Assembly (NCBI GenBank): GCA_017626495.1
Contig: JAGAIP010000003.1
Span: forward strand, 62,001 to 126,000
DNA length: 64,000 bases
Direction of reading: 5' to 3'
Source of the DNA: Clostridia bacterium
GTDB lineage: Bacteria > Bacillota > Clostridia > Christensenellales > Borkfalkiaceae
Every line of letters starts with the position of its first letter. Position 1 is the stretch's first letter. Both the position numbers and the translations under genes were made by a program. This document shows, in pieces, positions 1-64,000 of the stretch. Below the pieces are notes generated by a model. The model was not told the DNA's origin. It was given only the letters and a program-made list of their open reading frames with translations, and made no database searches.

Positions 1-1817
1 TAATTTTTCACGGAACGCTTGACCGTTGCGGAAAGTTCGTTGGGGGTAAGATGAGGATTGGTCTCCACGATATGTTCGCAGATCTCTCCGATCGAGCGTT
101 CGAAATCCTTATCCGAGCTGAAAAATCCCTTTTTGATGATCTTCGCGTCGCCTACCATGAATCCGGAGGAAATCGTCATGACGATGAGGAACATACCCTC
201 TTCGCCCATTCTCTTTCTGTCTTTGAGAATGTCGGAATCCTTCATGGTGTCGAGGTCGCTTCCGTCGATGACGCGAGAACCGCCTTCGAAGGATTCACCG
301 AATTTCATGCTGTCCTCGGTGAGCTCGATGGTCGAACCGATCTGCGGAATGAGAATATTTCCCTCGGGCATACCCAGCTCCTCGGCAAGCATGGCATGGC
401 GCTTTAAGTGCCTGTATTCGCCATGTACGGGAATGAAAAACTTGGGATTCAAGAGGGAATGCAGAATTTTATGTTCTTCGATGCAGGCGTGCCCCGAAAC
501 GTGAATTGCGGAAAGACTTTCGTATACGACTTTTGCGCCGCGTTTATAGAGCTGATTGATGACGCGATAGACCATCTTCTCGTTGCCCGGAATGGGACTT
601 GCGGAGATGATGATGGTGTCGTTATCGCCGATGGTAACTTCCTTGAAATCGCCGTCCGCCATACGCGTCAGCGCGCTCATCGGTTCGCCCTGCGAACCCG
701 TGGAGAGAATAACGAGCTCCCTGTCGAAGAGATTCTTCGTCTTTTCGATGTTTACGAGCACGCCCTCGGGAATATTGAGTTCCCCGATTTTCACAGCCGC
801 GTCCACGACGTTGAGCATGCTTCTGCCTGAGAGCGCTACCCTTCTTCTGTATTTGACGGCAAGGTCGATGATCTGTTGCAACCTGTGTACGTTGGACGCA
901 AACGTCGCGATGATGATTCGCCTGTCCGCATTCTCTCCGAACAGATGATCGAGCGTCGTTCCGACGACCTTTTCGCTCATGGTGTAGCCGGGACGTTCGA
1001 TGTTCGTGCTCTCGTCGAGCATCAGGAGAACGCCCTCTCTTCCGAGACGAGAGATGGTTGCAAGGTCGATCGGCTCGCCTGCCACGGGCGTAAGGTCGAT
1101 TTTGAAGTCTCCGCTATGATAGACGACTCCGCACGGCGTATAGATGGCGAGCGCGAGCGCGCCTGCGATGGAGTGATTGACGCCGACAAACTCGACTTCG
1201 AAATGGTTGCCGATCTTAACTCTGTCCCTCGCCTGTACGACCTTCTGCACCGTTCCGTTGATGCGGTGCTCTTTGAGTTTGTTTTCCGCAAGCATATGCG
1301 TGAGTTTCGTCGCATAGATAGGCGTCTTTTCGTTGATTTCCTTCATCATGTACGGAAGTCCGCCGATGTGGTCCTCATGTCCGTGGGTGAGAAGAATCGC
1401 CTTGATTTTATCCTTATTTTCGGAAAGATAGGAAATGTCGGGAACGACGAGATCTACCCCGGGAAGCGTCTCGTCGGGGAACGTAACGCCTGCGTCGATG
1501 ACGAGGATCTCGTTATCGTACTGAATGGCGGTGGTGTTTTTTCCGATTTCTCCCACGCCGCCGAAGAACATCACCTTCACTTTCTTCTTTGCGACTTTCT
1601 TTTTCTTGTTGGTTACGTTTTTTGGTTCCTCGGGATTTCCTTTATCCTGAATTTCCCTTTTGTCCCGTTCCTGATTGCCCCGAGGTTTCTTTCTGCGGTC
1701 GGTCCGCTTGCCCGAATTTGCGGTCTGATGATTTTCCTTCGTAGGGAACGATTCCCCCGTTTTGACAAGCATAGGCAAGGGCGTCCTTGTCTGCATGTCC
1801 GTCCTTTTCTGATTCAA
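1..1817 (-). CDS. rnj: Ribonuclease J, 3' end cut by window edge
   Basis: This is a 5'-3' exo/endoribonuclease of RNA processing and decay. The reading frame stays open from a TTG at 1817 to base 3, giving 605 residues. About 20 more are expected, because the usual C-terminal tail of the family is missing at the window edge. Residues 83-110 start the metallo-beta-lactamase fold (FFGGVGEIGKN). The metal motif HGHEDH is at residues 145-150, followed by the beta-CASP region. The first 80 or so residues are an extra Lys/Arg-rich, low-complexity extension that most RNase J proteins lack. The TTG start is preferred because AAAGGAG lies 5 bases upstream; an in-frame ATG at 1796 is the alternative. 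Divergent from serC. RNase J1 and J2 cannot be separated here. Confidence 0.95.
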   Translation of the reverse strand, partial: MNQKRTDMQTRTPLPMLVKTGESFPTKENHQTANSGKRTDRRKKPRGNQERDKREIQDKGNPEEPKNVTNKKKKVAKKKVKVMFFGGVGEIGKNTTAIQYDNEILVIDAGVTFPDETLPGVDLVVPDISYLSENKDKIKAILLTHGHEDHIGGLPYMMKEINEKTPIYATKLTHMLAENKLKEHRINGTVQKVVQARDRVKIGNHFEVEFVGVNHSIAGALALAIYTPCGVVYHSGDFKIDLTPVAGEPIDLATISRLGREGVLLMLDESTNIERPGYTMSEKVVGTTLDHLFGENADRRIIIATFASNVHRLQQIIDLAVKYRRRVALSGRSMLNVVDAAVKIGELNIPEGVLVNIEKTKNLFDRELVILSTGSQGEPMSALTRMADGDFKEVTIGDNDTIIISASPIPGNEKMVYRVINQLYKRGAKVVYESLSAIHVSGHACIEEHKILHSLLNPKFFIPVHGEYRHLKRHAMLAEELGMPEGNILIPQIGSTIELTEDSMKFGESFEGGSRVIDGSDLDTMKDSDILKDRKRMGEEGMFLIVMTISSGFMVGDAKIIKKGFFSSDKDFERSIGEICEHIVETNPHLTPNELSATVKRSVKN

Positions 1818-2016
1818 TGGTTCTCCTTTGCGGAACGAAGAAACGAAGCAGAGTTTCTTAATTTTCCGCACTTCACTATGATACACGCTCCCGCATGGAT
1901 GGGATACGTCAAATTCCTTTTATTTCAATTTCTATCTTACTACAAATTTTCGAAAAAGTAAATAATTCTAATCTGTTTTTTAGGAGCTTTTTTTGTAAAA
2001 TAAACGCTTTATTTAA

Positions 2017-2045
2017 TTGAAAAATTCATAAAAATAGTATATACT
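2017..2045 (+). promoter_or_regulatory. Sigma-A promoter of serC operon
   Basis: TTGAAA (2017-2022) and TATACT (2040-2045) are separated by 17 bases. They lie about 50 bases upstream of the serC ATG at 2096, which has GGAGA at 2086-2090. The rest of the 278-base gap between the divergent rnj and serC is AT-rich and shows no other gene. Confidence 0.75.
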
Positions 2046-2095
2046 GTTTGAAAAATAAATAGGTAATACTCTATTTATCGAAAAAGGAGATTATT

Positions 2096-3169
2096 ATGAG
2101 AGTTTACAATTTCGCGGCAGGCCCTTCCACGCTCCCCGAAGAAGTACTTGCGGAGGCACAGAGAGACCTTCTTGACTTTGCGGGCACGGGAATGTCAGTT
2201 ACGGAAATTTCCCATAGAAATAAAGCGTTTGAAGCGGTCGTCAACGAGGCAAACGCGCTTTTGAGAGAGCTGATGGGGATTCCCGAAGATTATGCGGTCA
2301 TGTTTGTTCAGGGCGGCGCAAGCCAGCAATTTGCAGCCGTTCCCCTCAACCTCATGCATACGGGCAAAGCCGATTACATGGTAACGGGTAACTTTGCAAA
2401 GAAAGCATGGCAGGAAGGTAAAATTTACGGAAACGCCGTAAAGGTTGCCGATTCCTCCGACAAAACTTACACCTATATTCCCGACGTCGATGAAGTTACG
2501 TTCTCCGACGACGCGGATTACGTACATATCACCTCCAACAACACCATTTTCGGCACGAGATTCACGAAGTTTCCCGAAACGAAAGCTCCCCTCGTTGCGG
2601 ATATGTCCTCGGATATTCTTTCGCGCGAGATCGACGTTTCCAAATTCGGCGTCATTTATGCAGGCGCGCAGAAGAACGTCGCCCCCGCAGGCGTAACCAT
2701 CGTCATCGCAAAGAGAGAGCTCATTCAGTCTCCCCTCGATATCTGCCCTACGATGCTCCGCTGGAAGGTTCAGGACGAAAACAACTCCCTCTACAACACG
2801 CCCCCCTGTTTCCCCATTTATATTGCGATGCTCGTTTTGAGAAGGCTCAAAAAACTCGGCGGAATCAAGGCGATCAACGAAATCAACGAATACAAGGCAA
2901 AGATGCTCTACGATTTCATCGATTCTTCCGACTTCTATACCAACTCCGTCGTGAAGAAAGATCGTTCCATCATGAACGTTCCTTTCGTAACGCCGAACGC
3001 CGATCTCGACGCCAAATTCGTCAAAGAGGCAGGCGCGGCAGGGCTCGTATCTTTGAAGGGACACAGACTCGTAGGCGGTATGCGCGCATCCATCTACAAC
3101 GCAATGCCCGTGGAAGGCGTTGCCGCGCTCGTTGACTTCATGAAGAAGTTCGAACTTGCAAACAAATAA
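2096..3169 (+). CDS. serC: Phosphoserine aminotransferase
   Basis: It converts 3-phosphohydroxypyruvate and glutamate to O-phosphoserine, the second step of serine synthesis, and is PLP-dependent and cytosolic. The 357 residues match the usual family length. The N-terminus YNFAAGPSTLPEEVL is typical, the GGASQQF cofactor loop is near residue 73, and the PLP lysine is K193 in the stretch YAGAQKNVAPAG. serA follows after 9 bases with its own GGAG site, so the two first steps of the pathway are co-transcribed. No serB phosphatase is present in the window. Confidence 0.97.
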   Translation: MRVYNFAAGPSTLPEEVLAEAQRDLLDFAGTGMSVTEISHRNKAFEAVVNEANALLRELMGIPEDYAVMFVQGGASQQFAAVPLNLMHTGKADYMVTGNFAKKAWQEGKIYGNAVKVADSSDKTYTYIPDVDEVTFSDDADYVHITSNNTIFGTRFTKFPETKAPLVADMSSDILSREIDVSKFGVIYAGAQKNVAPAGVTIVIAKRELIQSPLDICPTMLRWKVQDENNSLYNTPPCFPIYIAMLVLRRLKKLGGIKAINEINEYKAKMLYDFIDSSDFYTNSVVKKDRSIMNVPFVTPNADLDAKFVKEAGAAGLVSLKGHRLVGGMRASIYNAMPVEGVAALVDFMKKFELANK

Positions 3170-3178
3170 GGAGACGAC

Positions 3179-4336
3179 ATGAAAGTATTAAAACTCAATT
3201 CGATCAGCCCCGTTGCAGACAAGGAATTTCCCGCAAATTACGAATACGGAGACGCCGTTGAACAACCCGACGGCATCATGGTCAGAAGTGCGGTCATGCA
3301 CGATTATCCCATGGGCGACAACCTGCTCGCCATCGCGAGAGCCGGCGCAGGCGTCAACAACATTCCCGTCGATAAATGTGCGGAAAAAGGAATCGTCGTA
3401 TTCAACACGCCCGGCGCAAACGCAAACGCCGTCAAAGAACTCGTCATCTGCGAACTCTTCCTCGGCGGAAGAAAAATCATCGACTCCATCGAATGGATGA
3501 AAACGCTTAAAGACGATCCCGCCCTCTCCAAGACCGCGGAGAAAGGAAAGAGCAAGTTCGTCGGCGGAGAGGTGCTCGGAAAAACCCTCGGCGTTGTCGG
3601 ACTTGGCGCTATCGGCGCAATGGTTGCAAATACCGCGCTCGATTTGGGCATGAACGTCATGGGATACGACCCCTTCATTTCCATCAATGCGGCATGGATG
3701 CTGAATAACAAGGTTCAACGCGTGATGGATACCGATACCATCTTCAAAACCGCCGACTACATCACCCTGCACGTTCCCGCTACGGGAGATACGAAAGGCA
3801 TGATTAACGCCGATACGCTTGCCAAGTGCAAAGACGGCGTCGTCATCATCAACAACGCACGCGGCGAGCTCGTCGATTCCAAAGCAATGATCGAAGCGGT
3901 CAGAAGCGGTAAAGTCGCAAGATACATCACCGACTTCCCCACGTCCGATATGCTGGAAGAAAAGAATATCATCTGCGTGCCCCACCTCGGCGCGTCTACG
4001 CCCGAAGCGGAGGACAACTGCGCCGTTATGGCGGCAAGCGAACTTGTCGACTATCTCGAAAACGGAAACATCGTGCATTCCGTCAACTTCCCCGACGTAT
4101 CCATGCCCAACACGAGCGCACAGCGTATCACCGTTATGCATAAAAACGTCAAGGAAGTGCTTTCCAAGATTCTTGCAATCGTTTCGGGCGAAGGAATCAA
4201 CATTGCGCACATGCAGGATAAATCCAAAGGCGATTATGCGTACCTCATGCTCGACATCGACGAAGTAGCGGACGAGGCTGTAATCGAAAAGATCAAAGCA
4301 ATCGAAGAAGTCATCAAAGTCAGGGTTATCAAATGA
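3179..4336 (+). CDS. serA: D-3-phosphoglycerate dehydrogenase with ACT domain
   Basis: It oxidises 3-phosphoglycerate to 3-phosphohydroxypyruvate, the entry step to serine. The 385-residue chain has the NAD-binding motif GLGAIG at 141-146, the catalytic Arg in NNARGE (R228) and His in CVPHLGAS (H269). A C-terminal ACT-like segment (about residues 318-385) probably senses serine. The catalytic Glu usually found in a DVFxxEP stretch is not obvious here; the matching region reads ITDFPTSDM, a variant I believe occurs in other clostridial SerA proteins. The stop overlaps the start of the next gene by 4 bases. Confidence 0.96.
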   Translation: MKVLKLNSISPVADKEFPANYEYGDAVEQPDGIMVRSAVMHDYPMGDNLLAIARAGAGVNNIPVDKCAEKGIVVFNTPGANANAVKELVICELFLGGRKIIDSIEWMKTLKDDPALSKTAEKGKSKFVGGEVLGKTLGVVGLGAIGAMVANTALDLGMNVMGYDPFISINAAWMLNNKVQRVMDTDTIFKTADYITLHVPATGDTKGMINADTLAKCKDGVVIINNARGELVDSKAMIEAVRSGKVARYITDFPTSDMLEEKNIICVPHLGASTPEAEDNCAVMAASELVDYLENGNIVHSVNFPDVSMPNTSAQRITVMHKNVKEVLSKILAIVSGEGINIAHMQDKSKGDYAYLMLDIDEVADEAVIEKIKAIEEVIKVRVIK

Positions 4337-4830
4337 TTGACTTTTTGCTTGTCCTCTTTAATCTGTTTTGTACCTTGCAGGGCTTTGCCTTTCTCGTCTA
4401 TCTGATTGTTTGCAGTATCTGGATCAAACCGATGTTTCTCAGAATCAAGATGACGGAGGGCGAAATCGTATATAACGACGAGCGCGGAGACATGGGAGGA
4501 AAAGCGTCCTTTATGGGGCCTCTCGCCCTGCTCTGTCTCGTATTCTTCTACCGTCCGATTTTTTATCACAAGACGGCGAGGAAGATTAAGAATCTTTACG
4601 GTACGGGAAAACTTTGGCTCACCGATCTGTTCGGAATCTGGCTTCCGATCGCTCTGTTTCTCGCAAGCGTGCTCCTTGCCTATTTCTTGAACATCGAAGA
4701 ATACCTTTCTCTGGCAAAATCCATTCCCCTATTGTTGCCCGTCATGATCAGCGAAACCGTCTGTACGCTTCTGCTGGTACGTTATTCCAAACAGAAATTT
4801 TACGTTCCGGATCTCCGTCTGAACGATTGA
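4333..4830 (+). CDS. Small integral membrane protein, unknown function
   Basis: A protein of 165 residues with about four hydrophobic segments (roughly 5-30, 60-77, 97-118, 125-147). A polar stretch lies between the first two, and a basic His/Lys/Arg-rich stretch follows residue 80. The start overlaps the serA stop in an ATGA arrangement, so it is translationally coupled to serine synthesis. I do not recognise the family. A role in serine metabolism or export would be a guess from position only. A terminator hairpin follows directly. Confidence 0.8.
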   Translation: MIDFLLVLFNLFCTLQGFAFLVYLIVCSIWIKPMFLRIKMTEGEIVYNDERGDMGGKASFMGPLALLCLVFFYRPIFYHKTARKIKNLYGTGKLWLTDLFGIWLPIALFLASVLLAYFLNIEEYLSLAKSIPLLLPVMISETVCTLLLVRYSKQKFYVPDLRLND

Positions 4831-4835
4831 AAAAC

Positions 4836-4867
4836 CTCCTGCGGTATGATGCCGCAGGAGATTTTTT
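4836..4867 (+). terminator. Terminator of serC-serA operon
   Basis: CTCCTGCGG (4836-4844) pairs with CCGCAGGAG (4852-4860) across a 7-base loop, followed by ATTTTTT. The A-run before the stem would let it serve the convergent minus-strand gene as well. Confidence 0.9.
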
Positions 4868-4924
4868 CATATTCTTTCCTTAAAAAAAGTCTGCTTCGAC
4901 CTCAGTCAAAGCAAGATTCCTTCT

Positions 4925-5941
4925 TTATGAAAAGGGCACTTTGCGTTCCCCGTCGTAGGCGATTCGGGTATCGAATACGGGGAAATAGATCGCTCTGCGT
5001 TCCCGAAGAGAGATTCCGTCCAGCGGCGCCCGATCCATATAGAGCACTTTCTTTTCCCCTTTGAGGGGAAGCTTCGTATAATAGGGCTTTGCGCCGATAC
5101 CGAAGAAGACCTTATACCCGAACTCTTCGAGCTGTTTATGCCGTTCGTCCCGACACTCTTCCCCGATCGCCCATTCCCCGAACGGATAAGCAAAGTATTT
5201 AGTTCCGCCGACCAACGGTTCGACTTCCGCTTTCCATTTGGCGAGATCTTCGCGCATCTCCTCTGCGGACAGATTCTTCATGTTCCGATAGGCATACGAC
5301 AGGCACCCGAATTTCCAACCGCGGTCTTTGAGCGCGGCGACGATGGGTTTCACGCGTTCCGTCTCCGACATTCTGCTCGCGCTGTCTTTCTCGGTGCGGT
5401 AGCCGAAGATCCCTTCCTTGCCCGTCATGAACAAAATCCCCCTCGCTCCGTACGGAGAGAAATCGGGGTGCTTTGCGATAAACGTTTCCAAAAGGGGAAT
5501 ACATTCGTTTTCATAAGAAATGAGCGCGCCGCCTGCCGTGCTCACCGTGCCGATTCTGTTGTCCGACACGACGAGCTTGTCCACCATCCCCTTTCCGCTG
5601 AGATCGGAAGGATACGTCAAATCGTCGAAAGAGAGAATCAGCGGCTTTTTGTCCGAGGGAAAGGAAAAACTCTTGCGCATCGCCGTTCTCCCCTCTACGG
5701 TATAAGTATCCTCGATATCGACGAGGGCGTAACCGTTCTGATACGCCTGATCGAGAAAGGAGACGAACTCTTTCGGCGTGATATATCCTTGTTCTATCAC
5801 GTCGTCCTGAAAGGCAATATCCGTCTGCGCGAGCAGAGCGTGGGTAAAAAAATGTCTAATTTCGCCGTCGTACAACGGTTCATTCCCTGTCGAAAGTCCC
5901 GTCATAAACGCCAAAATCAAGGACAAACAAACGTATTTCAT
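4925..5941 (-). CDS. Polysaccharide deacetylase-like secreted protein, metal histidines missing
   Basis: A protein of 338 residues with a short N-terminal hydrophobic segment (residues 2-19) that looks like a signal peptide or membrane anchor. The NodB-like fold is suggested by the first motif LILSFDDLTY and by the later YFAYPFGEWA. The second motif, which normally supplies two metal-binding histidines (HTxSH before RN), reads LSYAY before RNM, so both histidines are replaced. The protein may therefore be non-catalytic or use another site. There is no clear Shine-Dalgarno sequence before the ATG at 5941. Convergent with the serC operon. Confidence 0.75.
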   Translation of the reverse strand: MKYVCLSLILAFMTGLSTGNEPLYDGEIRHFFTHALLAQTDIAFQDDVIEQGYITPKEFVSFLDQAYQNGYALVDIEDTYTVEGRTAMRKSFSFPSDKKPLILSFDDLTYPSDLSGKGMVDKLVVSDNRIGTVSTAGGALISYENECIPLLETFIAKHPDFSPYGARGILFMTGKEGIFGYRTEKDSASRMSETERVKPIVAALKDRGWKFGCLSYAYRNMKNLSAEEMREDLAKWKAEVEPLVGGTKYFAYPFGEWAIGEECRDERHKQLEEFGYKVFFGIGAKPYYTKLPLKGEKKVLYMDRAPLDGISLRERRAIYFPVFDTRIAYDGERKVPFS

Positions 5942-6012
5942 ATTGTGAGTATGCCCTGATTTTGCTCTATTATGTTCCGCAAGCCGATTTCGAAAAAATT
6001 CGCATAAAGGTA

Positions 6013-6040
6013 TTGATTATTTTTCACGATATGATATAAT
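6013..6040 (+). promoter_or_regulatory. Sigma-A promoter of DUF1622 gene
   Basis: TTGATT (6013-6018) and TATAAT (6035-6040), 16 bases apart, upstream of the TTG start at 6093. Confidence 0.65.
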
Positions 6041-6092
6041 AAGCGTAATCATCATACAAACGATAAAAAATACGTTGCCAAGGAGTTACACA

Positions 6093-6509
6093 TTGGAAAA
6101 ATTTTATGAACTGATTGAAAAATATTTCGAGATTATCGTCAAATATCTGATTCTGTTCATTGAATTGATCGGAATTATCGTTCTCATCTACGCGGTTATT
6201 TCAGCGATCGTCGGCTTGATCGCAAGACAGGAACACGTCAGATTGAAACTTGCAGAAGGCATCGCCCTTTCGCTCGAATTCAAAATGGGCGGAGAATTAT
6301 TGAGGACGGTTATCGTTCGCGAATGGAACGAACTGCTCATACTCGGAGCCGTCATTTTTCTGCGCGCCGCCCTTACTTTCCTGATTCAATGGGAAATTAA
6401 GTTGGAACGGAAAAACGGCCTCCTGACCGATTCGCAGCTTCACGATATCAAGACGCCGTTGACGCAGGATAGCCCTAAAAAGAATGAGAAAAAAGATAAA
6501 AACGCTTAA
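6093..6509 (+). CDS. DUF1622 family membrane protein
   Basis: The start is a TTG at 6093, 7 bases after AGGAG (6081-6085); the longer frame from 6075 would place the ribosome site inside the gene. The product is 138 residues with hydrophobic segments at about 16-42 and 84-98. The family hallmark LEFKMGGELLRTVI lies near the middle, followed by a region rich in Arg/Trp and a charged Lys-rich tail. DUF1622 proteins are small inner-membrane proteins of unknown function. A terminator follows within 15 bases, so it is a single-gene unit. Confidence 0.85.
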   Translation: MEKFYELIEKYFEIIVKYLILFIELIGIIVLIYAVISAIVGLIARQEHVRLKLAEGIALSLEFKMGGELLRTVIVREWNELLILGAVIFLRAALTFLIQWEIKLERKNGLLTDSQLHDIKTPLTQDSPKKNEKKDKNA

Positions 6510-6519
6510 TCTGAAAAGC

Positions 6520-6549
6520 GGAGCAAGGAATGACTTGCTCCTTCTTTTT
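6520..6549 (+). terminator. Terminator after DUF1622 gene
   Basis: GGAGCAAG (6520-6527) pairs with CTTGCTCC (6534-6541), followed by TTCTTTTT. Confidence 0.85.
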
Positions 6550-6551
6550 GC

Positions 6552-6582
6552 AAAAAATCGCAACCTGAACGAGGTTGCGATT
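6552..6582 (-). terminator. Terminator of ATP synthase operon
   Basis: On the minus strand AATCGCAACCT pairs with AGGTTGCGATT (arms 6572-6582 and 6556-6566) around a 5-base loop. A run of Ts follows (A-run 6552-6557 on the plus strand). Confidence 0.88.
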
Positions 6583-6587
6583 TTCCG

Positions 6588-8278
<1,691 letters not shown>

Positions 8279-9061
8279 TTACCTTCCCGCAAGAATCTCG
8301 GTGATTTCCTGCGTGATCGCACCCTGTCTTGCACGATTGTACATCAGTTGCAAATTATCTGACATCTCCCTCGCGTTCTTCCCTGCCGAGTCCATCGCCG
8401 TCTTTCTCGCGGTGATTTCACAGGCAAAGCTCTCTCTCACCGCGCACAGAATTTTTCCCGCCACGTATTGAGGAACGTAAACGTCAAGGACTTGCTCGGG
8501 AGACGGCTCGAAAACGATCTCCGTTTCCCTGTCCTGCTGAGCGGACAGCGGTAAAATCTGCTCCGTATGGACGCGCTGCTCCATGGCGGAAATATATTTA
8601 CTGCTGACGATGACGAGCCGATCGAATGCGCCTGCCCTGAACTGATCGCACAGTTCGTCCGCGAGGCGCTTTGCGTCGTCCGCGAAAAAACGTTCGGAAG
8701 AACAAACCTGCGCGCCGTATTTATTGCACGCACGCTTGCCGATGGGAACAACCTCGGCGTTCTGCATCTTCGCAACGGTGCGGAACACGTTGGCGTTATA
8801 GCCGCCTGCCATGCCCCTGTCGCCTGCAATGACGATCACTTTACAGCGATCTCCCCCCTCTCTGAGATAAGAATGCCCTTTCGCATGAACCGCAACGCGG
8901 GGAATGAGTTCATCGAGCATCGATTGAAATTCCTTCGCGCTCTGCATGGCTTGGTTCGCCTTGCGCATTTTCGAGGACGCGACCGTACCCATCGCTTCCG
9001 TCAGATGAAGGGTCGATTTTACGCCTTTTATACGGGTGCGTATGCTTTTTGTATCCGGCAT
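8279..9061 (-). CDS. atpG: ATP synthase F1 gamma subunit
   Basis: The rotating central shaft, 260 residues, slightly short of the usual 280-290. The N-terminal coiled-coil helix (SIRTRIKGVKSTLHLTEAM) and the C-terminal helix ending in ITQEITEILAGR are the conserved ends. The middle Rossmann-like region carries VIAGDRGMAGGYN. The gene lies 4 bases after the atpA stop and 12 before atpD. Confidence 0.97.
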   Translation of the reverse strand: MPDTKSIRTRIKGVKSTLHLTEAMGTVASSKMRKANQAMQSAKEFQSMLDELIPRVAVHAKGHSYLREGGDRCKVIVIAGDRGMAGGYNANVFRTVAKMQNAEVVPIGKRACNKYGAQVCSSERFFADDAKRLADELCDQFRAGAFDRLVIVSSKYISAMEQRVHTEQILPLSAQQDRETEIVFEPSPEQVLDVYVPQYVAGKILCAVRESFACEITARKTAMDSAGKNAREMSDNLQLMYNRARQGAITQEITEILAGR

Positions 9062-9065
9062 ACGG

Positions 9066-10559
9066 TTACTCCTTCATGCTCAAAAGCGCCGTTTTGAGCT
9101 CCTCAATATCCTCTTTTTCATAAAAACCGTGTTCAAACCGTTCGAGAAGATGCGCATAGTTATGTTCGAGAACGGCATACAGTCTCGCCTCGTATTCCGA
9201 CACGCGCTCGACGGGAATCTCATCGAGATACCCGTTGACGACCGCATAGATGATTGCGACCTGACAGCCTGCCGAAACGGGAGAGATACGGGGTTGTTTC
9301 AACACTTCCACGATGCGCTCGCCGAGCGCGAGACGGGATTTCGTGTCCGCGTCGAGATCGCTTCCGAACTGCGCGAAAGATTGAAGTTCGCGGTACTGCG
9401 AATAGAGGAGTTTCAGCTCGCCCGAAACTTTTTTCATGGCTTTGAGCTGAGCGCTTCCTCCGACACGGGAGACGGAAATACCCGGGTTAATGGCAGGAAT
9501 GATGCCCGAATGGAACAATTCCGATTCGAGGAAAATCTGTCCGTCCGTGATGGATATGACGTTGGTTGGAATGTAGGCGGAAACGTCGCCTGCCTGCGTT
9601 TCGATGATGGGCAATGCCGTAATCGAGCCTCCGCCGTATTCGGGAGCCACGCAAGCCGCGCGTTCGAGAAGACGGGAGTGCAGGTAGAATACGTCTCCGG
9701 GATAGGCTTCGCGTCCGGGAGGTCTGCGAATCAGCAGAGAAAGCGCACGGTATGCGACGGCGTGTTTCGACAAATCGTCGTATACGATGAGCACGTCTTT
9801 TCCCTGTTCGCGGAAATATTCCGCCATCGCGCAACCCGAATAGGGCGCGATATACTGCAGGGGCGCGCTTTCGGACGCGGACGCAGAGACGATGATGGTA
9901 TAGTCCATTGCGCCTGCCTGCGTGAGCTCGCGCGCGATCTGTGCGACGGTCGAGCTCTTTTGTCCGATGGCGACGTAAATACACAGCACGCCCGTATGTT
10001 TCTGATTCATAATGGTGTCGAGCGCAATCTCCGTTTTACCCGTCTGTCTGTCGCCGATGATGAGCTCACGCTGACCGCGACCGATGGGAATCATGCCGTC
10101 GATTGCCTTGATTCCCGTATGCAGAGGAACGGAAACGCTCTTTCGTTCGATGATGCCGGGCGCTTCCGATTCGATGGGACGCCTCTTATCCGTTTCGATT
10201 TTACCCTTTCCGTCGATGGGATCGCCGAGCGCGTTGACAACTCTGCCGAGAAGCGCTTCTCCCACGGGAACGGACAAGACTTTACCCGTTCTTTTGACGA
10301 TCGTTCCCTCGCGAATGGCGTTCTTGTTGGCAAGAATCGCGACGGAAACCGTTTCTGTTTCCAGATTCTGCGCCATGCCGAAACTGCCGTCCTCGAACGT
10401 GAGGAGCTCGTTTGCCATACACTCGGACAGACCGTATACGGTAGCGATACCGTCTCCGACCTGAACGACCGTACCCGTCTCTTCCGTTTCGACGCGGAAA
10501 TGATACTGTTTGATCCGTTCTTTCAGTACGTTACTGATTTCTTCGGGTTTTATTTTCAT
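9066..10559 (-). CDS. atpA: ATP synthase F1 alpha subunit
   Basis: The regulatory nucleotide-binding subunit of the F1 hexamer, 497 residues. The P-loop GDRQTGKT is at residues 169-176 and the conserved Arg finger region [17 protein letters not shown] lies in the last third. Its start overlaps the atpH stop in an ATGA arrangement. Confidence 0.98.
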
Positions 10560-11089
10560 TGTTCAAGTACCCCCTTAAGCGTAGCAAGACGCGCTTTGAT
10601 ACTTCCGTCCATGCGGATTCCGTCCATATCGACCGTGATTCCCCCGAGAAGAGAAGAATCCGTGTCGCATTCCAAGATCACCTTACGACCGCTCTTCTTT
10701 TCCAGCTTTGCTTTGAGTTTCTCTTTCTCTTCCTCGGTCAGTTCAACGGAACTTACCACCTTTGCGCGTGAAACTTTGAATTCCTCGAAATAGATCTCCT
10801 CGTATTCCCTCACGCAGCCGAACAAGCGAGAAACTTGCCTGTTATCGGACAGAAGATGCAGAAAAGAAACGACCGTCCGAGGAAAATCCGCCTCGAAAAC
10901 GTCGTCGATGAGGCTCGACCTCTGACTTCGGGGAATAGCCGGGCTATCGAGTATCTCGATTGCTTCGGGGCAGGACGAGAACACCTCTCCAAGGCGGATT
11001 AAACTCTCGTAGACGAGCGTCTCCGCCTTATCGTCGGATGCGATGGAATACAGCGCAACCGCGTATTCACGCTCAATCCCCGTCTGCAT
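10556..11089 (-). CDS. atpH: ATP synthase delta subunit (OSCP type)
   Basis: The stator subunit linking b to the top of F1, 177 residues, the usual size. The N-terminal helical domain starts [11 protein letters not shown], and the C-terminal part has the conserved pattern [20 protein letters not shown]. The start lies inside the last codons of atpF (17-base overlap). Confidence 0.95.
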
Positions 11090-11585
11090 CCTCGTCTACC
11101 TCTTCGATAAATTCGTCGATCAATGCGCGGTGGTCGTCCGCATTGATTTCTCTTTGCAGCATTTTTTCGGAAAGAATGGAAGAAAGTTCGACGATTTTCG
11201 TCTTGACTTCGTCCTGTGCCTTTGCCTTTTCTGCCTCAGCCTCTCTCTTCGCCTGTTCTACGATCATATCGGCTTTGCGTTCCGCCTCGGAAACGATGCC
11301 GTCGCCGACCTGTTCTGCGCGAAGAATGGCGTTATCTAAAATGACCTTCTTCTCTGCGTCGGCGGAAGAGAGTTTTTCTTCCCATTTACGCTTATCGGCG
11401 TTTGCCGCTTCCTGCGCCTGTTCGGCGTCGGCATATTGCCGATCTATTTTTTTCTGCCGTTCCGTCATCATTTTTTTGACGGGGCGATACAGAAATTTTC
11501 TCAATATCACGTACAACAGGGCAAGATTACACAGTGAAATGATAATCTGCCAGATATTGACGGATATAACGTCCAACGTTGGCAT
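11073..11585 (-). CDS. atpF: ATP synthase Fo b subunit
   Basis: The peripheral stalk subunit, 170 residues. One N-terminal membrane helix (about residues 8-27, IWQIIISLCNLALLYVILRK) is followed by a long charged coiled coil rich in Ala, Glu, Lys and Arg. The ATG at 11585 is preferred because GAGGT lies 6 bases upstream; a TTG at 11597 would overlap that site. It ends in an acidic tail ([10 protein letters not shown]). Confidence 0.95.
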   Translation of the reverse strand: MPTLDVISVNIWQIIISLCNLALLYVILRKFLYRPVKKMMTERQKKIDRQYADAEQAQEAANADKRKWEEKLSSADAEKKVILDNAILRAEQVGDGIVSEAERKADMIVEQAKREAEAEKAKAQDEVKTKIVELSSILSEKMLQREINADDHRALIDEFIEEVDEDADGD

Positions 11586-11598
11586 AAACGACCTCAAA

Positions 11599-11922
<324 letters not shown>

Positions 11923-12807
11923 TTACTTTTTCTTTTTTGCTTCTTTTTTCTTCATACGCTCCTGATACAGATCGGCAGGGAATCCTCCCGATACGTAGAG
12001 CATAGTGAGCATGGCGAAGATGAACGCCTGCAAGCATCCGCTGAAAATGTCGAAATAGACGGACAAGACGGCAGGGATACCGATTTGCAGGAACGGAATA
12101 TCGCCGATGACGGGAATCCAGCCAAGCACGAGCCCCGAGAGCCCCTGCAACGCCGTTGCGACGAGAGCGGAAATGACCGTACCCGACAATACGTTTCCGT
12201 AATGACGGAAACTCATTGCAAGCGGAGTTGCAACTTCGCTGATGATATTGATGGGCGTGAACGCGACGATCGGTTCGGTAAAGCCTTTCAGATAATGCTT
12301 GACGCCGCCTTTTAATTTATAGTGCGTGATCAGGAAGAACACGAGAATCGCCCAGCCTGCCACGACGTTGATGTCGGAAGTGGGGGGATAAAGTCCCACG
12401 AGCGTCATCAGACTCGAAAATGCGGAGAGCGCAAGAATGGCGCAGATAAACGGAGAAAACTCCATGAAGAATTCCCCCATGTTGTCCTTTACAAGTCCGT
12501 CCACCTTTTCCACGATCCATTCCGCAACCAGCTGTCTCTTCGTTCCGCACTTCTCCTTGACGCCGTGCACAAGGAACAGACACAAAAACGCGATCAAGAC
12601 GAGCACGCACCACGAATTGACTTGCGATTCCGTGATGGGAAGGTCCTGAATCGGCATCGGAATCGTGAAGAAGATGATTGCACCGTGAATCGCCACGCCC
12701 TCGGAAGCAGGCGTGAACAGAACTTTCAGCGTCACCGCAAGGGCGAGCGGAAGAATGATCCCCAAAATATAGAGAATATCGACGATAAGGAATTTTTTAT
12801 CTTTCAT
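11923..12807 (-). CDS. atpB: ATP synthase Fo a subunit
   Basis: The stator channel subunit, 294 residues with about six membrane helices. The essential arginine lies in PLAMSFRHYGNVLSG. The C-terminus ends in a run of Lys (MKKKEAKKKK). The ATG has GGAGG 6 bases upstream and overlaps the preceding atpI-like gene by 11 bases. Confidence 0.95.
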   Translation of the reverse strand: MKDKKFLIVDILYILGIILPLALAVTLKVLFTPASEGVAIHGAIIFFTIPMPIQDLPITESQVNSWCVLVLIAFLCLFLVHGVKEKCGTKRQLVAEWIVEKVDGLVKDNMGEFFMEFSPFICAILALSAFSSLMTLVGLYPPTSDINVVAGWAILVFFLITHYKLKGGVKHYLKGFTEPIVAFTPINIISEVATPLAMSFRHYGNVLSGTVISALVATALQGLSGLVLGWIPVIGDIPFLQIGIPAVLSVYFDIFSGCLQAFIFAMLTMLYVSGGFPADLYQERMKKKEAKKKK

Positions 12808-13276
12808 TGTTCGCCTCCGGTTTCGGATCGACGGGCTCAGATTCGATGACCGTTTCGGATTCAGGAGCCGTTTCTTCGGATTCGATAGCCGACGGTTTCG
12901 CCTCTTTTTTCAAAACGATGGAGCGCACGGTAATGGCAATCCTCGGGAAAAACAGAGCGATGAGAACGGCATAGAGATTGAAACACTCTAACACGCCGCC
13001 CAAAACCGCGATGCCGAGCAGAAACAGAAGTCTGAGCGACTGCGAGAGCCGAACTGTGTTTCTCGCTCCCTTTTCCGTTTTCAACACTGCGACTTGCACG
13101 GTGTACGCCATCAAAAAGAAGTTGAGAATGCCTGCGCCTGCGCTCAAAAGATTGCCCCAGAGCACGGAAATATCCCACTTTCCCGTCAAAAGCCAGATAC
13201 CCTGCATGACGACGCTCAAAAGAACCGTACCTACGGCAACGTAACACGTTTCTTTCAGAACTGTCTTGTCTATCAT
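12797..13276 (-). CDS. atpI: ATP synthase subunit I-like membrane protein
   Basis: A protein of 159 residues with four hydrophobic segments at about 8-30, 35-60, 77-97 and 100-122, followed by an acidic Pro/Glu/Ser-rich tail. Position as first gene of the ATP synthase operon and the topology fit the AtpI family, which helps c-ring assembly and may bind Mg2+. The ATG at 13276 follows GGAGGAAACT and is preferred to a frame opening at 13297. The identification rests mostly on position and topology. Confidence 0.8.
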   Translation of the reverse strand: MIDKTVLKETCYVAVGTVLLSVVMQGIWLLTGKWDISVLWGNLLSAGAGILNFFLMAYTVQVAVLKTEKGARNTVRLSQSLRLLFLLGIAVLGGVLECFNLYAVLIALFFPRIAITVRSIVLKKEAKPSAIESEETAPESETVIESEPVDPKPEANNER

Positions 13277-13313
13277 AGTTTCCTCCGAATATATCACTCG
13301 TCTATTTTTATTT

Positions 13314-13343
13314 TGTCACAGAAAAAACAATTTTTTCGTGACA
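13314..13343. promoter_or_regulatory. Inverted repeat upstream of ATP synthase operon
   Basis: TGTCAC (13314-13319) and GTGACA (13338-13343) frame a run of As pairing with a run of Ts, giving a hairpin with one bulge. It lies between the preceding gene and the atpI start. It may terminate upstream transcription or be an operator; no clear promoter was found in the 79-base gap. Confidence 0.5.
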
Positions 13344-13355
13344 ATCTTTGCATAA

Positions 13356-13874
13356 TCAAAACGACCTGCGTTCGTTTGACCGTTCCGAACATCCGCATTT
13401 GTTTTTTCTCAGGAAAAAGTTTGCGAACGCATTCCCCGTACGAATCACGCATTTCATTTCGTAACGCAAGATACAGCCTGCAACGTCAAAGACGATCTGC
13501 GTCGCCATGAGAACCGGCATGAGAATCGCAAACAGTACGGAAATGAGTTGCGGGGTATCCGTTGCCGCGACGATGCTCTGTACGGAAAGATATGCGAGCA
13601 CAAGGTACATGAAAAACTTCACGATGCGGTATAAAATCTTTCCGACGCGTTTTACGCCCGATTTCGCCTTTGAACAATACACGGCGATATAGAATACGAG
13701 ATACACTGCCGTCGCGACGAGAATGACGGTATTGACGGTCCCGATGAGCCCTTCCGTATGCGCCGCATGCCATGCGGTATAGAAAGCCGTAATCAAAAGA
13801 AAGAGCAGTCCGCGCACAAAATTGATTTTTTGAAACGCGCGAATACTGCGTTCCAACGTTTCGGTTACTTTCAC
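13356..13874 (-). CDS. Integral membrane protein, unknown function
   Basis: A protein of 172 residues with about four hydrophobic segments (20-37, 43-66, 86-105, 112-132) and a basic Cys/Arg-rich tail. The GTG start at 13874 lies 1 base after the stop of the lipase gene and has GAGGT 5 bases upstream, so the two are co-translated. I do not recognise the family. Linked to the lipase by position only. Confidence 0.75.
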   Translation of the reverse strand: MKVTETLERSIRAFQKINFVRGLLFLLITAFYTAWHAAHTEGLIGTVNTVILVATAVYLVFYIAVYCSKAKSGVKRVGKILYRIVKFFMYLVLAYLSVQSIVAATDTPQLISVLFAILMPVLMATQIVFDVAGCILRYEMKCVIRTGNAFANFFLRKNKCGCSERSNERRSF

Positions 13875-13875
13875 G

Positions 13876-16047
13876 TCAACCTCTGCGCTTCTTGATTCCG
13901 AGCATAACGCCCATAGCGACGGCGCCTACGCCGACAACCGCAGTCGCGCTTGCGACAAGCCATACGATCCATTCGTCGGGATCGGGCAGATATTTAACTT
14001 TCACGGAACCTTCCAGCCGTCCCGTACAGGTATTTTGTCCTTCCAGGACGTAGCGGACGAGAACGTAATCGTCCCGTTTGACGTGTGAGAAGGAAACGAC
14101 TTTATATCCGTCGGGCGAGATGGTGAAATCGTCCCAACCTACCGTGAGGCAGTCGGCGGAATTCGGATTATCAAAGAACGCCTGCTGATCGATCTTAACT
14201 TGCGCCTGATCGAGATGATAGGACGTGTATTGACTGTCTCCCTTCGTGCAGGCGAACGTCTCCGACCTGTCGTCCTCGCTTATTTTTTCGTAAGTATGCC
14301 CCGTGGCGCTTCCCGTTACCGTTCTGACGTCAACCGCGTTGCATTGTTCCGCCTTACAGACGGATCTCTCCGTGCCGTCTGCGGTGCAGGTCGCATCGTC
14401 CTGATATGTATACGTTTCGAAGATATGATAATGTTCCACGATTCGGAAACGGAGGGTTATTTCACCCCAGAATTCCCCTTGTCCCGTGAGAACGATTTTT
14501 CCCTCGCCGACTGCGTTATTCTCTTCATACGCGACGGAATACTCATCTGAGGGAAGTTCGTTGCCCTCGTATCTGACGACAACCGAAGGCTGAACGGGAA
14601 CGCCGAAGTATTCGAACGAATCTCCGCATTCCGCTACGCAGAGGGTAAAATCGTTTTTGTACAGCTCGGAATCCCCTCTCGAACAATAGAGGTGCATACG
14701 TCCGTCCGATTCTTTGACGACTTCGGAATAATCGTGTCCGAGCGCGGTATGCGCATCGACCACGGTATCCGTTTCACCGCAGAAACAGGTCGCGGTCTTT
14801 GTTCCGTCCTGCGTACACGTCGCGTCGCCGTTGGAAACGTAGGCGTCGAATTCGTGCTCGTGCGGAAAATAGACGTCGAGGTACGCAAGATACGAGACGG
14901 GAGCGTGCCCATACACGATCTGATCTTTATGCGACGCAAAGAAATCCATCGTTTCGACAAAACCGCCGTGAGAGGCAATGTAAGCGAGCATTCGATAATC
15001 TTTCGCCCAACTTGAAATGATACTTGAAAGGGAATATCCCTCCTGATTCATGAGCAAGGGTACGAGATACTCGGTCATAATATCGACGGGCGCCTTATTG
15101 AAGTTTAAGGTCGTCCATTTTTTATAATAATCATCGCGCGTTTCCGTCCAGAGCGAGAGAGCCTCGACGAACTCCGCGGTGGTACTCAGACCGTTATAAC
15201 CGTTTCCCGTCCAGGTTTCCATGATTGCGCTCGCCTGTTCTCTCGCCGTTTCGGGAAGAACCGTCTCCGTTCCGTAGACGGAATATCCCCACGTTCTGAG
15301 AGGAATTTCGCTGATCACGTCGCCTGCAAGGCGGTAATTGAAGATGTTGTCGTATTCGACAGCTTTGGTGGTCGTAGAAGGAGACGCAAACGTGTATACG
15401 CAGAGGTTATCGCTCTCAACGAGCTCGCTCTGATTGAGTTTCGCGCCGACGAGATTTGCAACCGCACCTCCCCTCGAATGTCCCGTAACCCAGATTTTGA
15501 CGTTTTCTTTGCTCTCGGAAATGACGTCGCCGAGTTTATTGTACACTTCCCACGCGGCGGCGTTGAATCCGTCGTGTTCGGAAGAAGTTTGTCCTACGTT
15601 GAAGTTGGAATACCACTGCGCGTCCGCAGCCGTACCGCGCATGAATACGCCGTAGAGCGTATCGTTTCCGATCTGCTTTTTTGCAATCGTGTAGACCACG
15701 AAATTACAGTCGGAGTTGGTCGCCGTTCTCGTATAGTTTTCCTGCGTAACGACGGTAAACCCCATGGAAGATACGGCGTCCGCCGTTGACTCTGCCGTAT
15801 TGTAAAGCTGCGCGGAGAGCGCCATGGAGAGCTTTGCCACCTGACCGCGCTCTTCGTTGTCGGCAAAATAAGCATCCTTGTAATACGCCTGATAGGCGCA
15901 TTCTTTTCCCGACGCGACGTCGGTGTATGAAATTTCAACGGGAATCACCTCGTCTGTGCTTGCCTGTGCCCGACAAAACGCGGTTCCGAAAAAAGGAACG
16001 CAGAGGCTTACTACGGCCGATAAAGCCAAACCGATTTTGCGTTTCAT
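13876..16047 (-). CDS. Secreted, membrane-anchored class 3 lipase-like hydrolase
   Basis: A protein of 723 residues. Residues 1-30 form a signal peptide. The alpha/beta hydrolase domain (about 60-390) carries the nucleophile elbow GHSRGG at 189-194, typical of the class 3 (Mbeg1/fungal-type) lipase group. From about residue 400, two Cys-containing repeats start with HEHEFDAYVSNGDATC and HYHIFETYTYQDDATC, each with the pattern CTxDGT, C and TGH; such repeats are common on surface proteins of gut Firmicutes. A membrane helix near 692-715 ends in KKRRG. The enzyme would act outside the cell, tethered to the membrane. Substrate unknown. Its start overlaps the tsaD stop by 4 bases. Confidence 0.85.
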   Translation of the reverse strand: MKRKIGLALSAVVSLCVPFFGTAFCRAQASTDEVIPVEISYTDVASGKECAYQAYYKDAYFADNEERGQVAKLSMALSAQLYNTAESTADAVSSMGFTVVTQENYTRTATNSDCNFVVYTIAKKQIGNDTLYGVFMRGTAADAQWYSNFNVGQTSSEHDGFNAAAWEVYNKLGDVISESKENVKIWVTGHSRGGAVANLVGAKLNQSELVESDNLCVYTFASPSTTTKAVEYDNIFNYRLAGDVISEIPLRTWGYSVYGTETVLPETAREQASAIMETWTGNGYNGLSTTAEFVEALSLWTETRDDYYKKWTTLNFNKAPVDIMTEYLVPLLMNQEGYSLSSIISSWAKDYRMLAYIASHGGFVETMDFFASHKDQIVYGHAPVSYLAYLDVYFPHEHEFDAYVSNGDATCTQDGTKTATCFCGETDTVVDAHTALGHDYSEVVKESDGRMHLYCSRGDSELYKNDFTLCVAECGDSFEYFGVPVQPSVVVRYEGNELPSDEYSVAYEENNAVGEGKIVLTGQGEFWGEITLRFRIVEHYHIFETYTYQDDATCTADGTERSVCKAEQCNAVDVRTVTGSATGHTYEKISEDDRSETFACTKGDSQYTSYHLDQAQVKIDQQAFFDNPNSADCLTVGWDDFTISPDGYKVVSFSHVKRDDYVLVRYVLEGQNTCTGRLEGSVKVKYLPDPDEWIVWLVASATAVVGVGAVAMGVMLGIKKRRG

Positions 16048-17090
16048 GATATACTCCTGTCTTTGAGAGGGATCTGCGCCTTCGCGTTGACGGAAAGCGG
16101 AGCAAAATTCCCTGCCATATATTGAATTCGCCCTTCCGAGGCGATCATTGCGGCGTTATCCGTGCAGTATTTCTTTTCGGGGAGAACGAGCCTGATTCCT
16201 GCCTGATCGCAAGCAGATTTCAGTCGTTCCCTTAAATAACCGTTGGCAACGACGCCGCCGCCTGCCGTAACGGTTGCAACCCCCTTCTTCCGCGCCGTTT
16301 CGACCGTCTTTTCTACAAGGACGTCGAGCGCCGCGGACTGAAACGACGCCGCGACGTCGGCTCTTATTACGGGTTCTCCCTTTTGCTCTTTCGTATGACA
16401 ATAGTTGATGACTGCGGTTTTGAGTCCGCTGTATGAAAAACGCATTTCCCCTCCCTTGCACATTTTAGGAAAAGAAATACAAGGCTTGCCCTCTTTTGCA
16501 AGCCGTTCGATGTTCGGACCTCCCGGATAGGGAAGGGAAAGTACCCTCGCGCACTTATCGAACGCCTCGCCTGCCGCGTCGTCGAGCGTCGAACCGACGA
16601 GTTCGAATTCCGTTTCGGTCTTGGTATAAAGCACCGCCGTATGCCCTCCGCTCGCGAGCAGAGAGACGAAGGGAGGTTTCAGCGTTTCGTCGTCGAGGTA
16701 CGCCGCCGCAAGGTGTCCTCTGATATGATTGACGGCAATGAGAGGCACGCCGAGCGTATAAGCAAAGGCTTTTGCAAAGGAAAGTCCGACGAGAAGAGAA
16801 CCGAGCAGTCCCGCGCCGTAAGTGACGGCGACCGCGTCGATCTCCTCTTTCTCGATTCCTGCCGCGCGAATGGCCCTCTCCACCACCTCGTCGATTGCGA
16901 CCGCATGGACGCGCGAAGCGATTTCGGGAACCACGCCGCCGTAAAGCGCCTGCGTGGACGCGGAAGAGACGATTTCGTTGGAAAGGAGCTTTCTTCCGCG
17001 AATGATTGCCGCAGCCGTCTCGTCGCAAGAGCTCTCTATGCCCAGAATGACGGGATCTTGTTTGATTGTTGTTTGATAAAACGGACGCAT
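16044..17090 (-). CDS. tsaD: tRNA N6-adenosine threonylcarbamoyltransferase
   Basis: It transfers threonylcarbamoyl to A37 of tRNAs reading ANN codons, working with TsaB, TsaE and TsaC, which are not in this window. The protein is 348 residues with the ASKHA-fold N-terminus ILGIESSCDETA, PEIASRVH for metal binding and the nucleotide loop TAGGGVVANGYLR. The ATG at 17090 follows the prfB stop by 1 base, so translation is probably coupled; the ribosome site is poor. Confidence 0.96.
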   Translation of the reverse strand: MRPFYQTTIKQDPVILGIESSCDETAAAIIRGRKLLSNEIVSSASTQALYGGVVPEIASRVHAVAIDEVVERAIRAAGIEKEEIDAVAVTYGAGLLGSLLVGLSFAKAFAYTLGVPLIAVNHIRGHLAAAYLDDETLKPPFVSLLASGGHTAVLYTKTETEFELVGSTLDDAAGEAFDKCARVLSLPYPGGPNIERLAKEGKPCISFPKMCKGGEMRFSYSGLKTAVINYCHTKEQKGEPVIRADVAASFQSAALDVLVEKTVETARKKGVATVTAGGGVVANGYLRERLKSACDQAGIRLVLPEKKYCTDNAAMIASEGRIQYMAGNFAPLSVNAKAQIPLKDRSIS

Positions 17091-17091
17091 A

Positions 17092-18189
17092 TTACGCCTT
17101 TTTCAGATAATCTACGATGAACGCCTGAATATCTCCGTCCATGACCGCCTGAACGTTGCCGTTCTCGTAACCCGTTCTGTGGTCTTTTACGAGCGTGTAG
17201 GGGCAGAATACGTACGATCTGATCTGCGAACCCCACTCGATCTTCTTGACGTCGCCTTTGAGTTCGGCGTCCGCCGCCTCTCTCTCCTCGATTTGTTTCT
17301 CGATGAGACGGGAACGGAGGATCTTGAACGCCATTTCCTTGTTTTGGAGCTGAGAGCGTTCGTTCTGACAGGTAACCACGATTCCCGTGGGGAAGTGCGT
17401 GATGCGGATCGCCGTTTCCGTCTTGTTGACTTTCTGTCCGCCTGCGCCCGACGAGCGATAAACGTCGATACGGATGTCTTCCGACTTGATTTCCACTTCG
17501 TTTTCGTCCTCTATTTCGGGCATGACTTCCACGGAAGCGAAAGAGGTCTGCCTGCGTTTATTCGCGTCGAAGGGAGAGATGCGCACGAGCCTGTGAATTC
17601 CCTTTTCCGCTTTCAGATAGCCGTAAGCGTTTTCCCCTTCCACTTTGAATTCGACCGATTTGATGCCTGCCTCGTCGCCGTCGAGCCTGTCGATTTCGGT
17701 AACGCGGAATCCGTTCTTTTCCGCATATCTCAAATACATTCTGTACAGCATGGATACCCAATCGCACGCTTCTGTTCCGCCTGCACCCGAGTGCAGGGAC
17801 ATGAGCGCGTTTGAGTTATCGTATTTGCCGCGGAGCAAAATGCGGATACGCATCTCTTCGATATCGTTGGTCGCCGTTTGGAGCATGCTTTCGAGTTCGG
17901 GAACGAGTTCTTCCTCTTCCGTCTCCTCGATGAGGTCTACGATCTCCAAAACGTCGGAGATCGCCTTTTCGCACATATGATAGGAATCGAGCTTGCCCTG
18001 AATGGAAGAAGCTTCTTTCGCGAGTTTTTTATTCAGTTCCAGATCGTTCCATACGGCAGGGTCCTCCTGCTCCTTCTGAATTTCGGCAAGGCGCGCCTGC
18101 TGATTCTCGATGTCGAGCGCATATTTCGCCTCGCTCAAAAGGTCTGAAAGCTCTTTTACTTTTAATCTGTAATCGTCTGCTTTGAACAT
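17092..18189 (-). CDS. prfB: Peptide chain release factor 2, no programmed frameshift
   Basis: It releases peptides at UGA and UAA. The 365 residues carry the RF2 tripeptide SPF at 205-207 and the peptidyl-hydrolysis motif GGQ at 250-252. Most bacterial prfB genes need a +1 frameshift near codon 25 at an in-frame UGA. Here that region (AKYALDIENQQ) is read straight through with no stop, so the usual autoregulation by RF2 level is absent. Lies between secA (47 bases upstream) and tsaD. Confidence 0.97.
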   Translation of the reverse strand: MFKADDYRLKVKELSDLLSEAKYALDIENQQARLAEIQKEQEDPAVWNDLELNKKLAKEASSIQGKLDSYHMCEKAISDVLEIVDLIEETEEEELVPELESMLQTATNDIEEMRIRILLRGKYDNSNALMSLHSGAGGTEACDWVSMLYRMYLRYAEKNGFRVTEIDRLDGDEAGIKSVEFKVEGENAYGYLKAEKGIHRLVRISPFDANKRRQTSFASVEVMPEIEDENEVEIKSEDIRIDVYRSSGAGGQKVNKTETAIRITHFPTGIVVTCQNERSQLQNKEMAFKILRSRLIEKQIEEREAADAELKGDVKKIEWGSQIRSYVFCPYTLVKDHRTGYENGNVQAVMDGDIQAFIVDYLKKA

Positions 18190-18236
18190 AATTTTACCTC
18201 GTAACGTTTATTTTTTTATGGATAAAGGTTACGACT

Positions 18237-21212
18237 CTATACTTTACCGTGACAGTTCTTATATTTCAGTCCGCTTCCGCAGGGACAAGGATCGTTTGCC
18301 CCGGGCGTCTTTTTCTTTGCAACGGTGGGAGCCGATCCGTCCGCATTCGTTCTCAGCGCGTTCATATCGACCGCGGGAGCGATGGCTTTGTCGAGATCGG
18401 GAACATCGGGAACGGCTTTCGCCTCCGAAACGGGTTCCTGACGTTCCGTATTTTGAGAGGGCGCGCTTACGATGCGAAGTCCTGCCTCAGCCGCGCTGAC
18501 CGTCTGAATGAGAGGACGTCGTCTGGGCGCAAGCTGTACGCCTGCCTCAGCCGCGCTGACCGTTTGGATACGGGGACGGCGTACGGGTTCGGGCAATCTG
18601 ATCTTTGCTTTGAGCAGAGTGGAAATAATCGTTTCCTGAATGCGTTCTACCATCTCGTCGAACATCTCGAATCCTTCCTGCTTGTAGGCGATGACGGGAT
18701 CGGACTGCGCGTAAGCGCGGAGACCGATTCCTTTTCTGAGCTGATCCATCGCGTCGATATGGTCGATCCAGTTTCTGTCAACCGTCATGAGGAGAATTCT
18801 TCTCTCGATGTCGCCGAATTCGATGTGGTATTCGTCGCGGTACATCTTGATCTTATCCTCGTACTGTTCCGTCGTGACCTTGACGATCTTTTTGATTGCC
18901 GTCGGATAGTCCCATTTATTGAGCTTTTCCTGCGTGATGAAATTCGTTCCCTCTGCGATGAGACGGGATTCGATCGCCTTGTTCAAATCGTCCACATTCC
19001 AAAGTTCGGGCATCTGATCGACGTTGACCGCCTGACGGACGATTTGCTCGACGTAATCGGGAATATATTTGAGCACCTGTTCGTGACAATCCTCGCCTCT
19101 GAGCACTTTGAGACGCTCGCCGTAAATGATTTCACGCTGTTTGTTCATGACGTCGTCGTATTGAAGGACGTTTTTACGGATTCCGAAGTTTCTTCCCTCG
19201 ATGGCTCTTTGAGCGTTCTCGACGCCGCGCGAAAGCATCTTGGACTGCAAACACTGGTCCGCGTCCATCTTGAACGTATCGTAGATGGCTTTCATTCTTT
19301 CTCCGCCGAACCGCTTTACAAGGTCGTCTTCGAGCGCGAGGAAGAATACGGAATACCCCTTGTCTCCCTGACGTCCGGCACGGCCTCTGAGCTGGTTGTC
19401 GATACGTCTCGATTCGTGACGCTCCGTACCGAGAATACAGAGACCGCCTGCCTCGATGACGCTTTCCTTTTCCTTATCCGTCTCCGCCTTATACTCTTTA
19501 TAAAGTTTCTGATACCGCTGACGGACTGCCTCCGCCTCGGGAGGAAGCTCCGCATAGGAGGTCGCCTGCTCGATGAGCTCGTGCGAAACCTGCTCTTCGC
19601 GAAGTCTCTTCTTCGCAAGATATTCGGGGTTACCGCCGAGCAGAATATCCGTACCGCGTCCTGCCATGTTGGTGGCGATGGTGACGGCGCCGAAACGACC
19701 TGCCTGCGCGACGATTTCCGCCTCGCGTTCGTGATTCTTTGCGTTCAGAATGTTGTGCTTGACGCCGTTTTTGCGAAGCAAACGGGAGATTTCTTCCGAT
19801 TTTTCGACGGACGCCGTACCGATCAGAATGGGCTGTCCCTTTTCGTGGCGTTCTACGACCTCACGGACGATGGCGCGCTTTTTCCCCTCGATGGTGGAAT
19901 AGATCATATCGGGACTGTCGATACGCTGAATGGGGCGGTTGGTGGGAATTTCGATGACGTCGAGGGAGTAGATGGTTCTGAACTCCGCTTCTTCCGTCTT
20001 TGCCGTACCCGTCATACCCGAAAGTTTCGCATACAGACGGAAGAAATTCTGGAAGGTGATGGTCGCATACGTCTTGTTCTCGTTTTTGACTTCGAGCCCT
20101 TCCTTCGCCTCGATCGCCTGGTGAAGTCCGTCGGAGTATCTTCTTCCGATCATGACGCGTCCCGTAAATTCGTCGACGATGATGATCTCGCCGTCCTTGA
20201 CGATATATTCTTCTCCAAGGTGGAAAATCTTATGCGCTTTGAGCGCCTGCTGAATGTGATGGCTCATGGAAGCGTTTTCAATGTCCGCGATGTTCGCGAT
20301 ATTGAAAAACTTTTCCGCTTTCTTTGCGCCCGATTCGGTGAGCTGAACGCTCCTTTCCTTTCTCTCGATGATGTAATCCCAGTCGTTTTCCTCGGCTGCG
20401 GCAAGTTTTCTTCTGCCCGCCTCGTCTTTCGTCACTTTCTTGTTCTCTACCTGTTCGAGTTCGTCGTCGAATCCGCCCGTAAGGGTACGCACGAACTTAT
20501 CGACCTGCGCGTACAGGTCGGAGGATTTTTCGCCGGGACCGGAAATGATGAGGGGCGTTCTCGCCTCGTCGATTAAAATAGAGTCCACCTCGTCGACGAT
20601 GGCAAAAGACAAATCCCTCTGCACCATCTGTTTGATGTCCGTTTTGAGATTGTCCTTCAAATAGTCGAATCCGAGTTCGTTGTTGGTCGCATAGACGATA
20701 TCGCAAGCATATGCGGCTCTCTTTTCCTCGTCGTCCTGTCCCGGAACGATGACGCCTACGGTGAGCCCCATGAATTTATGCACCTTTCCCATCCATTCCG
20801 CGTCACGCTTTACGAGGTAATCGTTGACCGTAACGACGTGAACGGATTTTCCCGTGAGGGCGTTCAAATATGCGGGAAGGGTGGAAACGAGCGTTTTTCC
20901 TTCACCGGTGCGCATTTCCGCGATACGCCCCTGATGCAGACAAATACCGCCGATGATCTGAACGTGGAAATGCTTCATTCCGATAACGCGCCAGCTCGCC
21001 TCGCGGAACGCTGCGAATGCGTCGTATAAAATATCGTCTACCGTCTCCCCCTTTTGCAATCTCTCTTTGAGTACGTTCGTTTGATTTCTCAGTTCGTCAT
21101 CGCTCATCGCCTGATACTTCGGTTCCAAAGCCTCGACTTTGTTCGCCATCTTATCAAGTTTTTTCAGCGCTTTTCTTCCGTCGCTACCGAGAAGATAATT
21201 AATCAGTCCCAT
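18237..21212 (-). CDS. secA: Preprotein translocase ATPase SecA
   Basis: The motor of the Sec export pathway, 991 residues, longer than many Firmicute SecA1 proteins. Walker A MRTGEGKT is at 100-107, DEVD and the helicase motifs follow, and the C-terminal zinc motif CPCGSGLKYKNCH closes the protein. The extra length is in the linker near residues 875-950, where a 20-residue segment containing IQTVSAAEAG is present twice; the DNA is a 60-base tandem repeat at 18481-18600. The ATG at 21212 follows AGGAG. No second SecA is in the window. Confidence 0.98.
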   Translation of the reverse strand: MGLINYLLGSDGRKALKKLDKMANKVEALEPKYQAMSDDELRNQTNVLKERLQKGETVDDILYDAFAAFREASWRVIGMKHFHVQIIGGICLHQGRIAEMRTGEGKTLVSTLPAYLNALTGKSVHVVTVNDYLVKRDAEWMGKVHKFMGLTVGVIVPGQDDEEKRAAYACDIVYATNNELGFDYLKDNLKTDIKQMVQRDLSFAIVDEVDSILIDEARTPLIISGPGEKSSDLYAQVDKFVRTLTGGFDDELEQVENKKVTKDEAGRRKLAAAEENDWDYIIERKERSVQLTESGAKKAEKFFNIANIADIENASMSHHIQQALKAHKIFHLGEEYIVKDGEIIIVDEFTGRVMIGRRYSDGLHQAIEAKEGLEVKNENKTYATITFQNFFRLYAKLSGMTGTAKTEEAEFRTIYSLDVIEIPTNRPIQRIDSPDMIYSTIEGKKRAIVREVVERHEKGQPILIGTASVEKSEEISRLLRKNGVKHNILNAKNHEREAEIVAQAGRFGAVTIATNMAGRGTDILLGGNPEYLAKKRLREEQVSHELIEQATSYAELPPEAEAVRQRYQKLYKEYKAETDKEKESVIEAGGLCILGTERHESRRIDNQLRGRAGRQGDKGYSVFFLALEDDLVKRFGGERMKAIYDTFKMDADQCLQSKMLSRGVENAQRAIEGRNFGIRKNVLQYDDVMNKQREIIYGERLKVLRGEDCHEQVLKYIPDYVEQIVRQAVNVDQMPELWNVDDLNKAIESRLIAEGTNFITQEKLNKWDYPTAIKKIVKVTTEQYEDKIKMYRDEYHIEFGDIERRILLMTVDRNWIDHIDAMDQLRKGIGLRAYAQSDPVIAYKQEGFEMFDEMVERIQETIISTLLKAKIRLPEPVRRPRIQTVSAAEAGVQLAPRRRPLIQTVSAAEAGLRIVSAPSQNTERQEPVSEAKAVPDVPDLDKAIAPAVDMNALRTNADGSAPTVAKKKTPGANDPCPCGSGLKYKNCHGKV
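18481..18600. repeat. 60-base tandem repeat inside secA linker
   Basis: Two copies, 18481-18540 and 18541-18600, share the first 23 bases exactly and drift apart afterwards. They encode two copies of RRPxIQTVSAAEAG in the SecA C-terminal linker. Copy number could vary between strains. Confidence 0.9.
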
Positions 21213-21349
21213 AGATGCTCCTATTGATTCCGTATATTTGAGTATTGTATTCCATACTACTATTTCACGCTATATTGTACTATATCCGAAAGAAAAATTC
21301 AAACATTTTCCATGCGATTTCCTAATTTTCTCGAAAAAAGAAAATACGA

Positions 21350-21378
21350 TTGACTTTTTTTCGCCCGTTTAGTATAAT
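21350..21378 (+). promoter_or_regulatory. Strong sigma-A promoter
   Basis: TTGACT (21350-21355) and TATAAT (21373-21378) separated by 17 bases, 68 bases before the TTG start at 21446. Confidence 0.85.
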
Positions 21379-21445
21379 ATCCCCGATCAAGAAAAGAACA
21401 AATCGCAAATTTTTTGATCGTTACGCAAAAAAGGAGGATATTATT

Positions 21446-21997
21446 TTGTTAAAAGATTTGAAAGAAGATCTCATAAAAACGATCGTAATCACGCTTATCG
21501 GCGTTTTAGTCGGCATAGCGATGATCCTGATCCCTCACGATAAGCTCATTCGCTACGCGTTCATCATACTCGGTATCGCCATCGTTTTATTCACCCTGCC
21601 CGAGTTCATTCATCAGATACAGTATTTCCGCGACGAGCCCTTCTACGAGTTCGTGCTTACCTGTCTCATTCTCGCGCTCGGATTCGTGCTCATCTTCTTC
21701 CAGAAAACGTTCATGTTCTTCGTGATCGGAGGCGTGATGCTCGTCGTTCCCGTATTCAAGATTCTCACCAGCAACGCAAAGATGGCGATGTTGCGCACGC
21801 AATTGCCCTGCCTCATTCTCGGAATCGTCATTCTCATTCTCGGTCCCTCGAAGTCCGTCAATCTCCTCTTTGACGTTGCGGGTTGGATCATCATTGCGCT
21901 CTCCGTCGGTTACGCCGTCTATTTCACGCTCTTTCTTCTGCCCGTAAAAAAATCCAAAGCCGTACAGAAAGAATACAGGAACATCGGTGATGAATAA
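21446..21997 (+). CDS. Small membrane protein, HdeD/DUF308-like
   Basis: A protein of 183 residues from a TTG at 21446, 8 bases after AAGGAGG (21431-21437). A frame opening at 21350 would begin inside the -35 box and is rejected. Six hydrophobic stretches alternate in pairs (about 12-31, 36-52, 67-84, 89-105, 117-136, 144-163), a pattern like the DUF308/HdeD group of unknown function. The stop overlaps the BirA-like gene by a few bases, so the two are coupled. Confidence 0.7.
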   Translation: MLKDLKEDLIKTIVITLIGVLVGIAMILIPHDKLIRYAFIILGIAIVLFTLPEFIHQIQYFRDEPFYEFVLTCLILALGFVLIFFQKTFMFFVIGGVMLVVPVFKILTSNAKMAMLRTQLPCLILGIVILILGPSKSVNLLFDVAGWIIIALSVGYAVYFTLFLLPVKKSKAVQKEYRNIGDE

Positions 21998-22625
21998 CCT
22001 TGAACGCAAGATACTGCTTTCCCTCGCGGAAAGCGGTTCTCTTTTATCGGGACAAAAACTTGCGGACAAGTTTTCCGTTTCTCGAAACGCGATCTGGAAA
22101 GCGGTCCGTTCCCTGCAAGAACAGGGCTACCCGATTTCCGGCGAAAAGAGAGGGTATCGTCTCGAAGACAACGACCTCGTGTTTGCAGAGGCGTTTCACT
22201 TAAATGCGACCGTGCGCGTACTCGACTGCGTGGACTCCACCAACGACGAGGCGAAACGCTCCTTTACGGGCAATCCTCTTCTCATCGTCGCCTCCGCGCA
22301 GACGAACGGAAAAGGCAAGGGAGAAACGCCTTTCCCCTCTCCCGATCACGGACTCTATTTTACCTATCTCACCAAAAAGAGATTTCCGCTCTCCTCTTTC
22401 ACTGCCTATAAAGAGGAAATTCTTGACTTTATCGCAAAAACGCTTTCCGTAACGAGAAGCGAACAGTCGCTTTTGATCGGGGAAGAAAAGGTCGGAGGCG
22501 TAATCGTGGAAACCACGGTGGAGCTCGACGAGTGTACGACGTTGCTCGTCGGCGTGGGATTCTACCCTGCCCTGACGGACAAAGTAAACAAAATCAGCGA
22601 AATCTGTCAATATCTCGAACGATAA
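21990..22625 (+). CDS. BirA-like biotin repressor, ligase motifs degenerate
   Basis: A protein of 211 residues. Residues 1-60 form a winged helix (SGQKLADKFSVSRNAIWKAVRSLQEQGYPI, then a typical GYRL wing). The remainder resembles the BirA ligase domain (VLDCVDSTNDEAK, later KVGGVIVE), but it is about 100 residues shorter than BirA. The ATP loop GRGRxGR reads GKGKGET and the KWPND motif is missing. The C-terminal SH3-like domain is absent. It may bind DNA or biotin without full ligase activity. It is convergent with bioY, whose promoter carries a BirA-type operator. GTG at 21987 is an alternative start. Confidence 0.75.
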   Translation: MNNLERKILLSLAESGSLLSGQKLADKFSVSRNAIWKAVRSLQEQGYPISGEKRGYRLEDNDLVFAEAFHLNATVRVLDCVDSTNDEAKRSFTGNPLLIVASAQTNGKGKGETPFPSPDHGLYFTYLTKKRFPLSSFTAYKEEILDFIAKTLSVTRSEQSLLIGEEKVGGVIVETTVELDECTTLLVGVGFYPALTDKVNKISEICQYLER

Positions 22626-22650
22626 AAACCTTCCGAACGGAAGGTTTTCT
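22625..22650. terminator. Bidirectional terminator between birA-like gene and bioY
   Basis: AAAACCTTCC (22625-22634) pairs with GGAAGGTTTT (22639-22648) around GAAC. The A and T runs suit both convergent genes. Confidence 0.88.
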
Positions 22651-22654
22651 TTGT

Positions 22655-23191
22655 TTATTTGACGTATTTTTGAAGCCGCTCGACGAACACGAGAGACACG
22701 GCGATCTTGATGAGGTCGAACCACCAGTAAGGCAAAATGGTATAGGTAACGGCTTGCGCAAACGTATACCCTCCCCAAAGGATAAACCAGATCGTTCCGA
22801 CCGCATAACAGAGAAGAAGTCCGACCAGCATGAACGCTCCCCATACGAGGTATTTTTGCCAAATTTTTTTCGGACGGACGAACTGAATGCACCCTACGGC
22901 GAGCGCCGTGAGCAAGAATCCGACGACGAATCCCGTCGTCGCGCTCGCGCCTGCGCCAAACCCCGCAAAGACGGGAATCCCGACGAGCCCCATGAGTGCG
23001 TATACCGCAACCGCGGCAAAGCCACGCCACAGTCCGAACAGTCCGCAACAGGTAAATACGGCGACGAGTTGCAACGTAAATTTGACGGTCGGCGCAACGG
23101 AAAAGGAAATCCACGAGCATACCGTAATCAGGGCGACGGATAATGCAATGTAACAGAGATCGAGCGTAGCTCTCTTTTGAACGTCTTTCAT
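22655..23191 (-). CDS. bioY: Biotin ECF transporter substrate-binding component BioY
   Basis: The membrane S component that captures biotin for an ECF transporter; the energising EcfA/EcfT proteins are not in the window. 178 residues, six membrane helices. Family marks are the N-terminal alternating helix after DLCYIALSVALI, the Gly-rich stretch GFGAGASATTGFVVGFLL and the final helix PYWWFDLIKI. The ATG lies only about 8 bases after the -10 box, so the message would have almost no leader; AGGTGG sits 1 base before the ATG, too close for a normal ribosome site. Confidence 0.95.
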   Translation of the reverse strand: MKDVQKRATLDLCYIALSVALITVCSWISFSVAPTVKFTLQLVAVFTCCGLFGLWRGFAAVAVYALMGLVGIPVFAGFGAGASATTGFVVGFLLTALAVGCIQFVRPKKIWQKYLVWGAFMLVGLLLCYAVGTIWFILWGGYTFAQAVTYTILPYWWFDLIKIAVSLVFVERLQKYVK

Positions 23192-23198
23192 GCCACCT

Positions 23199-23227
23199 AT
23201 TTTATCACGTCTCCTCTTTTATGTCAA
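23199..23227 (-). promoter_or_regulatory. bioY promoter
   Basis: On the minus strand TTGACA (23222-23227) and TAAAAT (23199-23204) are 17 bases apart. The -35 box lies inside the proximal arm of the BirA-type operator. Confidence 0.82.
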
Positions 23228-23254
23228 CCAAAATAAAATAATAAGTTGACATAA
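23219..23254. promoter_or_regulatory. BirA-type operator of bioY
   Basis: TTATGTCAAC (23219-23228) and GTTGACATAA (23245-23254) form a perfect 10-base inverted repeat with a 16-base AT-rich spacer. Two half-sites ending in AAC and starting with GTT with 14-16 bases between are the known layout of BirA operators. The proximal arm overlaps the -35 box, so binding would block transcription. Confidence 0.75.
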
Positions 23255-23264
23255 TACTGAAAAG

Positions 23265-23290
23265 AAACCCTTGTCCGAAGACAAGGGTTT
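23265..23290 (-). terminator. Terminator of metK
   Basis: AAACCCTTGTC-type arms (23265-23275 and 23280-23290) around CGAA, followed on the minus strand by a T-rich stretch. Confidence 0.8.
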
Positions 23291-23294
23291 TCCG

Positions 23295-24455
23295 TTAAAG
23301 ATATTTTTTGAGATCGTCCGCTCTGTCCGTTTTTTCCCAAGGGAGTTCCTCTTTCCCGAAATGACCGTATGCGCAGGTCTTGGAATAGACGGGAGCGCGA
23401 AGTCCGAGCGTTTTGATGATGGAATAGGGACGAAGATCGAATTCCTTTGCAATGACGTCTGCAATTTCCGCGTCGCTCTTTTTGCCCGTACCGAAGGTAT
23501 CTACGAAGAGAGAGACGGGATTTGCAACGCCGATGGCATAAGCGACCTGCAATTCGATTTCGTCCGCAAGTCCTGCCATAACGACGTTTTTACAGATATA
23601 ACGAGCCATATACGCCGCGCTTCTGTCGACTTTCGTAGGATCTTTTCCCGAGAACGCGCCGCCGCCGTGCGCGCATCTTCCGCCGTAGGTATCGACGATG
23701 ATCTTTCTTCCCGTCAGTCCGCTATCTCCTTCCGGTCCGCCGATTTCGAATCTGCCCGTGGGGTTGATGAAATACTTCGTCTGTTCGTCGAGAAGCGTAT
23801 CGGGAATGATGGGGCGAATGACGTATTCTTTTAAGTCGCGCTCGATCTGTTCCTGAGATACGAACGCGTCGTGTTGGGTAGATACGACGACGGTATCCAC
23901 TCTGACGGGCGTCTTATCGTCGTATTCGACGGTAACCTGCGTCTTTCCGTCGGGGCGGAGATAGGTCAAAAGTCCGCTCTTTCTCACTTCGGTCAAACGA
24001 ACGGCAAGTCTGTGCGCGAGCATGATGGGAAGGGGCATACACTCCTCCGTCTCCTTGCAGGCGTAGCCGAACATCATGCCCTGATCGCCTGCGCCGAAGA
24101 GATCCGCCTCGTCGCCGCCTGCCTTTTTCTCCATGGACGCATCCACGCCCATGGCAATGTCGGGGGACTGTCTGTGGATCTCGACGATGACTCTGCACCG
24201 ATCGTATGCAAACGTGCCGAAATCGTAACCGATGCGCTTGATGATCTCCCTTGCCTTCGCCTCGTAATCGATGGTCGCCGTCGTCGTGACTTCCCCCATG
24301 ATGAGGAGAAGATTGTACGCCGCGCAACACTCGATGGCACAGCGCGCCATGGGATCGACGGCATAGATCGCGTCTACAAGACCGTCGGAGATACAGTCGC
24401 AAACTTTGTCGGGATGTCCTTCCGTTACACTTTCACTCGTAAAAAACTTCTTCAT
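23295..24455 (-). CDS. metK: S-adenosylmethionine synthetase
   Basis: It makes SAM from methionine and ATP. 386 residues, the usual length, with the N-terminal [19 protein letters not shown], the [12 protein letters not shown] stretch and the loop [18 protein letters not shown]. It is preceded by its own promoter and followed by a terminator, so it is a single-gene unit. No SAM riboswitch fits in the short leader (about 30 bases). Confidence 0.98.
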
Positions 24456-24489
24456 GATTTCATTTCCTGATTGTTTATTATTCGAGTTT

Positions 24490-24519
24490 ATTATAGTCTA
24501 ATCGGCTTTCCCCTGTCAA
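24490..24519 (-). promoter_or_regulatory. metK promoter
   Basis: TTGACA (24514-24519) and TATAAT (24490-24495) on the minus strand with an 18-base spacer. Confidence 0.8.
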
Positions 24520-24556
24520 CTGTTTTCGTTCGATTCTGCTTTTTGATCAATTCAAT

Positions 24557-24587
24557 CAAAAAAACACGCAAGTATGTCCTTGCGTGT
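24557..24587 (-). terminator. Terminator of degV
   Basis: ACACGCAAG (24564-24572) pairs with CTTGCGTGT (24579-24587). On the minus strand a run of Ts follows. Confidence 0.88.
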
Positions 24588-24593
24588 CGATTT

Positions 24594-25454
24594 TTATTTT
24601 ACGGATTCTCCGAGGAAGAAGATCGCGATCGCGCCGGGTCCGACGTGTGTTCCCGAACAGAGATCGTACTGTCTGAATACGACGTTCTTGAACTTCGTCG
24701 TTTCCGCAATTTCCTCCGCAACCTTTTTCGCGTCGTCGATGCAGTCCGCGTGCGCGATATATAAGGTCTGTTCCTCTGCGTTCACGGCGGAAGAACGACA
24801 AGCTTCCGCCATCGCATGGAGCGCTTTTCTTCTGCCGAGTACCTTGGAAACGAGCGTGATTTTGCCGTCGGTTCCCGTGAGAATCGGCTGAACGCGAAGA
24901 AGCGAACCGATCGTCGCGGCAAAGGACGAAATTCTTCCCCCGCGTTTTAGATAGACGAGATCCTCAACCGTAAAGAACTGTTTCACTTCGTATTTTTTCC
25001 CCTCGACGTAGGCGACGACCTCTTCGAAGCTCTTTCCCTGCGCGCGGAGCTTTGCCGCCTCGATGGCGAGAAGTCCTGCGCCGAACGACGCGGCGAGCGT
25101 ATCGACGGGATAAAGTCTATGCGCCGTTACCTCTTGTGCATAATTTACCGCCTGCTGATACGTTCCGCTGATTCCCGAAGAAATGGGGAAGAAGAGAACG
25201 TCCTGTTTTTCCAGCGTTTCCCCCATCTCCTCTTCGAGCATTTCCCTGTTGATGAGAGAGGTTGCGGCATACTTTCCCGCACGCATTTCCTGATAATACT
25301 CCTTTGCGCAAGCCTCGTAGTCTCTCCCCCTGTCGTAACAGAGAAATTCTTCCCCGTCCATACGGGCAGGGTATCCGATTTCGACGATACCGTATTCGTC
25401 AAGAAGGTCGTCCGTCAGATTAGAACCCGAATCCACATAAATTGCAAAAGCCAT
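24594..25454 (-). CDS. DegV family fatty-acid-binding protein
   Basis: A protein of 286 residues, the usual DegV size. DegV/FakB-type proteins hold a fatty acid for phosphorylation by FakA; no FakA is in the window. Typical marks are the N-terminal IYVDSGSNLTDDLL, the TSLINREMLEEE segment, PISSGISGTYQQA around the lipid-head binding loop, and the final GTHVGPGAIAIFFLG. Monocistronic. Which lipid it binds cannot be told. Confidence 0.93.
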   Translation of the reverse strand: MAFAIYVDSGSNLTDDLLDEYGIVEIGYPARMDGEEFLCYDRGRDYEACAKEYYQEMRAGKYAATSLINREMLEEEMGETLEKQDVLFFPISSGISGTYQQAVNYAQEVTAHRLYPVDTLAASFGAGLLAIEAAKLRAQGKSFEEVVAYVEGKKYEVKQFFTVEDLVYLKRGGRISSFAATIGSLLRVQPILTGTDGKITLVSKVLGRRKALHAMAEACRSSAVNAEEQTLYIAHADCIDDAKKVAEEIAETTKFKNVVFRQYDLCSGTHVGPGAIAIFFLGESVK

Positions 25455-25492
25455 AATGTTTCATCTCCTCGTTTCATCTAGTTTTCGATACT

Positions 25493-25521
25493 ATATTATA
25501 TCAAGTTTATGAAAAAGTCAA
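25493..25521 (-). promoter_or_regulatory. degV promoter
   Basis: TTGACT (25516-25521) with TAATAT (25493-25498, 17 bases apart) or TATAAT (25495-25500, 15 bases apart) on the minus strand; GAGGAG lies just before the ATG. Confidence 0.7.
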
Positions 25522-25566
25522 CTGTTTTCTATAACAAAAATATATGACATTTGTAATATTATGGAA

Positions 25567-25599
25567 AACGGACGAAAAAAATTGCCTTTTTCGTCCGTT
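25567..25599. repeat. Inverted repeat over the -35 box
   Basis: AACGGACGAAAAA (25567-25579) pairs with TTTTTCGTCCGTT (25587-25599). The -35 box of the radical SAM gene lies in the loop and 3' arm. It may be an operator or a terminator of transcription entering from either side. Confidence 0.6.
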
Positions 25600-25610
25600 C
25601 ATGATATACT
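25582..25610 (+). promoter_or_regulatory. Promoter giving a leaderless mRNA
   Basis: TTGCCT (25582-25587) and TATACT (25605-25610), 17 bases apart. The expected start point, 6-7 bases after the -10 box, is the A of the ATG at 25617. Confidence 0.65.
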
Positions 25611-25616
25611 GAACAC

Positions 25617-26465
25617 ATGAATTGTACGTTATGCCCCGTCTCCTGCAACGCCGACAGAGAACATATGCTCGGCAGATGCAGGGCGGGAAAACTCAAAATC
25701 GCCAAGTACGGATTGCATCAATTCGAAGAACCCTGCATCTCCTTTGAACGAGGCGCAGGCACGGTGTTCTTTTGCGGTTGCTCTCTGCAATGCAGATTCT
25801 GCCAGAACTTCGAGTTGTCGAGAAACACGCGCGGAAAGGAAATCACGGTGAGCGAACTCGTATCCATCTTCCATGAGCTCGAAGAGATGGGCGCGGAGAA
25901 CATCGACCTCGTCAGTCCGTCGCACTATACGAGAGAGCTGATTGAGGCTTTTCGCCTGTACAGACCGAACATTCCCGTCGTCTATAATTCTTCGGGCTAC
26001 GAAAAAGTAGAGACGCTCAAAACCATCGAACCCTTTGTGGACGTGTGGTTGCCCGATCTCAAATTTTTCTCCCCGAAACTCTCCGAACGCTATACGGGGC
26101 GCGCCGATTATTTTGCATATGCGTCCGAAGCCATCTCGTTCATGGCAAACAAGCCCCTGCGGATCGAGAACGGAAAGATGCTTTCGGGAACGATCGTACG
26201 CCATCTCATTTTACCCCTCGCGTCCTCGGACAGCGTAGAACTTCTCAAATTTCTTGCGCCCATGAAAGACAAGATCTACCTCTCCCTCATGAGCCAGTAC
26301 ACGCCGTTCGGCGACATTTCCGACCTTCCCGAACTCAACCGCCGCATTACCGAACGGGAATACCGAAAAGTACTTTCCTGCGCGCTCGATCTCGGCTTTG
26401 AACATATCTTTACACAAGAGCGTGCAAGCGCGGACGAAACGTACATTCCCGTCTGGGATTATTGA
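25617..26465 (+). CDS. Radical SAM protein, PflX/COG1313 type
   Basis: A protein of 282 residues related to pyruvate formate-lyase activating enzymes. The [4Fe-4S]-SAM motif CxxxCxxC is at C55, C59 and C62 (CSLQCRFC). Further cysteines at 3, 6, 10 and 21 in the N-terminal CTLCPVSC segment could hold a second cluster. The PflX group has no firmly assigned substrate. No Shine-Dalgarno sequence precedes the ATG, and the promoter implies a leaderless transcript. No glycyl radical enzyme is adjacent; nrdD at 33140 has its own activase. Confidence 0.9.
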   Translation: MNCTLCPVSCNADREHMLGRCRAGKLKIAKYGLHQFEEPCISFERGAGTVFFCGCSLQCRFCQNFELSRNTRGKEITVSELVSIFHELEEMGAENIDLVSPSHYTRELIEAFRLYRPNIPVVYNSSGYEKVETLKTIEPFVDVWLPDLKFFSPKLSERYTGRADYFAYASEAISFMANKPLRIENGKMLSGTIVRHLILPLASSDSVELLKFLAPMKDKIYLSLMSQYTPFGDISDLPELNRRITEREYRKVLSCALDLGFEHIFTQERASADETYIPVWDY

Positions 26466-26584
26466 AAGATTCGCTGTTTCAACCGATATAGTTCTTCCGT
26501 AAGTGCGCCGATCTCTTCGGGAGAGGCGCTGACGAGCCTTTTTTCAAGCTCTGCTATTTCCAACATTTCGTCTGCATATTTCAT
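26459..26584 (-). CDS. Possible small coiled-coil protein, 41 residues
   Basis: An ORF of 41 residues beginning MKYADEMLEIAELEKRL and ending YRLKQRIFQ, amphipathic and rich in Glu, Leu and Arg, as expected for a real helical protein and not a random frame. It overlaps the end of the radical SAM gene by 7 bases in convergent orientation. There is no clear ribosome site before the ATG, which weakens the case. Function unknown. Confidence 0.4.
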   Translation of the reverse strand: MKYADEMLEIAELEKRLVSASPEEIGALTEELYRLKQRIFQ

Positions 26585-26615
26585 ATTCGGAAGTATGCGC
26601 CAAAAGGATTTTTCT

Positions 26616-28484
26616 ATGCTGCTTTCCTGCAATCACATTACATTCGGATATGAAGACGTCGTGATTCTCTCAGACGTCGATTTTGCCGTTTCCGAAGGCG
26701 AACGGATCGGCTTTATCGGCGGAAACGGCGCAGGCAAAACCACCCTTATTCGCCTGATGTTGGGCGAACTCCTTCCCGACGAGGGAGACGTTTTCCGCAA
26801 AAACGGGCTTAAAATCGGCTACCTTGCGCAAAACGGCGGATATACTTCGAACGCGACTGTGTATGAAGAAATGCGCAGCGTCTTTGAAGAGGATCTAAGA
26901 GCAATCGAGACCTTGCACGAAGTCGAACTCGCCATTTCACAAACAAAGGAAGGAGACGCGGAATATACGCGCCTCACCGCAAAATACGACGCGCTCAATA
27001 AATTCATTTCCGCAAGAGACGCCTATCAGACGGACGTAAAAATCAAAACCGTCCTCAACGGCATGGGGTTTTCCGACCGATACGATCAGGTCATCTCCAC
27101 CATGTCGGGCGGAGAAAAGACAAAACTCAAACTTTGCAGACTTCTTTTGGAAGCGCCCGAACTGCTCATTCTCGACGAGCCGACCAACCACCTCGACTTA
27201 AAGACGCTCTTTTGGTTGGAAGAATACCTCACTTCCTACAAAGGAGCCATTCTCACCGTATCTCACGACCGTTATTTCCTCGATAAGATCGTTTCCAAAA
27301 TCATCGAACTGGAAAATACAAAGCTCTCCCAGTTCAAGGGGAATTATTCGAAATACAAAGTGCTCAAAGCGGAAAAAGTCGCGCTCCTGCAAAAAGAGTA
27401 CGACAAGCAACAGGTCGAAATCGCGCACTTGCAGGACTATGTGAACCGCAACCTCGTGCGCGCGACGACGGCAAAATCCGCGCAGTCGAGAGTGAAACAA
27501 CTCGAAAAGATGGAGCGCATCGAAAAACCCGTAGCGCCCCCTTCTCCCCCTCGGTTTCACTTCACCTACCGCGACAAACCCTACGAAAAAGTGCTTGAAA
27601 TCAAACATCTCGATTTGACCGTAGAGGAGAAAGAGCTCTTAAAAGACGCGTCTCTCCTCGTCATGCGCGGAAGAAAAGTCGCACTCATGGGCGACAACGG
27701 AACGGGAAAATCCACGCTGATTCGTGAAATCGTAAAAGGAAACTCCGCCGTCTCCACTTCGAGATTCACGAAAATCGCTTACTACGATCAGGAGAATCTC
27801 AACTTGAATCCCGAAAACACCGTTCTTGCGGAACTTTGGGAGCGTTTTCACCTGCAATCGCAGACGGAAATCAGAAAGAGACTTGCAAGAGTCAAGCTCA
27901 GCGAAGAGGACATCGACAAAAAAGTAGGCTCGCTTTCGGGCGGAGAACGCGCAAAACTCGCCCTCGCCGTATTCGAGGCGGAGGAAGGAAATTTCCTCAT
28001 TCTTGACGAGCCGACCAACCATCTCGACCTGCTCGCGAGAGAGAGCCTGGAAGACGCGCTCAAAGCGTTTGACGGAACGATCCTCTTCGTCTCTCACGAC
28101 AGATATTTCGTCAAGGCAATCGCAGACGGCATCGCCGTCATCGAAAACAAGGAACTTTCCTTCTTCGACGGAACGTACGACGAATATACCGCGCAGCAAA
28201 AACCCATAGCCGAACCCGTTCCGCCTCCGAAACCCGTCAAAACGGAATGCAGATCCGCCATGACGAGAGAGGAAAAGCAAGCTGAGACCAAACGCAAGCT
28301 CCGCGTCAAAGAGATCGAAAAGGAGATCACTTCCCTCGAAGAGCGAGAGGCGATTCTCACGGAGCAGATGTCCGACCCGAACGTTTCGGGAGACTATTCC
28401 AAACTTTCCGAAGTCCTGAAAGAACTCGAAGAAGTACACAAGCGTTCCGACGCGCTCTACGAAGAATACGAAACGCTCATGTAA
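26616..28484 (+). CDS. ABC-F family ATPase (ribosome-associated type)
   Basis: A soluble twin ABC protein of 622 residues without membrane segments. Domain 1 has Walker A GGNGAGKTT and the signature MSGGEKTKL; domain 2 has GDNGTGKST and LSGGERAKL. Both Walker B stretches read LILDEPTNHLDL. The P-site-tRNA-interaction linker lies near residues 240-310, and a C-terminal charged coiled coil (about 545-620) resembles that of Uup/YdiF proteins. ABC-F proteins act on the ribosome; antibiotic protection is possible but cannot be claimed. The ATG at 26616 follows AAAAGGA; an upstream ATG at 26595 would swallow that site. Confidence 0.93.
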   Translation: MLLSCNHITFGYEDVVILSDVDFAVSEGERIGFIGGNGAGKTTLIRLMLGELLPDEGDVFRKNGLKIGYLAQNGGYTSNATVYEEMRSVFEEDLRAIETLHEVELAISQTKEGDAEYTRLTAKYDALNKFISARDAYQTDVKIKTVLNGMGFSDRYDQVISTMSGGEKTKLKLCRLLLEAPELLILDEPTNHLDLKTLFWLEEYLTSYKGAILTVSHDRYFLDKIVSKIIELENTKLSQFKGNYSKYKVLKAEKVALLQKEYDKQQVEIAHLQDYVNRNLVRATTAKSAQSRVKQLEKMERIEKPVAPPSPPRFHFTYRDKPYEKVLEIKHLDLTVEEKELLKDASLLVMRGRKVALMGDNGTGKSTLIREIVKGNSAVSTSRFTKIAYYDQENLNLNPENTVLAELWERFHLQSQTEIRKRLARVKLSEEDIDKKVGSLSGGERAKLALAVFEAEEGNFLILDEPTNHLDLLARESLEDALKAFDGTILFVSHDRYFVKAIADGIAVIENKELSFFDGTYDEYTAQQKPIAEPVPPPKPVKTECRSAMTREEKQAETKRKLRVKEIEKEITSLEEREAILTEQMSDPNVSGDYSKLSEVLKELEEVHKRSDALYEEYETLM

Positions 28485-28487
28485 ACG

Positions 28488-28528
28488 AACTCCCCGTAAC
28501 CGCAGAAGCGGTTCGGGGAGTTTTTTCA
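28488..28528 (+). terminator. Terminator after ABC-F gene
   Basis: AACTCCCCG (28488-28496) pairs with CGGGGAGTT (28514-28522), with an inner AACCGC/GCGGTT pairing, then TTTTTT. Confidence 0.9.
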
Positions 28529-28533
28529 TGAAT

Positions 28534-29550
28534 TCAATCGTCAAATCCGTTCGGATGGTTTTTCTGCCATCTCCAAGCGTCGCGGCACATATCTTCGAGG
28601 TTGTACTTTGCCTTCCAGCCGAGTTCCCGTTCTGCCTTCGTCGGGTCAGAATAACAGGTCGCGATATCCCCGGCTCTTCTCTCCCTGACGGCGTAAGGAA
28701 CGGATACGCCCGTCGCCTTTTCAAACGCCTTTACCACGTCGAGAACGGAATATCCCGTACCCGTGCCCAAGTTGTAAACGACCGTTCCGCATCCCTTTTG
28801 AATGGCGGAAAGTGCTTTCACATGCCCGTCCGCAAGGTCGCAGACATGGATATAATCCCTCACGCCCGTGCCGTCGTGCGTATCGTAATCGTTTCCGTAT
28901 ACGGAGAGACACTCTCTCTTTCCGACCGCAACCTGCGTAACGTAGGGCATGAGGTTGTTCGGAATTCCGTTGGGTTGTTCTCCGATTTCGCCGCTCCGAT
29001 GCGCGCCGATGGGGTTGAAATAACGCAAAAGCACCACGTTCCATTCGGGATCCGCTTTCTGAATATCCGTAAGGATTCTTTCGAGCATGGATTTCGTTTC
29101 GCCGTATGCGTTGGTCGTAACCCCCTTCGGGCATGCTTCCGTAATGGGAATGATCGCAGGATCGCCGTAGACGGTCGCGGAGGACGAAAAAATGATATTT
29201 TTACAATGATGCTCCGCCATGACGCCGAAGAGCGTCAGGGAACCTGCAAGGTTGTTTTCGTAGTATTTGAGAGGGAGACGCGTCGATTCGGGAACGCATT
29301 TGAGCCCTGCAAAATGAATGCAGGCGTCGAACGTATGCTCCGCAAAGACTTTTTCAAGTCCCTCTCTGTCGCGAATATCCACCCGATAGCAGGGAACGTC
29401 CTTTCCCGCAAGACGGGAAACCGCCTTTAACGATTTTTCAGACGAATTACAAAAATTATCCACCACGATCGGTTCGTGCCCTGCCTCGATGAGCGCGAGC
29501 ACCGTATGGGAGCCGATATATCCTGCTCCGCCCGTCACCAAAATTTTCAT
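28534..29550 (-). CDS. galE: UDP-glucose 4-epimerase
   Basis: It interconverts UDP-glucose and UDP-galactose. 338 residues from the ATG at 29550 (GGAGG 7 bases upstream). The NAD motif TGGAGYIGS is near residue 6, the catalytic Ser-Ala-Thr is in SSSATVYGD, and the Tyr/Lys pair is YGETK. It starts 1 base after the stop of the hydrolase gene, so both are on one message. It could feed galactose released by the GH36 enzyme at 38165 into central metabolism through the Leloir route, with the UDPGP protein. Confidence 0.96.
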   Translation of the reverse strand: MKILVTGGAGYIGSHTVLALIEAGHEPIVVDNFCNSSEKSLKAVSRLAGKDVPCYRVDIRDREGLEKVFAEHTFDACIHFAGLKCVPESTRLPLKYYENNLAGSLTLFGVMAEHHCKNIIFSSSATVYGDPAIIPITEACPKGVTTNAYGETKSMLERILTDIQKADPEWNVVLLRYFNPIGAHRSGEIGEQPNGIPNNLMPYVTQVAVGKRECLSVYGNDYDTHDGTGVRDYIHVCDLADGHVKALSAIQKGCGTVVYNLGTGTGYSVLDVVKAFEKATGVSVPYAVRERRAGDIATCYSDPTKAERELGWKAKYNLEDMCRDAWRWQKNHPNGFDD

Positions 29551-29551
29551 A

Positions 29552-30445
29552 TTATACCTCCGCAAAGACTTTTTTCACAAAGTCCGAAATATCTTGTTTT
29601 ACCTGTTCCTCGCACACGTCGTTGAGAATTTCATGCCGCGCACCCTCGTAAAGAATGAGTTCGACGTCCAACCCGAGGTCATGATACATTCCGTAAAGCT
29701 GCGTCATGCCTTTGCCGAACCGTCCGACGGGATCGTTTTCCCCTGCAATGAGCAGAACGGGAAGATCCTTTCTGACGGATCGAAGTCCCTTTTTTCCGTA
29801 CAGCTTTCTCGCTCCGTTGAAGAAATGACGATAAAATCCGTAAGAACAAACTTCTCCGCAGAGAGAGTCCTGCCTGTATCTCTCGTTCTCTGCCTCGATG
29901 GAAGAAATCATGCTTCCGCCAAGCTTTTTCTCATACGCCCCGAACGTCATGTTTGCGACGAAATGCGCCTTCGCCTTATCTCCCTTGAACGCGCCGATGA
30001 CGCTCGACAAGACGAATCCGAACGTGGTCGAGGCGACGGGGAGCTTGTCGCTTCCGCAAAGGATCGCGCCTATGATCTGATCGGAATATCTTTGCAGGTA
30101 TGCCTGCGCCAAAAAAGAACCGTAGCTGTGCCCGAACAAAAGCACGGGAAGAGCGTATTTCTCCTTATAATATTCCGTCAATTCTCCAAGATCGGATAGG
30201 GTGCCTTCCCAGTTATCCCCTTCCGTATAGCCGTTCTGTTCAACGTCCGTCTGTCCGAAACACCTGTGATCGTCGCCGAACACGGTAAATCCGAGCCCAT
30301 TCAAGTAGGTTGCAAGCTTTTCATAGCGCAAAATATGTTCAGCCATACCGTGCGAAATCTGCACGACGCCGACGGGCTGTTCCGCCGCCCACTCCACGAC
30401 GGAAATCTTCTTTCCGTCCTTTGCCGTCCATGTAAACCGTTCCAT
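29552..30445 (-). CDS. Alpha/beta hydrolase, monoacylglycerol-lipase-like
   Basis: A cytosolic serine hydrolase of 297 residues. The nucleophile elbow is GHSYGS near residue 107, the acid lies in AGENDPVG and the histidine in GARHEIL. The early HGMAEH segment is the oxyanion loop typical of the serine aminopeptidase S33/lysophospholipase group. The ATG at 30445 follows AGGAGG; an upstream ATG at 30466 has no site. Substrate unknown. Co-transcribed with galE. Confidence 0.88.
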   Translation of the reverse strand: MERFTWTAKDGKKISVVEWAAEQPVGVVQISHGMAEHILRYEKLATYLNGLGFTVFGDDHRCFGQTDVEQNGYTEGDNWEGTLSDLGELTEYYKEKYALPVLLFGHSYGSFLAQAYLQRYSDQIIGAILCGSDKLPVASTTFGFVLSSVIGAFKGDKAKAHFVANMTFGAYEKKLGGSMISSIEAENERYRQDSLCGEVCSYGFYRHFFNGARKLYGKKGLRSVRKDLPVLLIAGENDPVGRFGKGMTQLYGMYHDLGLDVELILYEGARHEILNDVCEEQVKQDISDFVKKVFAEV

Positions 30446-30587
30446 ATATCCTCCTAACCGATACATTTTTCGACGGTTTTACGATACCCGTCGTTCCCTC
30501 ATCAATCGCGATAATGTAACTTATAATTACATTCTATCACAAAGATTGTTAAATATCAATCTTTTTTTCAAAAATAAAAGGAAACGA

Positions 30588-31985
30588 TCACTCGTTTCCC
30601 TGTATCTTATTCGATTGTTCGATTTCCGCTTTCTTCTTTTTATAAATGACAAAGAAGGAGACGAGCAAAAATACGACGGCGGCGACGAGCGCGGTTGGCG
30701 TTGCAAGGGAGATTCCGTCAAATCCCCAGAACGAGCTGAATATCCAAGCCGTGATACATCGCATGGGAAGCTCCACGAGACAGGACAAGAACGGCAACAG
30801 GGAATTTTTCATGCTCTGAATGGCGTTTCTTAAAATGGGCACGGGAACCCAGATCGGGTAAAATACCACGTTGATAATCAAAAATCTGTGCACGTTCGCA
30901 TACAGTTCTTCGCTCCATTCGTCGGTAAACCACGAGACGACCGTCCGATCGAATAGGACGAGGAGCAACGCGAGCACGGCGCTGATGATCCACGAGAGAA
31001 TGAGGCAAGCCCAGATTCCCTTTTTGATGCGGTTGAAATCCTTCGCACCGTAGTTTTGCGAAACGTAGCCGGCGATGACCATGCCGAACGTATTGATGAG
31101 CGTGCTCGAAATGTTATTGATCGAGTTTGCGCAGACGTACGACGCCACCGCGTTAAAGACCTTTCCGTTCGTTTCAAGTTGGTTGACGGCAGTCTGAACG
31201 ATGACCGCGCCGATCATAATCATGGAGTTCTGAAACGCCATGGGAACGCCCATTTTAACCTGTTCGACCGCGATGCCTTTCTCCCAAGCGGTCTTTTTGA
31301 AGAACGAAAATTCGGGGAAATGACGGAGAAAGAGCGCGAGAGCGATCGAAGCCGAGACGAGCTGGGAAATGACGGTTGCGAGCGCCACACCGATTTCTTT
31401 GAGATTCGTATAGTTGACAAAGAGCAGGTTGAGTCCGATGTTGACGAAAGCGGACGCCGTGAGAATATAAACGGGAGAACGGCTGTCGCCCAGGGTGCGA
31501 AGCATCGCCGTATGCATATTGTTGAATGCGCTGACGATAGAACCTGCAAAGATGACGGTCAGATACCTCTGTCCGATTTCGAACTTATCTTCGGGGAAGT
31601 AGGTAGCCCTCAAAAGCGGTTTGATGAGGCAGAGCCCCAAAACCGTGATAAAAATGCCGAACAGCAAACTCAAAAGCTCGGCGGAAAGCACGGATTTTCG
31701 GGTTTTTTCTCGATCTCCCGAACCGAACGCAATGCCGATGATGACGGCAAACCCCGCGGTCATGCCGCCGACCAGAGAAAAGAGGATTCCGCTCGTCGTG
31801 CCTGACGCGCCGACCGCGCCCATGTACGTATCCCCCAGTTTTTGACCGATGATCATCGTATCCGCGAGATTGTAGAGATACATGATCAGTTGCGCCACGA
31901 GAATGGGAATCCCGTAAAGCGCCATCGTCTTCATGATCGGTCCTTTTGTCAGATTGTATTGATTCGATTTCGATACCGTAGCCAT
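30588..31985 (-). CDS. MATE family efflux transporter
   Basis: A polytopic membrane protein of 465 residues with twelve predicted helices, starting TKGPIMKTMALYGIPIL and carrying the NLADTMIIGQ stretch seen in MATE proteins. MATE exporters use Na+ or H+ to expel cationic drugs; coupling ion and substrate are unknown. Its promoter contains a MerR-type dyad in the spacer, so expression is probably induced by a small molecule or metal through a regulator encoded elsewhere. Confidence 0.94.
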   Translation of the reverse strand: MATVSKSNQYNLTKGPIMKTMALYGIPILVAQLIMYLYNLADTMIIGQKLGDTYMGAVGASGTTSGILFSLVGGMTAGFAVIIGIAFGSGDREKTRKSVLSAELLSLLFGIFITVLGLCLIKPLLRATYFPEDKFEIGQRYLTVIFAGSIVSAFNNMHTAMLRTLGDSRSPVYILTASAFVNIGLNLLFVNYTNLKEIGVALATVISQLVSASIALALFLRHFPEFSFFKKTAWEKGIAVEQVKMGVPMAFQNSMIMIGAVIVQTAVNQLETNGKVFNAVASYVCANSINNISSTLINTFGMVIAGYVSQNYGAKDFNRIKKGIWACLILSWIISAVLALLLVLFDRTVVSWFTDEWSEELYANVHRFLIINVVFYPIWVPVPILRNAIQSMKNSLLPFLSCLVELPMRCITAWIFSSFWGFDGISLATPTALVAAVVFLLVSFFVIYKKKKAEIEQSNKIQGNE

Positions 31986-32043
31986 AACGCCTCTCTTGTC
32001 CGTCCAAAATTCAAAACTTCATGCGCCCTTTCAGACGACAAAA

Positions 32044-32073
32044 ATTATATTCCTTAGAGTAACTCTAAGTCAA
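32044..32073 (-). promoter_or_regulatory. MerR-type promoter of MATE gene
   Basis: On the minus strand TTGACT (32068-32073) and TATAAT (32044-32049) are separated by 18 bases, slightly long. The spacer holds the perfect palindrome CTTAGAG-TAA-CTCTAAG (32053-32069), the position and form used by MerR-family activators that twist the promoter. Confidence 0.75.
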
Positions 32074-32130
32074 GCGTTTGCGTTGATATTCTTTTCGGAA
32101 ATCATCATTCTTATCTGAAACGAGCGCATA

Positions 32131-32161
32131 AAAAAACCGCACTGTTAATACAATGCGGTTT
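32131..32161 (-). terminator. Terminator of nrdD-nrdG-dut operon
   Basis: AAACCGCA (32134-32141) pairs with TGCGGTTT (32154-32161). On the minus strand T residues follow. Confidence 0.8.
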
Positions 32162-32169
32162 CGCCGTTT

Positions 32170-32610
32170 TTATTTTGTTCCCGTACTGCCGAAGCCGCCC
32201 TCTCCCCGTTCCGTTTCGGAAAGAACTTCCTCTTCCACGAACCTGACCGCGAGGTAAGGCGTTACGACGAGCTGCGCGATGCGTTCGCCGTATTCGACCG
32301 TCTGCGCCGTTTCGCCGTGATTGTGCAGGGCGACCATCACTTCGCCCCTGTAATCGGAATCGACGACGCCGACTTTGTTTGCCGGTGCGAGATTCCTCTT
32401 CAATGCAAGTCCGCTGCGCGCGTAAATGAGCCCGGCATACCCTTCGGGAAGCTGTAAAATCAGTCCCGTGGGAATGAGTTTCGTCTCATGCGCGCCGATC
32501 GTTACAGCCTCGTCGAGGCAAGCGTACAAGTCAGCGCCCGCCGCGGACGCGGAACCGTATTTCGGCATGATTGCTTTTTCGTGTTTTTTGATGAAAGGTA
32601 CCGTTACCAT
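32170..32610 (-). CDS. dut: dUTP diphosphatase
   Basis: It hydrolyses dUTP to dUMP, keeping uracil out of DNA and supplying dTMP synthesis. 146 residues, trimeric type, with motif YARSGLAL, the substrate loop NKVGVVDSDYRGEV, and the C-terminal GFGSTGT that closes the site. The ATG at 32610 overlaps the nrdG stop by 7 bases; no strong ribosome site is visible. Co-transcription with the anaerobic ribonucleotide reductase fits a nucleotide-supply role. Confidence 0.95.
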   Translation of the reverse strand: MVTVPFIKKHEKAIMPKYGSASAAGADLYACLDEAVTIGAHETKLIPTGLILQLPEGYAGLIYARSGLALKRNLAPANKVGVVDSDYRGEVMVALHNHGETAQTVEYGERIAQLVVTPYLAVRFVEEEVLSETERGEGGFGSTGTK

Positions 32611-33137
32611 TGCGATGTTTCGTCCCAAAGAATAATTTCATCCGCCTCTAACGATTTTTTTACGTCGATGATGCGCTGATTGCTCGATCCGCGGAAGCGG
32701 AGATTCAAATCTTTTTGCTCCTCGATGAATTTCCCGTCGACGAGAACGTCGATTTGAGAAAGCAGTCTCATCGTCGTTTCCGCATTTCCCTTCTTGCCTG
32801 CAAGCAGGTCTGCTTCGAAATCGTATCCCGTATAGCACCAAATCGTCTTATTCGGGAAAATGCTCTTTACCCTCTCGACGAAAGGAACGAGCGCGATCTG
32901 ATTTTCAGGCTCGAACGGCTCTCCGCCGAGAAGAGACAGTCCCATAATATAATCGGGAGACAGCTTTGCGATGATTTCATCCTCTATCTCTTTGGTAAAA
33001 GGCTTGCCGTAGTTAAAATCCCACGTCTCTTTGTTGAAACAGTTCTTGCAATGATTTCTGCATCCGCTGACGAACAGAGACGTTCTCACTCCGGGTCCGT
33101 TCGCAACGTCGCAGGCTTTGATGGTAGCGTAATTCAT
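32604..33137 (-). CDS. nrdG: Anaerobic ribonucleotide reductase activating protein
   Basis: A radical SAM activase that makes the glycyl radical on NrdD. 177 residues with the CxxxCxxC motif at C26, C30 and C33 (CRNHCKNC). It follows nrdD by 2 bases. The pair works only without oxygen. Confidence 0.96.
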   Translation of the reverse strand: MNYATIKACDVANGPGVRTSLFVSGCRNHCKNCFNKETWDFNYGKPFTKEIEDEIIAKLSPDYIMGLSLLGGEPFEPENQIALVPFVERVKSIFPNKTIWCYTGYDFEADLLAGKKGNAETTMRLLSQIDVLVDGKFIEEQKDLNLRFRGSSNQRIIDVKKSLEADEIILWDETSQW

Positions 33138-33139
33138 AA

Positions 33140-35266
33140 TTAAAGATGCAATACTCTTGATTTGATTTCTTTCGTCTTACCGACGTTCCAGAAGTTTTCG
33201 CCGAGGTAACCGCACGTTCTTCTCGTAACGTTCATCTTGCGCTGATCTTTGTTGTGGCAACAAGGGCATTCCCATTCGTTGTCTTCGTTGACGATGATCT
33301 CGCCGTCGAATCCGCACACCTGACAATAATCCGACTTCGTATTGAACTCCGCATACTGAATGTTATCGTAGATGAACTTGACAACGCCTTCGAGCGCCGT
33401 GAGATTGTGGCGAAGGTTGGGAATCTCGACGTAAGAGATTGCGCCGCCGGAAGAGATTTTCTGGAACTGACTCTCAAAGCGGAACTTATCGAACGCATCG
33501 ATGGGCTGACGAACGTCGACGTGGTAAGAGTTGGTGTAGTATCCCTTATCCGTAACGTCGGGAATGGAACCGAATCTCTCCATATCCACCCTTGCGAAAC
33601 GGTAGCAGAGGGATTCCGCAGGCGTGCCGTAGAGACCGAATCCGATGTTGGTACGCTCCTTCCACTCGTCGCACTTTTCTCTCATCTTCTTCATGACGCG
33701 GAGCGCAAACTCTTCGCCGACGGGATCCGTCTGAGGTACGCCCTTCATGAGTTTGGTCACTTCGTAAAGTCCGATGTAGCCGAGGGAAATGGAGGAATAT
33801 CCGCCGTACAGGAGTTTTTCAATCTTTTCGCCCTTGCCGAGCCTTGCAAGCGCGCCGTACTGCCAATGTACGGGGCTGACGTCGGATACGACGTTTTTGA
33901 GCGCCTCGTGACGGCACATGAGCGCGTCAAAGCACAGTTCGAGTCTCTCCTCGAAGAGTTTCCAAAAGACTTCCTCGTCTCCCTTTGCGATAATACCGAT
34001 CTGGGGAAGGTTGATGGATACGACGCCCTGATTGAACCTTCCCTCGAATTTATACTCTCCGTTTTCGTCTTTCCAAGGAGCAAGGAAGGATCTGCATCCC
34101 ATGGGAGAGAATACGTTGCCCTCATAGTTTTCGCGCATCTTCTTTGCGGAAATGTAGTCGGGATACATTCTCTTTGCGGAGCATTTGACCGCCATCTTCG
34201 TGAGGTAGTCGTACTTTCCGCCTTTGAGACAGTTGATTTCGTCGAGCACGTACACGAGCTTGGGGAACGCAGGGGTAACGTACACGCCGACCTCGTTCTT
34301 AATTCCCTCGTAACGCTGACGGAGAATTTCCTCGATGATGCGCGCGTTCTCCTCGATATACGGATCGTTCTCGTCGAGATGCAAAAAGAGCGTGACGAAC
34401 GGAGACTGACCGTTGGTGGTCATCAGCGTGTTGATCTGATACTGGATTGTCTGAACGCCCGCTTTGAGCTCGTCTTTGAGCCTCATTTCGACGATTCTCT
34501 CCTTTGCCTCTGCGGAAAGGGAATCTCCGAACTCCTCTTCGCACATTCTCCGGAACTTCTCCTTGCTCGCGCGAAGGTACTTTCCGAGATGTTTCGTATT
34601 GACGGACTGACCGCCGTACTGGGAAGACGCAACGGACGCGATGATCTGCGTGACGATGGTGCAAGCGACCTGGAAAGACTTCGGACGCTCGATGAGCTTA
34701 CCGTTCATGACCGTTCCGTTATCGAGCATATCCCCGATGTTGACGAGACAGCAGTTGAAAATGGGTTGCAGGAAATAGTCCGCGTCGTGGAAATGCAATA
34801 CGCCCTCGTCGTGCGCCTTGGAAATTCGTTCGGGAAGAAGGATCCTTCTCGTAAGGTCTTTGGAAACTTCCCCTGCGATGAGGTCTCTCTGCGTGGACGC
34901 GATGCGTGCGTTTTTGTTGGAGTTCTCCTCCATGACGTCCTTATTGTCGTTTCTGATGAGGGACAAGATGGATTCGTCCGTCGTATTCGCCTTACGCACG
35001 AGCGCGCGCTCGTAACGGTAAATGACGTATGCCTTTGCAAGACGGAACTTGCCGAGCGCCATGATCTGCTCCTCGACCATATCCTGAATATCTTCTACGA
35101 GAAGGCGCGATCTGTGCCTGGACGCAACGTGATCCACGATCTCGGCGATTTGTTCCTCTGTGATTCTGTCTTCTTCCTCTACCGCCGCGTTTGCCTTTCT
35201 GAGCGCGTTTGCAATCTTCGACTGATCGAAATTTACGGTAGAACCGTCTCTTTTAATGACTTTCAT
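33140..35266 (-). CDS. nrdD: Anaerobic ribonucleoside-triphosphate reductase (class III)
   Basis: It reduces NTPs to dNTPs with a glycyl radical. 708 residues, with an N-terminal ATP-cone domain (KVIKRDGSTVNFDQSKI onward) for allosteric control. The C-terminal zinc site is CxxC followed by CPCC (about residues 655-675), and the glycyl radical site is RTCGYLG with Gly near 686. Preceded by AAGGAGAGG, a strong promoter and two NrdR-type boxes. No aerobic reductase is in the window. Confidence 0.97.
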   Translation of the reverse strand: MKVIKRDGSTVNFDQSKIANALRKANAAVEEEDRITEEQIAEIVDHVASRHRSRLLVEDIQDMVEEQIMALGKFRLAKAYVIYRYERALVRKANTTDESILSLIRNDNKDVMEENSNKNARIASTQRDLIAGEVSKDLTRRILLPERISKAHDEGVLHFHDADYFLQPIFNCCLVNIGDMLDNGTVMNGKLIERPKSFQVACTIVTQIIASVASSQYGGQSVNTKHLGKYLRASKEKFRRMCEEEFGDSLSAEAKERIVEMRLKDELKAGVQTIQYQINTLMTTNGQSPFVTLFLHLDENDPYIEENARIIEEILRQRYEGIKNEVGVYVTPAFPKLVYVLDEINCLKGGKYDYLTKMAVKCSAKRMYPDYISAKKMRENYEGNVFSPMGCRSFLAPWKDENGEYKFEGRFNQGVVSINLPQIGIIAKGDEEVFWKLFEERLELCFDALMCRHEALKNVVSDVSPVHWQYGALARLGKGEKIEKLLYGGYSSISLGYIGLYEVTKLMKGVPQTDPVGEEFALRVMKKMREKCDEWKERTNIGFGLYGTPAESLCYRFARVDMERFGSIPDVTDKGYYTNSYHVDVRQPIDAFDKFRFESQFQKISSGGAISYVEIPNLRHNLTALEGVVKFIYDNIQYAEFNTKSDYCQVCGFDGEIIVNEDNEWECPCCHNKDQRKMNVTRRTCGYLGENFWNVGKTKEIKSRVLHL

Positions 35267-35292
35267 GTTTTCCTCTCCTTAATTGCAGATTG

Positions 35293-35322
35293 ATTATACC
35301 ACATCTGCGTTTCTCCTGTCAA
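35293..35322 (-). promoter_or_regulatory. nrdD promoter
   Basis: TTGACA (35317-35322) and TATAAT (35293-35298) on the minus strand, 18 bases apart. Confidence 0.82.
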
Positions 35323-35327
35323 GCAAA

Positions 35328-35373
35328 CCACTATATATTGTATTATTAGAAAAACGAATACAACATATTGTTT
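35328..35373. promoter_or_regulatory. Two NrdR-type boxes
   Basis: CCACTATATATTGTAT (35328-35343) and ATACAACATATTGTTT (35358-35373) match the AC-rich/TATAT/GT palindrome of NrdR boxes. Their centres are 30 bases apart, about three helical turns, as usual for the repressor. They lie just upstream of the nrdD -35 box. Confidence 0.75.
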
Positions 35374-35407
35374 CGTATGGTTTTTTTGCCCGAAAGAAAA
35401 GAAAAAA

Positions 35408-35437
35408 GCGGTTTTTCGTGCAGTGACGAAAAATCGC
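35408..35437 (-). terminator. Terminator after metallo-beta-lactamase gene
   Basis: GCGGTTTTTCGT (35408-35419) pairs with ACGAAAAATCGC (35426-35437). T-rich sequence follows on the minus strand. It ends the operon that starts near 41359. Confidence 0.8.
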
Positions 35438-35455
35438 CTTATTTTTTCTTATGAA

Positions 35456-36577
35456 TCAATCCGTTTCGCCCCATACGCGGTGCTGTTTGAACCACTCCGT
35501 ATCCTTCAACAGCGTATCGTTGTTCGAGCACACGACGCTGTACGTCGAGCCTTTGGATTTGAATACGATATTTCCGTTCATGGGAGCGTAGACTTTATTC
35601 TCATTGTCTACCGAAAGGGACGTGACGTAAACTTTATCCGTATACGCGGAAACGTTGGTGCAGAACGTCTGCGTCGGGAAGGTGTTCTGATCGTTTGTCG
35701 TATACTCGTCGCTTCCCGCGCAACAGCAGACGCAGACGACTTCGGGCGTGATTTCGGAAAGAAGTTTATCCGTGGACGAGGTCTTCGATCCGTGATGCCC
35801 CGCCTTATAGAGTACGCAATGGGGCAGGTTATTTGTTTCAACGAGACTCTTTTCGCCGTCCGATTCGAGATCTCCCGTAAACAGATAGTGATTGTTGCCC
35901 TGATTGATCATACAACATACGGAATAGTTGTTTTCCGTAGATGCGTCCTCCTCGTAATACTTCTGATAGAGGATTTCAAGCTCGACGCCTTCGGCAAGTT
36001 GATAGATTCTCTGCGCTCCGTCCTTTTTGTCGTAGCATTGCAACGCCGTGTAGAGTTGTGCCCCGCGCGCCACCGCCTCGTCGCGTTCTTTGACGTAATC
36101 CTGATAAATTTTCGACGTGGATTCCGTCTGCGCGAACTCGATGATCGTGCCGATTTCAAATCTGTCGAAAATTCCCTGATGAGTGGAATCTCCGACGAAG
36201 CCCGCGATATGATCCTCATGCGCGTGCGTCGCGATGACGTATTCGAGTTTTCCGTCCGTGCAGTACTGCTCGATATAATCGCCGACGGTCGTTGCCGAAA
36301 CGCGTTTCGCACCCGCGTCGATGAGTACGTCCGTATCCCCTATTTTAATATAGGTACTGTCGCCCGTATACCAACAGCCGAGTTCGAGGAAATGAATGGA
36401 CAGTTCGTCCGTATCGACTACGACGGGAGGAGCCGGCTCAGGTTCCTCTTTGAGAAATTCGTCAAACCAACCGAGATACCAGCCCACGCCGAAGAGACCT
36501 GCCAAAAGCGCCGCAAGGACGGCAAGCACTCCGCCCTTCTTTTTCACGGCTTTTTTCGTTCTTTTCTTATTTGCCAA
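35456..36577 (-). CDS. ComEC-like metallo-beta-lactamase-fold protein
   Basis: A protein of 373 residues from a TTG start behind AAGGAG. A basic N-terminus and a membrane helix at about 15-36 precede a metallo-beta-lactamase domain with THAHEDH in the metal site (near residue 120) and a later GHHGS loop. Domain order and the GHHGSKTSST stretch resemble the C-terminal nuclease-like domain of ComEC, here as a free-standing, probably extracellular protein. Actual substrate unknown. Last gene of its operon. Confidence 0.85.
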   Translation of the reverse strand: MANKKRTKKAVKKKGGVLAVLAALLAGLFGVGWYLGWFDEFLKEEPEPAPPVVVDTDELSIHFLELGCWYTGDSTYIKIGDTDVLIDAGAKRVSATTVGDYIEQYCTDGKLEYVIATHAHEDHIAGFVGDSTHQGIFDRFEIGTIIEFAQTESTSKIYQDYVKERDEAVARGAQLYTALQCYDKKDGAQRIYQLAEGVELEILYQKYYEEDASTENNYSVCCMINQGNNHYLFTGDLESDGEKSLVETNNLPHCVLYKAGHHGSKTSSTDKLLSEITPEVVCVCCCAGSDEYTTNDQNTFPTQTFCTNVSAYTDKVYVTSLSVDNENKVYAPMNGNIVFKSKGSTYSVVCSNNDTLLKDTEWFKQHRVWGETD

Positions 36578-36589
36578 AAGTAATTCTCC

Positions 36590-36922
36590 TTATACAAGCT
36601 GAAATTTCTTCGCGATCATGACGGACGCGTCGTTGATGATATGAAGGAAATGATTGACCGCTTTCTGCGTGGATTCTTCCATGGTCTCCCCTTCGTTCGT
36701 CTGCATGACGATTACGATATGATTGAAGTTTTCGCCGATGATCTTGCATTCGTCTGCGACCTGACCGAGCAAAAACTCCGAGGATTTTCTCTGAATATCG
36801 CACATCTTCTGAATGGTTCTGTTCATATCCTTCAAAAGAGCCGCGTTGCCCGTCTTGAAAATACCGACGAGCTGTTTATTCAGTTGCAACAGACATTTTA
36901 CGAATTCTTCCAAATCGCCCAT
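36590..36922 (-). CDS. Small helical protein, unknown function
   Basis: A protein of 110 residues, predicted mainly helical with heptad-like leucines, no membrane segment or signal. The start overlaps the stop of the UDPGP gene by 1 base, and GGAG lies 10 bases upstream. I do not recognise the family; nothing in the sequence indicates a catalytic role. Confidence 0.75.
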   Translation of the reverse strand: MGDLEEFVKCLLQLNKQLVGIFKTGNAALLKDMNRTIQKMCDIQRKSSEFLLGQVADECKIIGENFNHIVIVMQTNEGETMEESTQKAVNHFLHIINDASVMIAKKFQLV

Positions 36923-38148
36923 TATAATTCTACTCCGTTCTTCTTCAAAAGTTCTCTCGCACTCTCCACGCTGTCCACGCCCGTCTTGTTCTTGACGGGA
37001 GCGAACTCATACTCTCTGACGACTTCGTAGGGAAGGCAGGAATTCATGAGCTTGATCATATCGAGTACGAGTGTCTCGAATTTGCATCCGTTTTCCGTTT
37101 CGGGTTTGACGAGCGTTCCGTTCTCGTCGATATAGGGTACTTTCTTTCTGACGACGTGTACGGGAATCTTTTGGCTCAAAATTCTCTCCAACGCGTCGAG
37201 GGAGAAGAGATAGTTCAAAATTACGCCGTAACGGTATTTGAGCGTACCGTCCGCCTCTCTCGCCTGCGCCATTTCCTCGGAGAGCTCGTAGTATTCCACG
37301 ATAGAGGGGTGTCCCTCTTCGAGACACAAAACGCCGACCTTTTCGTGAGGCTCCGCTTTCGAAACGGCTTTCGAACCGCAATCCGTCTTGGCAAGGACGG
37401 ACGCACCGACGAACGCAGGGTCTGCGATTCGCTGACATACGTTATCGACAGCGAACACGTTGAGCCATTCCACGCCCCTTGCGTGAACGTCTTCGAGAAG
37501 TCCCGCCCTCACGAGGGAAGAAAACCATCCGCCGTTTCCGTTGGGAGAAAGCGCGATTCTTCCCTTTGCTTCGAGGAGTACCTTGCCGCTCTGATCGACG
37601 GCAGGCGCCATGTCCTGCTTGAAGAATTTGACGAAAGAAGAATCGTACCCGAAGAAGTTGTGTTCCTCGAAAAAGGCAACCGTTTCGGCGTGATTCTTAT
37701 CGCTCGTCATGATATAGAGGGGAACGACCGTTCCGCATTCCTTTACCACGTCGAGAAGATTGTTGACAAGACATTCGAAGATATAGAGCTCGCGCGTAAC
37801 GCCGATATTGTACGTTCCCTTGGGATGGTCGGAGCCGAGCCTCGTTCCCTGTCCGCCTGCCAGAAGAATCGCCCCGACTTTTCCGGCTTTGATCGTCTCC
37901 TTTCCGACTGCGATATATTCCGCTTTCTTTTCCTCGATTGCGGCAAGGTCGAGCCCCTCGATGGGAGCGATCTCTCCCTTTCCGCTCAAATTTTCGGGGT
38001 GATAGAAGTTTTCAATGACGGAAAAATCCGTCTCTTCGATTTGCGTGAGCAAATCTGCTTTTTCCGCATCGTTTAATTCTTCATAGTATCGAAGGACGTG
38101 TTCCTGTCCGCAACCTCTGAGTTTTGCAAGCGCCGATTCGTAAGTCAT
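36922..38148 (-). CDS. UDPGP-family nucleotide-sugar pyrophosphorylase
   Basis: A protein of 408 residues resembling the eukaryotic-type UTP-sugar-1-phosphate uridylyltransferases. The uridine-binding loop LAGGQGTRLGSDHPKG is at about 97-112. It would make UDP-glucose, UDP-galactose or UDP-N-acetyl-sugars; which one cannot be settled by eye. Placed between an alpha-galactosidase and a small helical gene, it may use galactose-1-phosphate directly, bypassing GalT, with galE at 28534 finishing the route. Confidence 0.88.
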   Translation of the reverse strand: MTYESALAKLRGCGQEHVLRYYEELNDAEKADLLTQIEETDFSVIENFYHPENLSGKGEIAPIEGLDLAAIEEKKAEYIAVGKETIKAGKVGAILLAGGQGTRLGSDHPKGTYNIGVTRELYIFECLVNNLLDVVKECGTVVPLYIMTSDKNHAETVAFFEEHNFFGYDSSFVKFFKQDMAPAVDQSGKVLLEAKGRIALSPNGNGGWFSSLVRAGLLEDVHARGVEWLNVFAVDNVCQRIADPAFVGASVLAKTDCGSKAVSKAEPHEKVGVLCLEEGHPSIVEYYELSEEMAQAREADGTLKYRYGVILNYLFSLDALERILSQKIPVHVVRKKVPYIDENGTLVKPETENGCKFETLVLDMIKLMNSCLPYEVVREYEFAPVKNKTGVDSVESARELLKKNGVEL

Positions 38149-38164
38149 AATTCTGATCTCCTAT

Positions 38165-40213
38165 TTATTTCTGAAAGAGGAAAGCTCCTCCCTTTAACTT
38201 CTGATCTTTGTCGATTCTGAGCGTTCCTTCCGAAACGCAGTAAGTCATGTCCGTATATGTACCGACAAGCGTTCCTTCTACGGACAGTTCCACCCCTTCG
38301 TCGTCGAAGGTATGCACGATGATAAGTTCCCGATTGCCGTACGCCTTGCGATAGATCTGTCTGCCTTTGAGTTCCCGATAATATTCGGTCGTACAATCGA
38401 TCTCTTTGACGTCGCCGTAGCGAACGACGTCGGATATCCGCTTATAGAACTGAATTCCCTCTTCCAAAAGCGCGATCTTTTCATCGGAAATGAGCCATAT
38501 ATCGCCCGAAAGGCAGATTCTGCCCATCATCGCCGCCGTCATGGAATAGATGATCCTGGACGCGGTATCGTCCTTTCGGATGACCGCCCAAATCTGTTCC
38601 TGTCTTGCCGGAACCACCCTCGAAACGTTTGCCGCCACGATGGGAATTTCAAGACACTCGTGCGCGTCCGAATAGGAGCACATGGATACCATGCTCATGC
38701 GTTTTGGCTCGATTCTGCTGCCGCCCGAAGAACAATTTTCGATGATGAGGTCGGGGATAGCCTCTTTGAGCGCGTCGAGACAGCGCAAGCTCTCTTCGAC
38801 GACCTGCCTGCCCCCTTCTCCCACGCTCTCCGCGCCGTCGCAACCGATGCCGATGTTGTCGTTATAGTCGATTTTGATATATCCGAAGCCGTTTTCTTTG
38901 AGAAAATCGATCATCTTGACCTGTAAATAGGCTTGCGTACACTCTTTCCTGAGGTCAAGGAACCGTCTGTTTTTGGAGCTGAGCGTCACGCCGTCCCGTT
39001 GCAGGAGATATTCTTCCCGTTTGTAAAGTTCGGAATCGATTCCGGCAACCTCAAATTCAAACCAGACGCCGGGAATCATACCCTCCGCGCGAATGAGGTC
39101 GGAAACCTTTCTGATTCCCTCGGGGAAAAGCGTCTTGCTCTCGTTCCAATCTCCCGGGGAGTTACACCATCCGCAATGTTCGGGAAGATACCATCCGCAG
39201 TCGATGACAAAGTAATCGAGCGAAAGGGGCTTGATCGCTTTCAAAATTTCCTTGACGTTTTCCTCGGAAGGCGTTCCCCAGGTGGTACAGTATTCGTTGA
39301 AGAGGACGGGCATGCTCTCTTCGCTCTGAGGAACGGAAAGCCGCGCGTCCATAAAATGCACGAAATCGTTGCAGACGCCGTTCACGCCGCCCTGCCTCTT
39401 GACGCGGAGATACGCCTTGTCCGTTTCAAAACTTTCGCCGGGAAGAATCTCCTTTCTCCAATGCGCGAACTCGTAGTCACCGAGTCCTCCGGAAAGGGAA
39501 CAGGACTCCTTTTCCTCGTAGACTTCCATCTGCCAGGAATAAGGAGCTTCCATCATCGCGGAGAAAATGACTCCGCTTTCGTCCTCGATTGCCGCGAACG
39601 GGAAATAGTCGCGCACGGGCATAGACCCGCGTTCGCCGAATTTTTCCGTTTTCACGCCGTACCTTGCCCAACTCATGTCTAGTCCGAGATGAGAGAAGGA
39701 ATCGCTTTTCAGCCTGCACTCCCTCGACCAAGCCGCAGTCATTCTGTGCAGGGTAAGTCCGCAGGTGGATTTTAAGTTTCTCGAAAGAGCGAGGATTCCG
39801 CTCAACGAAAAGCTGTCCAGCATTTCGAGCGTTCTAATCTCTTCCGACTTATTCGTATATCTGACAGAGCAGGCGAATACGTTCGTCTTTTCGTCAAACG
39901 CGAGCGTGTGGACGTACTCGTTTCCTTTCCCGTCGGAAAGGACGGTAAGAATCCCCTTTTCATCCGCCGTCTGACTGACGATTTCGACGATCGAGGAAGT
40001 CCGGTTGCGCATGGAAAGTCCCTGCGTATAGTCGATGAGATTTCTGTCTCCCGTAAACGCAACCTGAATGAGCGAATCGGAATATACCTTTTCGGGAAGA
40101 GGAATCCCCACGGGATACATGACGAGCCCGACGCTTTCGAGTTCATGCCCCTCTACGGGCTCTTTGACGAAATACACGGCGGTATCGCCGTATTCGTATT
40201 GTTTCAAAATCAT
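38165..40213 (-). CDS. Alpha-galactosidase, glycoside hydrolase family 36
   Basis: A protein of 682 residues without signal peptide, so likely cytosolic. The N-terminal beta-sandwich is followed by the barrel, with WFEFEVAG, the nucleophile Asp D449 in KIDYND, the family stretch ENCSSGGSR (about 492-500) and the acid/base D516 in SYSDAHE. It would release galactose (or GalNAc) from raffinose-type sugars or glycans. The start overlaps the HAD phosphatase stop by 4 bases. Confidence 0.9.
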   Translation of the reverse strand: MILKQYEYGDTAVYFVKEPVEGHELESVGLVMYPVGIPLPEKVYSDSLIQVAFTGDRNLIDYTQGLSMRNRTSSIVEIVSQTADEKGILTVLSDGKGNEYVHTLAFDEKTNVFACSVRYTNKSEEIRTLEMLDSFSLSGILALSRNLKSTCGLTLHRMTAAWSRECRLKSDSFSHLGLDMSWARYGVKTEKFGERGSMPVRDYFPFAAIEDESGVIFSAMMEAPYSWQMEVYEEKESCSLSGGLGDYEFAHWRKEILPGESFETDKAYLRVKRQGGVNGVCNDFVHFMDARLSVPQSEESMPVLFNEYCTTWGTPSEENVKEILKAIKPLSLDYFVIDCGWYLPEHCGWCNSPGDWNESKTLFPEGIRKVSDLIRAEGMIPGVWFEFEVAGIDSELYKREEYLLQRDGVTLSSKNRRFLDLRKECTQAYLQVKMIDFLKENGFGYIKIDYNDNIGIGCDGAESVGEGGRQVVEESLRCLDALKEAIPDLIIENCSSGGSRIEPKRMSMVSMCSYSDAHECLEIPIVAANVSRVVPARQEQIWAVIRKDDTASRIIYSMTAAMMGRICLSGDIWLISDEKIALLEEGIQFYKRISDVVRYGDVKEIDCTTEYYRELKGRQIYRKAYGNRELIIVHTFDDEGVELSVEGTLVGTYTDMTYCVSEGTLRIDKDQKLKGGAFLFQK

Positions 40214-40854
40214 ATGTTGCCTTCCTTAATCCGTTTGAGAACTTCTTCGAGCGAACGCACCGAAGGCGCGCCGTGCAGACACTCCTTTCTCGGTTCCTTT
40301 AAGTCGGGAATGCAGATTGCGCGCATACCGCACGCATGCGCCGCTTCCATTCCCGTTTCCGCGTCTTCGAGAACGAGACAATCGCTCTCTTTTGCACCCA
40401 GCTTCGCACACAGTTTCAAAAAAATTTCGGGATTCGGTTTTCCGCAGGAGATTTCGTCTCCGCAGACGCAACCGTCCACATACGGCATGAGTCCTGCCCA
40501 CGTCAAAAGTTCGTCCACGCGCGTCCTCGAAGAAGAGGTCGCAACGCCGAATTTGATTGCGTTTTCCCTGCAATAACGAACAAGCTCCATCGCTCCCCGT
40601 TTGAGAGGCACGCCCTTTGTCCGAAATTCTTCTCTCATGCCTCTATGTACGCTCTGAATGAGTTCGTCCACGTCGAGATCGGGGAAATAAGCCTCCAACT
40701 CCGCGTGGATTTTGCGCATGTTGCAACCGAGAAGTCCCAAATAGAAGGACGGTTCGATCGTCCTTCCCTTTTTCCTGCATTCGATTGTATAATGGCGAAA
40801 CGTTACCTTTTCCGTATCGAGAAGCGTTCCGTCCATATCGGATAAAATGACCAT
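40210..40854 (-). CDS. HAD-superfamily phosphatase, beta-phosphoglucomutase-like
   Basis: A protein of 214 residues with HAD motif I DMDGTLLDTE near residue 6, motif II Ser in ATSSSRT, motif III Lys in GKPNPEIF, and motif IV EDAETGMEAA. The cap domain position fits the phosphoglucomutase/phosphatase subgroup. It probably acts on sugar phosphates in the galactoside operon; the exact substrate is unknown. Confidence 0.9.
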   Translation of the reverse strand: MVILSDMDGTLLDTEKVTFRHYTIECRKKGRTIEPSFYLGLLGCNMRKIHAELEAYFPDLDVDELIQSVHRGMREEFRTKGVPLKRGAMELVRYCRENAIKFGVATSSSRTRVDELLTWAGLMPYVDGCVCGDEISCGKPNPEIFLKLCAKLGAKESDCLVLEDAETGMEAAHACGMRAICIPDLKEPRKECLHGAPSVRSLEEVLKRIKEGNI

Positions 40855-40870
40855 ACTCTTTCCTTTCGAT

Positions 40871-41359
40871 TTACCACAAAAACAACGTCAACCCTGCCAA
40901 AACGCCGCAGGCAAACCCCACGAGCACGTCTTTGACGAAATGAACGCCGCCGATCACGCGAATACAGGCGATGAAGATCGCCATTCCGAGCGGAATCAAT
41001 CCCCACCAACCGAAACAGTACAGCGTAACCATTCCGATCATCGAGGCGGACGCCACATGACGCGAAGGCATGGATTTACCCGTCTTTTCCCTCGGAAGCG
41101 CAGGTTTCGTCCCGAACGCCTCGTAGGGACGGGGCGCATTGACGAACGCGCGAAAGGCGCTTACGGCGACGAAAAACACGGCGGGAATGAGAAACGATTC
41201 GAACAGTTTCGGATCCTTTGAGACAAGCAGATAGAGCAGAATCGAACCGTACAGAAGGATCACGGAATAGGTAACGAGGCGGTCGCAAACAATCAAAGCC
41301 GCCCGTCGGCGCTCTGTTCGGAACGGTCGATACCATCTCTCGTACGTCGTCTGTTTCAT
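40871..41359 (-). CDS. PAP2-family membrane phosphatase
   Basis: A protein of 162 residues with about five membrane helices. The ATG at 41359 follows AAAGGAGC; a frame opening at 41473 lacks a site. The three catalytic motifs appear as K...RP around KxxxxxxRP, PSRH in MPSRHVAS, and GVHFVKD. The family removes phosphate from lipid pyrophosphates or phosphatidate; undecaprenyl pyrophosphate recycling is likely but not proven. First gene of the sugar operon. Confidence 0.9.
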   Translation of the reverse strand: MKQTTYERWYRPFRTERRRAALIVCDRLVTYSVILLYGSILLYLLVSKDPKLFESFLIPAVFFVAVSAFRAFVNAPRPYEAFGTKPALPREKTGKSMPSRHVASASMIGMVTLYCFGWWGLIPLGMAIFIACIRVIGGVHFVKDVLVGFACGVLAGLTLFLW

Positions 41360-41475
41360 GCGTTGCTCCTTTCCTTTTATCTTACCACATTCGTCTCGTA
41401 AAGTCAAGCAATGCGCCGCTCTCTCCGTTCCTTTTTCGTTTAGCCAAACAACAAAAAAGTTTCGCGAACGCAAAA

Positions 41476-41507
41476 ATAAATCCGAAACATTTCTGTTTCG
41501 GATTTAT
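41476..41507 (-). terminator. Terminator of araBDA operon
   Basis: ATAAATCCGAAACA (41476-41489) pairs with TGTTTCGGATTTAT (41494-41507), followed on the minus strand by T-rich sequence. Confidence 0.85.
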
Positions 41508-41542
41508 GGTTTTTCATTTCCGTACGCCCGAAGGCAAACGGG

Positions 41543-43000
41543 TTAGCCTCTCTTATAGATGACGTCGGAGAAATGAAGTTGCTTTTTGAACTCGTTGATC
41601 TCGGTATTCTCGTCGATGACAACGGTCTCCATGCCCCATGCGTTTGCAAGATCGACCATTTCCTGGAAGGTAACTTCCGCAGAAACGACCGTATGGTGCG
41701 CGCCGCCGGCATAGATCCATGCCTCGATACCCGTCTTGAAGTTGGGCTTATACTTCCACATAAGACCTGCTACGGGAAGGTTAGGCATCTTATGAGGATA
41801 CTTGACGAGCTCGATCTTCTGAATGATCATTCTCATTCTGTCGCCCATATCGATCATGGATACCGCAACTGCTTCGGGAGCCTCGATTCCCTCGAATACG
41901 AGACGAGCGGGATCGGACTTACCGCCGATGCCGAGGGGATGTACCTGAATTTCAGGCTTGGAACCTGCGAACTGAGGAGATACTTCGAGCATGTGTGCGC
42001 CGAGGCAAAGTCCGTCTTCCATATCGTAGGTGTAGTCTTCCATCAGACCGGTAGCCTTCTGTCCTGCCATGTACTGCATGACTGCGCCGAGTGCGGCAAC
42101 CTTCCAGTCGCCTTCTGCGCCGAAGCCGTAACCCTTGGATTGCAGATCCTGAATTGCAAGTCCGGGGAGCTGATTCAAACCTTGAAGCGCGCCGAAGTGG
42201 TCGACGATACCGATGTATCCGCCCTTCTCTTTGCAGAACTTATCGATCGCGATCTCATATTTTGCCTGCTCGCGAACGACTTCGATTCTGTCCGTGCCCA
42301 TGGTGTATTTCTGAGCGTATTCAGCCATCAAAGCGTCTACTTCTTCCTCGGTTACCTTGTCGATGTATGCAACGAGGTCGCCGACGGGATAGTAGTCTAC
42401 CTGCCAGCCGAGATTGATATGCGTGTCGATCTTGTCGCCTTCGGTAACGGCTACGTCTCTCATGTTATCGGAGAAACGAGCAACCTTTACGTTCTTGGAG
42501 AACGCAACGCCTGCCGCAACTCTGCACCAAGACGCGATTCTTGCGAGGGTAGCCTCGTCCTTCCAGTAACCTGCGATGACCTTATTGTCCATACGCAGGC
42601 GCGCTACGATATAGCCGAACTCTCTGTCGCCGTGCGCAGCCTGGTTTTCGTTCATGAAATCCATGTCGATTGCGTCGTAAGGAAGTTTCTCGTTATACTG
42701 CGTAGCGAAGTGGCACATGGGCTTTTGAAGCATATGAAGTCCCTTGATCCACATCTTTGCAGGGGAGAACGTATGGCACCAGGTGATGATACCGATACAG
42801 TTATCGTCTGCATTTACCTTCTTGATTGCCTCGACGACTTCGTCGGAGCTCTTACAGGTGGTCAGATATTTTACGGTAACGGGCATTTTCTCGCTGACGT
42901 AATCCGCCATTTCTTTGGAGTGCTGCGCAACGTGTTCGAGAACGTCTGCTCCGTAAAGGGTCTGAGAACCGGTAAGCCAATAAATTACTTTTTCTTTCAT
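41543..43000 (-). CDS. araA: L-arabinose isomerase
   Basis: It converts L-arabinose to L-ribulose with Mn2+. 485 residues. Typical stretches are WLTGSQTLYG at the start, the metal and substrate region around WCHTFSPAKMWIKGL, and a late YAGGAHHTVVS. It is the last gene of araB-araD-araA, 27 bases after araD. Confidence 0.98.
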   Translation of the reverse strand: MKEKVIYWLTGSQTLYGADVLEHVAQHSKEMADYVSEKMPVTVKYLTTCKSSDEVVEAIKKVNADDNCIGIITWCHTFSPAKMWIKGLHMLQKPMCHFATQYNEKLPYDAIDMDFMNENQAAHGDREFGYIVARLRMDNKVIAGYWKDEATLARIASWCRVAAGVAFSKNVKVARFSDNMRDVAVTEGDKIDTHINLGWQVDYYPVGDLVAYIDKVTEEEVDALMAEYAQKYTMGTDRIEVVREQAKYEIAIDKFCKEKGGYIGIVDHFGALQGLNQLPGLAIQDLQSKGYGFGAEGDWKVAALGAVMQYMAGQKATGLMEDYTYDMEDGLCLGAHMLEVSPQFAGSKPEIQVHPLGIGGKSDPARLVFEGIEAPEAVAVSMIDMGDRMRMIIQKIELVKYPHKMPNLPVAGLMWKYKPNFKTGIEAWIYAGGAHHTVVSAEVTFQEMVDLANAWGMETVVIDENTEINEFKKQLHFSDVIYKRG

Positions 43001-43027
43001 ATTATTTACCTCGTTTTGGGATTTTTA

Positions 43028-43729
43028 TCAGTGTTTGCCTTGACCGTAATAAGCGTTTTTGCCGTGCTTACGGTTATAGTGCTTGTCCATCATGAACTGA
43101 TCCGCTCTCTCCACGTTGGGATTGACCTGCTCGGTGATGGTAGCCATCTTTGCGACTTCCTCGATGACGGTCGCATTGTAAACGGAACCTGCGCCGTCCT
43201 TACCGAACGCAAATACGCCGTGGGACTTGATGAGCACGCCGGGAACCGCCATGGGATCGATTCCGTTCGAATTGAACTTCTCGATGATTGCAAGTCCCGT
43301 GTTTTTCTCATACTCCCCTTCGATCTCCTCTTTCGTCAACGATCTTGCGCAGGGAATGTCTCCGTAGAAATAGTCTGCGTGCGTCGTTCCGTAGAAGGGA
43401 ATGGATCTTCCTGCCTGCGCCCATGCGGTCGCATAGGTGGAATGGGTATGCGTTACGCCGCCGACGTTGGGGAACGCCTTGTAAAATTCAATGTGCGTGG
43501 GCGTATCGGAAGAAGGACGGTAATGACCTTCCACCACGTTTCCTTCCAGATCGACGACGACCATATCTTCCGCGGTCATGTTGTCGTATTCCACGCCGGA
43601 GGGTTTGATGACGATGAGTCCGCTCTCTCTGTCGATCTGGGAAACGTTGCCCCAGGTAAACAGAACGAGCTTATTTTTTACGAGATCGAGGTTATCCTTC
43701 AAAACTTTCTTTTTGAGTTCTTCTAACAT
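43028..43729 (-). CDS. araD: L-ribulose-5-phosphate 4-epimerase
   Basis: It produces D-xylulose-5-phosphate for the pentose phosphate pathway. 233 residues of the class II aldolase fold, with WGNVSQID near residue 30, [15 protein letters not shown], and the metal ligands in [14 protein letters not shown]. Confidence 0.97.
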
Positions 43730-43742
43730 ATCTGTCTCCTTT

Positions 43743-45338
43743 TTATTTCATACTGACGACGGCTTGACGAACGATGGGAAGACCGTCGACGTAGCGTTTC
43801 GCATATTCTTCGAATCCTGCGACGTCTGCGGGGTCGGGAGCAAGCGTAACGCCTTCCTGTCCCTTGAATACCTTTTCATCGAGATATTCTGCCAAGGATT
43901 CGCCGTCTTTCTGAATGACGTAGTTCGCAAGAATCGCCATACCCCAAGCGCCGCCTTCTCCGGCCGTCTTCATGACGGTTACGGGTGCGTTGATGGCTGC
44001 GGCGAGGAAACTCTGACCGACTCTCTCCGTCTTGAAGAGACCGCCGTGTCCCGTGATCGCGTCGAGCTTTACGCCCTCTTCTTTGAGCATGATGTCGCAA
44101 CCGACTTTCAGAGCGCTCATGGACGCATAGAGATTTGCCCTCATGACGTTTGCAAGGTTGAATCTGCCCTCGCTCGTTCTGACGAACATGGGTCTGCCTT
44201 CGTCTACCTTCGTAATGTGTTCATTCGAAACGTAATTATACGCAAGCAAGCCTCCGCAATCCTTTTCGCCCTTCTCTGCCTCGAAGTAGAGCATATCGTA
44301 GAGCGCGGGTTTGGAGATCTGAACGCCTGCGAGTTTTGCAAACTCGCCGAACAGTCCTACCCATGCGTTGATGTCGGACGTACAGTTGTTACAGTGAACC
44401 ATACCGACGAGGTCGCCTACGGGCGTGGTTACGAGGTCGATTTCCGGATACGCTTTGGAAAGTTCCTTTTCGAGAACGATCATCGCGAATACGGAAGTAC
44501 CTGCGGAAACGTTACCCGTACGGGGCTTGATTGCGTTGGTTGCGATCATGCCCGTGCCTGCGTCTCCTTCGGGAGGCGCGAGAGGAACGCCTGCCTGCAA
44601 GTTGCCGGTAGGATCGAGGCGCTTTGCGCCCTCTTCGGTGAGCTTGCCTGCATCGTCGCCTGCAAGAAGGATTTCGGGGAGAATATCCTCTACCTTGAAG
44701 GGAAGCTGATAAGGAGCGACGAGATCGTTAAACTTCTTGATCATCGCGGGATGATACTGCTTGGTCTCGATGTCGATGGGGAACATACCGGACGCCTCGC
44801 CGATGCCGAGCACTTTCTTACCCGTGAGCATCCAGTGGATATATCCTTCGAGCGTGGTCTGGAACGCGATGTCCTTCACATGCTCTTCGCCGTTCAGAAT
44901 CGCCTGATAGAGGTGTGCGATCGACCAACGTGCGGGAATATGATAGTTAAATTCCTCGGTGAGCTTTTCAGCGGCGGGAGCTGCGTTGTTGTTTCTCCAA
45001 GTTCTGAACGGAACGAGGAGCTTGTCCTCTTTGTCAAAGACCATGTAACCGTGCATCATCGCAGAGAATCCGATCGCGCCGATTTTCGTGAGCGTGACTC
45101 CGTATTTTGCCTTGACGTCTGCCGCCATCTTTGCATAGCAGTCCTGTACGCCCGTCCAGATGTCTTCGAGCGTGTAGGTCCAGATACCGTTATCGTATCT
45201 GTTTTCCCAATCGTGCGCACCCGACGCGATAGGCGTATTGTTCTCGTCTACAAGGATCGCCTTGATACGAGTAGAGCCGAACTCGATACCGAGCGCGGTC
45301 TTGCCGTTTTCAACAAGTTCTTTCACGTTACTTGCCAT
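43743..45338 (-). CDS. araB: Ribulokinase (FGGY family)
   Basis: It phosphorylates L-ribulose. 531 residues, with the N-terminal [17 protein letters not shown] phosphate loop and the C-terminal TGHGGLFKT loop. The first gene of the operon; its promoter overlaps a direct repeat likely to be a repressor site. Confidence 0.95.
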
Positions 45339-45366
45339 AATAACCCCTTTCTTTTACTTAATAATA

Positions 45367-45383
45367 GAGTACAATACGAGTAC
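45367..45383. promoter_or_regulatory. Candidate operator of araBDA
   Basis: GAGTAC occurs at 45367-45372 and 45378-45383, 11 bases apart (one helical turn), each containing the GTAC core seen in AraR sites. It overlaps the expected transcription start, as expected for repression. Confidence 0.5.
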
Positions 45384-45389
45384 ACCGCT

Positions 45390-45418
45390 ATTATAAGAAA
45401 AAATTGTGAAAAAATCAA
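45390..45418 (-). promoter_or_regulatory. araB promoter
   Basis: TTGATT (45413-45418) and TATAAT (45390-45395) on the minus strand, 17 bases apart. Confidence 0.75.
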
Positions 45419-45500
45419 TACCTATACGAAAAATATTTTCAAAAAAATAAACTAAAATTTGTCGCGAACAGGAGGCGAAGTGTTCTTTGTCTCTTGTTCG

Positions 45501-46628
45501 TCAATTTTTTCGATACAATTTTTCGATTTCCGCCATGCGAACGGGAATTTCGATCTTCTGCGGACAATGTTTCATACACTTCCGACAGGAAATGCAATGA
45601 TTCGGGCGTTTTCCCTCTTCGAGCCGATCGAGCTCCTCTTTGAGAAGCCCATCTCTGTGCGTAAATTTAGAACGGTTATAGATGCGGAATACGGCAGGAA
45701 TATCCACGCCCATCGGACAATCCATGCAGTATCTGCACCCCGTACACGGGACGATGACGGTTTTTCGATACAGCGAAAGTGCCTCGTCGATGGTCTTTCT
45801 GTCCCCGTCCGTAAGGGGTTCGAAATTCTCGAACGTGGAGACGTTGTCGATTACATGTTCCATGACCGTCATGCCCGAAAGCACGCAGAGCACGTTTTCG
45901 AGAGAGCCTGCGTAGCGGAACGCCCAGGAAGGAACGCTCTTATCCCCTCTCGCTCGTTTGAAAATCGCGTTCACGTCGTCTCCGAGGTCGGCAAGCGTGC
46001 CTCCGCGACAAGGCTCCATGATAATGACCTGCTTTCCGTGCGCTTTACAGATCTCGTACTGTTTTTTTGCGTCCTGCATTTCCCAGTCGAGATAGTTGAG
46101 TTGAAGCTGTACGAAATCGAATTCAAAGGAGGAAAGGAGCTGTTCGAGCACTTCGGGCGAATCGTGAAAGGAGAATCCGAGATGACGAATTCTTCCCGAT
46201 TTTTTCTGCTCCGAAAGATACGCATAGATTCCGTACTTCGTGAGCGCCTCGATTCTGTCCCTGTTCATTGCATGGCAGAGATAGAAATCGAAGTATTCCA
46301 CGTTGCATTTTTCAAGCTGTTCTTCGAAGATGCTCTCCGCACTCTTTCCCCCCTCGACCTCCCAGATCGGCATTTTATCCGCGAGAAAGAAACTCTCTCT
46401 GGGATACTTCGAGAGCGCCTTTCCGACGAACCGCTCGGAGAGTCCCTCGTGATAGGGATACGCCGTATCGAAATAATTCACGCCGTGCCGATAGGCATAG
46501 TCGAGCATATTTGCGGCAAGCACCTCGTCGATGTCGGGTTTATCCGGATTCAGACGAGGAAGCCTCATCAGTCCGAATCCAAGCAACGATACCTTTTCAT
46601 TTGTCTCGGCAAATGTTCTTTGTTCCAT
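45501..46628 (-). CDS. Aldo/keto reductase fused to ferredoxin domain
   Basis: A protein of 375 residues. The N-terminal TIM barrel has GFGLMRLP, FDTAYPYHEGLSE and the catalytic region LADKMP. The C-terminal part carries two [4Fe-4S] motifs, CTGCRYCMDCP and CISCRKCMKHCP. Such fusions are common in anaerobes and may use ferredoxin or flavin-type electron flow. The substrate is unknown. The start is ambiguous between the ATGs at 46640 and 46628; GGTGG suits the latter. Confidence 0.9.
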   Translation of the reverse strand: MEQRTFAETNEKVSLLGFGLMRLPRLNPDKPDIDEVLAANMLDYAYRHGVNYFDTAYPYHEGLSERFVGKALSKYPRESFFLADKMPIWEVEGGKSAESIFEEQLEKCNVEYFDFYLCHAMNRDRIEALTKYGIYAYLSEQKKSGRIRHLGFSFHDSPEVLEQLLSSFEFDFVQLQLNYLDWEMQDAKKQYEICKAHGKQVIIMEPCRGGTLADLGDDVNAIFKRARGDKSVPSWAFRYAGSLENVLCVLSGMTVMEHVIDNVSTFENFEPLTDGDRKTIDEALSLYRKTVIVPCTGCRYCMDCPMGVDIPAVFRIYNRSKFTHRDGLLKEELDRLEEGKRPNHCISCRKCMKHCPQKIEIPVRMAEIEKLYRKN

Positions 46629-46737
46629 GGTATCCACCATCCTTCTGTTGATTCTGCCACTATTGTAGCACAGAAACGAAAGAATAACAAGATATGTTTC
46701 AGAAAAAATATTTTTTCAAAAAAGTTTGAAAAAACGC

Positions 46738-46765
46738 TTGACTTTCTCTTTGATTTCGCTATAAT
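46738..46765 (+). promoter_or_regulatory. tRNA-Pro promoter
   Basis: TTGACT (46738-46743) and TATAAT (46760-46765) with a 16-base spacer, 24 bases before the tRNA. Confidence 0.8.
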
Positions 46766-46789
46766 AGGTTATGCTTTTTGAAAACGAAC

Positions 46790-46866
46790 TGAGGTGTAGC
46801 GCAGTTTGGTAGCGCGTTTGGTTAGGGACCAAAAGGTCGTGGGTTCAAGTCCCGTCACCTCAACCA
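46790..46866 (+). tRNA. tRNA-Pro (anticodon AGG)
   Basis: 77 bases including encoded CCA. The acceptor stem TGAGGTG pairs with CACCTCA, the D stem is GCGC/GCGC, and the anticodon stem TTTGG/CCAAA closes the loop TTAGGGA. This gives anticodon AGG, so proline. A34 in a proline tRNA is unusual for bacteria, which normally use UGG, GGG and CGG. Confidence 0.93.
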
Positions 46867-46868
46867 AG

Positions 46869-46899
46869 TAGCCTGCGAATCGTATCGCAGGCTATTTTT
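46869..46899 (+). terminator. Terminator-like hairpin between two tRNAs
   Basis: TAGCCTGCGA (46869-46878) pairs with TCGCAGGCTA (46885-46894) followed by TTTTT. Only about 6 bases separate it from the next tRNA, so the second tRNA must depend on read-through, or the hairpin is a processing site. Confidence 0.75.
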
Positions 46900-46904
46900 C
46901 ATAT

Positions 46905-46980
46905 CGAGGCGTAGCGCAGTTGGTAGCGCGCAGCGTTCGGGACGCTGAGGTCGTGAGTTCGAATCTCGTCGCCTCGACCA
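46905..46980 (+). tRNA. tRNA-Pro (anticodon CGG)
   Basis: 76 bases including CCA. Acceptor CGAGGCG/CGCCTCG, D stem GCGC/GCGC, anticodon stem CAGCG/CGCTG around the loop TTCGGGA, T loop TTCGAAT. Anticodon CGG. Confidence 0.95.
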
Positions 46981-47023
46981 ACAAAAAGAGAACTTTTGTC
47001 TACCAAAAGTTCTCTTTTTGTTT
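46981..47023 (+). terminator. Terminator after tRNA-Pro genes
   Basis: A perfect 18-base inverted repeat, ACAAAAAGAGAACTTTTG (46981-46998) with its complement at 47004-47021, followed by Ts. Confidence 0.88.
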
Positions 47024-47025
47024 AT

Positions 47026-47204
47026 CCAAGCCGCAGGCTTGGCATATCATCGCCGCACAACGTGCGGTGCATATCATTAGCCCCTGCGGGGCTGGATATC
47101 ATCACGCGCCCGCGTGCATCTTACCTGCGGCTTGATGATATACAAAACTGCGTTTTGATGATATACCGCAACAAGTTGCGGATGATATACAAGGCTTACG
47201 CCTT
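47026..47204. repeat. Two-armed array of short hairpins with ATATCAT/ATGATAT linkers
   Basis: Seven short perfect hairpins are joined by a 10-base linker. Left arm stems start at 47026 (CCAAGCC-GCA-GGCTTGG), 47053 (CCGCAC-AAC-GTGCGG), 47079 (AGCCCC-TGC-GGGGCT) and 47103 (CACGCG-CC-CGCGTG). Right arm stems start at 47144 (AAAAC-TGC-GTTTT), 47167 (CGCAAC-AA-GTTGCG) and 47191 (AAGGC-TTAC-GCCTT). Left linkers read GCATATCATC or close; right linkers read GATGATATAC (47134, 47157, 47181), the reverse complement. So the two arms face each other. CCTGCGGCTTG at 47124-47134 also pairs with CAAGCCGCAGG at 47027-47037, closing the left arm. No spacers unique as in CRISPR and no long ORF were seen. Confidence 0.85.
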
Positions 47205-47231
47205 GATTTATTTACGAAAGTGTGATATAAT
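47203..47231 (+). promoter_or_regulatory. Promoter of Nmad3-like gene
   Basis: TTGATT (47203-47208) and TATAAT (47226-47231), 17 bases apart. The -35 box overlaps the last hairpin unit of the array. Confidence 0.8.
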
Positions 47232-47264
47232 AACACTGATAAATAAGACCTTGACAGGAGCACT

Positions 47265-48071
47265 ATGAAAATAATTCTCAGTAGAAAGGGCTTTGATTCT
47301 GCTAATGGTGGAATTGTAAGTCCTATTATGGAAGACGGAACCATGTTATCATTTCCAATTCCGTCAAAAGACAAAGATAGCTACGACGACTTGATATATT
47401 GCGACCAACCATACTCTAGAATATTAAAGGACTTAAAATACAAGGGTGGCTTTAACTGTCATGTTGACCCCGACCTATCTGAAGATAGACGAAAAACTAA
47501 AATTGTCAGTTGGTGTCCTATTTTCGGTCAAATCAATTCATCAGCGACATATCTTATGAATAATGTAGATGTTAAGGTTGGAGATTTATTTTTGTTTTTT
47601 GGAAACTATCATAAGGTTAGATATGTTGACGGAAAGTATCAGTACATAAAGAAAACTGGTGATTTTTATAGCGATCGTGATTTGCAGGTTATTTGGGGTT
47701 ATATGCAAGTTGGTGAAATCATAACTATTCCTGAAGAACAAAGAAAATATAGTTGGCATCCACACTCATCAGAGAAAAAAGCAGAAAACATTACAAATGT
47801 TATGTTTAAAGCAAGCGACAAACTTTCTTTTAATGAAAATATGTCAGGAGCAGGACTTCTTGCGTTTAGAGAAGACAGGGTGTTGACTGCTAAAAATTGC
47901 AACAAGGCAACATGGAGAAATAATCCTGTATATGATGTAGGTTCAATAATTGGAAACAGAAAAAATTGTTCAAAAATTCCTAGCGGCATATACTATGCCG
48001 GTATATGGCAAGAGTTGGGATTGAAAGAGACATTGGAATGTGAAGAGTGGGCAAGGTCAATAGTTCTATAA
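47265..48071 (+). CDS. Nucleotide-modification-associated (Nmad3-like) protein
   Basis: A protein of 268 residues, behind AGGAG 4 bases before the ATG. The N-terminus MKIILSRKGFDSANGG, followed by SPIMEDGTMLSFPIP, matches what I recall of the Nmad3 domain, linked by comparative genomics to modified DNA bases in phages and mobile elements. The biochemical role is not known. The gene is AT-rich and favours A/T-ending codons, unlike its neighbours, which points to horizontal transfer. It sits between the hairpin array and a structured terminator, as a one-gene cassette. Confidence 0.72.
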   Translation: MKIILSRKGFDSANGGIVSPIMEDGTMLSFPIPSKDKDSYDDLIYCDQPYSRILKDLKYKGGFNCHVDPDLSEDRRKTKIVSWCPIFGQINSSATYLMNNVDVKVGDLFLFFGNYHKVRYVDGKYQYIKKTGDFYSDRDLQVIWGYMQVGEIITIPEEQRKYSWHPHSSEKKAENITNVMFKASDKLSFNENMSGAGLLAFREDRVLTAKNCNKATWRNNPVYDVGSIIGNRKNCSKIPSGIYYAGIWQELGLKETLECEEWARSIVL

Positions 48072-48153
48072 ATTCCAATTTATCGGTCTGTTCAACTGTA
48101 CGCAAATTTTGATAATGTGTACGCACATTGTATTAAAATAGGTATCTTCACAC

Positions 48154-48207
48154 AAAAACAGGACACCGAATTTGATACAACGGTATCATCATCGACGTCC
48201 TGTTTTT
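48154..48207 (+). terminator. Structured terminator after Nmad3-like gene
   Basis: AAAAACAGGAC (48154-48164) pairs with GTCCTGTTTTT (48197-48207). Inside, GATAC/GTATC pair around AACG, followed by ATCATC, faintly like the array linker. Upstream, AATGTG-TACG-CACATT (48114-48129) is a further hairpin. The rest of the 260-base gap shows no gene. Confidence 0.7.
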
Positions 48208-48331
48208 CGCTTTTGTTGCAGAATTATGAAAATGATTCGACAACTTGCAATTCTCAGAGAAAAGAATATTTTAGCTTGCAAATTTTCATTGATTAACGAA
48301 AAGCAATTCAGTTTTTAGGGAGGTAACGAAG

Positions 48332-48733
48332 ATGAAACTTGACGGAATCGGACTGTTTGTAGACGATATGCCTACCATGGTTCGCTTTTACAGAGACGTG
48401 CTCGGCTTTGAAATCACGGAGGGCGAGGACGCCGTAAACATATACCTGATCAAAGACGGTACGCTTTTTATGCTCTATGAACGGAAGAACTTTGAGAAGA
48501 TGACGAGCAGACGCTATGAATATCTGAAAGGGTTGAACGGTCATTTTGAAATCGCATTATACGTCGACACCTTTGAAGAGGTCGATCGGGAATATGCGCG
48601 GATTACCTCGCAAGGCGGTCGCCCCGTATTAGAGCCCACGACGGAGCCCTGGGGACAGAGAACTTGTTACGTCGCCGATCCTGAAGGGAACTTAATCGAA
48701 ATCGGCTCCTTCAACCGCCCGTTTCAGCGATAA
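48332..48733 (+). CDS. VOC family (glyoxalase/dioxygenase superfamily) protein
   Basis: A protein of 133 residues with the N-terminal GIGLFVDDMPTMVRFYRDVLGFEI and C-terminal YVADPEGNLIEIGSF that mark the vicinal-oxygen-chelate fold. A good GGGAGG site precedes the ATG. The family is too diverse to assign a reaction; candidates are metal-dependent hydrolase-type, dioxygenase or antibiotic-binding roles. Possible weak promoter TTGCAA/TATTTT at 48245-48272. Confidence 0.88.
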   Translation: MKLDGIGLFVDDMPTMVRFYRDVLGFEITEGEDAVNIYLIKDGTLFMLYERKNFEKMTSRRYEYLKGLNGHFEIALYVDTFEEVDREYARITSQGGRPVLEPTTEPWGQRTCYVADPEGNLIEIGSFNRPFQR

Positions 48734-48789
48734 GCCGCTTTGCCGATTTCAAATCGTCTCTGCGACGTAACGGCAAAACGAGATCGCTT

Positions 48790-49767
48790 TCACGACCTCG
48801 TTTTTTCGTCTGACGACGTTTCCTCTTTGCAAAACAGATCGATCACCGCGTTTATCGCAGGAGAGAGCACTCCGCAAATCGGCCATACAATCCAGGAAAT
48901 ATCCCAGCTCCTCGCAAGAAAACTCCACGTAAGATAGACCGCGACCGCAATCATCCAATAAATCGTGGAAACTGCCTTTTTTATTCTGTTCTTCCTCGTG
49001 CTTTGTACGACGTACTCCCCCTCTTTCAGGAGACAATCGATCGCGCTGAATCTCATCGCTCCCGTCACAAAAAATACTGTGGCAATCGCAACGATGAACA
49101 ATAGTGCCCCGACGGCGCAAACGAGGAAAAATTCGTCATCCATGAACGCTCCGACGAGTACGGGAACCACTGCCAAGATACACAGCATCGAGCCGATCAC
49201 CACCCGTTTTGTAAAGACGGGATGAAAGGCTTTCTTTTTTTCTCTCACCGCTCTTTCAGCGTCCGCACTCAACTCCCCTTTCGGTTCCTTCAAATTCAAT
49301 CCGCCGTAGATAAGGAGCGCGACCGCGACTGCAACCAAAAACAACAATGCAATCATGCCTATTCCGCCTGCAAGATTCTCCGAAATGAGATTCAGTTCGC
49401 TCGCTCCGCCAAGCACGATGAGCGCTATCGGTGAAATCACGCAAAGAAACACCCCGATCGCAAACAGACGGGCAATCTTCTCGTTCCTTTGCAAAAACGC
49501 GTCAACCGTTTCGGCGGAAAGCATTTCTTTCTCCGAAACGGACGTTTCCCAATCTTCCGCTTCCATGCGCGTTTCCTCGTCCTTCAACAGATAATCCGTC
49601 GAAACGCCGAACAAGATGCTCAGCTCCACAACGTTATCCACTTCGGGAACGCTCTGTCCGCTTTCCCATTTGGAAATTGCCTGACGGGATAAATTCATTT
49701 TTTCCGCAAGTTCTTCCTGTGACCAGCCTTTCTTTTTCCGCAGCTGCGCTATTTTTTCATAGATCAT
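48790..49767 (-). CDS. XRE-type regulator with C-terminal membrane domain
   Basis: A protein of 325 residues. Residues 1-65 form a helix-turn-helix ([20 protein letters not shown]). A linker follows, and the C-terminal half has about six hydrophobic segments (near 97-116, 123-157, 194-212, 219-239, 272-292, 295-312). Such membrane-bound XRE regulators usually act on adjacent stress or transport genes; no clear partner is next to it. The ATG at 49767 fits the HTH; a frame opening at 49890 adds about 40 unlikely residues. Confidence 0.85.
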
Positions 49768-49795
49768 AGTTTGCCTCGCTTCTTTGTTTGAATAC

Positions 49796-49824
49796 AGTAT
49801 ACCACAACGGACGGTTGCTTTCAA
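49796..49824 (-). promoter_or_regulatory. Promoter of XRE-type regulator
   Basis: TTGAAA (49819-49824) and TATACT (49796-49801) on the minus strand, 17 bases apart. Confidence 0.75.
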
Positions 49825-50257
49825 CCAACTGCACCCACACAATTTGTCAACCGTGAGTTGCATTTTGAAAAATGAGGTTTTTTCGCTCATGCAAGCAAAG
49901 AATCGTACAATCTGCGCCTCTCCGATTCTTCAATCGGCTCTTATAGATCGTACTCTTTCAAAAGCAGCGGAGCAAATCCATCCCTTTGGACGCCGTTTTT
50001 CGTTGGCGTGCGCAAAGGAATGTAGTTCGCCGTTCTCAGGCACGAAACGCTCTCCCGAAACGAAAATCGTGCAGCTCGTGCCGGGGGAAACGTTGCAATC
50101 CCGACTTTCACAGCTTCCATACCGATCGCCGCGGCATTATCCCCCGCTCCTGCTCAAACCACGATATAAAGCAGTCCGTATTCGGGCAAAACCAAAATTC
50201 TCCATTTGCAAAAGAGAAGAAACATAGAGAAATTTTTTTACATAAAGACGTTTTTGC
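49825..50257. other. Gap without a convincing gene
   Basis: About 430 bases between the XRE promoter and the tRNA-Leu promoter. Open frames exist on both strands, but none has a ribosome site, a natural start and a protein-like composition together. A decayed gene on the minus strand is possible. Confidence 0.5.
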
Positions 50258-50286
50258 TTGACTTTGAAAAACGAAACAGTTATAAT
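50258..50286 (+). promoter_or_regulatory. tRNA-Leu promoter
   Basis: TTGACT (50258-50263) and TATAAT (50281-50286), 17 bases apart. Confidence 0.85.
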
Positions 50287-50297
50287 ATGCAGGAAAT

Positions 50298-50380
50298 GCG
50301 GATATGGCGGAATTGGCAGACGCGCAGGTTTCAGGTTCCTGTGGGCGACCGTGCAGGTTCAACTCCTGTTATCCGCACCA
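50298..50380 (+). tRNA. tRNA-Leu (anticodon CAG)
   Basis: 83 bases including CCA, with the long variable arm of leucine tRNAs. Acceptor GCGGATA pairs with the 3' strand before ACCA (with one wobble-type position), the D loop has AATTGGCAGAC, and the anticodon loop TTCAGGT gives CAG. The T arm contains GGTTCAACTCC. Confidence 0.93.
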
Positions 50381-50388
50381 TAAAGAAA

Positions 50389-50430
50389 CCATAATATTGA
50401 TACGAAAAATATCGGTATTATGGCTTTTTT
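50389..50430 (+). terminator. Terminator after tRNA-Leu
   Basis: CCATAATA (50389-50396) pairs with TATTATGG (50416-50423), then CTTTTTT. Confidence 0.82.
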
Positions 50431-50548
50431 ATTGCCTAAAGAGGGATGTTTTGCCCTTTTTCGTGGGGTTTATAACAAAAATACAGGCTTGCCGGGATGG
50501 TTTTTGTCCTTGCAAGCATTTTTTGCTTTTAGCAGTAAAATACAAATC

Positions 50549-50669
50549 GTTCAATTTATACCCCTTTCGTTCAATTTATGGGGTATTGTTCAATTTATAG
50601 GTATTTTTTCTACCAGGGCAAGAGAGGTTTTTCTGCTTGACGTTTCTGTGTCTTTATGGTAAATTGAAC
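50549..50669. repeat. GTTCAATTTAT repeat cluster upstream of GNAT gene
   Basis: GTTCAATTTAT occurs at 50549, 50569 and 50588, spaced 20 and 19 bases (about two helical turns), and an inverted copy AAATTGAAC lies at 50661-50669. The set sits 30-150 bases before the GNAT start, where a regulator could bind. The rest of the 319-base gap after tRNA-Leu shows only its terminator. Confidence 0.7.
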
Positions 50670-50699
50670 GAAACAAAATGGAATTTGGGGAGAAACGAT

Positions 50700-51449
50700 A
50701 TGAAGACTATAAGCACTTTGGAAAAAATCAATCATCTGCTAACGGAACAGTTTGCGATTGACTATGGATGTACAGTTGAGGATTTTTGCAGCCAAGAAAC
50801 CCTGGTCACAGAACTGCGCCCCAATGATCGGGCACGAAAGCGTGAGGAATTGGGCGTTTTGTCCATGCTGTCCTTTCACGGAAAGCTGGTGATTGCCGCC
50901 GCACCGGAGCTTATGGATTGGAGCAGATCCGTTTTGGCGAAGCATTGCAGCGCAGAATGGTGCTTTGAAGCAGGTACGCTTATCAGCATTGATCGCAAAT
51001 TACAGGAATTTGGCTATGAGATTGATCAGGCGCACTTGTTCTTTACACCCAGATTCTCGGTTCCCGCGCCGGTACACCCGGTACGATTCCTGCACAGTGC
51101 GGAAATAGCAGAGCTTGAAGACGACGAACGCATTGATGAAGCCTTTCTGTTTGAAGACTATATTGAAGATGTTCTGGGTACCGCAATCTATGATGATGCA
51201 GAAATGCTACTGGCTGTAGCGAGCGCAACGGCAAACAGCGAACGGATGTGGGAAATGGGCGTCAATTCCTTTGCCGAGGGCAAAGGCTATGCTGTTTCAG
51301 TCTTGTCTGCCCTCACACAGGAGATTCTGAATCAGGAAAAAGTTCCTTACTCGGGCACGGCGCTCTCTCATACAGCGTCCCAGAATGTATCTCTGCGGGC
51401 AGGTCTTGTTCCGACTTTTTGCGAGTTAACAACAAAAAAATCGACCTGA
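50700..51449 (+). CDS. GNAT family acetyltransferase-like protein
   Basis: A protein of 249 residues from an ATG behind GGGGAGAAACG. The C-terminal third has the GNAT acetyl-CoA region EGKGYAVSVLSALTQEIL, then NVSLRAGLVP. The N-terminal 120 residues are less certain but fit the two-domain GNAT groups. Codon choice differs somewhat from neighbours, suggesting transfer from another Firmicute. The acceptor substrate is unknown. Confidence 0.78.
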   Translation: MKTISTLEKINHLLTEQFAIDYGCTVEDFCSQETLVTELRPNDRARKREELGVLSMLSFHGKLVIAAAPELMDWSRSVLAKHCSAEWCFEAGTLISIDRKLQEFGYEIDQAHLFFTPRFSVPAPVHPVRFLHSAEIAELEDDERIDEAFLFEDYIEDVLGTAIYDDAEMLLAVASATANSERMWEMGVNSFAEGKGYAVSVLSALTQEILNQEKVPYSGTALSHTASQNVSLRAGLVPTFCELTTKKST

Positions 51450-51580
51450 TCCGCTTGGACAATCTCCACCTTGCTGTGCGAACTTCGCACTGCTTTTGCG
51501 TACGATTACTTCGATTCTGCTCGGTTTGGTTATTGTTAATGCAGGATTACAGTTAATTTTGACCACTTTTCTTTCCATAA
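51450..51580. other. Gap with a small hairpin, no gene seen
   Basis: GTGCGAA and TTCGCAC near 51477-51492 form a small hairpin without a T-run. Nothing else was found before the broken small gene. Confidence 0.5.
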
Positions 51581-51740
51581 CTAGTCAAGTGCTCCCATAA
51601 TAGGATTAAAATCCGTTTTTGCATCAATAATCAATTTCTCATATTCTTCGATGGTGATTTCGTTATGCTGCAACAAAGTTTGAAGAACAAATTTAGTTAA
51701 TTAGTAATAAATCTCGTTTTTTTCCATCTTCTACTGTCAT
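51581..51740 (-). pseudogene. Frameshifted small gene, SHOCT-like tail
   Basis: An ATG at 51740 follows AGGAGGCTCCT. The frame MTVEDGKKRDLLLIN stops at once, but removing one extra base at 51695 gives a continuous 52-residue protein, with KFVLQTLLQHNEITIEEYEKLI following and a stop at 51581. The EITIEEYEKL stretch resembles SHOCT-type oligomerisation tails. Similar small proteins occur near recombinases in Firmicute mobile elements, by memory and not by search. It is AT-rich, like a remnant of a transferred element. Confidence 0.7.
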
Positions 51741-51825
51741 AGGAGCCTCCTGTTTTTTTATTATATACATCACTCTAAAAAACAAAAAAGTCAAGAGGGA
51801 AATGGCATATTTTAAGAAAAATAAA

Positions 51826-51880
51826 ATGGGTGCAAAGACCATTACAAAAATGCACCCATAAATCTAAAAAAAGCACCCAT
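51826..51880. repeat. GCACCCAT repeats
   Basis: ATGGGTGC at 51826-51833 is the inverse of GCACCCAT at 51852-51859 and again at 51873-51880, in a very AT-rich stretch. It could form alternative hairpins; no gene is linked. Confidence 0.6.
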
Positions 51881-51917
51881 AGAAAAATTGTATCAAAATT
51901 TAATATTACTCACAAAT

Positions 51918-51959
51918 CGAGTGTTCATAACGGATTTGAGTTATGGACACTCGTTTTTT
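51918..51959 (+). terminator. Orphan terminator
   Basis: CGAGTGTTCATAAC (51918-51931) pairs with GTTATGGACACTCG (51940-51953) with one mismatch, then TTTTTT. No plus-strand gene ends nearby, so it may be left over from a lost gene or belong to an unseen small RNA. Confidence 0.75.
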
Positions 51960-51991
51960 ATACCGAAAAGAAATTCGTTCCTCGGTAATGG

Positions 51992-52020
51992 AAAGGAGCA
52001 GGTTCGCCTGCTCCTTTTTT
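51992..52020. terminator. Bidirectional terminator after GH127 gene
   Basis: AAAGGAGCAGG (51992-52002) pairs with CCTGCTCCTTT (52007-52017) around TTCG, with T and A runs on both sides. Confidence 0.88.
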
Positions 52021-52091
52021 GCGTCGGTAAAACCGTTAAGCCGTCAAATACGGTCTGCAAGCAACGTGATCGGAGCCGTATGGCGTCCCCG

Positions 52092-53996
52092 TTATCCGCA
52101 AATGTTCATCCAAACTCTCATCTCGTTCTCGCCGCGATTGCCCCACGCGTAATACGGAACGGCAACCGCCTCGCACGAAACGTATTGTTCGGGCTCGTCG
52201 GAGTAGAGCTCGTCGCAATCGGAAACGCGCACCGCTTTTGCCGTCAGCTTGACGATTCCCCCCAAAATCGTTTCATCGTATCCGCTCACCTCGGGCATGA
52301 CGCTTCTGTCGATACGAAGTTCGCTCACCTTGCCGTTATCGACTCCCTCAAAGCAGTATACCAGAGGGCCTCTCCTGAGCGCGGTCATTCCCGCAAGTCT
52401 CGGAACTTTGTTCGTCGCCCTGACAAACAAGGGCGTACCGTCAAAGACAAACGTAATCTCGGAACTTCCGTCAATATCCATATAAACGTATCCGTTTTCG
52501 GGAGTCCTTTCATACGCGGAGCCGTTGACGAAAACGCTGTAACGCTTGCTCCAACCGGGGATACGGACCGCCAACCTGCCTTTTCCCGATACCCGATACC
52601 GAACGGTCATATCGTACGGATAGTCCGTGACGCATTCGAGCGCCATTCCGTTTGCAAAGCTGACGCTCCCCGCGGCAAACAGATGACAGTATGCCGTATC
52701 CTTGTTTTCACCGAAGGCATACGTGCCGATCGAACCGATCAGTCTTGCCACGTTCGGAGGACAACAAGCGCAGGCGTACCATTTGGGGCGGACGGGAAGG
52801 TCATGGCGATGCGTGCAGGCAACTCCCGAAATGCCGGGGTTTACTTCGAGAGGATTGACGTAGAAGAACTTCTTTCCGTCGAGCTGCATGCCTGCGAGGA
52901 CGGTATTATAGAAAGCAAGCTCCATAACGTCTCCGTACTCCGCCTTGATTTCGCTTTCAAGCATTCTGCTTCCGAAGAAAATCAGCCCTATCGCGGCGCA
53001 CGTCTCCGAATATGCCGTGTCGGGCGGAAGATCGTAATCAACGGTGAACGCCTCGCCGATCACGGTCGAACCGATACCGCCCGTGATATACATTTTCTTA
53101 TGTACGACGTTATCCCACAAGCGGCGGCAGGCTGCCATAAGCTCCGCGTCGTCCGTTTCGGAGGCAAGGTCTGCCATTCCCGTGTAAAGATACGCCGCAC
53201 GAACCGCGTGTCCCGTAGCGTTCGTCTGTTCTCTTACGGGCTTTGAACTTTGGCGGTAGTCGTTATCCCACGGATCGCATCCCCACACCGTCCAGTTTCT
53301 TTTCTCGGCTTCTTTCGCGTAAAACGACGGATCAACGCCTCGCTCGTCGATAAATCTCTTTGACAGTTCCAAAAAATGCACGTTCTCCGTTACGCGATAG
53401 AGCTTCATGAGCGCAAGCTCGATTTCAGGGTGTCCGGGGCAACCCTCGATCCGCTTCGTTACGAATCTGTCATAAATACATTCCGCATTTCTGATCGCAA
53501 CGTCGAGAAGTTTTCTTTTTCCCGTCGCCTCAAAATATGCGCAAGCGGCTTCTATCATGTGCCCCGAACAATACAGCTCGTGCCCTTCAAGGAGATTCGT
53601 CCAACGCTTATCCCTGTCCTTTACGGTAAAGTAGGTATTCAGATAACCGTCCTCATCCTGCGCTTCGGCAATCAGGTCAATGAGCTCGTCCGCCTGCCGT
53701 TCGAGCGTATCGTCTGGATGAACGGCAAGCGCGTACGCAACCGCTTCAAGCCACTTCGCGGCGTCACTGTCCTGAAATACCATGCCGTAAAATCCGTCTC
53801 CTGCGTCCTCTCCGCGAAGCGCCTTTCCCGCGTTGATGAAATTAGCGGCGACGTGGCTCTTTTCAGTATCGGGGGCTTTATCCCACAAGACGTTGTGCTG
53901 ATAGGGGATCACGGTCTCTCTCACGAGCTTCTGATACCTTCCGATAAAGCCGTTCGCCCGATATAACGTTACGGGAATCTGCGTTTGGATTTTCAT
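52092..53996 (-). CDS. Beta-L-arabinofuranosidase, glycoside hydrolase family 127
   Basis: A protein of 634 residues from an ATG behind AAGGAGAATTCTT. The zinc and catalytic residues of the family appear as E331 and C333 (SETCAAIG) and the CC pair at 411-412 (ACACCPPN), with spacing matching the Bifidobacterium HypBA1 enzyme. It has no signal peptide, so it acts on imported arabino-oligosaccharides and would feed araBAD. It is divergent from an AraC regulator. Confidence 0.93.
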   Translation of the reverse strand: MKIQTQIPVTLYRANGFIGRYQKLVRETVIPYQHNVLWDKAPDTEKSHVAANFINAGKALRGEDAGDGFYGMVFQDSDAAKWLEAVAYALAVHPDDTLERQADELIDLIAEAQDEDGYLNTYFTVKDRDKRWTNLLEGHELYCSGHMIEAACAYFEATGKRKLLDVAIRNAECIYDRFVTKRIEGCPGHPEIELALMKLYRVTENVHFLELSKRFIDERGVDPSFYAKEAEKRNWTVWGCDPWDNDYRQSSKPVREQTNATGHAVRAAYLYTGMADLASETDDAELMAACRRLWDNVVHKKMYITGGIGSTVIGEAFTVDYDLPPDTAYSETCAAIGLIFFGSRMLESEIKAEYGDVMELAFYNTVLAGMQLDGKKFFYVNPLEVNPGISGVACTHRHDLPVRPKWYACACCPPNVARLIGSIGTYAFGENKDTAYCHLFAAGSVSFANGMALECVTDYPYDMTVRYRVSGKGRLAVRIPGWSKRYSVFVNGSAYERTPENGYVYMDIDGSSEITFVFDGTPLFVRATNKVPRLAGMTALRRGPLVYCFEGVDNGKVSELRIDRSVMPEVSGYDETILGGIVKLTAKAVRVSDCDELYSDEPEQYVSCEAVAVPYYAWGNRGENEMRVWMNICG

Positions 53997-54040
53997 AAGA
54001 ATTCTCCTTCTTGTCAAATATTCGATGACTTCAAAACAGT

Positions 54041-54069
54041 TTGACATCACCTTTTATATGCATTATAAT
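54041..54069 (+). promoter_or_regulatory. Promoter of AraC-type regulator
   Basis: TTGACA (54041-54046) and TATAAT (54064-54069), 17 bases apart, in the 93-base space between the divergent GH127 and AraC genes, so it also bounds the GH127 promoter. Confidence 0.82.
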
Positions 54070-54089
54070 ATGATTATAACCTCTTTTGA

Positions 54090-54911
54090 ATGGAGAATTA
54101 TATTGATTATATGGAAAATAATATGAACAGCGTATTGCTATATTCGTCCTGCCTGCCCAAAGTTTCCGCATGCGATACGCTCACCTGTCAGGAAAACTTC
54201 CGCCACGTGGACAGAACCACGGAGTTCAACGTGCTCATTTACGTCACGGACGGCGCAATGTACGTTACCGAGGACGGCATTGATTATGAAATATCCGCGG
54301 GAGAAATGTTGTTGTTGCGAAGCGGTCTGAGACATTTCGGAAAGCATGAAACGCTGCGCGGAACAAGCTGGCTATACGTGCATTTCCATATACCTTTGCC
54401 CGATTGTCAGGACGACGCGCTCGCATTGCCGAAAAAGCTATGCGGACTTAAAGGCAGCGTACATGAAGACAAATTATTTCAGCTCAACGATCTTTTCCAC
54501 AGCAGCGAGCCGCTGAAAGAATTCCGCGTGAATCTGATGCTCTGTGAGCTGTTTGTAAATTTATGCTCCGAAACCGCCCGTCGGGAAAGAGCCTCGGATC
54601 AGATTTGCGCCTATCTGAACACCCAAACCGACAAGAACTTTTCCAAACGGCTCGTCGAAAAAAACTTCTTTTTAAGTTACAGTCACATGGCGGCGGAATT
54701 CAGAAAGGAGCAGGGAATGTCCATGGGCGAGTATCACAATTCAGTCAGAATGAAAGAGGCGTGCCGCCTGCTTCGCTCCACATTGACGTCGGTGGGAGAG
54801 ATCGCCGAACAACTCGGGTTTTCGGACGTGCTGTATTTCAGCAAAAAGTTTCACGCCTTCGTCGGGATTTCTCCTACCGAGTACAGAAAGCAATCGCACA
54901 GGGAATACTGA
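54090..54911 (+). CDS. AraC-family transcriptional regulator
   Basis: A protein of up to 273 residues. A cupin-like ligand domain (about 30-110, with YVTDGAMYVTEDGIDYEI) is followed by two helix-turn-helix motifs near residues 190-265, ending FHAFVGISPTEYRKQ. It probably senses an arabinose-containing sugar and controls the divergent GH127 gene. The start is uncertain: the ATG at 54090 has no ribosome site, and the one at 54111 has GGAGAA too far away. Confidence 0.88.
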   Translation: MENYIDYMENNMNSVLLYSSCLPKVSACDTLTCQENFRHVDRTTEFNVLIYVTDGAMYVTEDGIDYEISAGEMLLLRSGLRHFGKHETLRGTSWLYVHFHIPLPDCQDDALALPKKLCGLKGSVHEDKLFQLNDLFHSSEPLKEFRVNLMLCELFVNLCSETARRERASDQICAYLNTQTDKNFSKRLVEKNFFLSYSHMAAEFRKEQGMSMGEYHNSVRMKEACRLLRSTLTSVGEIAEQLGFSDVLYFSKKFHAFVGISPTEYRKQSHREY

Positions 54912-54923
54912 GGCGTTACGCAG

Positions 54924-54948
54924 TAAAAAAGAGGAGCACAGTATGCTC
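54924..54948 (-). terminator. Terminator after small ORF
   Basis: GGAGCA (54932-54937) pairs with TGCTCC (54943-54948). On the minus strand it is followed by six Ts. Confidence 0.8.
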
Positions 54949-54974
54949 CCCCTCTTCGAGAAAAATCCGTCGAG

Positions 54975-55067
54975 TCAACGGCGGTCTGCTTTTTCAAGCG
55001 CAGCCAGATAGGCAACGTATTCTTCTTCCGTCAAGGAAGGTACTTTCTCTTTCTTTTTATTGGACAT
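54975..55067 (-). CDS. Small protein, 30 residues, unknown function
   Basis: The ORF begins MSNKKKEKVPSLTEEEYVAY and ends LEKADRR. It has GAGGTGACG 5 bases before the ATG and a terminator 30 bases after the stop, so transcription and translation signals support a real gene too short for usual calling. Charged, with a basic N-terminus and an amphipathic helix. Function unknown. Confidence 0.6.
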   Translation of the reverse strand: MSNKKKEKVPSLTEEEYVAYLAALEKADRR

Positions 55068-55158
55068 AGTCGTCACCTCACTCAATTCGTTGCATTCAGT
55101 ATGCTCTCTTTAAGCGCGTTCTATGCAAAAGACCTCCCTCGGAGCGCCCCGATTCTTT

Positions 55159-56619
55159 TCAGAACACAAAACAAATTACGTTGTTTTTGCCCTCGTTGAC
55201 GATGCGTGAAACGGTGCGTTTGATCTTTCTCTTTTGCTCCGCGCTCATGCCGCTCATTTTGGAATCGAGCTTCTCCTCGACCAGAGAACGAATGGGTCTT
55301 CCAAATACGTCCACGTCGAGCACGGATCGTTCGTCCGCTTCGTAAGCGGAACGGAGTTGTTCAACGAACTTTTCCCCCTGCTCTTCGCTTCCGAGAATTT
55401 GTTCGATTTCCCCCGTCACATCCACTTTGACGATATGATAGCCGCTCGCCGACGCGCGCAGTTTCGTTCCGTAATGCGCTCCGCTCTTGACGAGCCTCGG
55501 CTCTGTCAGACGGACGGAAGCAAGGTCGGGATACACTACGCCGTAGCCCTTTTCTTCCGCCTCTTCGAGGGCGAAACCGATGACGTCGAACACTTTCTTC
55601 TTTTCCGAGAGCGTCTTGACGTAATCCATAAGCGCGCTTTCGTCTTTGATTTCCTCTCCGCACTCGTCGCTGAGCACGCCGAAAAACACGCCGTCCTGCG
55701 CCTCGGCGCGACACTCCGCCCTGCCCTCGGCAGGATAGAGAGAAAGCGTCGTTCCCTTCCACTTCGCTTTATCGGAAAAGACGGTTTCAAGCTTCGCGCA
55801 ATCTTTTAATTTTTCGACGCTTTTCATCGTTTCCATGACGGCGGAAGTCACTTCGGAAACCGTCTTGCTCGCAAGGGGAAGCACTTGCATCCAAGAGGGC
55901 AAAACGACGTCCGTACTGAGCAGAGGAAACTCAAAGAGCACCGTTTCGAGAATAACGCGTATATCGTCGGTATCGAGTTTGGTCACGTCGAACGCGAGCA
56001 CGGGCGCGTTGTATTTTTCCTGCATGGCGGAGCGCATGGATTCGCTCGGCTGGGAAGAATTGAGAATGATGACGAACGGTTTTCCCATCTCTTTGAGTTC
56101 CTTGACCGCCTCTTCCTCCGCCCGTTCATAGGAAGTCCTATCGATGCCCGTAAACGAACCGTCGCTCGTCACCATAATGCCGATCGTGCTGTGTTCTCGG
56201 ATCACCCTCTGCGTGCCGAGCCGAGCCGCCTGCTCGAACGGGAGCGGCGTTTCGCTCCACGGCGTTCGCACGAGTCTGGCTTTTCCATCCTCTTCAAATC
56301 CGACCGCCCCATCCGCGGCAAATCCGACGCAGTCAATCATGCGTACGTTGAGGCTCGTTTCTCCGATTTTAATGTTTACAGCCTCCCCCGGAATGAACTT
56401 CGGTTCCGTCGTGGTTACCGTTTTTCCTTCCGAAGAGACGGGCAGTTCGTCCTTTGTGACGTCCTTCATCGGCGAATCGGGCATTGCAGGAAGGACAAGC
56501 TGCGTCATGAATTTACGAATCAGGGTGGATTTCCCCGTACGGACGGGCCCGACCACGCCGATATAAATATCACCGCCTGTACGTTTTGCGATATCTCCGT
56601 ACACGTCGAATGTCTGCAT
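55159..56619 (-). CDS. spoIVA: Stage IV sporulation protein A
   Basis: An ATPase that polymerises on the forespore and anchors the spore coat. 486 residues, with the P-loop VGPVRTGKST at about 23-32 and the typical FDVYGDIAKRTGGD start. Strong marker of an endospore former. The ATG at 56619 uses GGAGG, which lies in the 3' arm of an inverted repeat (see 56627-56666); a longer start at 56637 has no site. Confidence 0.96.
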   Translation of the reverse strand: MQTFDVYGDIAKRTGGDIYIGVVGPVRTGKSTLIRKFMTQLVLPAMPDSPMKDVTKDELPVSSEGKTVTTTEPKFIPGEAVNIKIGETSLNVRMIDCVGFAADGAVGFEEDGKARLVRTPWSETPLPFEQAARLGTQRVIREHSTIGIMVTSDGSFTGIDRTSYERAEEEAVKELKEMGKPFVIILNSSQPSESMRSAMQEKYNAPVLAFDVTKLDTDDIRVILETVLFEFPLLSTDVVLPSWMQVLPLASKTVSEVTSAVMETMKSVEKLKDCAKLETVFSDKAKWKGTTLSLYPAEGRAECRAEAQDGVFFGVLSDECGEEIKDESALMDYVKTLSEKKKVFDVIGFALEEAEEKGYGVVYPDLASVRLTEPRLVKSGAHYGTKLRASASGYHIVKVDVTGEIEQILGSEEQGEKFVEQLRSAYEADERSVLDVDVFGRPIRSLVEEKLDSKMSGMSAEQKRKIKRTVSRIVNEGKNNVICFVF

Positions 56620-56626
56620 AAAAATA

Positions 56627-56666
56627 GCCTCCGTCATCTTTTTCTTGTCTATCCTATGACGGAGGC
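56627..56666 (-). terminator. Hairpin over the spoIVA ribosome site
   Basis: GCCTCCGTCAT (56656-56666, minus strand) pairs with ATGACGGAGGC (56627-56637) through an 18-base loop, then TATTTTT. It can act as a terminator for the upstream gene. Its 3' arm contains the GGAGG of spoIVA. Confidence 0.75.
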
Positions 56667-56673
56667 GTTTCGT

Positions 56674-57501
56674 TTATGCGTCGAATTTGTCGAAGATGGA
56701 ATGATCTCCCTCGTGGATCTTATCGTAGAACGGGTCGGACGAGAAATCCCTCGGTTTATTGTATTCGCCGCCGAGCGCCTCGATGGCGTATTTCAATTCC
56801 TGGAATTCGATATAGTTGATATCTTCCCGTTCGATTTGTTCCATCAGATACGGAATCGCACGGTTGTCGCCGTATGCGGCGAGATAACTTGCATGCATGG
56901 GGATATTGTCGAGGTGCAACAAAAATTCATCGAGAATGACCTGATATACAATGTCGTCCTTTTCATGAATCCTCGAAAGCATTTCGAGCATAAATTCCCG
57001 TTCCACGCCGTCATAATAGTATTCGAGAAGCTCCTTTTTGACGGGATCGGGATGCTCCTTGATCTGCTCGATTGCCGCCTCTTTCACGTCGTCGAGCGTA
57101 TCCTCATCGATAATCAGCGAGAGGTAAGCGGAATATGCCCTGACATCCGAGCCGATGAGACTGATCGCATACTGCACGACTTCCTCTTTCTCGCTTTTGA
57201 GAAAGGGAATGAGCATATCCGTGCAATCCTTTTTTTCGAATGCACGGCAGAGAAAATCGGAGACGGGCACTTCTTCTTCGAGGTGTCTGCGCAAGGTTTC
57301 GACGAGCTCTTCGGCCGTCATCTCCTGATAATAGAGACGGGGCGTAGTGCCGATTGACTTCAAAACGGTGTCGCCGAATTTCTGATACAGTTTCGGGATC
57401 ATATCTTCCCATTGTTTTTCGGAATATTTCCCCGCGCTCTCTTCGATGAACGTGGCGAGCTTTTCGTCGAACATTCCGTCAAAATCGTATAACTTATTCA
57501 T
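56674..57501 (-). CDS. HEAT-repeat-like helical protein
   Basis: A protein of 275 residues, all-helical, rich in Asp, Glu and Leu, with repeated helix pairs reminiscent of HEAT/DUF1186-type proteins. No catalytic motif was seen. The start overlaps the stop of the TPR gene by 8 bases, so the two are coupled; both are likely protein-interaction scaffolds. The family could not be named with certainty. Confidence 0.65.
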   Translation of the reverse strand: MNKLYDFDGMFDEKLATFIEESAGKYSEKQWEDMIPKLYQKFGDTVLKSIGTTPRLYYQEMTAEELVETLRRHLEEEVPVSDFLCRAFEKKDCTDMLIPFLKSEKEEVVQYAISLIGSDVRAYSAYLSLIIDEDTLDDVKEAAIEQIKEHPDPVKKELLEYYYDGVEREFMLEMLSRIHEKDDIVYQVILDEFLLHLDNIPMHASYLAAYGDNRAIPYLMEQIEREDINYIEFQELKYAIEALGGEYNKPRDFSSDPFYDKIHEGDHSIFDKFDA

Positions 57502-59140
57502 CATAAACCTCCAAAAGCCTGAATACGTCGTCAAGATTCGCGTCGAGGAGCAAACAGAGCATTTTAATCGCCTCTCTCTCCTTTTTCAATCCGCACAGAT
57601 AACAGAGCGCGATGGCGACCGTTTGCGGAGACTTAACGCCGTCGAGTTTCTCGTGTTTTTCCAACCTTCTGTAAAAATCTTCCGCCTTTTCGGGCAAAAC
57701 ATCCATCAAGCCGTCGATTCTGAGCCCGAACTGCGATACGCATTCGGCATACCCTTCCAAAAATTTCTTACGCGCTTTCCTTCCGATAGAGAGCTTTGGA
57801 AGGCGCACGGTTTGGTACAGATTGTAAACGACGACGCGGAAGAACACGTCTTTGTTTTTCACGCAGAGATCGCGTATGATTTCGACCTTGATGACGTCTT
57901 CCACCTGATAATTCATCAGGATTTCCTGCAAAAATTCGTACGCTTCCAAATGAATGGCGACGGTAATCGCGTACGCCTGCAAACGAATATCCTGTCCGTC
58001 CATCTCGTCGAAACACCAAAGCAGGAGTTCGTCGATTTCCTGCATTCTCTCTTCGTATTCGAGCATGGCGTCGCTTTGCTCCATACTCATCAGATACCCC
58101 AGGTACGCCTCGCGCCTTCTGCGCTCTTCCTCGAAAACGCGGTAGACGTAGGGCATTTTTTCCCTGCCGCCGTTTTGGTAATAGGATTGATAGTAGCGCA
58201 CGACGTAGGCGTCGGGATACATGGTAACGAGCTTTTCAAACGTACGAATGCCGTCCTCGTAGTTTTTGCTGTTGCACGCAGCCGCGCCGCTCATATAGAG
58301 CAGATTGCCGTCGAAGGGCATATAGTTTCCGAGTATCTTCGTATACTCGTACGCGTCCTGATGCAGTTCCAGTTCGCACAAAAGCGCGGCGACCTTGAAC
58401 ATCTCGTCGTTCGAAAGATCCGTCCGCTTTATGAGCTGTTTCGCAATCGCCATGCCCTCTTCGACGCGTTCGTCCGCCTTGTATGCCGTGGCGAGCGTCA
58501 CCGCGATTTCACTGTCGTCGGGGTAAGTCCGATAAAGATCTTCCGCGACCTTCACCGCTTCCTCGCCTTTTCCCTGCATGAGCTTGCTGACCGCAAGAAA
58601 ATTACCCGCCTTGCGGTAATCTTTCGCCGCGTGCGGAATTTCTTCAAGCTTTCGTTCCGCCTCCGCAAATTCGCCCTTTCTCATCTCGTCGATGGCGGAG
58701 AGGATTTCCTGCGTAAAGTCCGCCTTTTCGCAGGGGAACACTCTGCGAAAAATATTCTTTGTCGCAGGCGGTTCCATCGGCTGTTCCGCAAGCTCGAACT
58801 CTCCGATAAACCCGGGAGACTTCATCGCCTTGTCGTAATAGAACGACGCGGTTACTTTATCCCCTCTGGTATCGAAACAGTAGGCGAGCGCCTCGTATAC
58901 CTCTCCGACCTCGGACGCGTCCGCGACGTCGAGCGCATAGAACCAATGTTGCAGAGCCCCCTCCACGACCCCCGCGTGCTCGTAAATCTCCGCGAGCAGA
59001 GCCTGATAGCGATAGGTGTTCTTTATTTCGTATAATCTGTCGGCTTTATTCGCCCAACGGAGCGCATCGTAGAGCCTATCCTCGTCCGTCGCGTTTTCCG
59101 CAAGCCTCATCAGCCGCTCTTCGCTTAAATCTATTTTCAT
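57494..59140 (-). CDS. Large tetratricopeptide-repeat protein
   Basis: A protein of 548 residues built of helix pairs. At least two TPR-like groups can be read, around LLAEIYEHAGVVEGALQHWFYALD near residue 50 and again near 180-300. No signal peptide or membrane segment. It follows hslO by 9 bases. The ribosome site (ACGAG) is weak. Function unknown. Confidence 0.75.
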   Translation of the reverse strand: MKIDLSEERLMRLAENATDEDRLYDALRWANKADRLYEIKNTYRYQALLAEIYEHAGVVEGALQHWFYALDVADASEVGEVYEALAYCFDTRGDKVTASFYYDKAMKSPGFIGEFELAEQPMEPPATKNIFRRVFPCEKADFTQEILSAIDEMRKGEFAEAERKLEEIPHAAKDYRKAGNFLAVSKLMQGKGEEAVKVAEDLYRTYPDDSEIAVTLATAYKADERVEEGMAIAKQLIKRTDLSNDEMFKVAALLCELELHQDAYEYTKILGNYMPFDGNLLYMSGAAACNSKNYEDGIRTFEKLVTMYPDAYVVRYYQSYYQNGGREKMPYVYRVFEEERRRREAYLGYLMSMEQSDAMLEYEERMQEIDELLLWCFDEMDGQDIRLQAYAITVAIHLEAYEFLQEILMNYQVEDVIKVEIIRDLCVKNKDVFFRVVVYNLYQTVRLPKLSIGRKARKKFLEGYAECVSQFGLRIDGLMDVLPEKAEDFYRRLEKHEKLDGVKSPQTVAIALCYLCGLKKEREAIKMLCLLLDANLDDVFRLLEVYDE

Positions 59141-59149
59141 CTCGTTTCG

Positions 59150-60013
59150 TTACTTTTGTTCCGAAGGAAACATTTCGTTCACGTCGTCCTCATAGAATAC
59201 ATAATCTGTATTACAGAAATGACAATGCGTGCAGATGCGCCCGTCCTCCTTAATCATGCGGCGGAGCTCCTCTTCTCCGAACGACATTAAAATATCGCGG
59301 AGATACTCTCTCGAACAGGTACAGCGGTAGAGCGGTTGACGGACGGTGTATTCCGTCGCGCCGAATACCTCTTTTACGAACGTTTCCGCGTCCGTCGCGG
59401 AGAGTTTTTCCTCCACGTCCATAGAAGAGAGCAGGTCGGAAACGCGCTCCACGCTCTCGGCGGACGCACCCGGCATGGGTTGCACCATAATTCCGCCCGA
59501 ATAGACGCAGTTTTCTTCCTTCGCCTTCGTCACGAGGAAAAAGGCGGTGGGAAGTTGTTCGGAGAGCGCAAAATATCTGGAAAACTCGTCCGCCACGTTT
59601 CCCGTAGAGAGTTCGCACGTTCCGACGAAAGGTTGGGAATATCCGTCGTCGCGAATCACGGTTATCGTACCCTTTCTTCCGATCGCGCCCTCTACGTCCT
59701 CTTTTCCGTTTGCTTTCTGAGGAAGATAGACGTAAGGATTGTCGATGGCTCCGCGAATGAACAAGTCGTAATTGCCCGACACGCAGATATCTCCGCCCTC
59801 TCCGTCGCCCTTAATCGTAACGGAAACTTTTCCCTTTTCGTCCTTCAACGAGGACGCCATATACGTCACCGCCGTGAGCACTTGTCCGAGGGTGGTAAGT
59901 CCCAAGTCGGTCAAGAAGTGCGTCACCGTCGCCTTTTGCACCATATCTCTGTTTTGCACTACGGTGAGAGAAATCTCCCCGTTTTCAATCAAAGTTCTGA
60001 CTACTTTATCCAT
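59150..60013 (-). CDS. hslO: Hsp33 family redox chaperone
   Basis: An oxidation-activated holdase chaperone. 287 residues. The C-terminal zinc switch is CxC (CTC) at about 236-238 and CxxC (CTHC) near 267-270. The ATG at 60013 follows GGAG; a frame opening at 60055 is less likely. It follows the methyltransferase gene by 2 bases. Confidence 0.94.
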   Translation of the reverse strand: MDKVVRTLIENGEISLTVVQNRDMVQKATVTHFLTDLGLTTLGQVLTAVTYMASSLKDEKGKVSVTIKGDGEGGDICVSGNYDLFIRGAIDNPYVYLPQKANGKEDVEGAIGRKGTITVIRDDGYSQPFVGTCELSTGNVADEFSRYFALSEQLPTAFFLVTKAKEENCVYSGGIMVQPMPGASAESVERVSDLLSSMDVEEKLSATDAETFVKEVFGATEYTVRQPLYRCTCSREYLRDILMSFGEEELRRMIKEDGRICTHCHFCNTDYVFYEDDVNEMFPSEQK

Positions 60014-60015
60014 AT

Positions 60016-60738
60016 TTAACTCCGTCTGGCAACAAAAACCAGCCTGTCCGAACAAATCTTAGATTCTCCGAGATGCCCCGTCACGCTCACGAGGGAAAAC
60101 CCCGCCTCTTCGAGCGCTTTGACTACGTCTTGTTCCCTGTGAATGTACTGTACCTGACTTTCGTCCTGTCTCGAATACGAACCGTCCTTTTCCTTGACAA
60201 AGAGCGTCACTTCCATATTGACGTGGTCACCTTCGAGCCTGTTAAAGGAAAGATAGGTCACGTTTTCTCTGTCGTCCACCGAAACGCCGGGAACCTTTTC
60301 CGTCAGTTTGTACTGCGAGCTGATATCGAAGAGGAATACGCCTCCCTTTTTGAGACAGGAACAAACTCTCTTCATCGCAATCGTCAATTTTTGCGGAGGA
60401 ATATAATTGAGACAATCGTTGATCGCAAGGGCAAAATCCACGCGGCTTTTTACTTTCAGCGTGAGAATATCTCCCAAAATATATTCGCTTTTGAGGCGGT
60501 GCTTTGCCGAAAGTTCTTTTGCGCGGTTGAGCATGGGCAGAGAAATATCGTACCCCGTCATGCGGTAACCGCTCTGTTCGAACGCCCTCGTAAAGTATCC
60601 GTTTCCGCACCCGACGTCGATTCCCTCGCAAAAGGAATACGGCGCGAGAAGGTTTTTCAGATATTCCTCCCACGCCGCATAACCGCAATCGTCGTTGAGA
60701 ATCTCGAACCAAGCCCCGAGACTTTCATACGCTTTCAT
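60016..60738 (-). CDS. Class I SAM-dependent methyltransferase
   Basis: A protein of 240 residues with the SAM motif GIDVGCGNGYF near residue 40, the acidic YDIS after the next strand and LAINDCLNYI after beta-4. The substrate is not evident. Tightly linked to hslO and the membrane protein. Confidence 0.88.
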   Translation of the reverse strand: MKAYESLGAWFEILNDDCGYAAWEEYLKNLLAPYSFCEGIDVGCGNGYFTRAFEQSGYRMTGYDISLPMLNRAKELSAKHRLKSEYILGDILTLKVKSRVDFALAINDCLNYIPPQKLTIAMKRVCSCLKKGGVFLFDISSQYKLTEKVPGVSVDDRENVTYLSFNRLEGDHVNMEVTLFVKEKDGSYSRQDESQVQYIHREQDVVKALEEAGFSLVSVTGHLGESKICSDRLVFVARRS

Positions 60739-60740
60739 CT

Positions 60741-62012
60741 TTATTTACCGAGCATTTTGGGAAGCTTTTTTCTCTTTCCCTTTTTGGTTTCGGGCTCTTG
60801 AAGCGCTTTTTCACGCTCGTCCCAGAGCTTATTGTATTCTGCATAGCGTTCGTCCGTCTTGTGTTCCTCGGCATAAGCGTTTGCCTCGTCGATCATTTCC
60901 TTTCTGGACTGACGCAGGCGCGCAAGGTCCTCACGGGAGAACGCCGTAGGAAGCTCGTATACATCTTTTCCCTCGTCGATGCTCTGCATGGGACGTCCTG
61001 CAAGATTGCTTCTGCCGTGCGCGAGAATGCTCCTTCTGTACTCTTTGAGCGCCTCGCTGGTATCTTCCTGTTCTCCGTCTTTCTTGACGTAGAGACCGCG
61101 GTTGGTTGCAATGCCCATGGAGGGATTGACGTATTTATCATAAGTCCACTGCGTAAAGCTGAGCCATACGAGAAGGGCGAACGAAATTCCGAAGAAGATA
61201 TAGAAGAGGGTGAGAATCATGGTGAAAAATTCACCGCCGATAAAGAGCAGAACGAGAGGAACGAGCGCGAACGCCGCAAAGAAGATGGACTGCGGAAACG
61301 TTCCTGCCATAATGATAAACGCGTTTTTATAGATTGCCCAGAACCCCTGCTTGTACGAAACGCCGAGCGAGAGAATCCAAAGGGACAGAATCGCCACGAA
61401 GATAAAGGCGACGATCGATACGACCTTTGCGACGGTAAGCCAACCTGCCGACCCCACTCCGGTTGCGATCATGACGTCGGACATATTGCAGATAAGGGCG
61501 GTGAGGAACAAGAACAGCGTGCACATCGTAGCCGCCTGCATTGCAGGGAGATAGTTTTTACCGATTCCTTTCCAAAAATCGTGTGCGACGAAGATACCTT
61601 CCGTCCAGATCATGTTGCGGATAACGTACGCGCCGCCTGCAAGTCCGATGGCGGCGAGAAAACTTGCGAGGAAGAATCCACCGTAAAAAATGACGTCGTT
61701 GTTGAGCTTAAAGCCTTCCGCTACGCCCGTGAGATCGGGCGCGCAGGGATAACCGATACCGAGGTTCGCTCCGAACGGATACTCCGCACTGCCGAGATCG
61801 AAAAATAGCCCTCGCATGATCATGAGGAGAACGAGAGGAAGCGCAAACAAAAGAACGAGCAAATTGACGATACAAAGCTTTCCGAAACTCCCCTTAATGA
61901 TGTCCCATGCCGCCGCCCAACGGTTTGTGGGCAGGGTCGATCTTGCGTATTCGTCGCTTTTTTCCGAACCTTCTAAAAGTCGGGAAACAAGTCCTTTTTT
62001 CTCAGTAGCCAT
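60741..62012 (-). CDS. DUF624-like polytopic membrane protein
   Basis: A protein of 423 residues with about six hydrophobic helices between residues 40 and 300. They are followed by a charged C-terminal cytosolic tail of roughly 130 residues, ending in a Lys-rich stretch. Topology resembles the DUF624 family, but the long tail is unusual. First gene of the operon. Function unknown. Confidence 0.75.
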   Translation of the reverse strand: MATEKKGLVSRLLEGSEKSDEYARSTLPTNRWAAAWDIIKGSFGKLCIVNLLVLLFALPLVLLMIMRGLFFDLGSAEYPFGANLGIGYPCAPDLTGVAEGFKLNNDVIFYGGFFLASFLAAIGLAGGAYVIRNMIWTEGIFVAHDFWKGIGKNYLPAMQAATMCTLFLFLTALICNMSDVMIATGVGSAGWLTVAKVVSIVAFIFVAILSLWILSLGVSYKQGFWAIYKNAFIIMAGTFPQSIFFAAFALVPLVLLFIGGEFFTMILTLFYIFFGISFALLVWLSFTQWTYDKYVNPSMGIATNRGLYVKKDGEQEDTSEALKEYRRSILAHGRSNLAGRPMQSIDEGKDVYELPTAFSREDLARLRQSRKEMIDEANAYAEEHKTDERYAEYNKLWDEREKALQEPETKKGKRKKLPKMLGK

Positions 62013-62104
62013 ATATCTGTTACTTTCCTTTTTTCTTTATTTCCAGTATTATAACGCAAACGCAAAAAAAATTCAATTAAATTTCCATGAATAAATGAAA
62101 TTCT

Positions 62105-62133
62105 TTGACATTTCACAAACCATATGATAAAAT
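62105..62133 (+). promoter_or_regulatory. Promoter of asd-dapA
   Basis: TTGACA (62105-62110) and TAAAAT (62128-62133), 17 bases apart, just upstream of the lysine riboswitch. Confidence 0.82.
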
Positions 62134-62145
62134 AACCGTGCAAAA

Positions 62146-62333
62146 TCGAGGAGCGAACGAGCAAGAGTACTTCGTCGGAGGATCGGGAAGTCCGAAGATG
62201 ACGGAGAAAAGGGCATCTTCGCCGAAGGGATAGCTCCCGCCTTACCCCTGGGCATAGCGGATAATACCGCTATGACTGTCACGACCGTGAAGCACTTTTT
62301 TGCCGTTTTCTTACAATTATCGGGGCGGTGCTT
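62146..62333 (+). ncRNA. Lysine riboswitch (L box) with expression platform
   Basis: The leader of asd-dapA shows the conserved elements in order: GAGGAGCGAACG, AAGAGTA (62163-62169), GAAAAGGGC, TCGCCGAAGG (about 62219-62228), CTGGGCATAGCG and GACTGTCAC (62274-62282). They match the lysine aptamer. Downstream, AAGCAC (62290-62295) pairs with GTGCTT (62328-62333), with GCC/GGC inner pairs; this may be the switch hairpin. It is not followed by a clean T-run, so control may be at termination or translation. Confidence 0.92.
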
Positions 62334-62379
62334 TGCATTCGTCCTTTTGTTTTAGTTTTATCTTAGGAGAAAATATCAT

Positions 62380-63453
62380 ATGAAACAGTATCGTGTCGGT
62401 ATCGTCGGCGCAACGGGTATGGTCGGGCAGAGATTCGTAACCCTGCTTGCAAACCACCCCATGTTTTCCATTCAATGCCTTGCGGCGTCCTCTCGTTCCG
62501 CAGGAAAGACCTATAAAGACGCAGTCAAAAAGTGGCTCATGACTTCCGAGATGCCCGAAAGCGTCAAGGATATGGTCGTCATGGATTCGGAAGAAATCGA
62601 CGCCATCAAAGAGAAAGTCGACTTCGTGTTCTGCGCGGTCAACATGAAAAAAGACGAGATCAAGGCATTGGAAGAAAGCTACGCAAAGCACGAGATTCCC
62701 GTCGTATCCAACAACTCCGCGCACAGATTCACGCCCGACGTTCCCATGATCGTGCCTGAAATCAACGCGAATCACCTTGAAGTCATCGAGGCGCAGAGAA
62801 AGAGACTCGGAACGAAAAGGGGCTTTATCGCAGTCAAATCAAACTGCTCCCTGCAATCCTACGTTCCCCTCCTGCACCCCCTTATGAAATACGGAATCGA
62901 ATGTGCCGCCGTCACCACCTATCAGGCAATTTCGGGCGCAGGCAAGACCTTTGAGACCATGCCCGAAATCATCGACAACATCATTCCCTACATCGGCGGC
63001 GAAGAGGAAAAGAGCGAAAGAGAACCTCTTAAAATCTGGGGTGAAGTGAAAGACGGTCAAATCGTTCCGGCGGAAGGTCCCGTCATCACCGCGCAGTGCC
63101 TGCGCGTTCCCGTCTCCGACGGACACACGGCAGCCGTATTCGTAAAGTTCAAGAAGAAACCCACCAAGGAACAGATTCTTGCAGACTGGGCTTCGTTCAG
63201 CGGCGTTCCTCAGGAGCTCTCCCTTCCCTCCGCGCCCAAGCAGTTTATTCATTATATGGAAGAGGATAACCGTCCTCAGGCAAATCTCGACAGAATGACG
63301 GAGAACGGCATGGCTGTCACGGCAGGCAGACTTCGCGAGGACAATTTGTTCGACTACAAATTCGTGGGACTTTCCCACAATACGCTCAGAGGCGCGGCAG
63401 GCGGCGCGGTGTTGCTTGCGGAGCTTCTCGCAACCAAAGGTTATTTCGACTAA
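62380..63453 (+). CDS. asd: Aspartate-semialdehyde dehydrogenase, archaeal/fungal type
   Basis: It makes aspartate semialdehyde for lysine, methionine and threonine. 357 residues. NADP motif GIVGATGMVGQRF at the start; catalytic C156 in KSNCSLQS. Length and sequence follow the archaeal/fungal branch and not the enteric one. AGGAG lies 8 bases before the ATG. Placed under the lysine riboswitch, so it serves lysine and peptidoglycan precursor supply. Confidence 0.96.
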   Translation: MKQYRVGIVGATGMVGQRFVTLLANHPMFSIQCLAASSRSAGKTYKDAVKKWLMTSEMPESVKDMVVMDSEEIDAIKEKVDFVFCAVNMKKDEIKALEESYAKHEIPVVSNNSAHRFTPDVPMIVPEINANHLEVIEAQRKRLGTKRGFIAVKSNCSLQSYVPLLHPLMKYGIECAAVTTYQAISGAGKTFETMPEIIDNIIPYIGGEEEKSEREPLKIWGEVKDGQIVPAEGPVITAQCLRVPVSDGHTAAVFVKFKKKPTKEQILADWASFSGVPQELSLPSAPKQFIHYMEEDNRPQANLDRMTENGMAVTAGRLREDNLFDYKFVGLSHNTLRGAAGGAVLLAELLATKGYFD

Positions 63454-63476
63454 AACAAATCTGATAAGGAGAGATT

Positions 63477-64000
63477 ATGACAGGATTTTTTCACGGCACG
63501 GCAACGGCGATGATCACGCCGTTCAAAGGTGACGAAGTAGATTTCGAATCGTTCGGACGCATGATCGAATATCAGATCGCGGGCGGAACGGACGTTCTCG
63601 TGATTCTCGGCACGACGGGCGAACCTGCAACCATGACCGAAGAGGAGAAAGACGCCGTAATGCGTTTCTCCGTCGAGAAGGTCAACGGACGCGCAAAGGT
63701 CGTATTCGGCAGCGGCGCAAACTCCACGAAGAAGGCAATCGAAGCGTCTAAAAAGGCGGAGGCGCTCGGCGCAGACGGTCTGCTCGTCGTTACCCCCTAC
63801 TATAATAAGTGTACGCAAAACGGCATTTACGAATATTACAGCGCGATCGCGCAGAGCGTAACCATTCCCATCATCGCCTACAACGTACCCCCTCGCACGG
63901 GCGTCAACATTCTCCCTGCGACGGCGGAAAGACTCGCGTCCATTCCCAACATAGCGGGAATCAAAGAGGCTTGCGGAAACATGGAACAGATCTGCGAGAC
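63477..64000 (+). CDS. dapA: 4-hydroxy-tetrahydrodipicolinate synthase, 3' end cut by window edge
   Basis: It condenses pyruvate with aspartate semialdehyde, the first step specific to lysine and meso-diaminopimelate. 174 residues are visible of about 295. GTTGEP (45-50), Y135 in AYNVPPRTG, and the Schiff-base K163 in GIKEACGN are present. AAGGAG precedes the ATG, 23 bases after asd. The frame is open to the last base. Confidence 0.96.
   Translation, partial: MTGFFHGTATAMITPFKGDEVDFESFGRMIEYQIAGGTDVLVILGTTGEPATMTEEEKDAVMRFSVEKVNGRAKVVFGSGANSTKKAIEASKKAEALGADGLLVVTPYYNKCTQNGIYEYYSAIAQSVTIPIIAYNVPPRTGVNILPATAERLASIPNIAGIKEACGNMEQICE

Follow-up and report, generated by a model that had tools for sequence, protein, structure and literature searches.

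What is the dense cluster of short hairpins that lies between a tRNA-Pro gene and an AT-rich gene in this Clostridia genome? The whole 64,000-nucleotide stretch of DNA that was analysed is referred to here as the window, and all positions are counted in it. A sequence-only reading had described, at 47026-47204, a two-armed array of seven perfect hairpins joined by one fixed 10-base linker, and had suggested that it is a structured element of a mobile cassette. Following comparison with related genomes, we give a probability of about one in two to the view that the array forms the structured left end of a small mobile gene cassette found behind terminators, and that its shape signals this end to a trans-acting enzyme. 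The array and its surroundings consist of the following features.

46905 to 46980, + strand: tRNA-Pro(CGG), the host gene ahead of the cassette
46981 to 47022, + strand: strong intrinsic terminator with a GTCTACC loop and a T-tract, adjoining the array directly
47023 to 47027, + strand: left boundary TATCC, found in 98 oriented arrays
47026 to 47042, + strand: hairpin 1 (hp1), a 7-bp stem with a GCA loop
47042 to 47051, + strand: reverse linker R1, GCATATCATC
47052 to 47069, + strand: hairpin 2 (hp2)
47069 to 47078, + strand: reverse linker R2, GCATATCATT
47079 to 47093, + strand: hairpin 3 (hp3)
47094 to 47103, + strand: reverse linker R3, GGATATCATC
47104 to 47115, + strand: hairpin 4 (hp4), the centre
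47124 to 47134, + strand: segment x, which pairs with the 5' arm and loop of hp1 (47027-47037) as an alternative to hp1
47134 to 47143, + strand: forward linker F1, GATGATATAC
47144 to 47156, + strand: hairpin 5 (hp5)
47157 to 47166, + strand: forward linker F2
47167 to 47180, + strand: hairpin 6 (hp6)
47181 to 47190, + strand: forward linker F3
47191 to 47204, + strand: hairpin 7 (hp7)
47203 to 47231, + strand: promoter, with TTGATT (array edge), 17 nt and TATAAT
47238 to 47255, + strand: IRL, the left inverted repeat, within the cargo gene's leader
47265 to 48071, + strand: cargo gene Nmad3 (PF18754)
48070 to 48086, + strand: IRR, AAATTCCAATTTATCGG, common to the right ends of other cassettes
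48097 to 48140, + strand: right-end direct repeats (TGTACGCA, 21 nt apart), of the same type in L017 and L161
48153 to 48207, + strand: intrinsic terminator closing the cassette

All seven perfect hairpins and both arms are present in the window sequence, as is the 11-nt pairing between 47027-47037 and 47124-47134 that had been pointed out. The block spans exactly 47023-47208 (186 bases), wider than the limits first given, and it contains the seven hairpins, three linkers in each orientation and the 11-nt segment x. The linker as first described needs correction: the reverse copies R1 to R3 read GCATATCATC, GCATATCATT and GGATATCATC, and the exact reverse complement of GCATATCATC is GATGATATGC, so the arms are complementary with about one mismatch. 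The array is far above chance expectation, with 0.00 occurrences of two adjacent exact linker pairs expected from shuffles and no match to a reversed control pattern in 101 genomes.

The collection of homologous arrays came to about 95, nearly all from gut Clostridia. Of 101 relatives, 11 carry the linker pair, and it also turned up in at least 120 stretches of public genomes, where the real arrays come nearly all from Clostridia MAGs, many of ruminant or deer gut. With a covariance model made from 55 arrays, matches were obtained in 35 of 297 genomes and 19 of the 126 genera of the order; occurrence is patchy, and the count in a single genome can reach nine or more. A lack of copies in relatives, which would have told against the first reading, was thus not seen, although the window's own genome has one array locus only. 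Among 24 pattern matches in IMG/VR, one is a real array (L057:562-679, contig 3300031555_010910) and the remaining 23 are other sequence, mostly coding-like repeats; no similar DNA was found in the phage and plasmid collections searched. The array was not described in the literature searched, from which subscription journals and preprints were out of reach. The modal order is terminator, TATCC, hp1, three reverse linkers, centre, three forward linkers, hp7, promoter and cargo gene, with exactly three linkers of each orientation in 57/95 arrays.

It had been proposed that the stems are kept as structure and not as sequence, and the homologues bear this out: letters change, pairing stays, and compensatory changes are found in hp1, hp1-x and hp7. 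In hp1, 99.5% of cells are paired across 55 homologues (64 two-sided changes); the figures are 95.3% for the pairing of hp1 with x (83 two-sided changes) and 94.9% for hp7 (28 two-sided changes), values above every shuffle and slid control, controls that ignore relatedness. The collected arrays contain 228 distinct hairpin sequences with approximately 97% Watson-Crick pairs, and the loops of the reverse arm (C[GNA]G-like) and those of the forward arm (C[TNC]G-like) are reverse complements of each other. No clear strand bias was seen amongst the distinct hairpins (21 G.T to 16 A.C). Three mosaic arrays (L009, L027 and L109) have an hp1 and an x of different sequence types, by which the hp1/x pairing is broken, and this suggests recombination inside arrays.

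Folding, which had been put forward as a check, gave results beyond shuffles both for DNA (z -6.7, 0/200 shuffles) and for RNA (z -4.8). In the computed fold of the window array as single-stranded DNA, R1-F3, R2-F2 and R3-F1 pair in a nested manner, and hp2/hp6 and hp3/hp5 project at two predicted four-way junctions; an RNAalifold consensus of the 55 sequences has nested arms similar to those of the DNA fold. Within the family, no covariation was found between linker variants of the two arms, so the case for arm pairing rests on other linker families. Four of these, built to the same plan, were found in the fetched loci (AATGAAGT, GTGAAAT, AGTGATAT and AATGATG). Every one of them has arms that are mutual reverse complements, and a pairing of 9-11 nt joins the hp1 side to a central x. 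Their DNA folds beat shuffles (z -2.9 to -8.7), with AATGATG giving a weak fold in 2/3 arrays and little arm pairing in the best fold of those two. Such complete replacement of the sequence while the plan stays the same speaks for base pairing rather than for a protein that reads sequence. Two-armed arrays with these other linkers lie at L144:4640-4772, L166:821-956, L034:1785-1932, L118:442-544 and L092:3175-3319, and also in the right flanks of L131, L141 and L148.

The cassette of the window is about 1.13 kb in length (47023 to about 48153), with the array as its left end and Nmad3 as its one AT-rich gene, and is flanked by two terminators, of which the first is the intrinsic one of tRNA-Pro(CGG); that terminator and two tRNA-Pro genes lie to the left of the array. 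Terminators of the 46981-47022 type recur at arrays behind other tRNAs, the left-end terminator being host-like in one case and element-like in others, and TATCC behind a terminator forms the left side of the 98 oriented arrays with one or two exceptions. At the other edge of the array, TTGATT would supply the -35 box of the cargo gene, the -10 box of which is TATAAT. The 17-nt spacing between the two is found in 37/78 arrays, and a spacing of 16-19 nt in 41/78 compared with about 6 expected; other promoters, or none, stand behind some arrays. To the right of the promoter come IRL, one gene, IRR, at least two direct repeats and a further terminator, all of which the window has. A motif identifies the right end for part of the array set only. 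Cassettes occur in tandem in L139, L159 and L149.

Where enough left sequence was available, 50/91 arrays were found directly behind a complete tRNA gene, with 15 types of tRNA represented, and other arrays stand behind a duplicated tRNA or tmRNA 3' end. Mapping of array ends against loci that have none, as had been recommended, was possible at two sites in sister genomes, where one genome has the array directly 3' of a tRNA or terminator and the other lacks it. Genomes G072 and G099 are syntenic up to the 3' end of a tRNA-Ala gene, past which G072 has a terminator, array and cargo and G099 has a simple terminator. At a tRNA-Ser site, G099 has a mini-element and no array; in G072 an array cassette sits directly behind the homologous terminator and is closed by another copy of that terminator. 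As the sites differ by the array plus a gene, the array was gained or lost together with its cargo. Both sites define the left end, and the right borders are less exact. Mini-elements of 100-200 bp, comprising an inverted T-arm copy, a AAAACAGTCC-like hairpin in the middle and a duplicate of the tRNA 3' end, CCA included, are found behind tRNA/tmRNA genes (L153, L142, L007, L023, L092, L205 and L232), and one occurs in the sister genome without an array. The notion that every cassette ends in an attC-like hairpin of the tRNA 3' end was discarded: such a hairpin belongs to a minority of cassettes and is also seen at an array-free site, so it is treated here as a separate mini-element.

The gene beside tRNA-Pro had been called AT-rich, and Nmad3 is indeed at 35% GC in a window of 50% GC. 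The first genes behind arrays are varied, encoding Nmad3, TfoX, GNAT, XRE, Fic, ankyrin, lipase and unknown proteins. The most recurrent is a PF05635 four-helix protein (10/56 first genes; L063, L113, L130, L132, L144, L148, L149 and L177 are such loci); seven aligned members are 82-92% identical, and different genes lie behind them. It is possible that this is a core protein of the system, and it was absent from the viral contigs searched. The nearest relatives of Nmad3 have different surroundings; two of these relatives are close to tRNA-Gly with mini-elements.

The proposal of a structured element belonging to a mobile cassette is upheld by what is observed, namely the anatomy of the cassette, its presence at many tRNA genes, sites with and without the array, varied cargo that turns over, and stem covariation that keeps both the hp1 stem and its pairing with x. 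The cassette, in the order terminator, TATCC-array-promoter-IRL-cargo-IRR-direct repeats, terminator, directly follows an intrinsic terminator, in most cases one that belongs to a tRNA gene, and can be stacked in tandem. In single-stranded or extruded DNA the arms would pair and the hairpins would project from stacked four-way junctions. This shape, and not the sequence, may be the mark of the cassette end for an enzyme supplied in trans, the terminator hairpin may act as the target mark, and the -35 box given by the array edge would allow the cargo to be expressed at once. No known mobility gene is carried by the cassette, and the occurrence of arrays does not follow that of any integrase, HUH transposase, reverse transcriptase or IS21 gene. 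Also weighing against this reading are the missing covariation of linkers within the family, the partial recognition of right ends and the mixed nature of the left-end terminators, and no circle or transposition event was observed.

That lack of a tracking gene also fits ordinary homologous recombination, for instance after DNA uptake, with the tRNA, terminator and array as anchors and the array perhaps a cruciform-extruding hot spot. Recombination at conserved tRNA flanks could spread cassettes without a dedicated enzyme, which counts against the mobile-end reading; the conserved tRNA on the left and the mosaic arrays fit as well. The architecture is, however, kept even where neighbouring genes are without similarity, and the four further linker families repeat the design in different sequence and hence offer no homology, so that we consider homologous recombination by itself unlikely. 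The most economical reading is that the end is recognised by shape by a trans enzyme, or that homologous recombination uses the array as an anchor. A module for expression and insulation, which would shield the cargo from tRNA read-through and give it a promoter without any part in movement, agrees with the promoter spacing and with the terminators on both sides. It is rather doubtful, though, given that some arrays have another promoter or none behind them, that a -35 box needs no two-armed tree with alternative hp1/x pairing, and that the hairpins lie upstream of the promoter and therefore outside the cargo mRNA.

Dispersal of a REP/BIME-like palindrome array on its own, with the cargo an unrelated neighbour, would explain the one-armed arrays that share the linker in intergenic and intercistronic positions. 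On their left, two-armed arrays are nevertheless tied to TATCC and a terminator, and on their right to promoter, IRL, IRR and right-end repeats, the sister sites differ by array plus gene, and Y1 transposase is missing from most array genomes, which makes such dispersal quite improbable. A structured non-coding RNA made from the tRNA side could account for the RNA fold and for the covariation; it appears barely credible beside a terminator between tRNA and array, covariance model matches on both strands, distinct stems without an excess of G.U over A.C, and no Rfam family at gathering score for the array.

A mobile cassette with the array at its end invites comparison with known systems. Integron cassettes with attC are likewise small and single-gene, with varied AT-rich cargo, a folded end site, tandem insertion and a recombinase which would here be presumed in trans; the arrays differ in the two-armed multi-hairpin tree, the cassette's own promoter and the place behind tRNA terminators. 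An integron cassette as such was rejected, the junction of TTTTTGTT with TATCC having by inspection no GTTRRRY (attC core RYYYAAC/GTTRRRY). So was a dedicated tyrosine recombinase in the host: four genomes with arrays (G019, G028, G035 and G056) have one PF00589 gene each, the same count as many array-free genomes, tyrosine recombinases being near-universal. Group IIC introns insert immediately behind intrinsic terminators, as the array cassette does, but no Rfam intron match was obtained, and reverse transcriptase is present in 2/11 array genomes versus 2/14 others. A search for IstB of the IS21 type gave only weak partial matches in every genome, to frames of 307-330 and about 450 aa that are read as DnaC/DnaA-type ATPases. 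REP families are short palindromes with RAYT transposases (PMC3733652). The arrays resemble REP/BIME in having short palindromes in opposite orientations in intergenic DNA, and depart from them in that the stems are free, only linkers and layout being fixed, in the tie to one cassette end and in the lack of RAYT correlation (Y1 HUH transposase, RAYT or IS200/IS605, in 3/11 array genomes versus 5/14 others). With 228 stem sequences, GATGATATAC/GTATATCATC linkers and no GTAG or CGTC tag, the array is not a known REP form, as had been supposed; nor is it CRISPR, its spacers being the palindromes themselves, unlike identical repeats with non-repetitive spacers. The PF05635 protein is shared with 23S rRNA intervening sequences (e.g. 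PMC4990558); these were rejected, as the arrays lie behind tRNA genes and not in 23S rRNA, and most carry other genes.

More tentatively, the arrays may define a new class of gut-Clostridia cassette whose ends are given by conserved DNA shape instead of sequence, a design shared by at least five linker families: a two-armed tree in which four-way junctions are stacked and the hp1/x pairing can switch, inserted behind tRNA terminators by a putative enzyme. If so, integrons would be joined by a second cassette system, working in abundant uncultured gut bacteria and placing small accessory genes behind tRNA genes, and an end of mobile DNA would be read by shape and not by sequence. Branched DNA (four-way junctions) as a recombination signal would become testable, and the array would be a search key to a hidden pool of cargo genes.

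One-armed arrays, with forward linkers only relative to the genes, lie between operon genes or directly ahead of a gene (L081:827-1031, L093:4799-4899 and L090:609-761). Elsewhere in the window, 50298-51900 is possibly a related cassette without a hairpin array: tRNA-Leu is followed by three direct repeats of TCGTTCAATTTATA (50546-50599), a leader resembling IRL, a gene (50700-51449) and repeats of GCACCCATA (51846-51881). A lysine riboswitch (RF00168) is located at 62138-62305.
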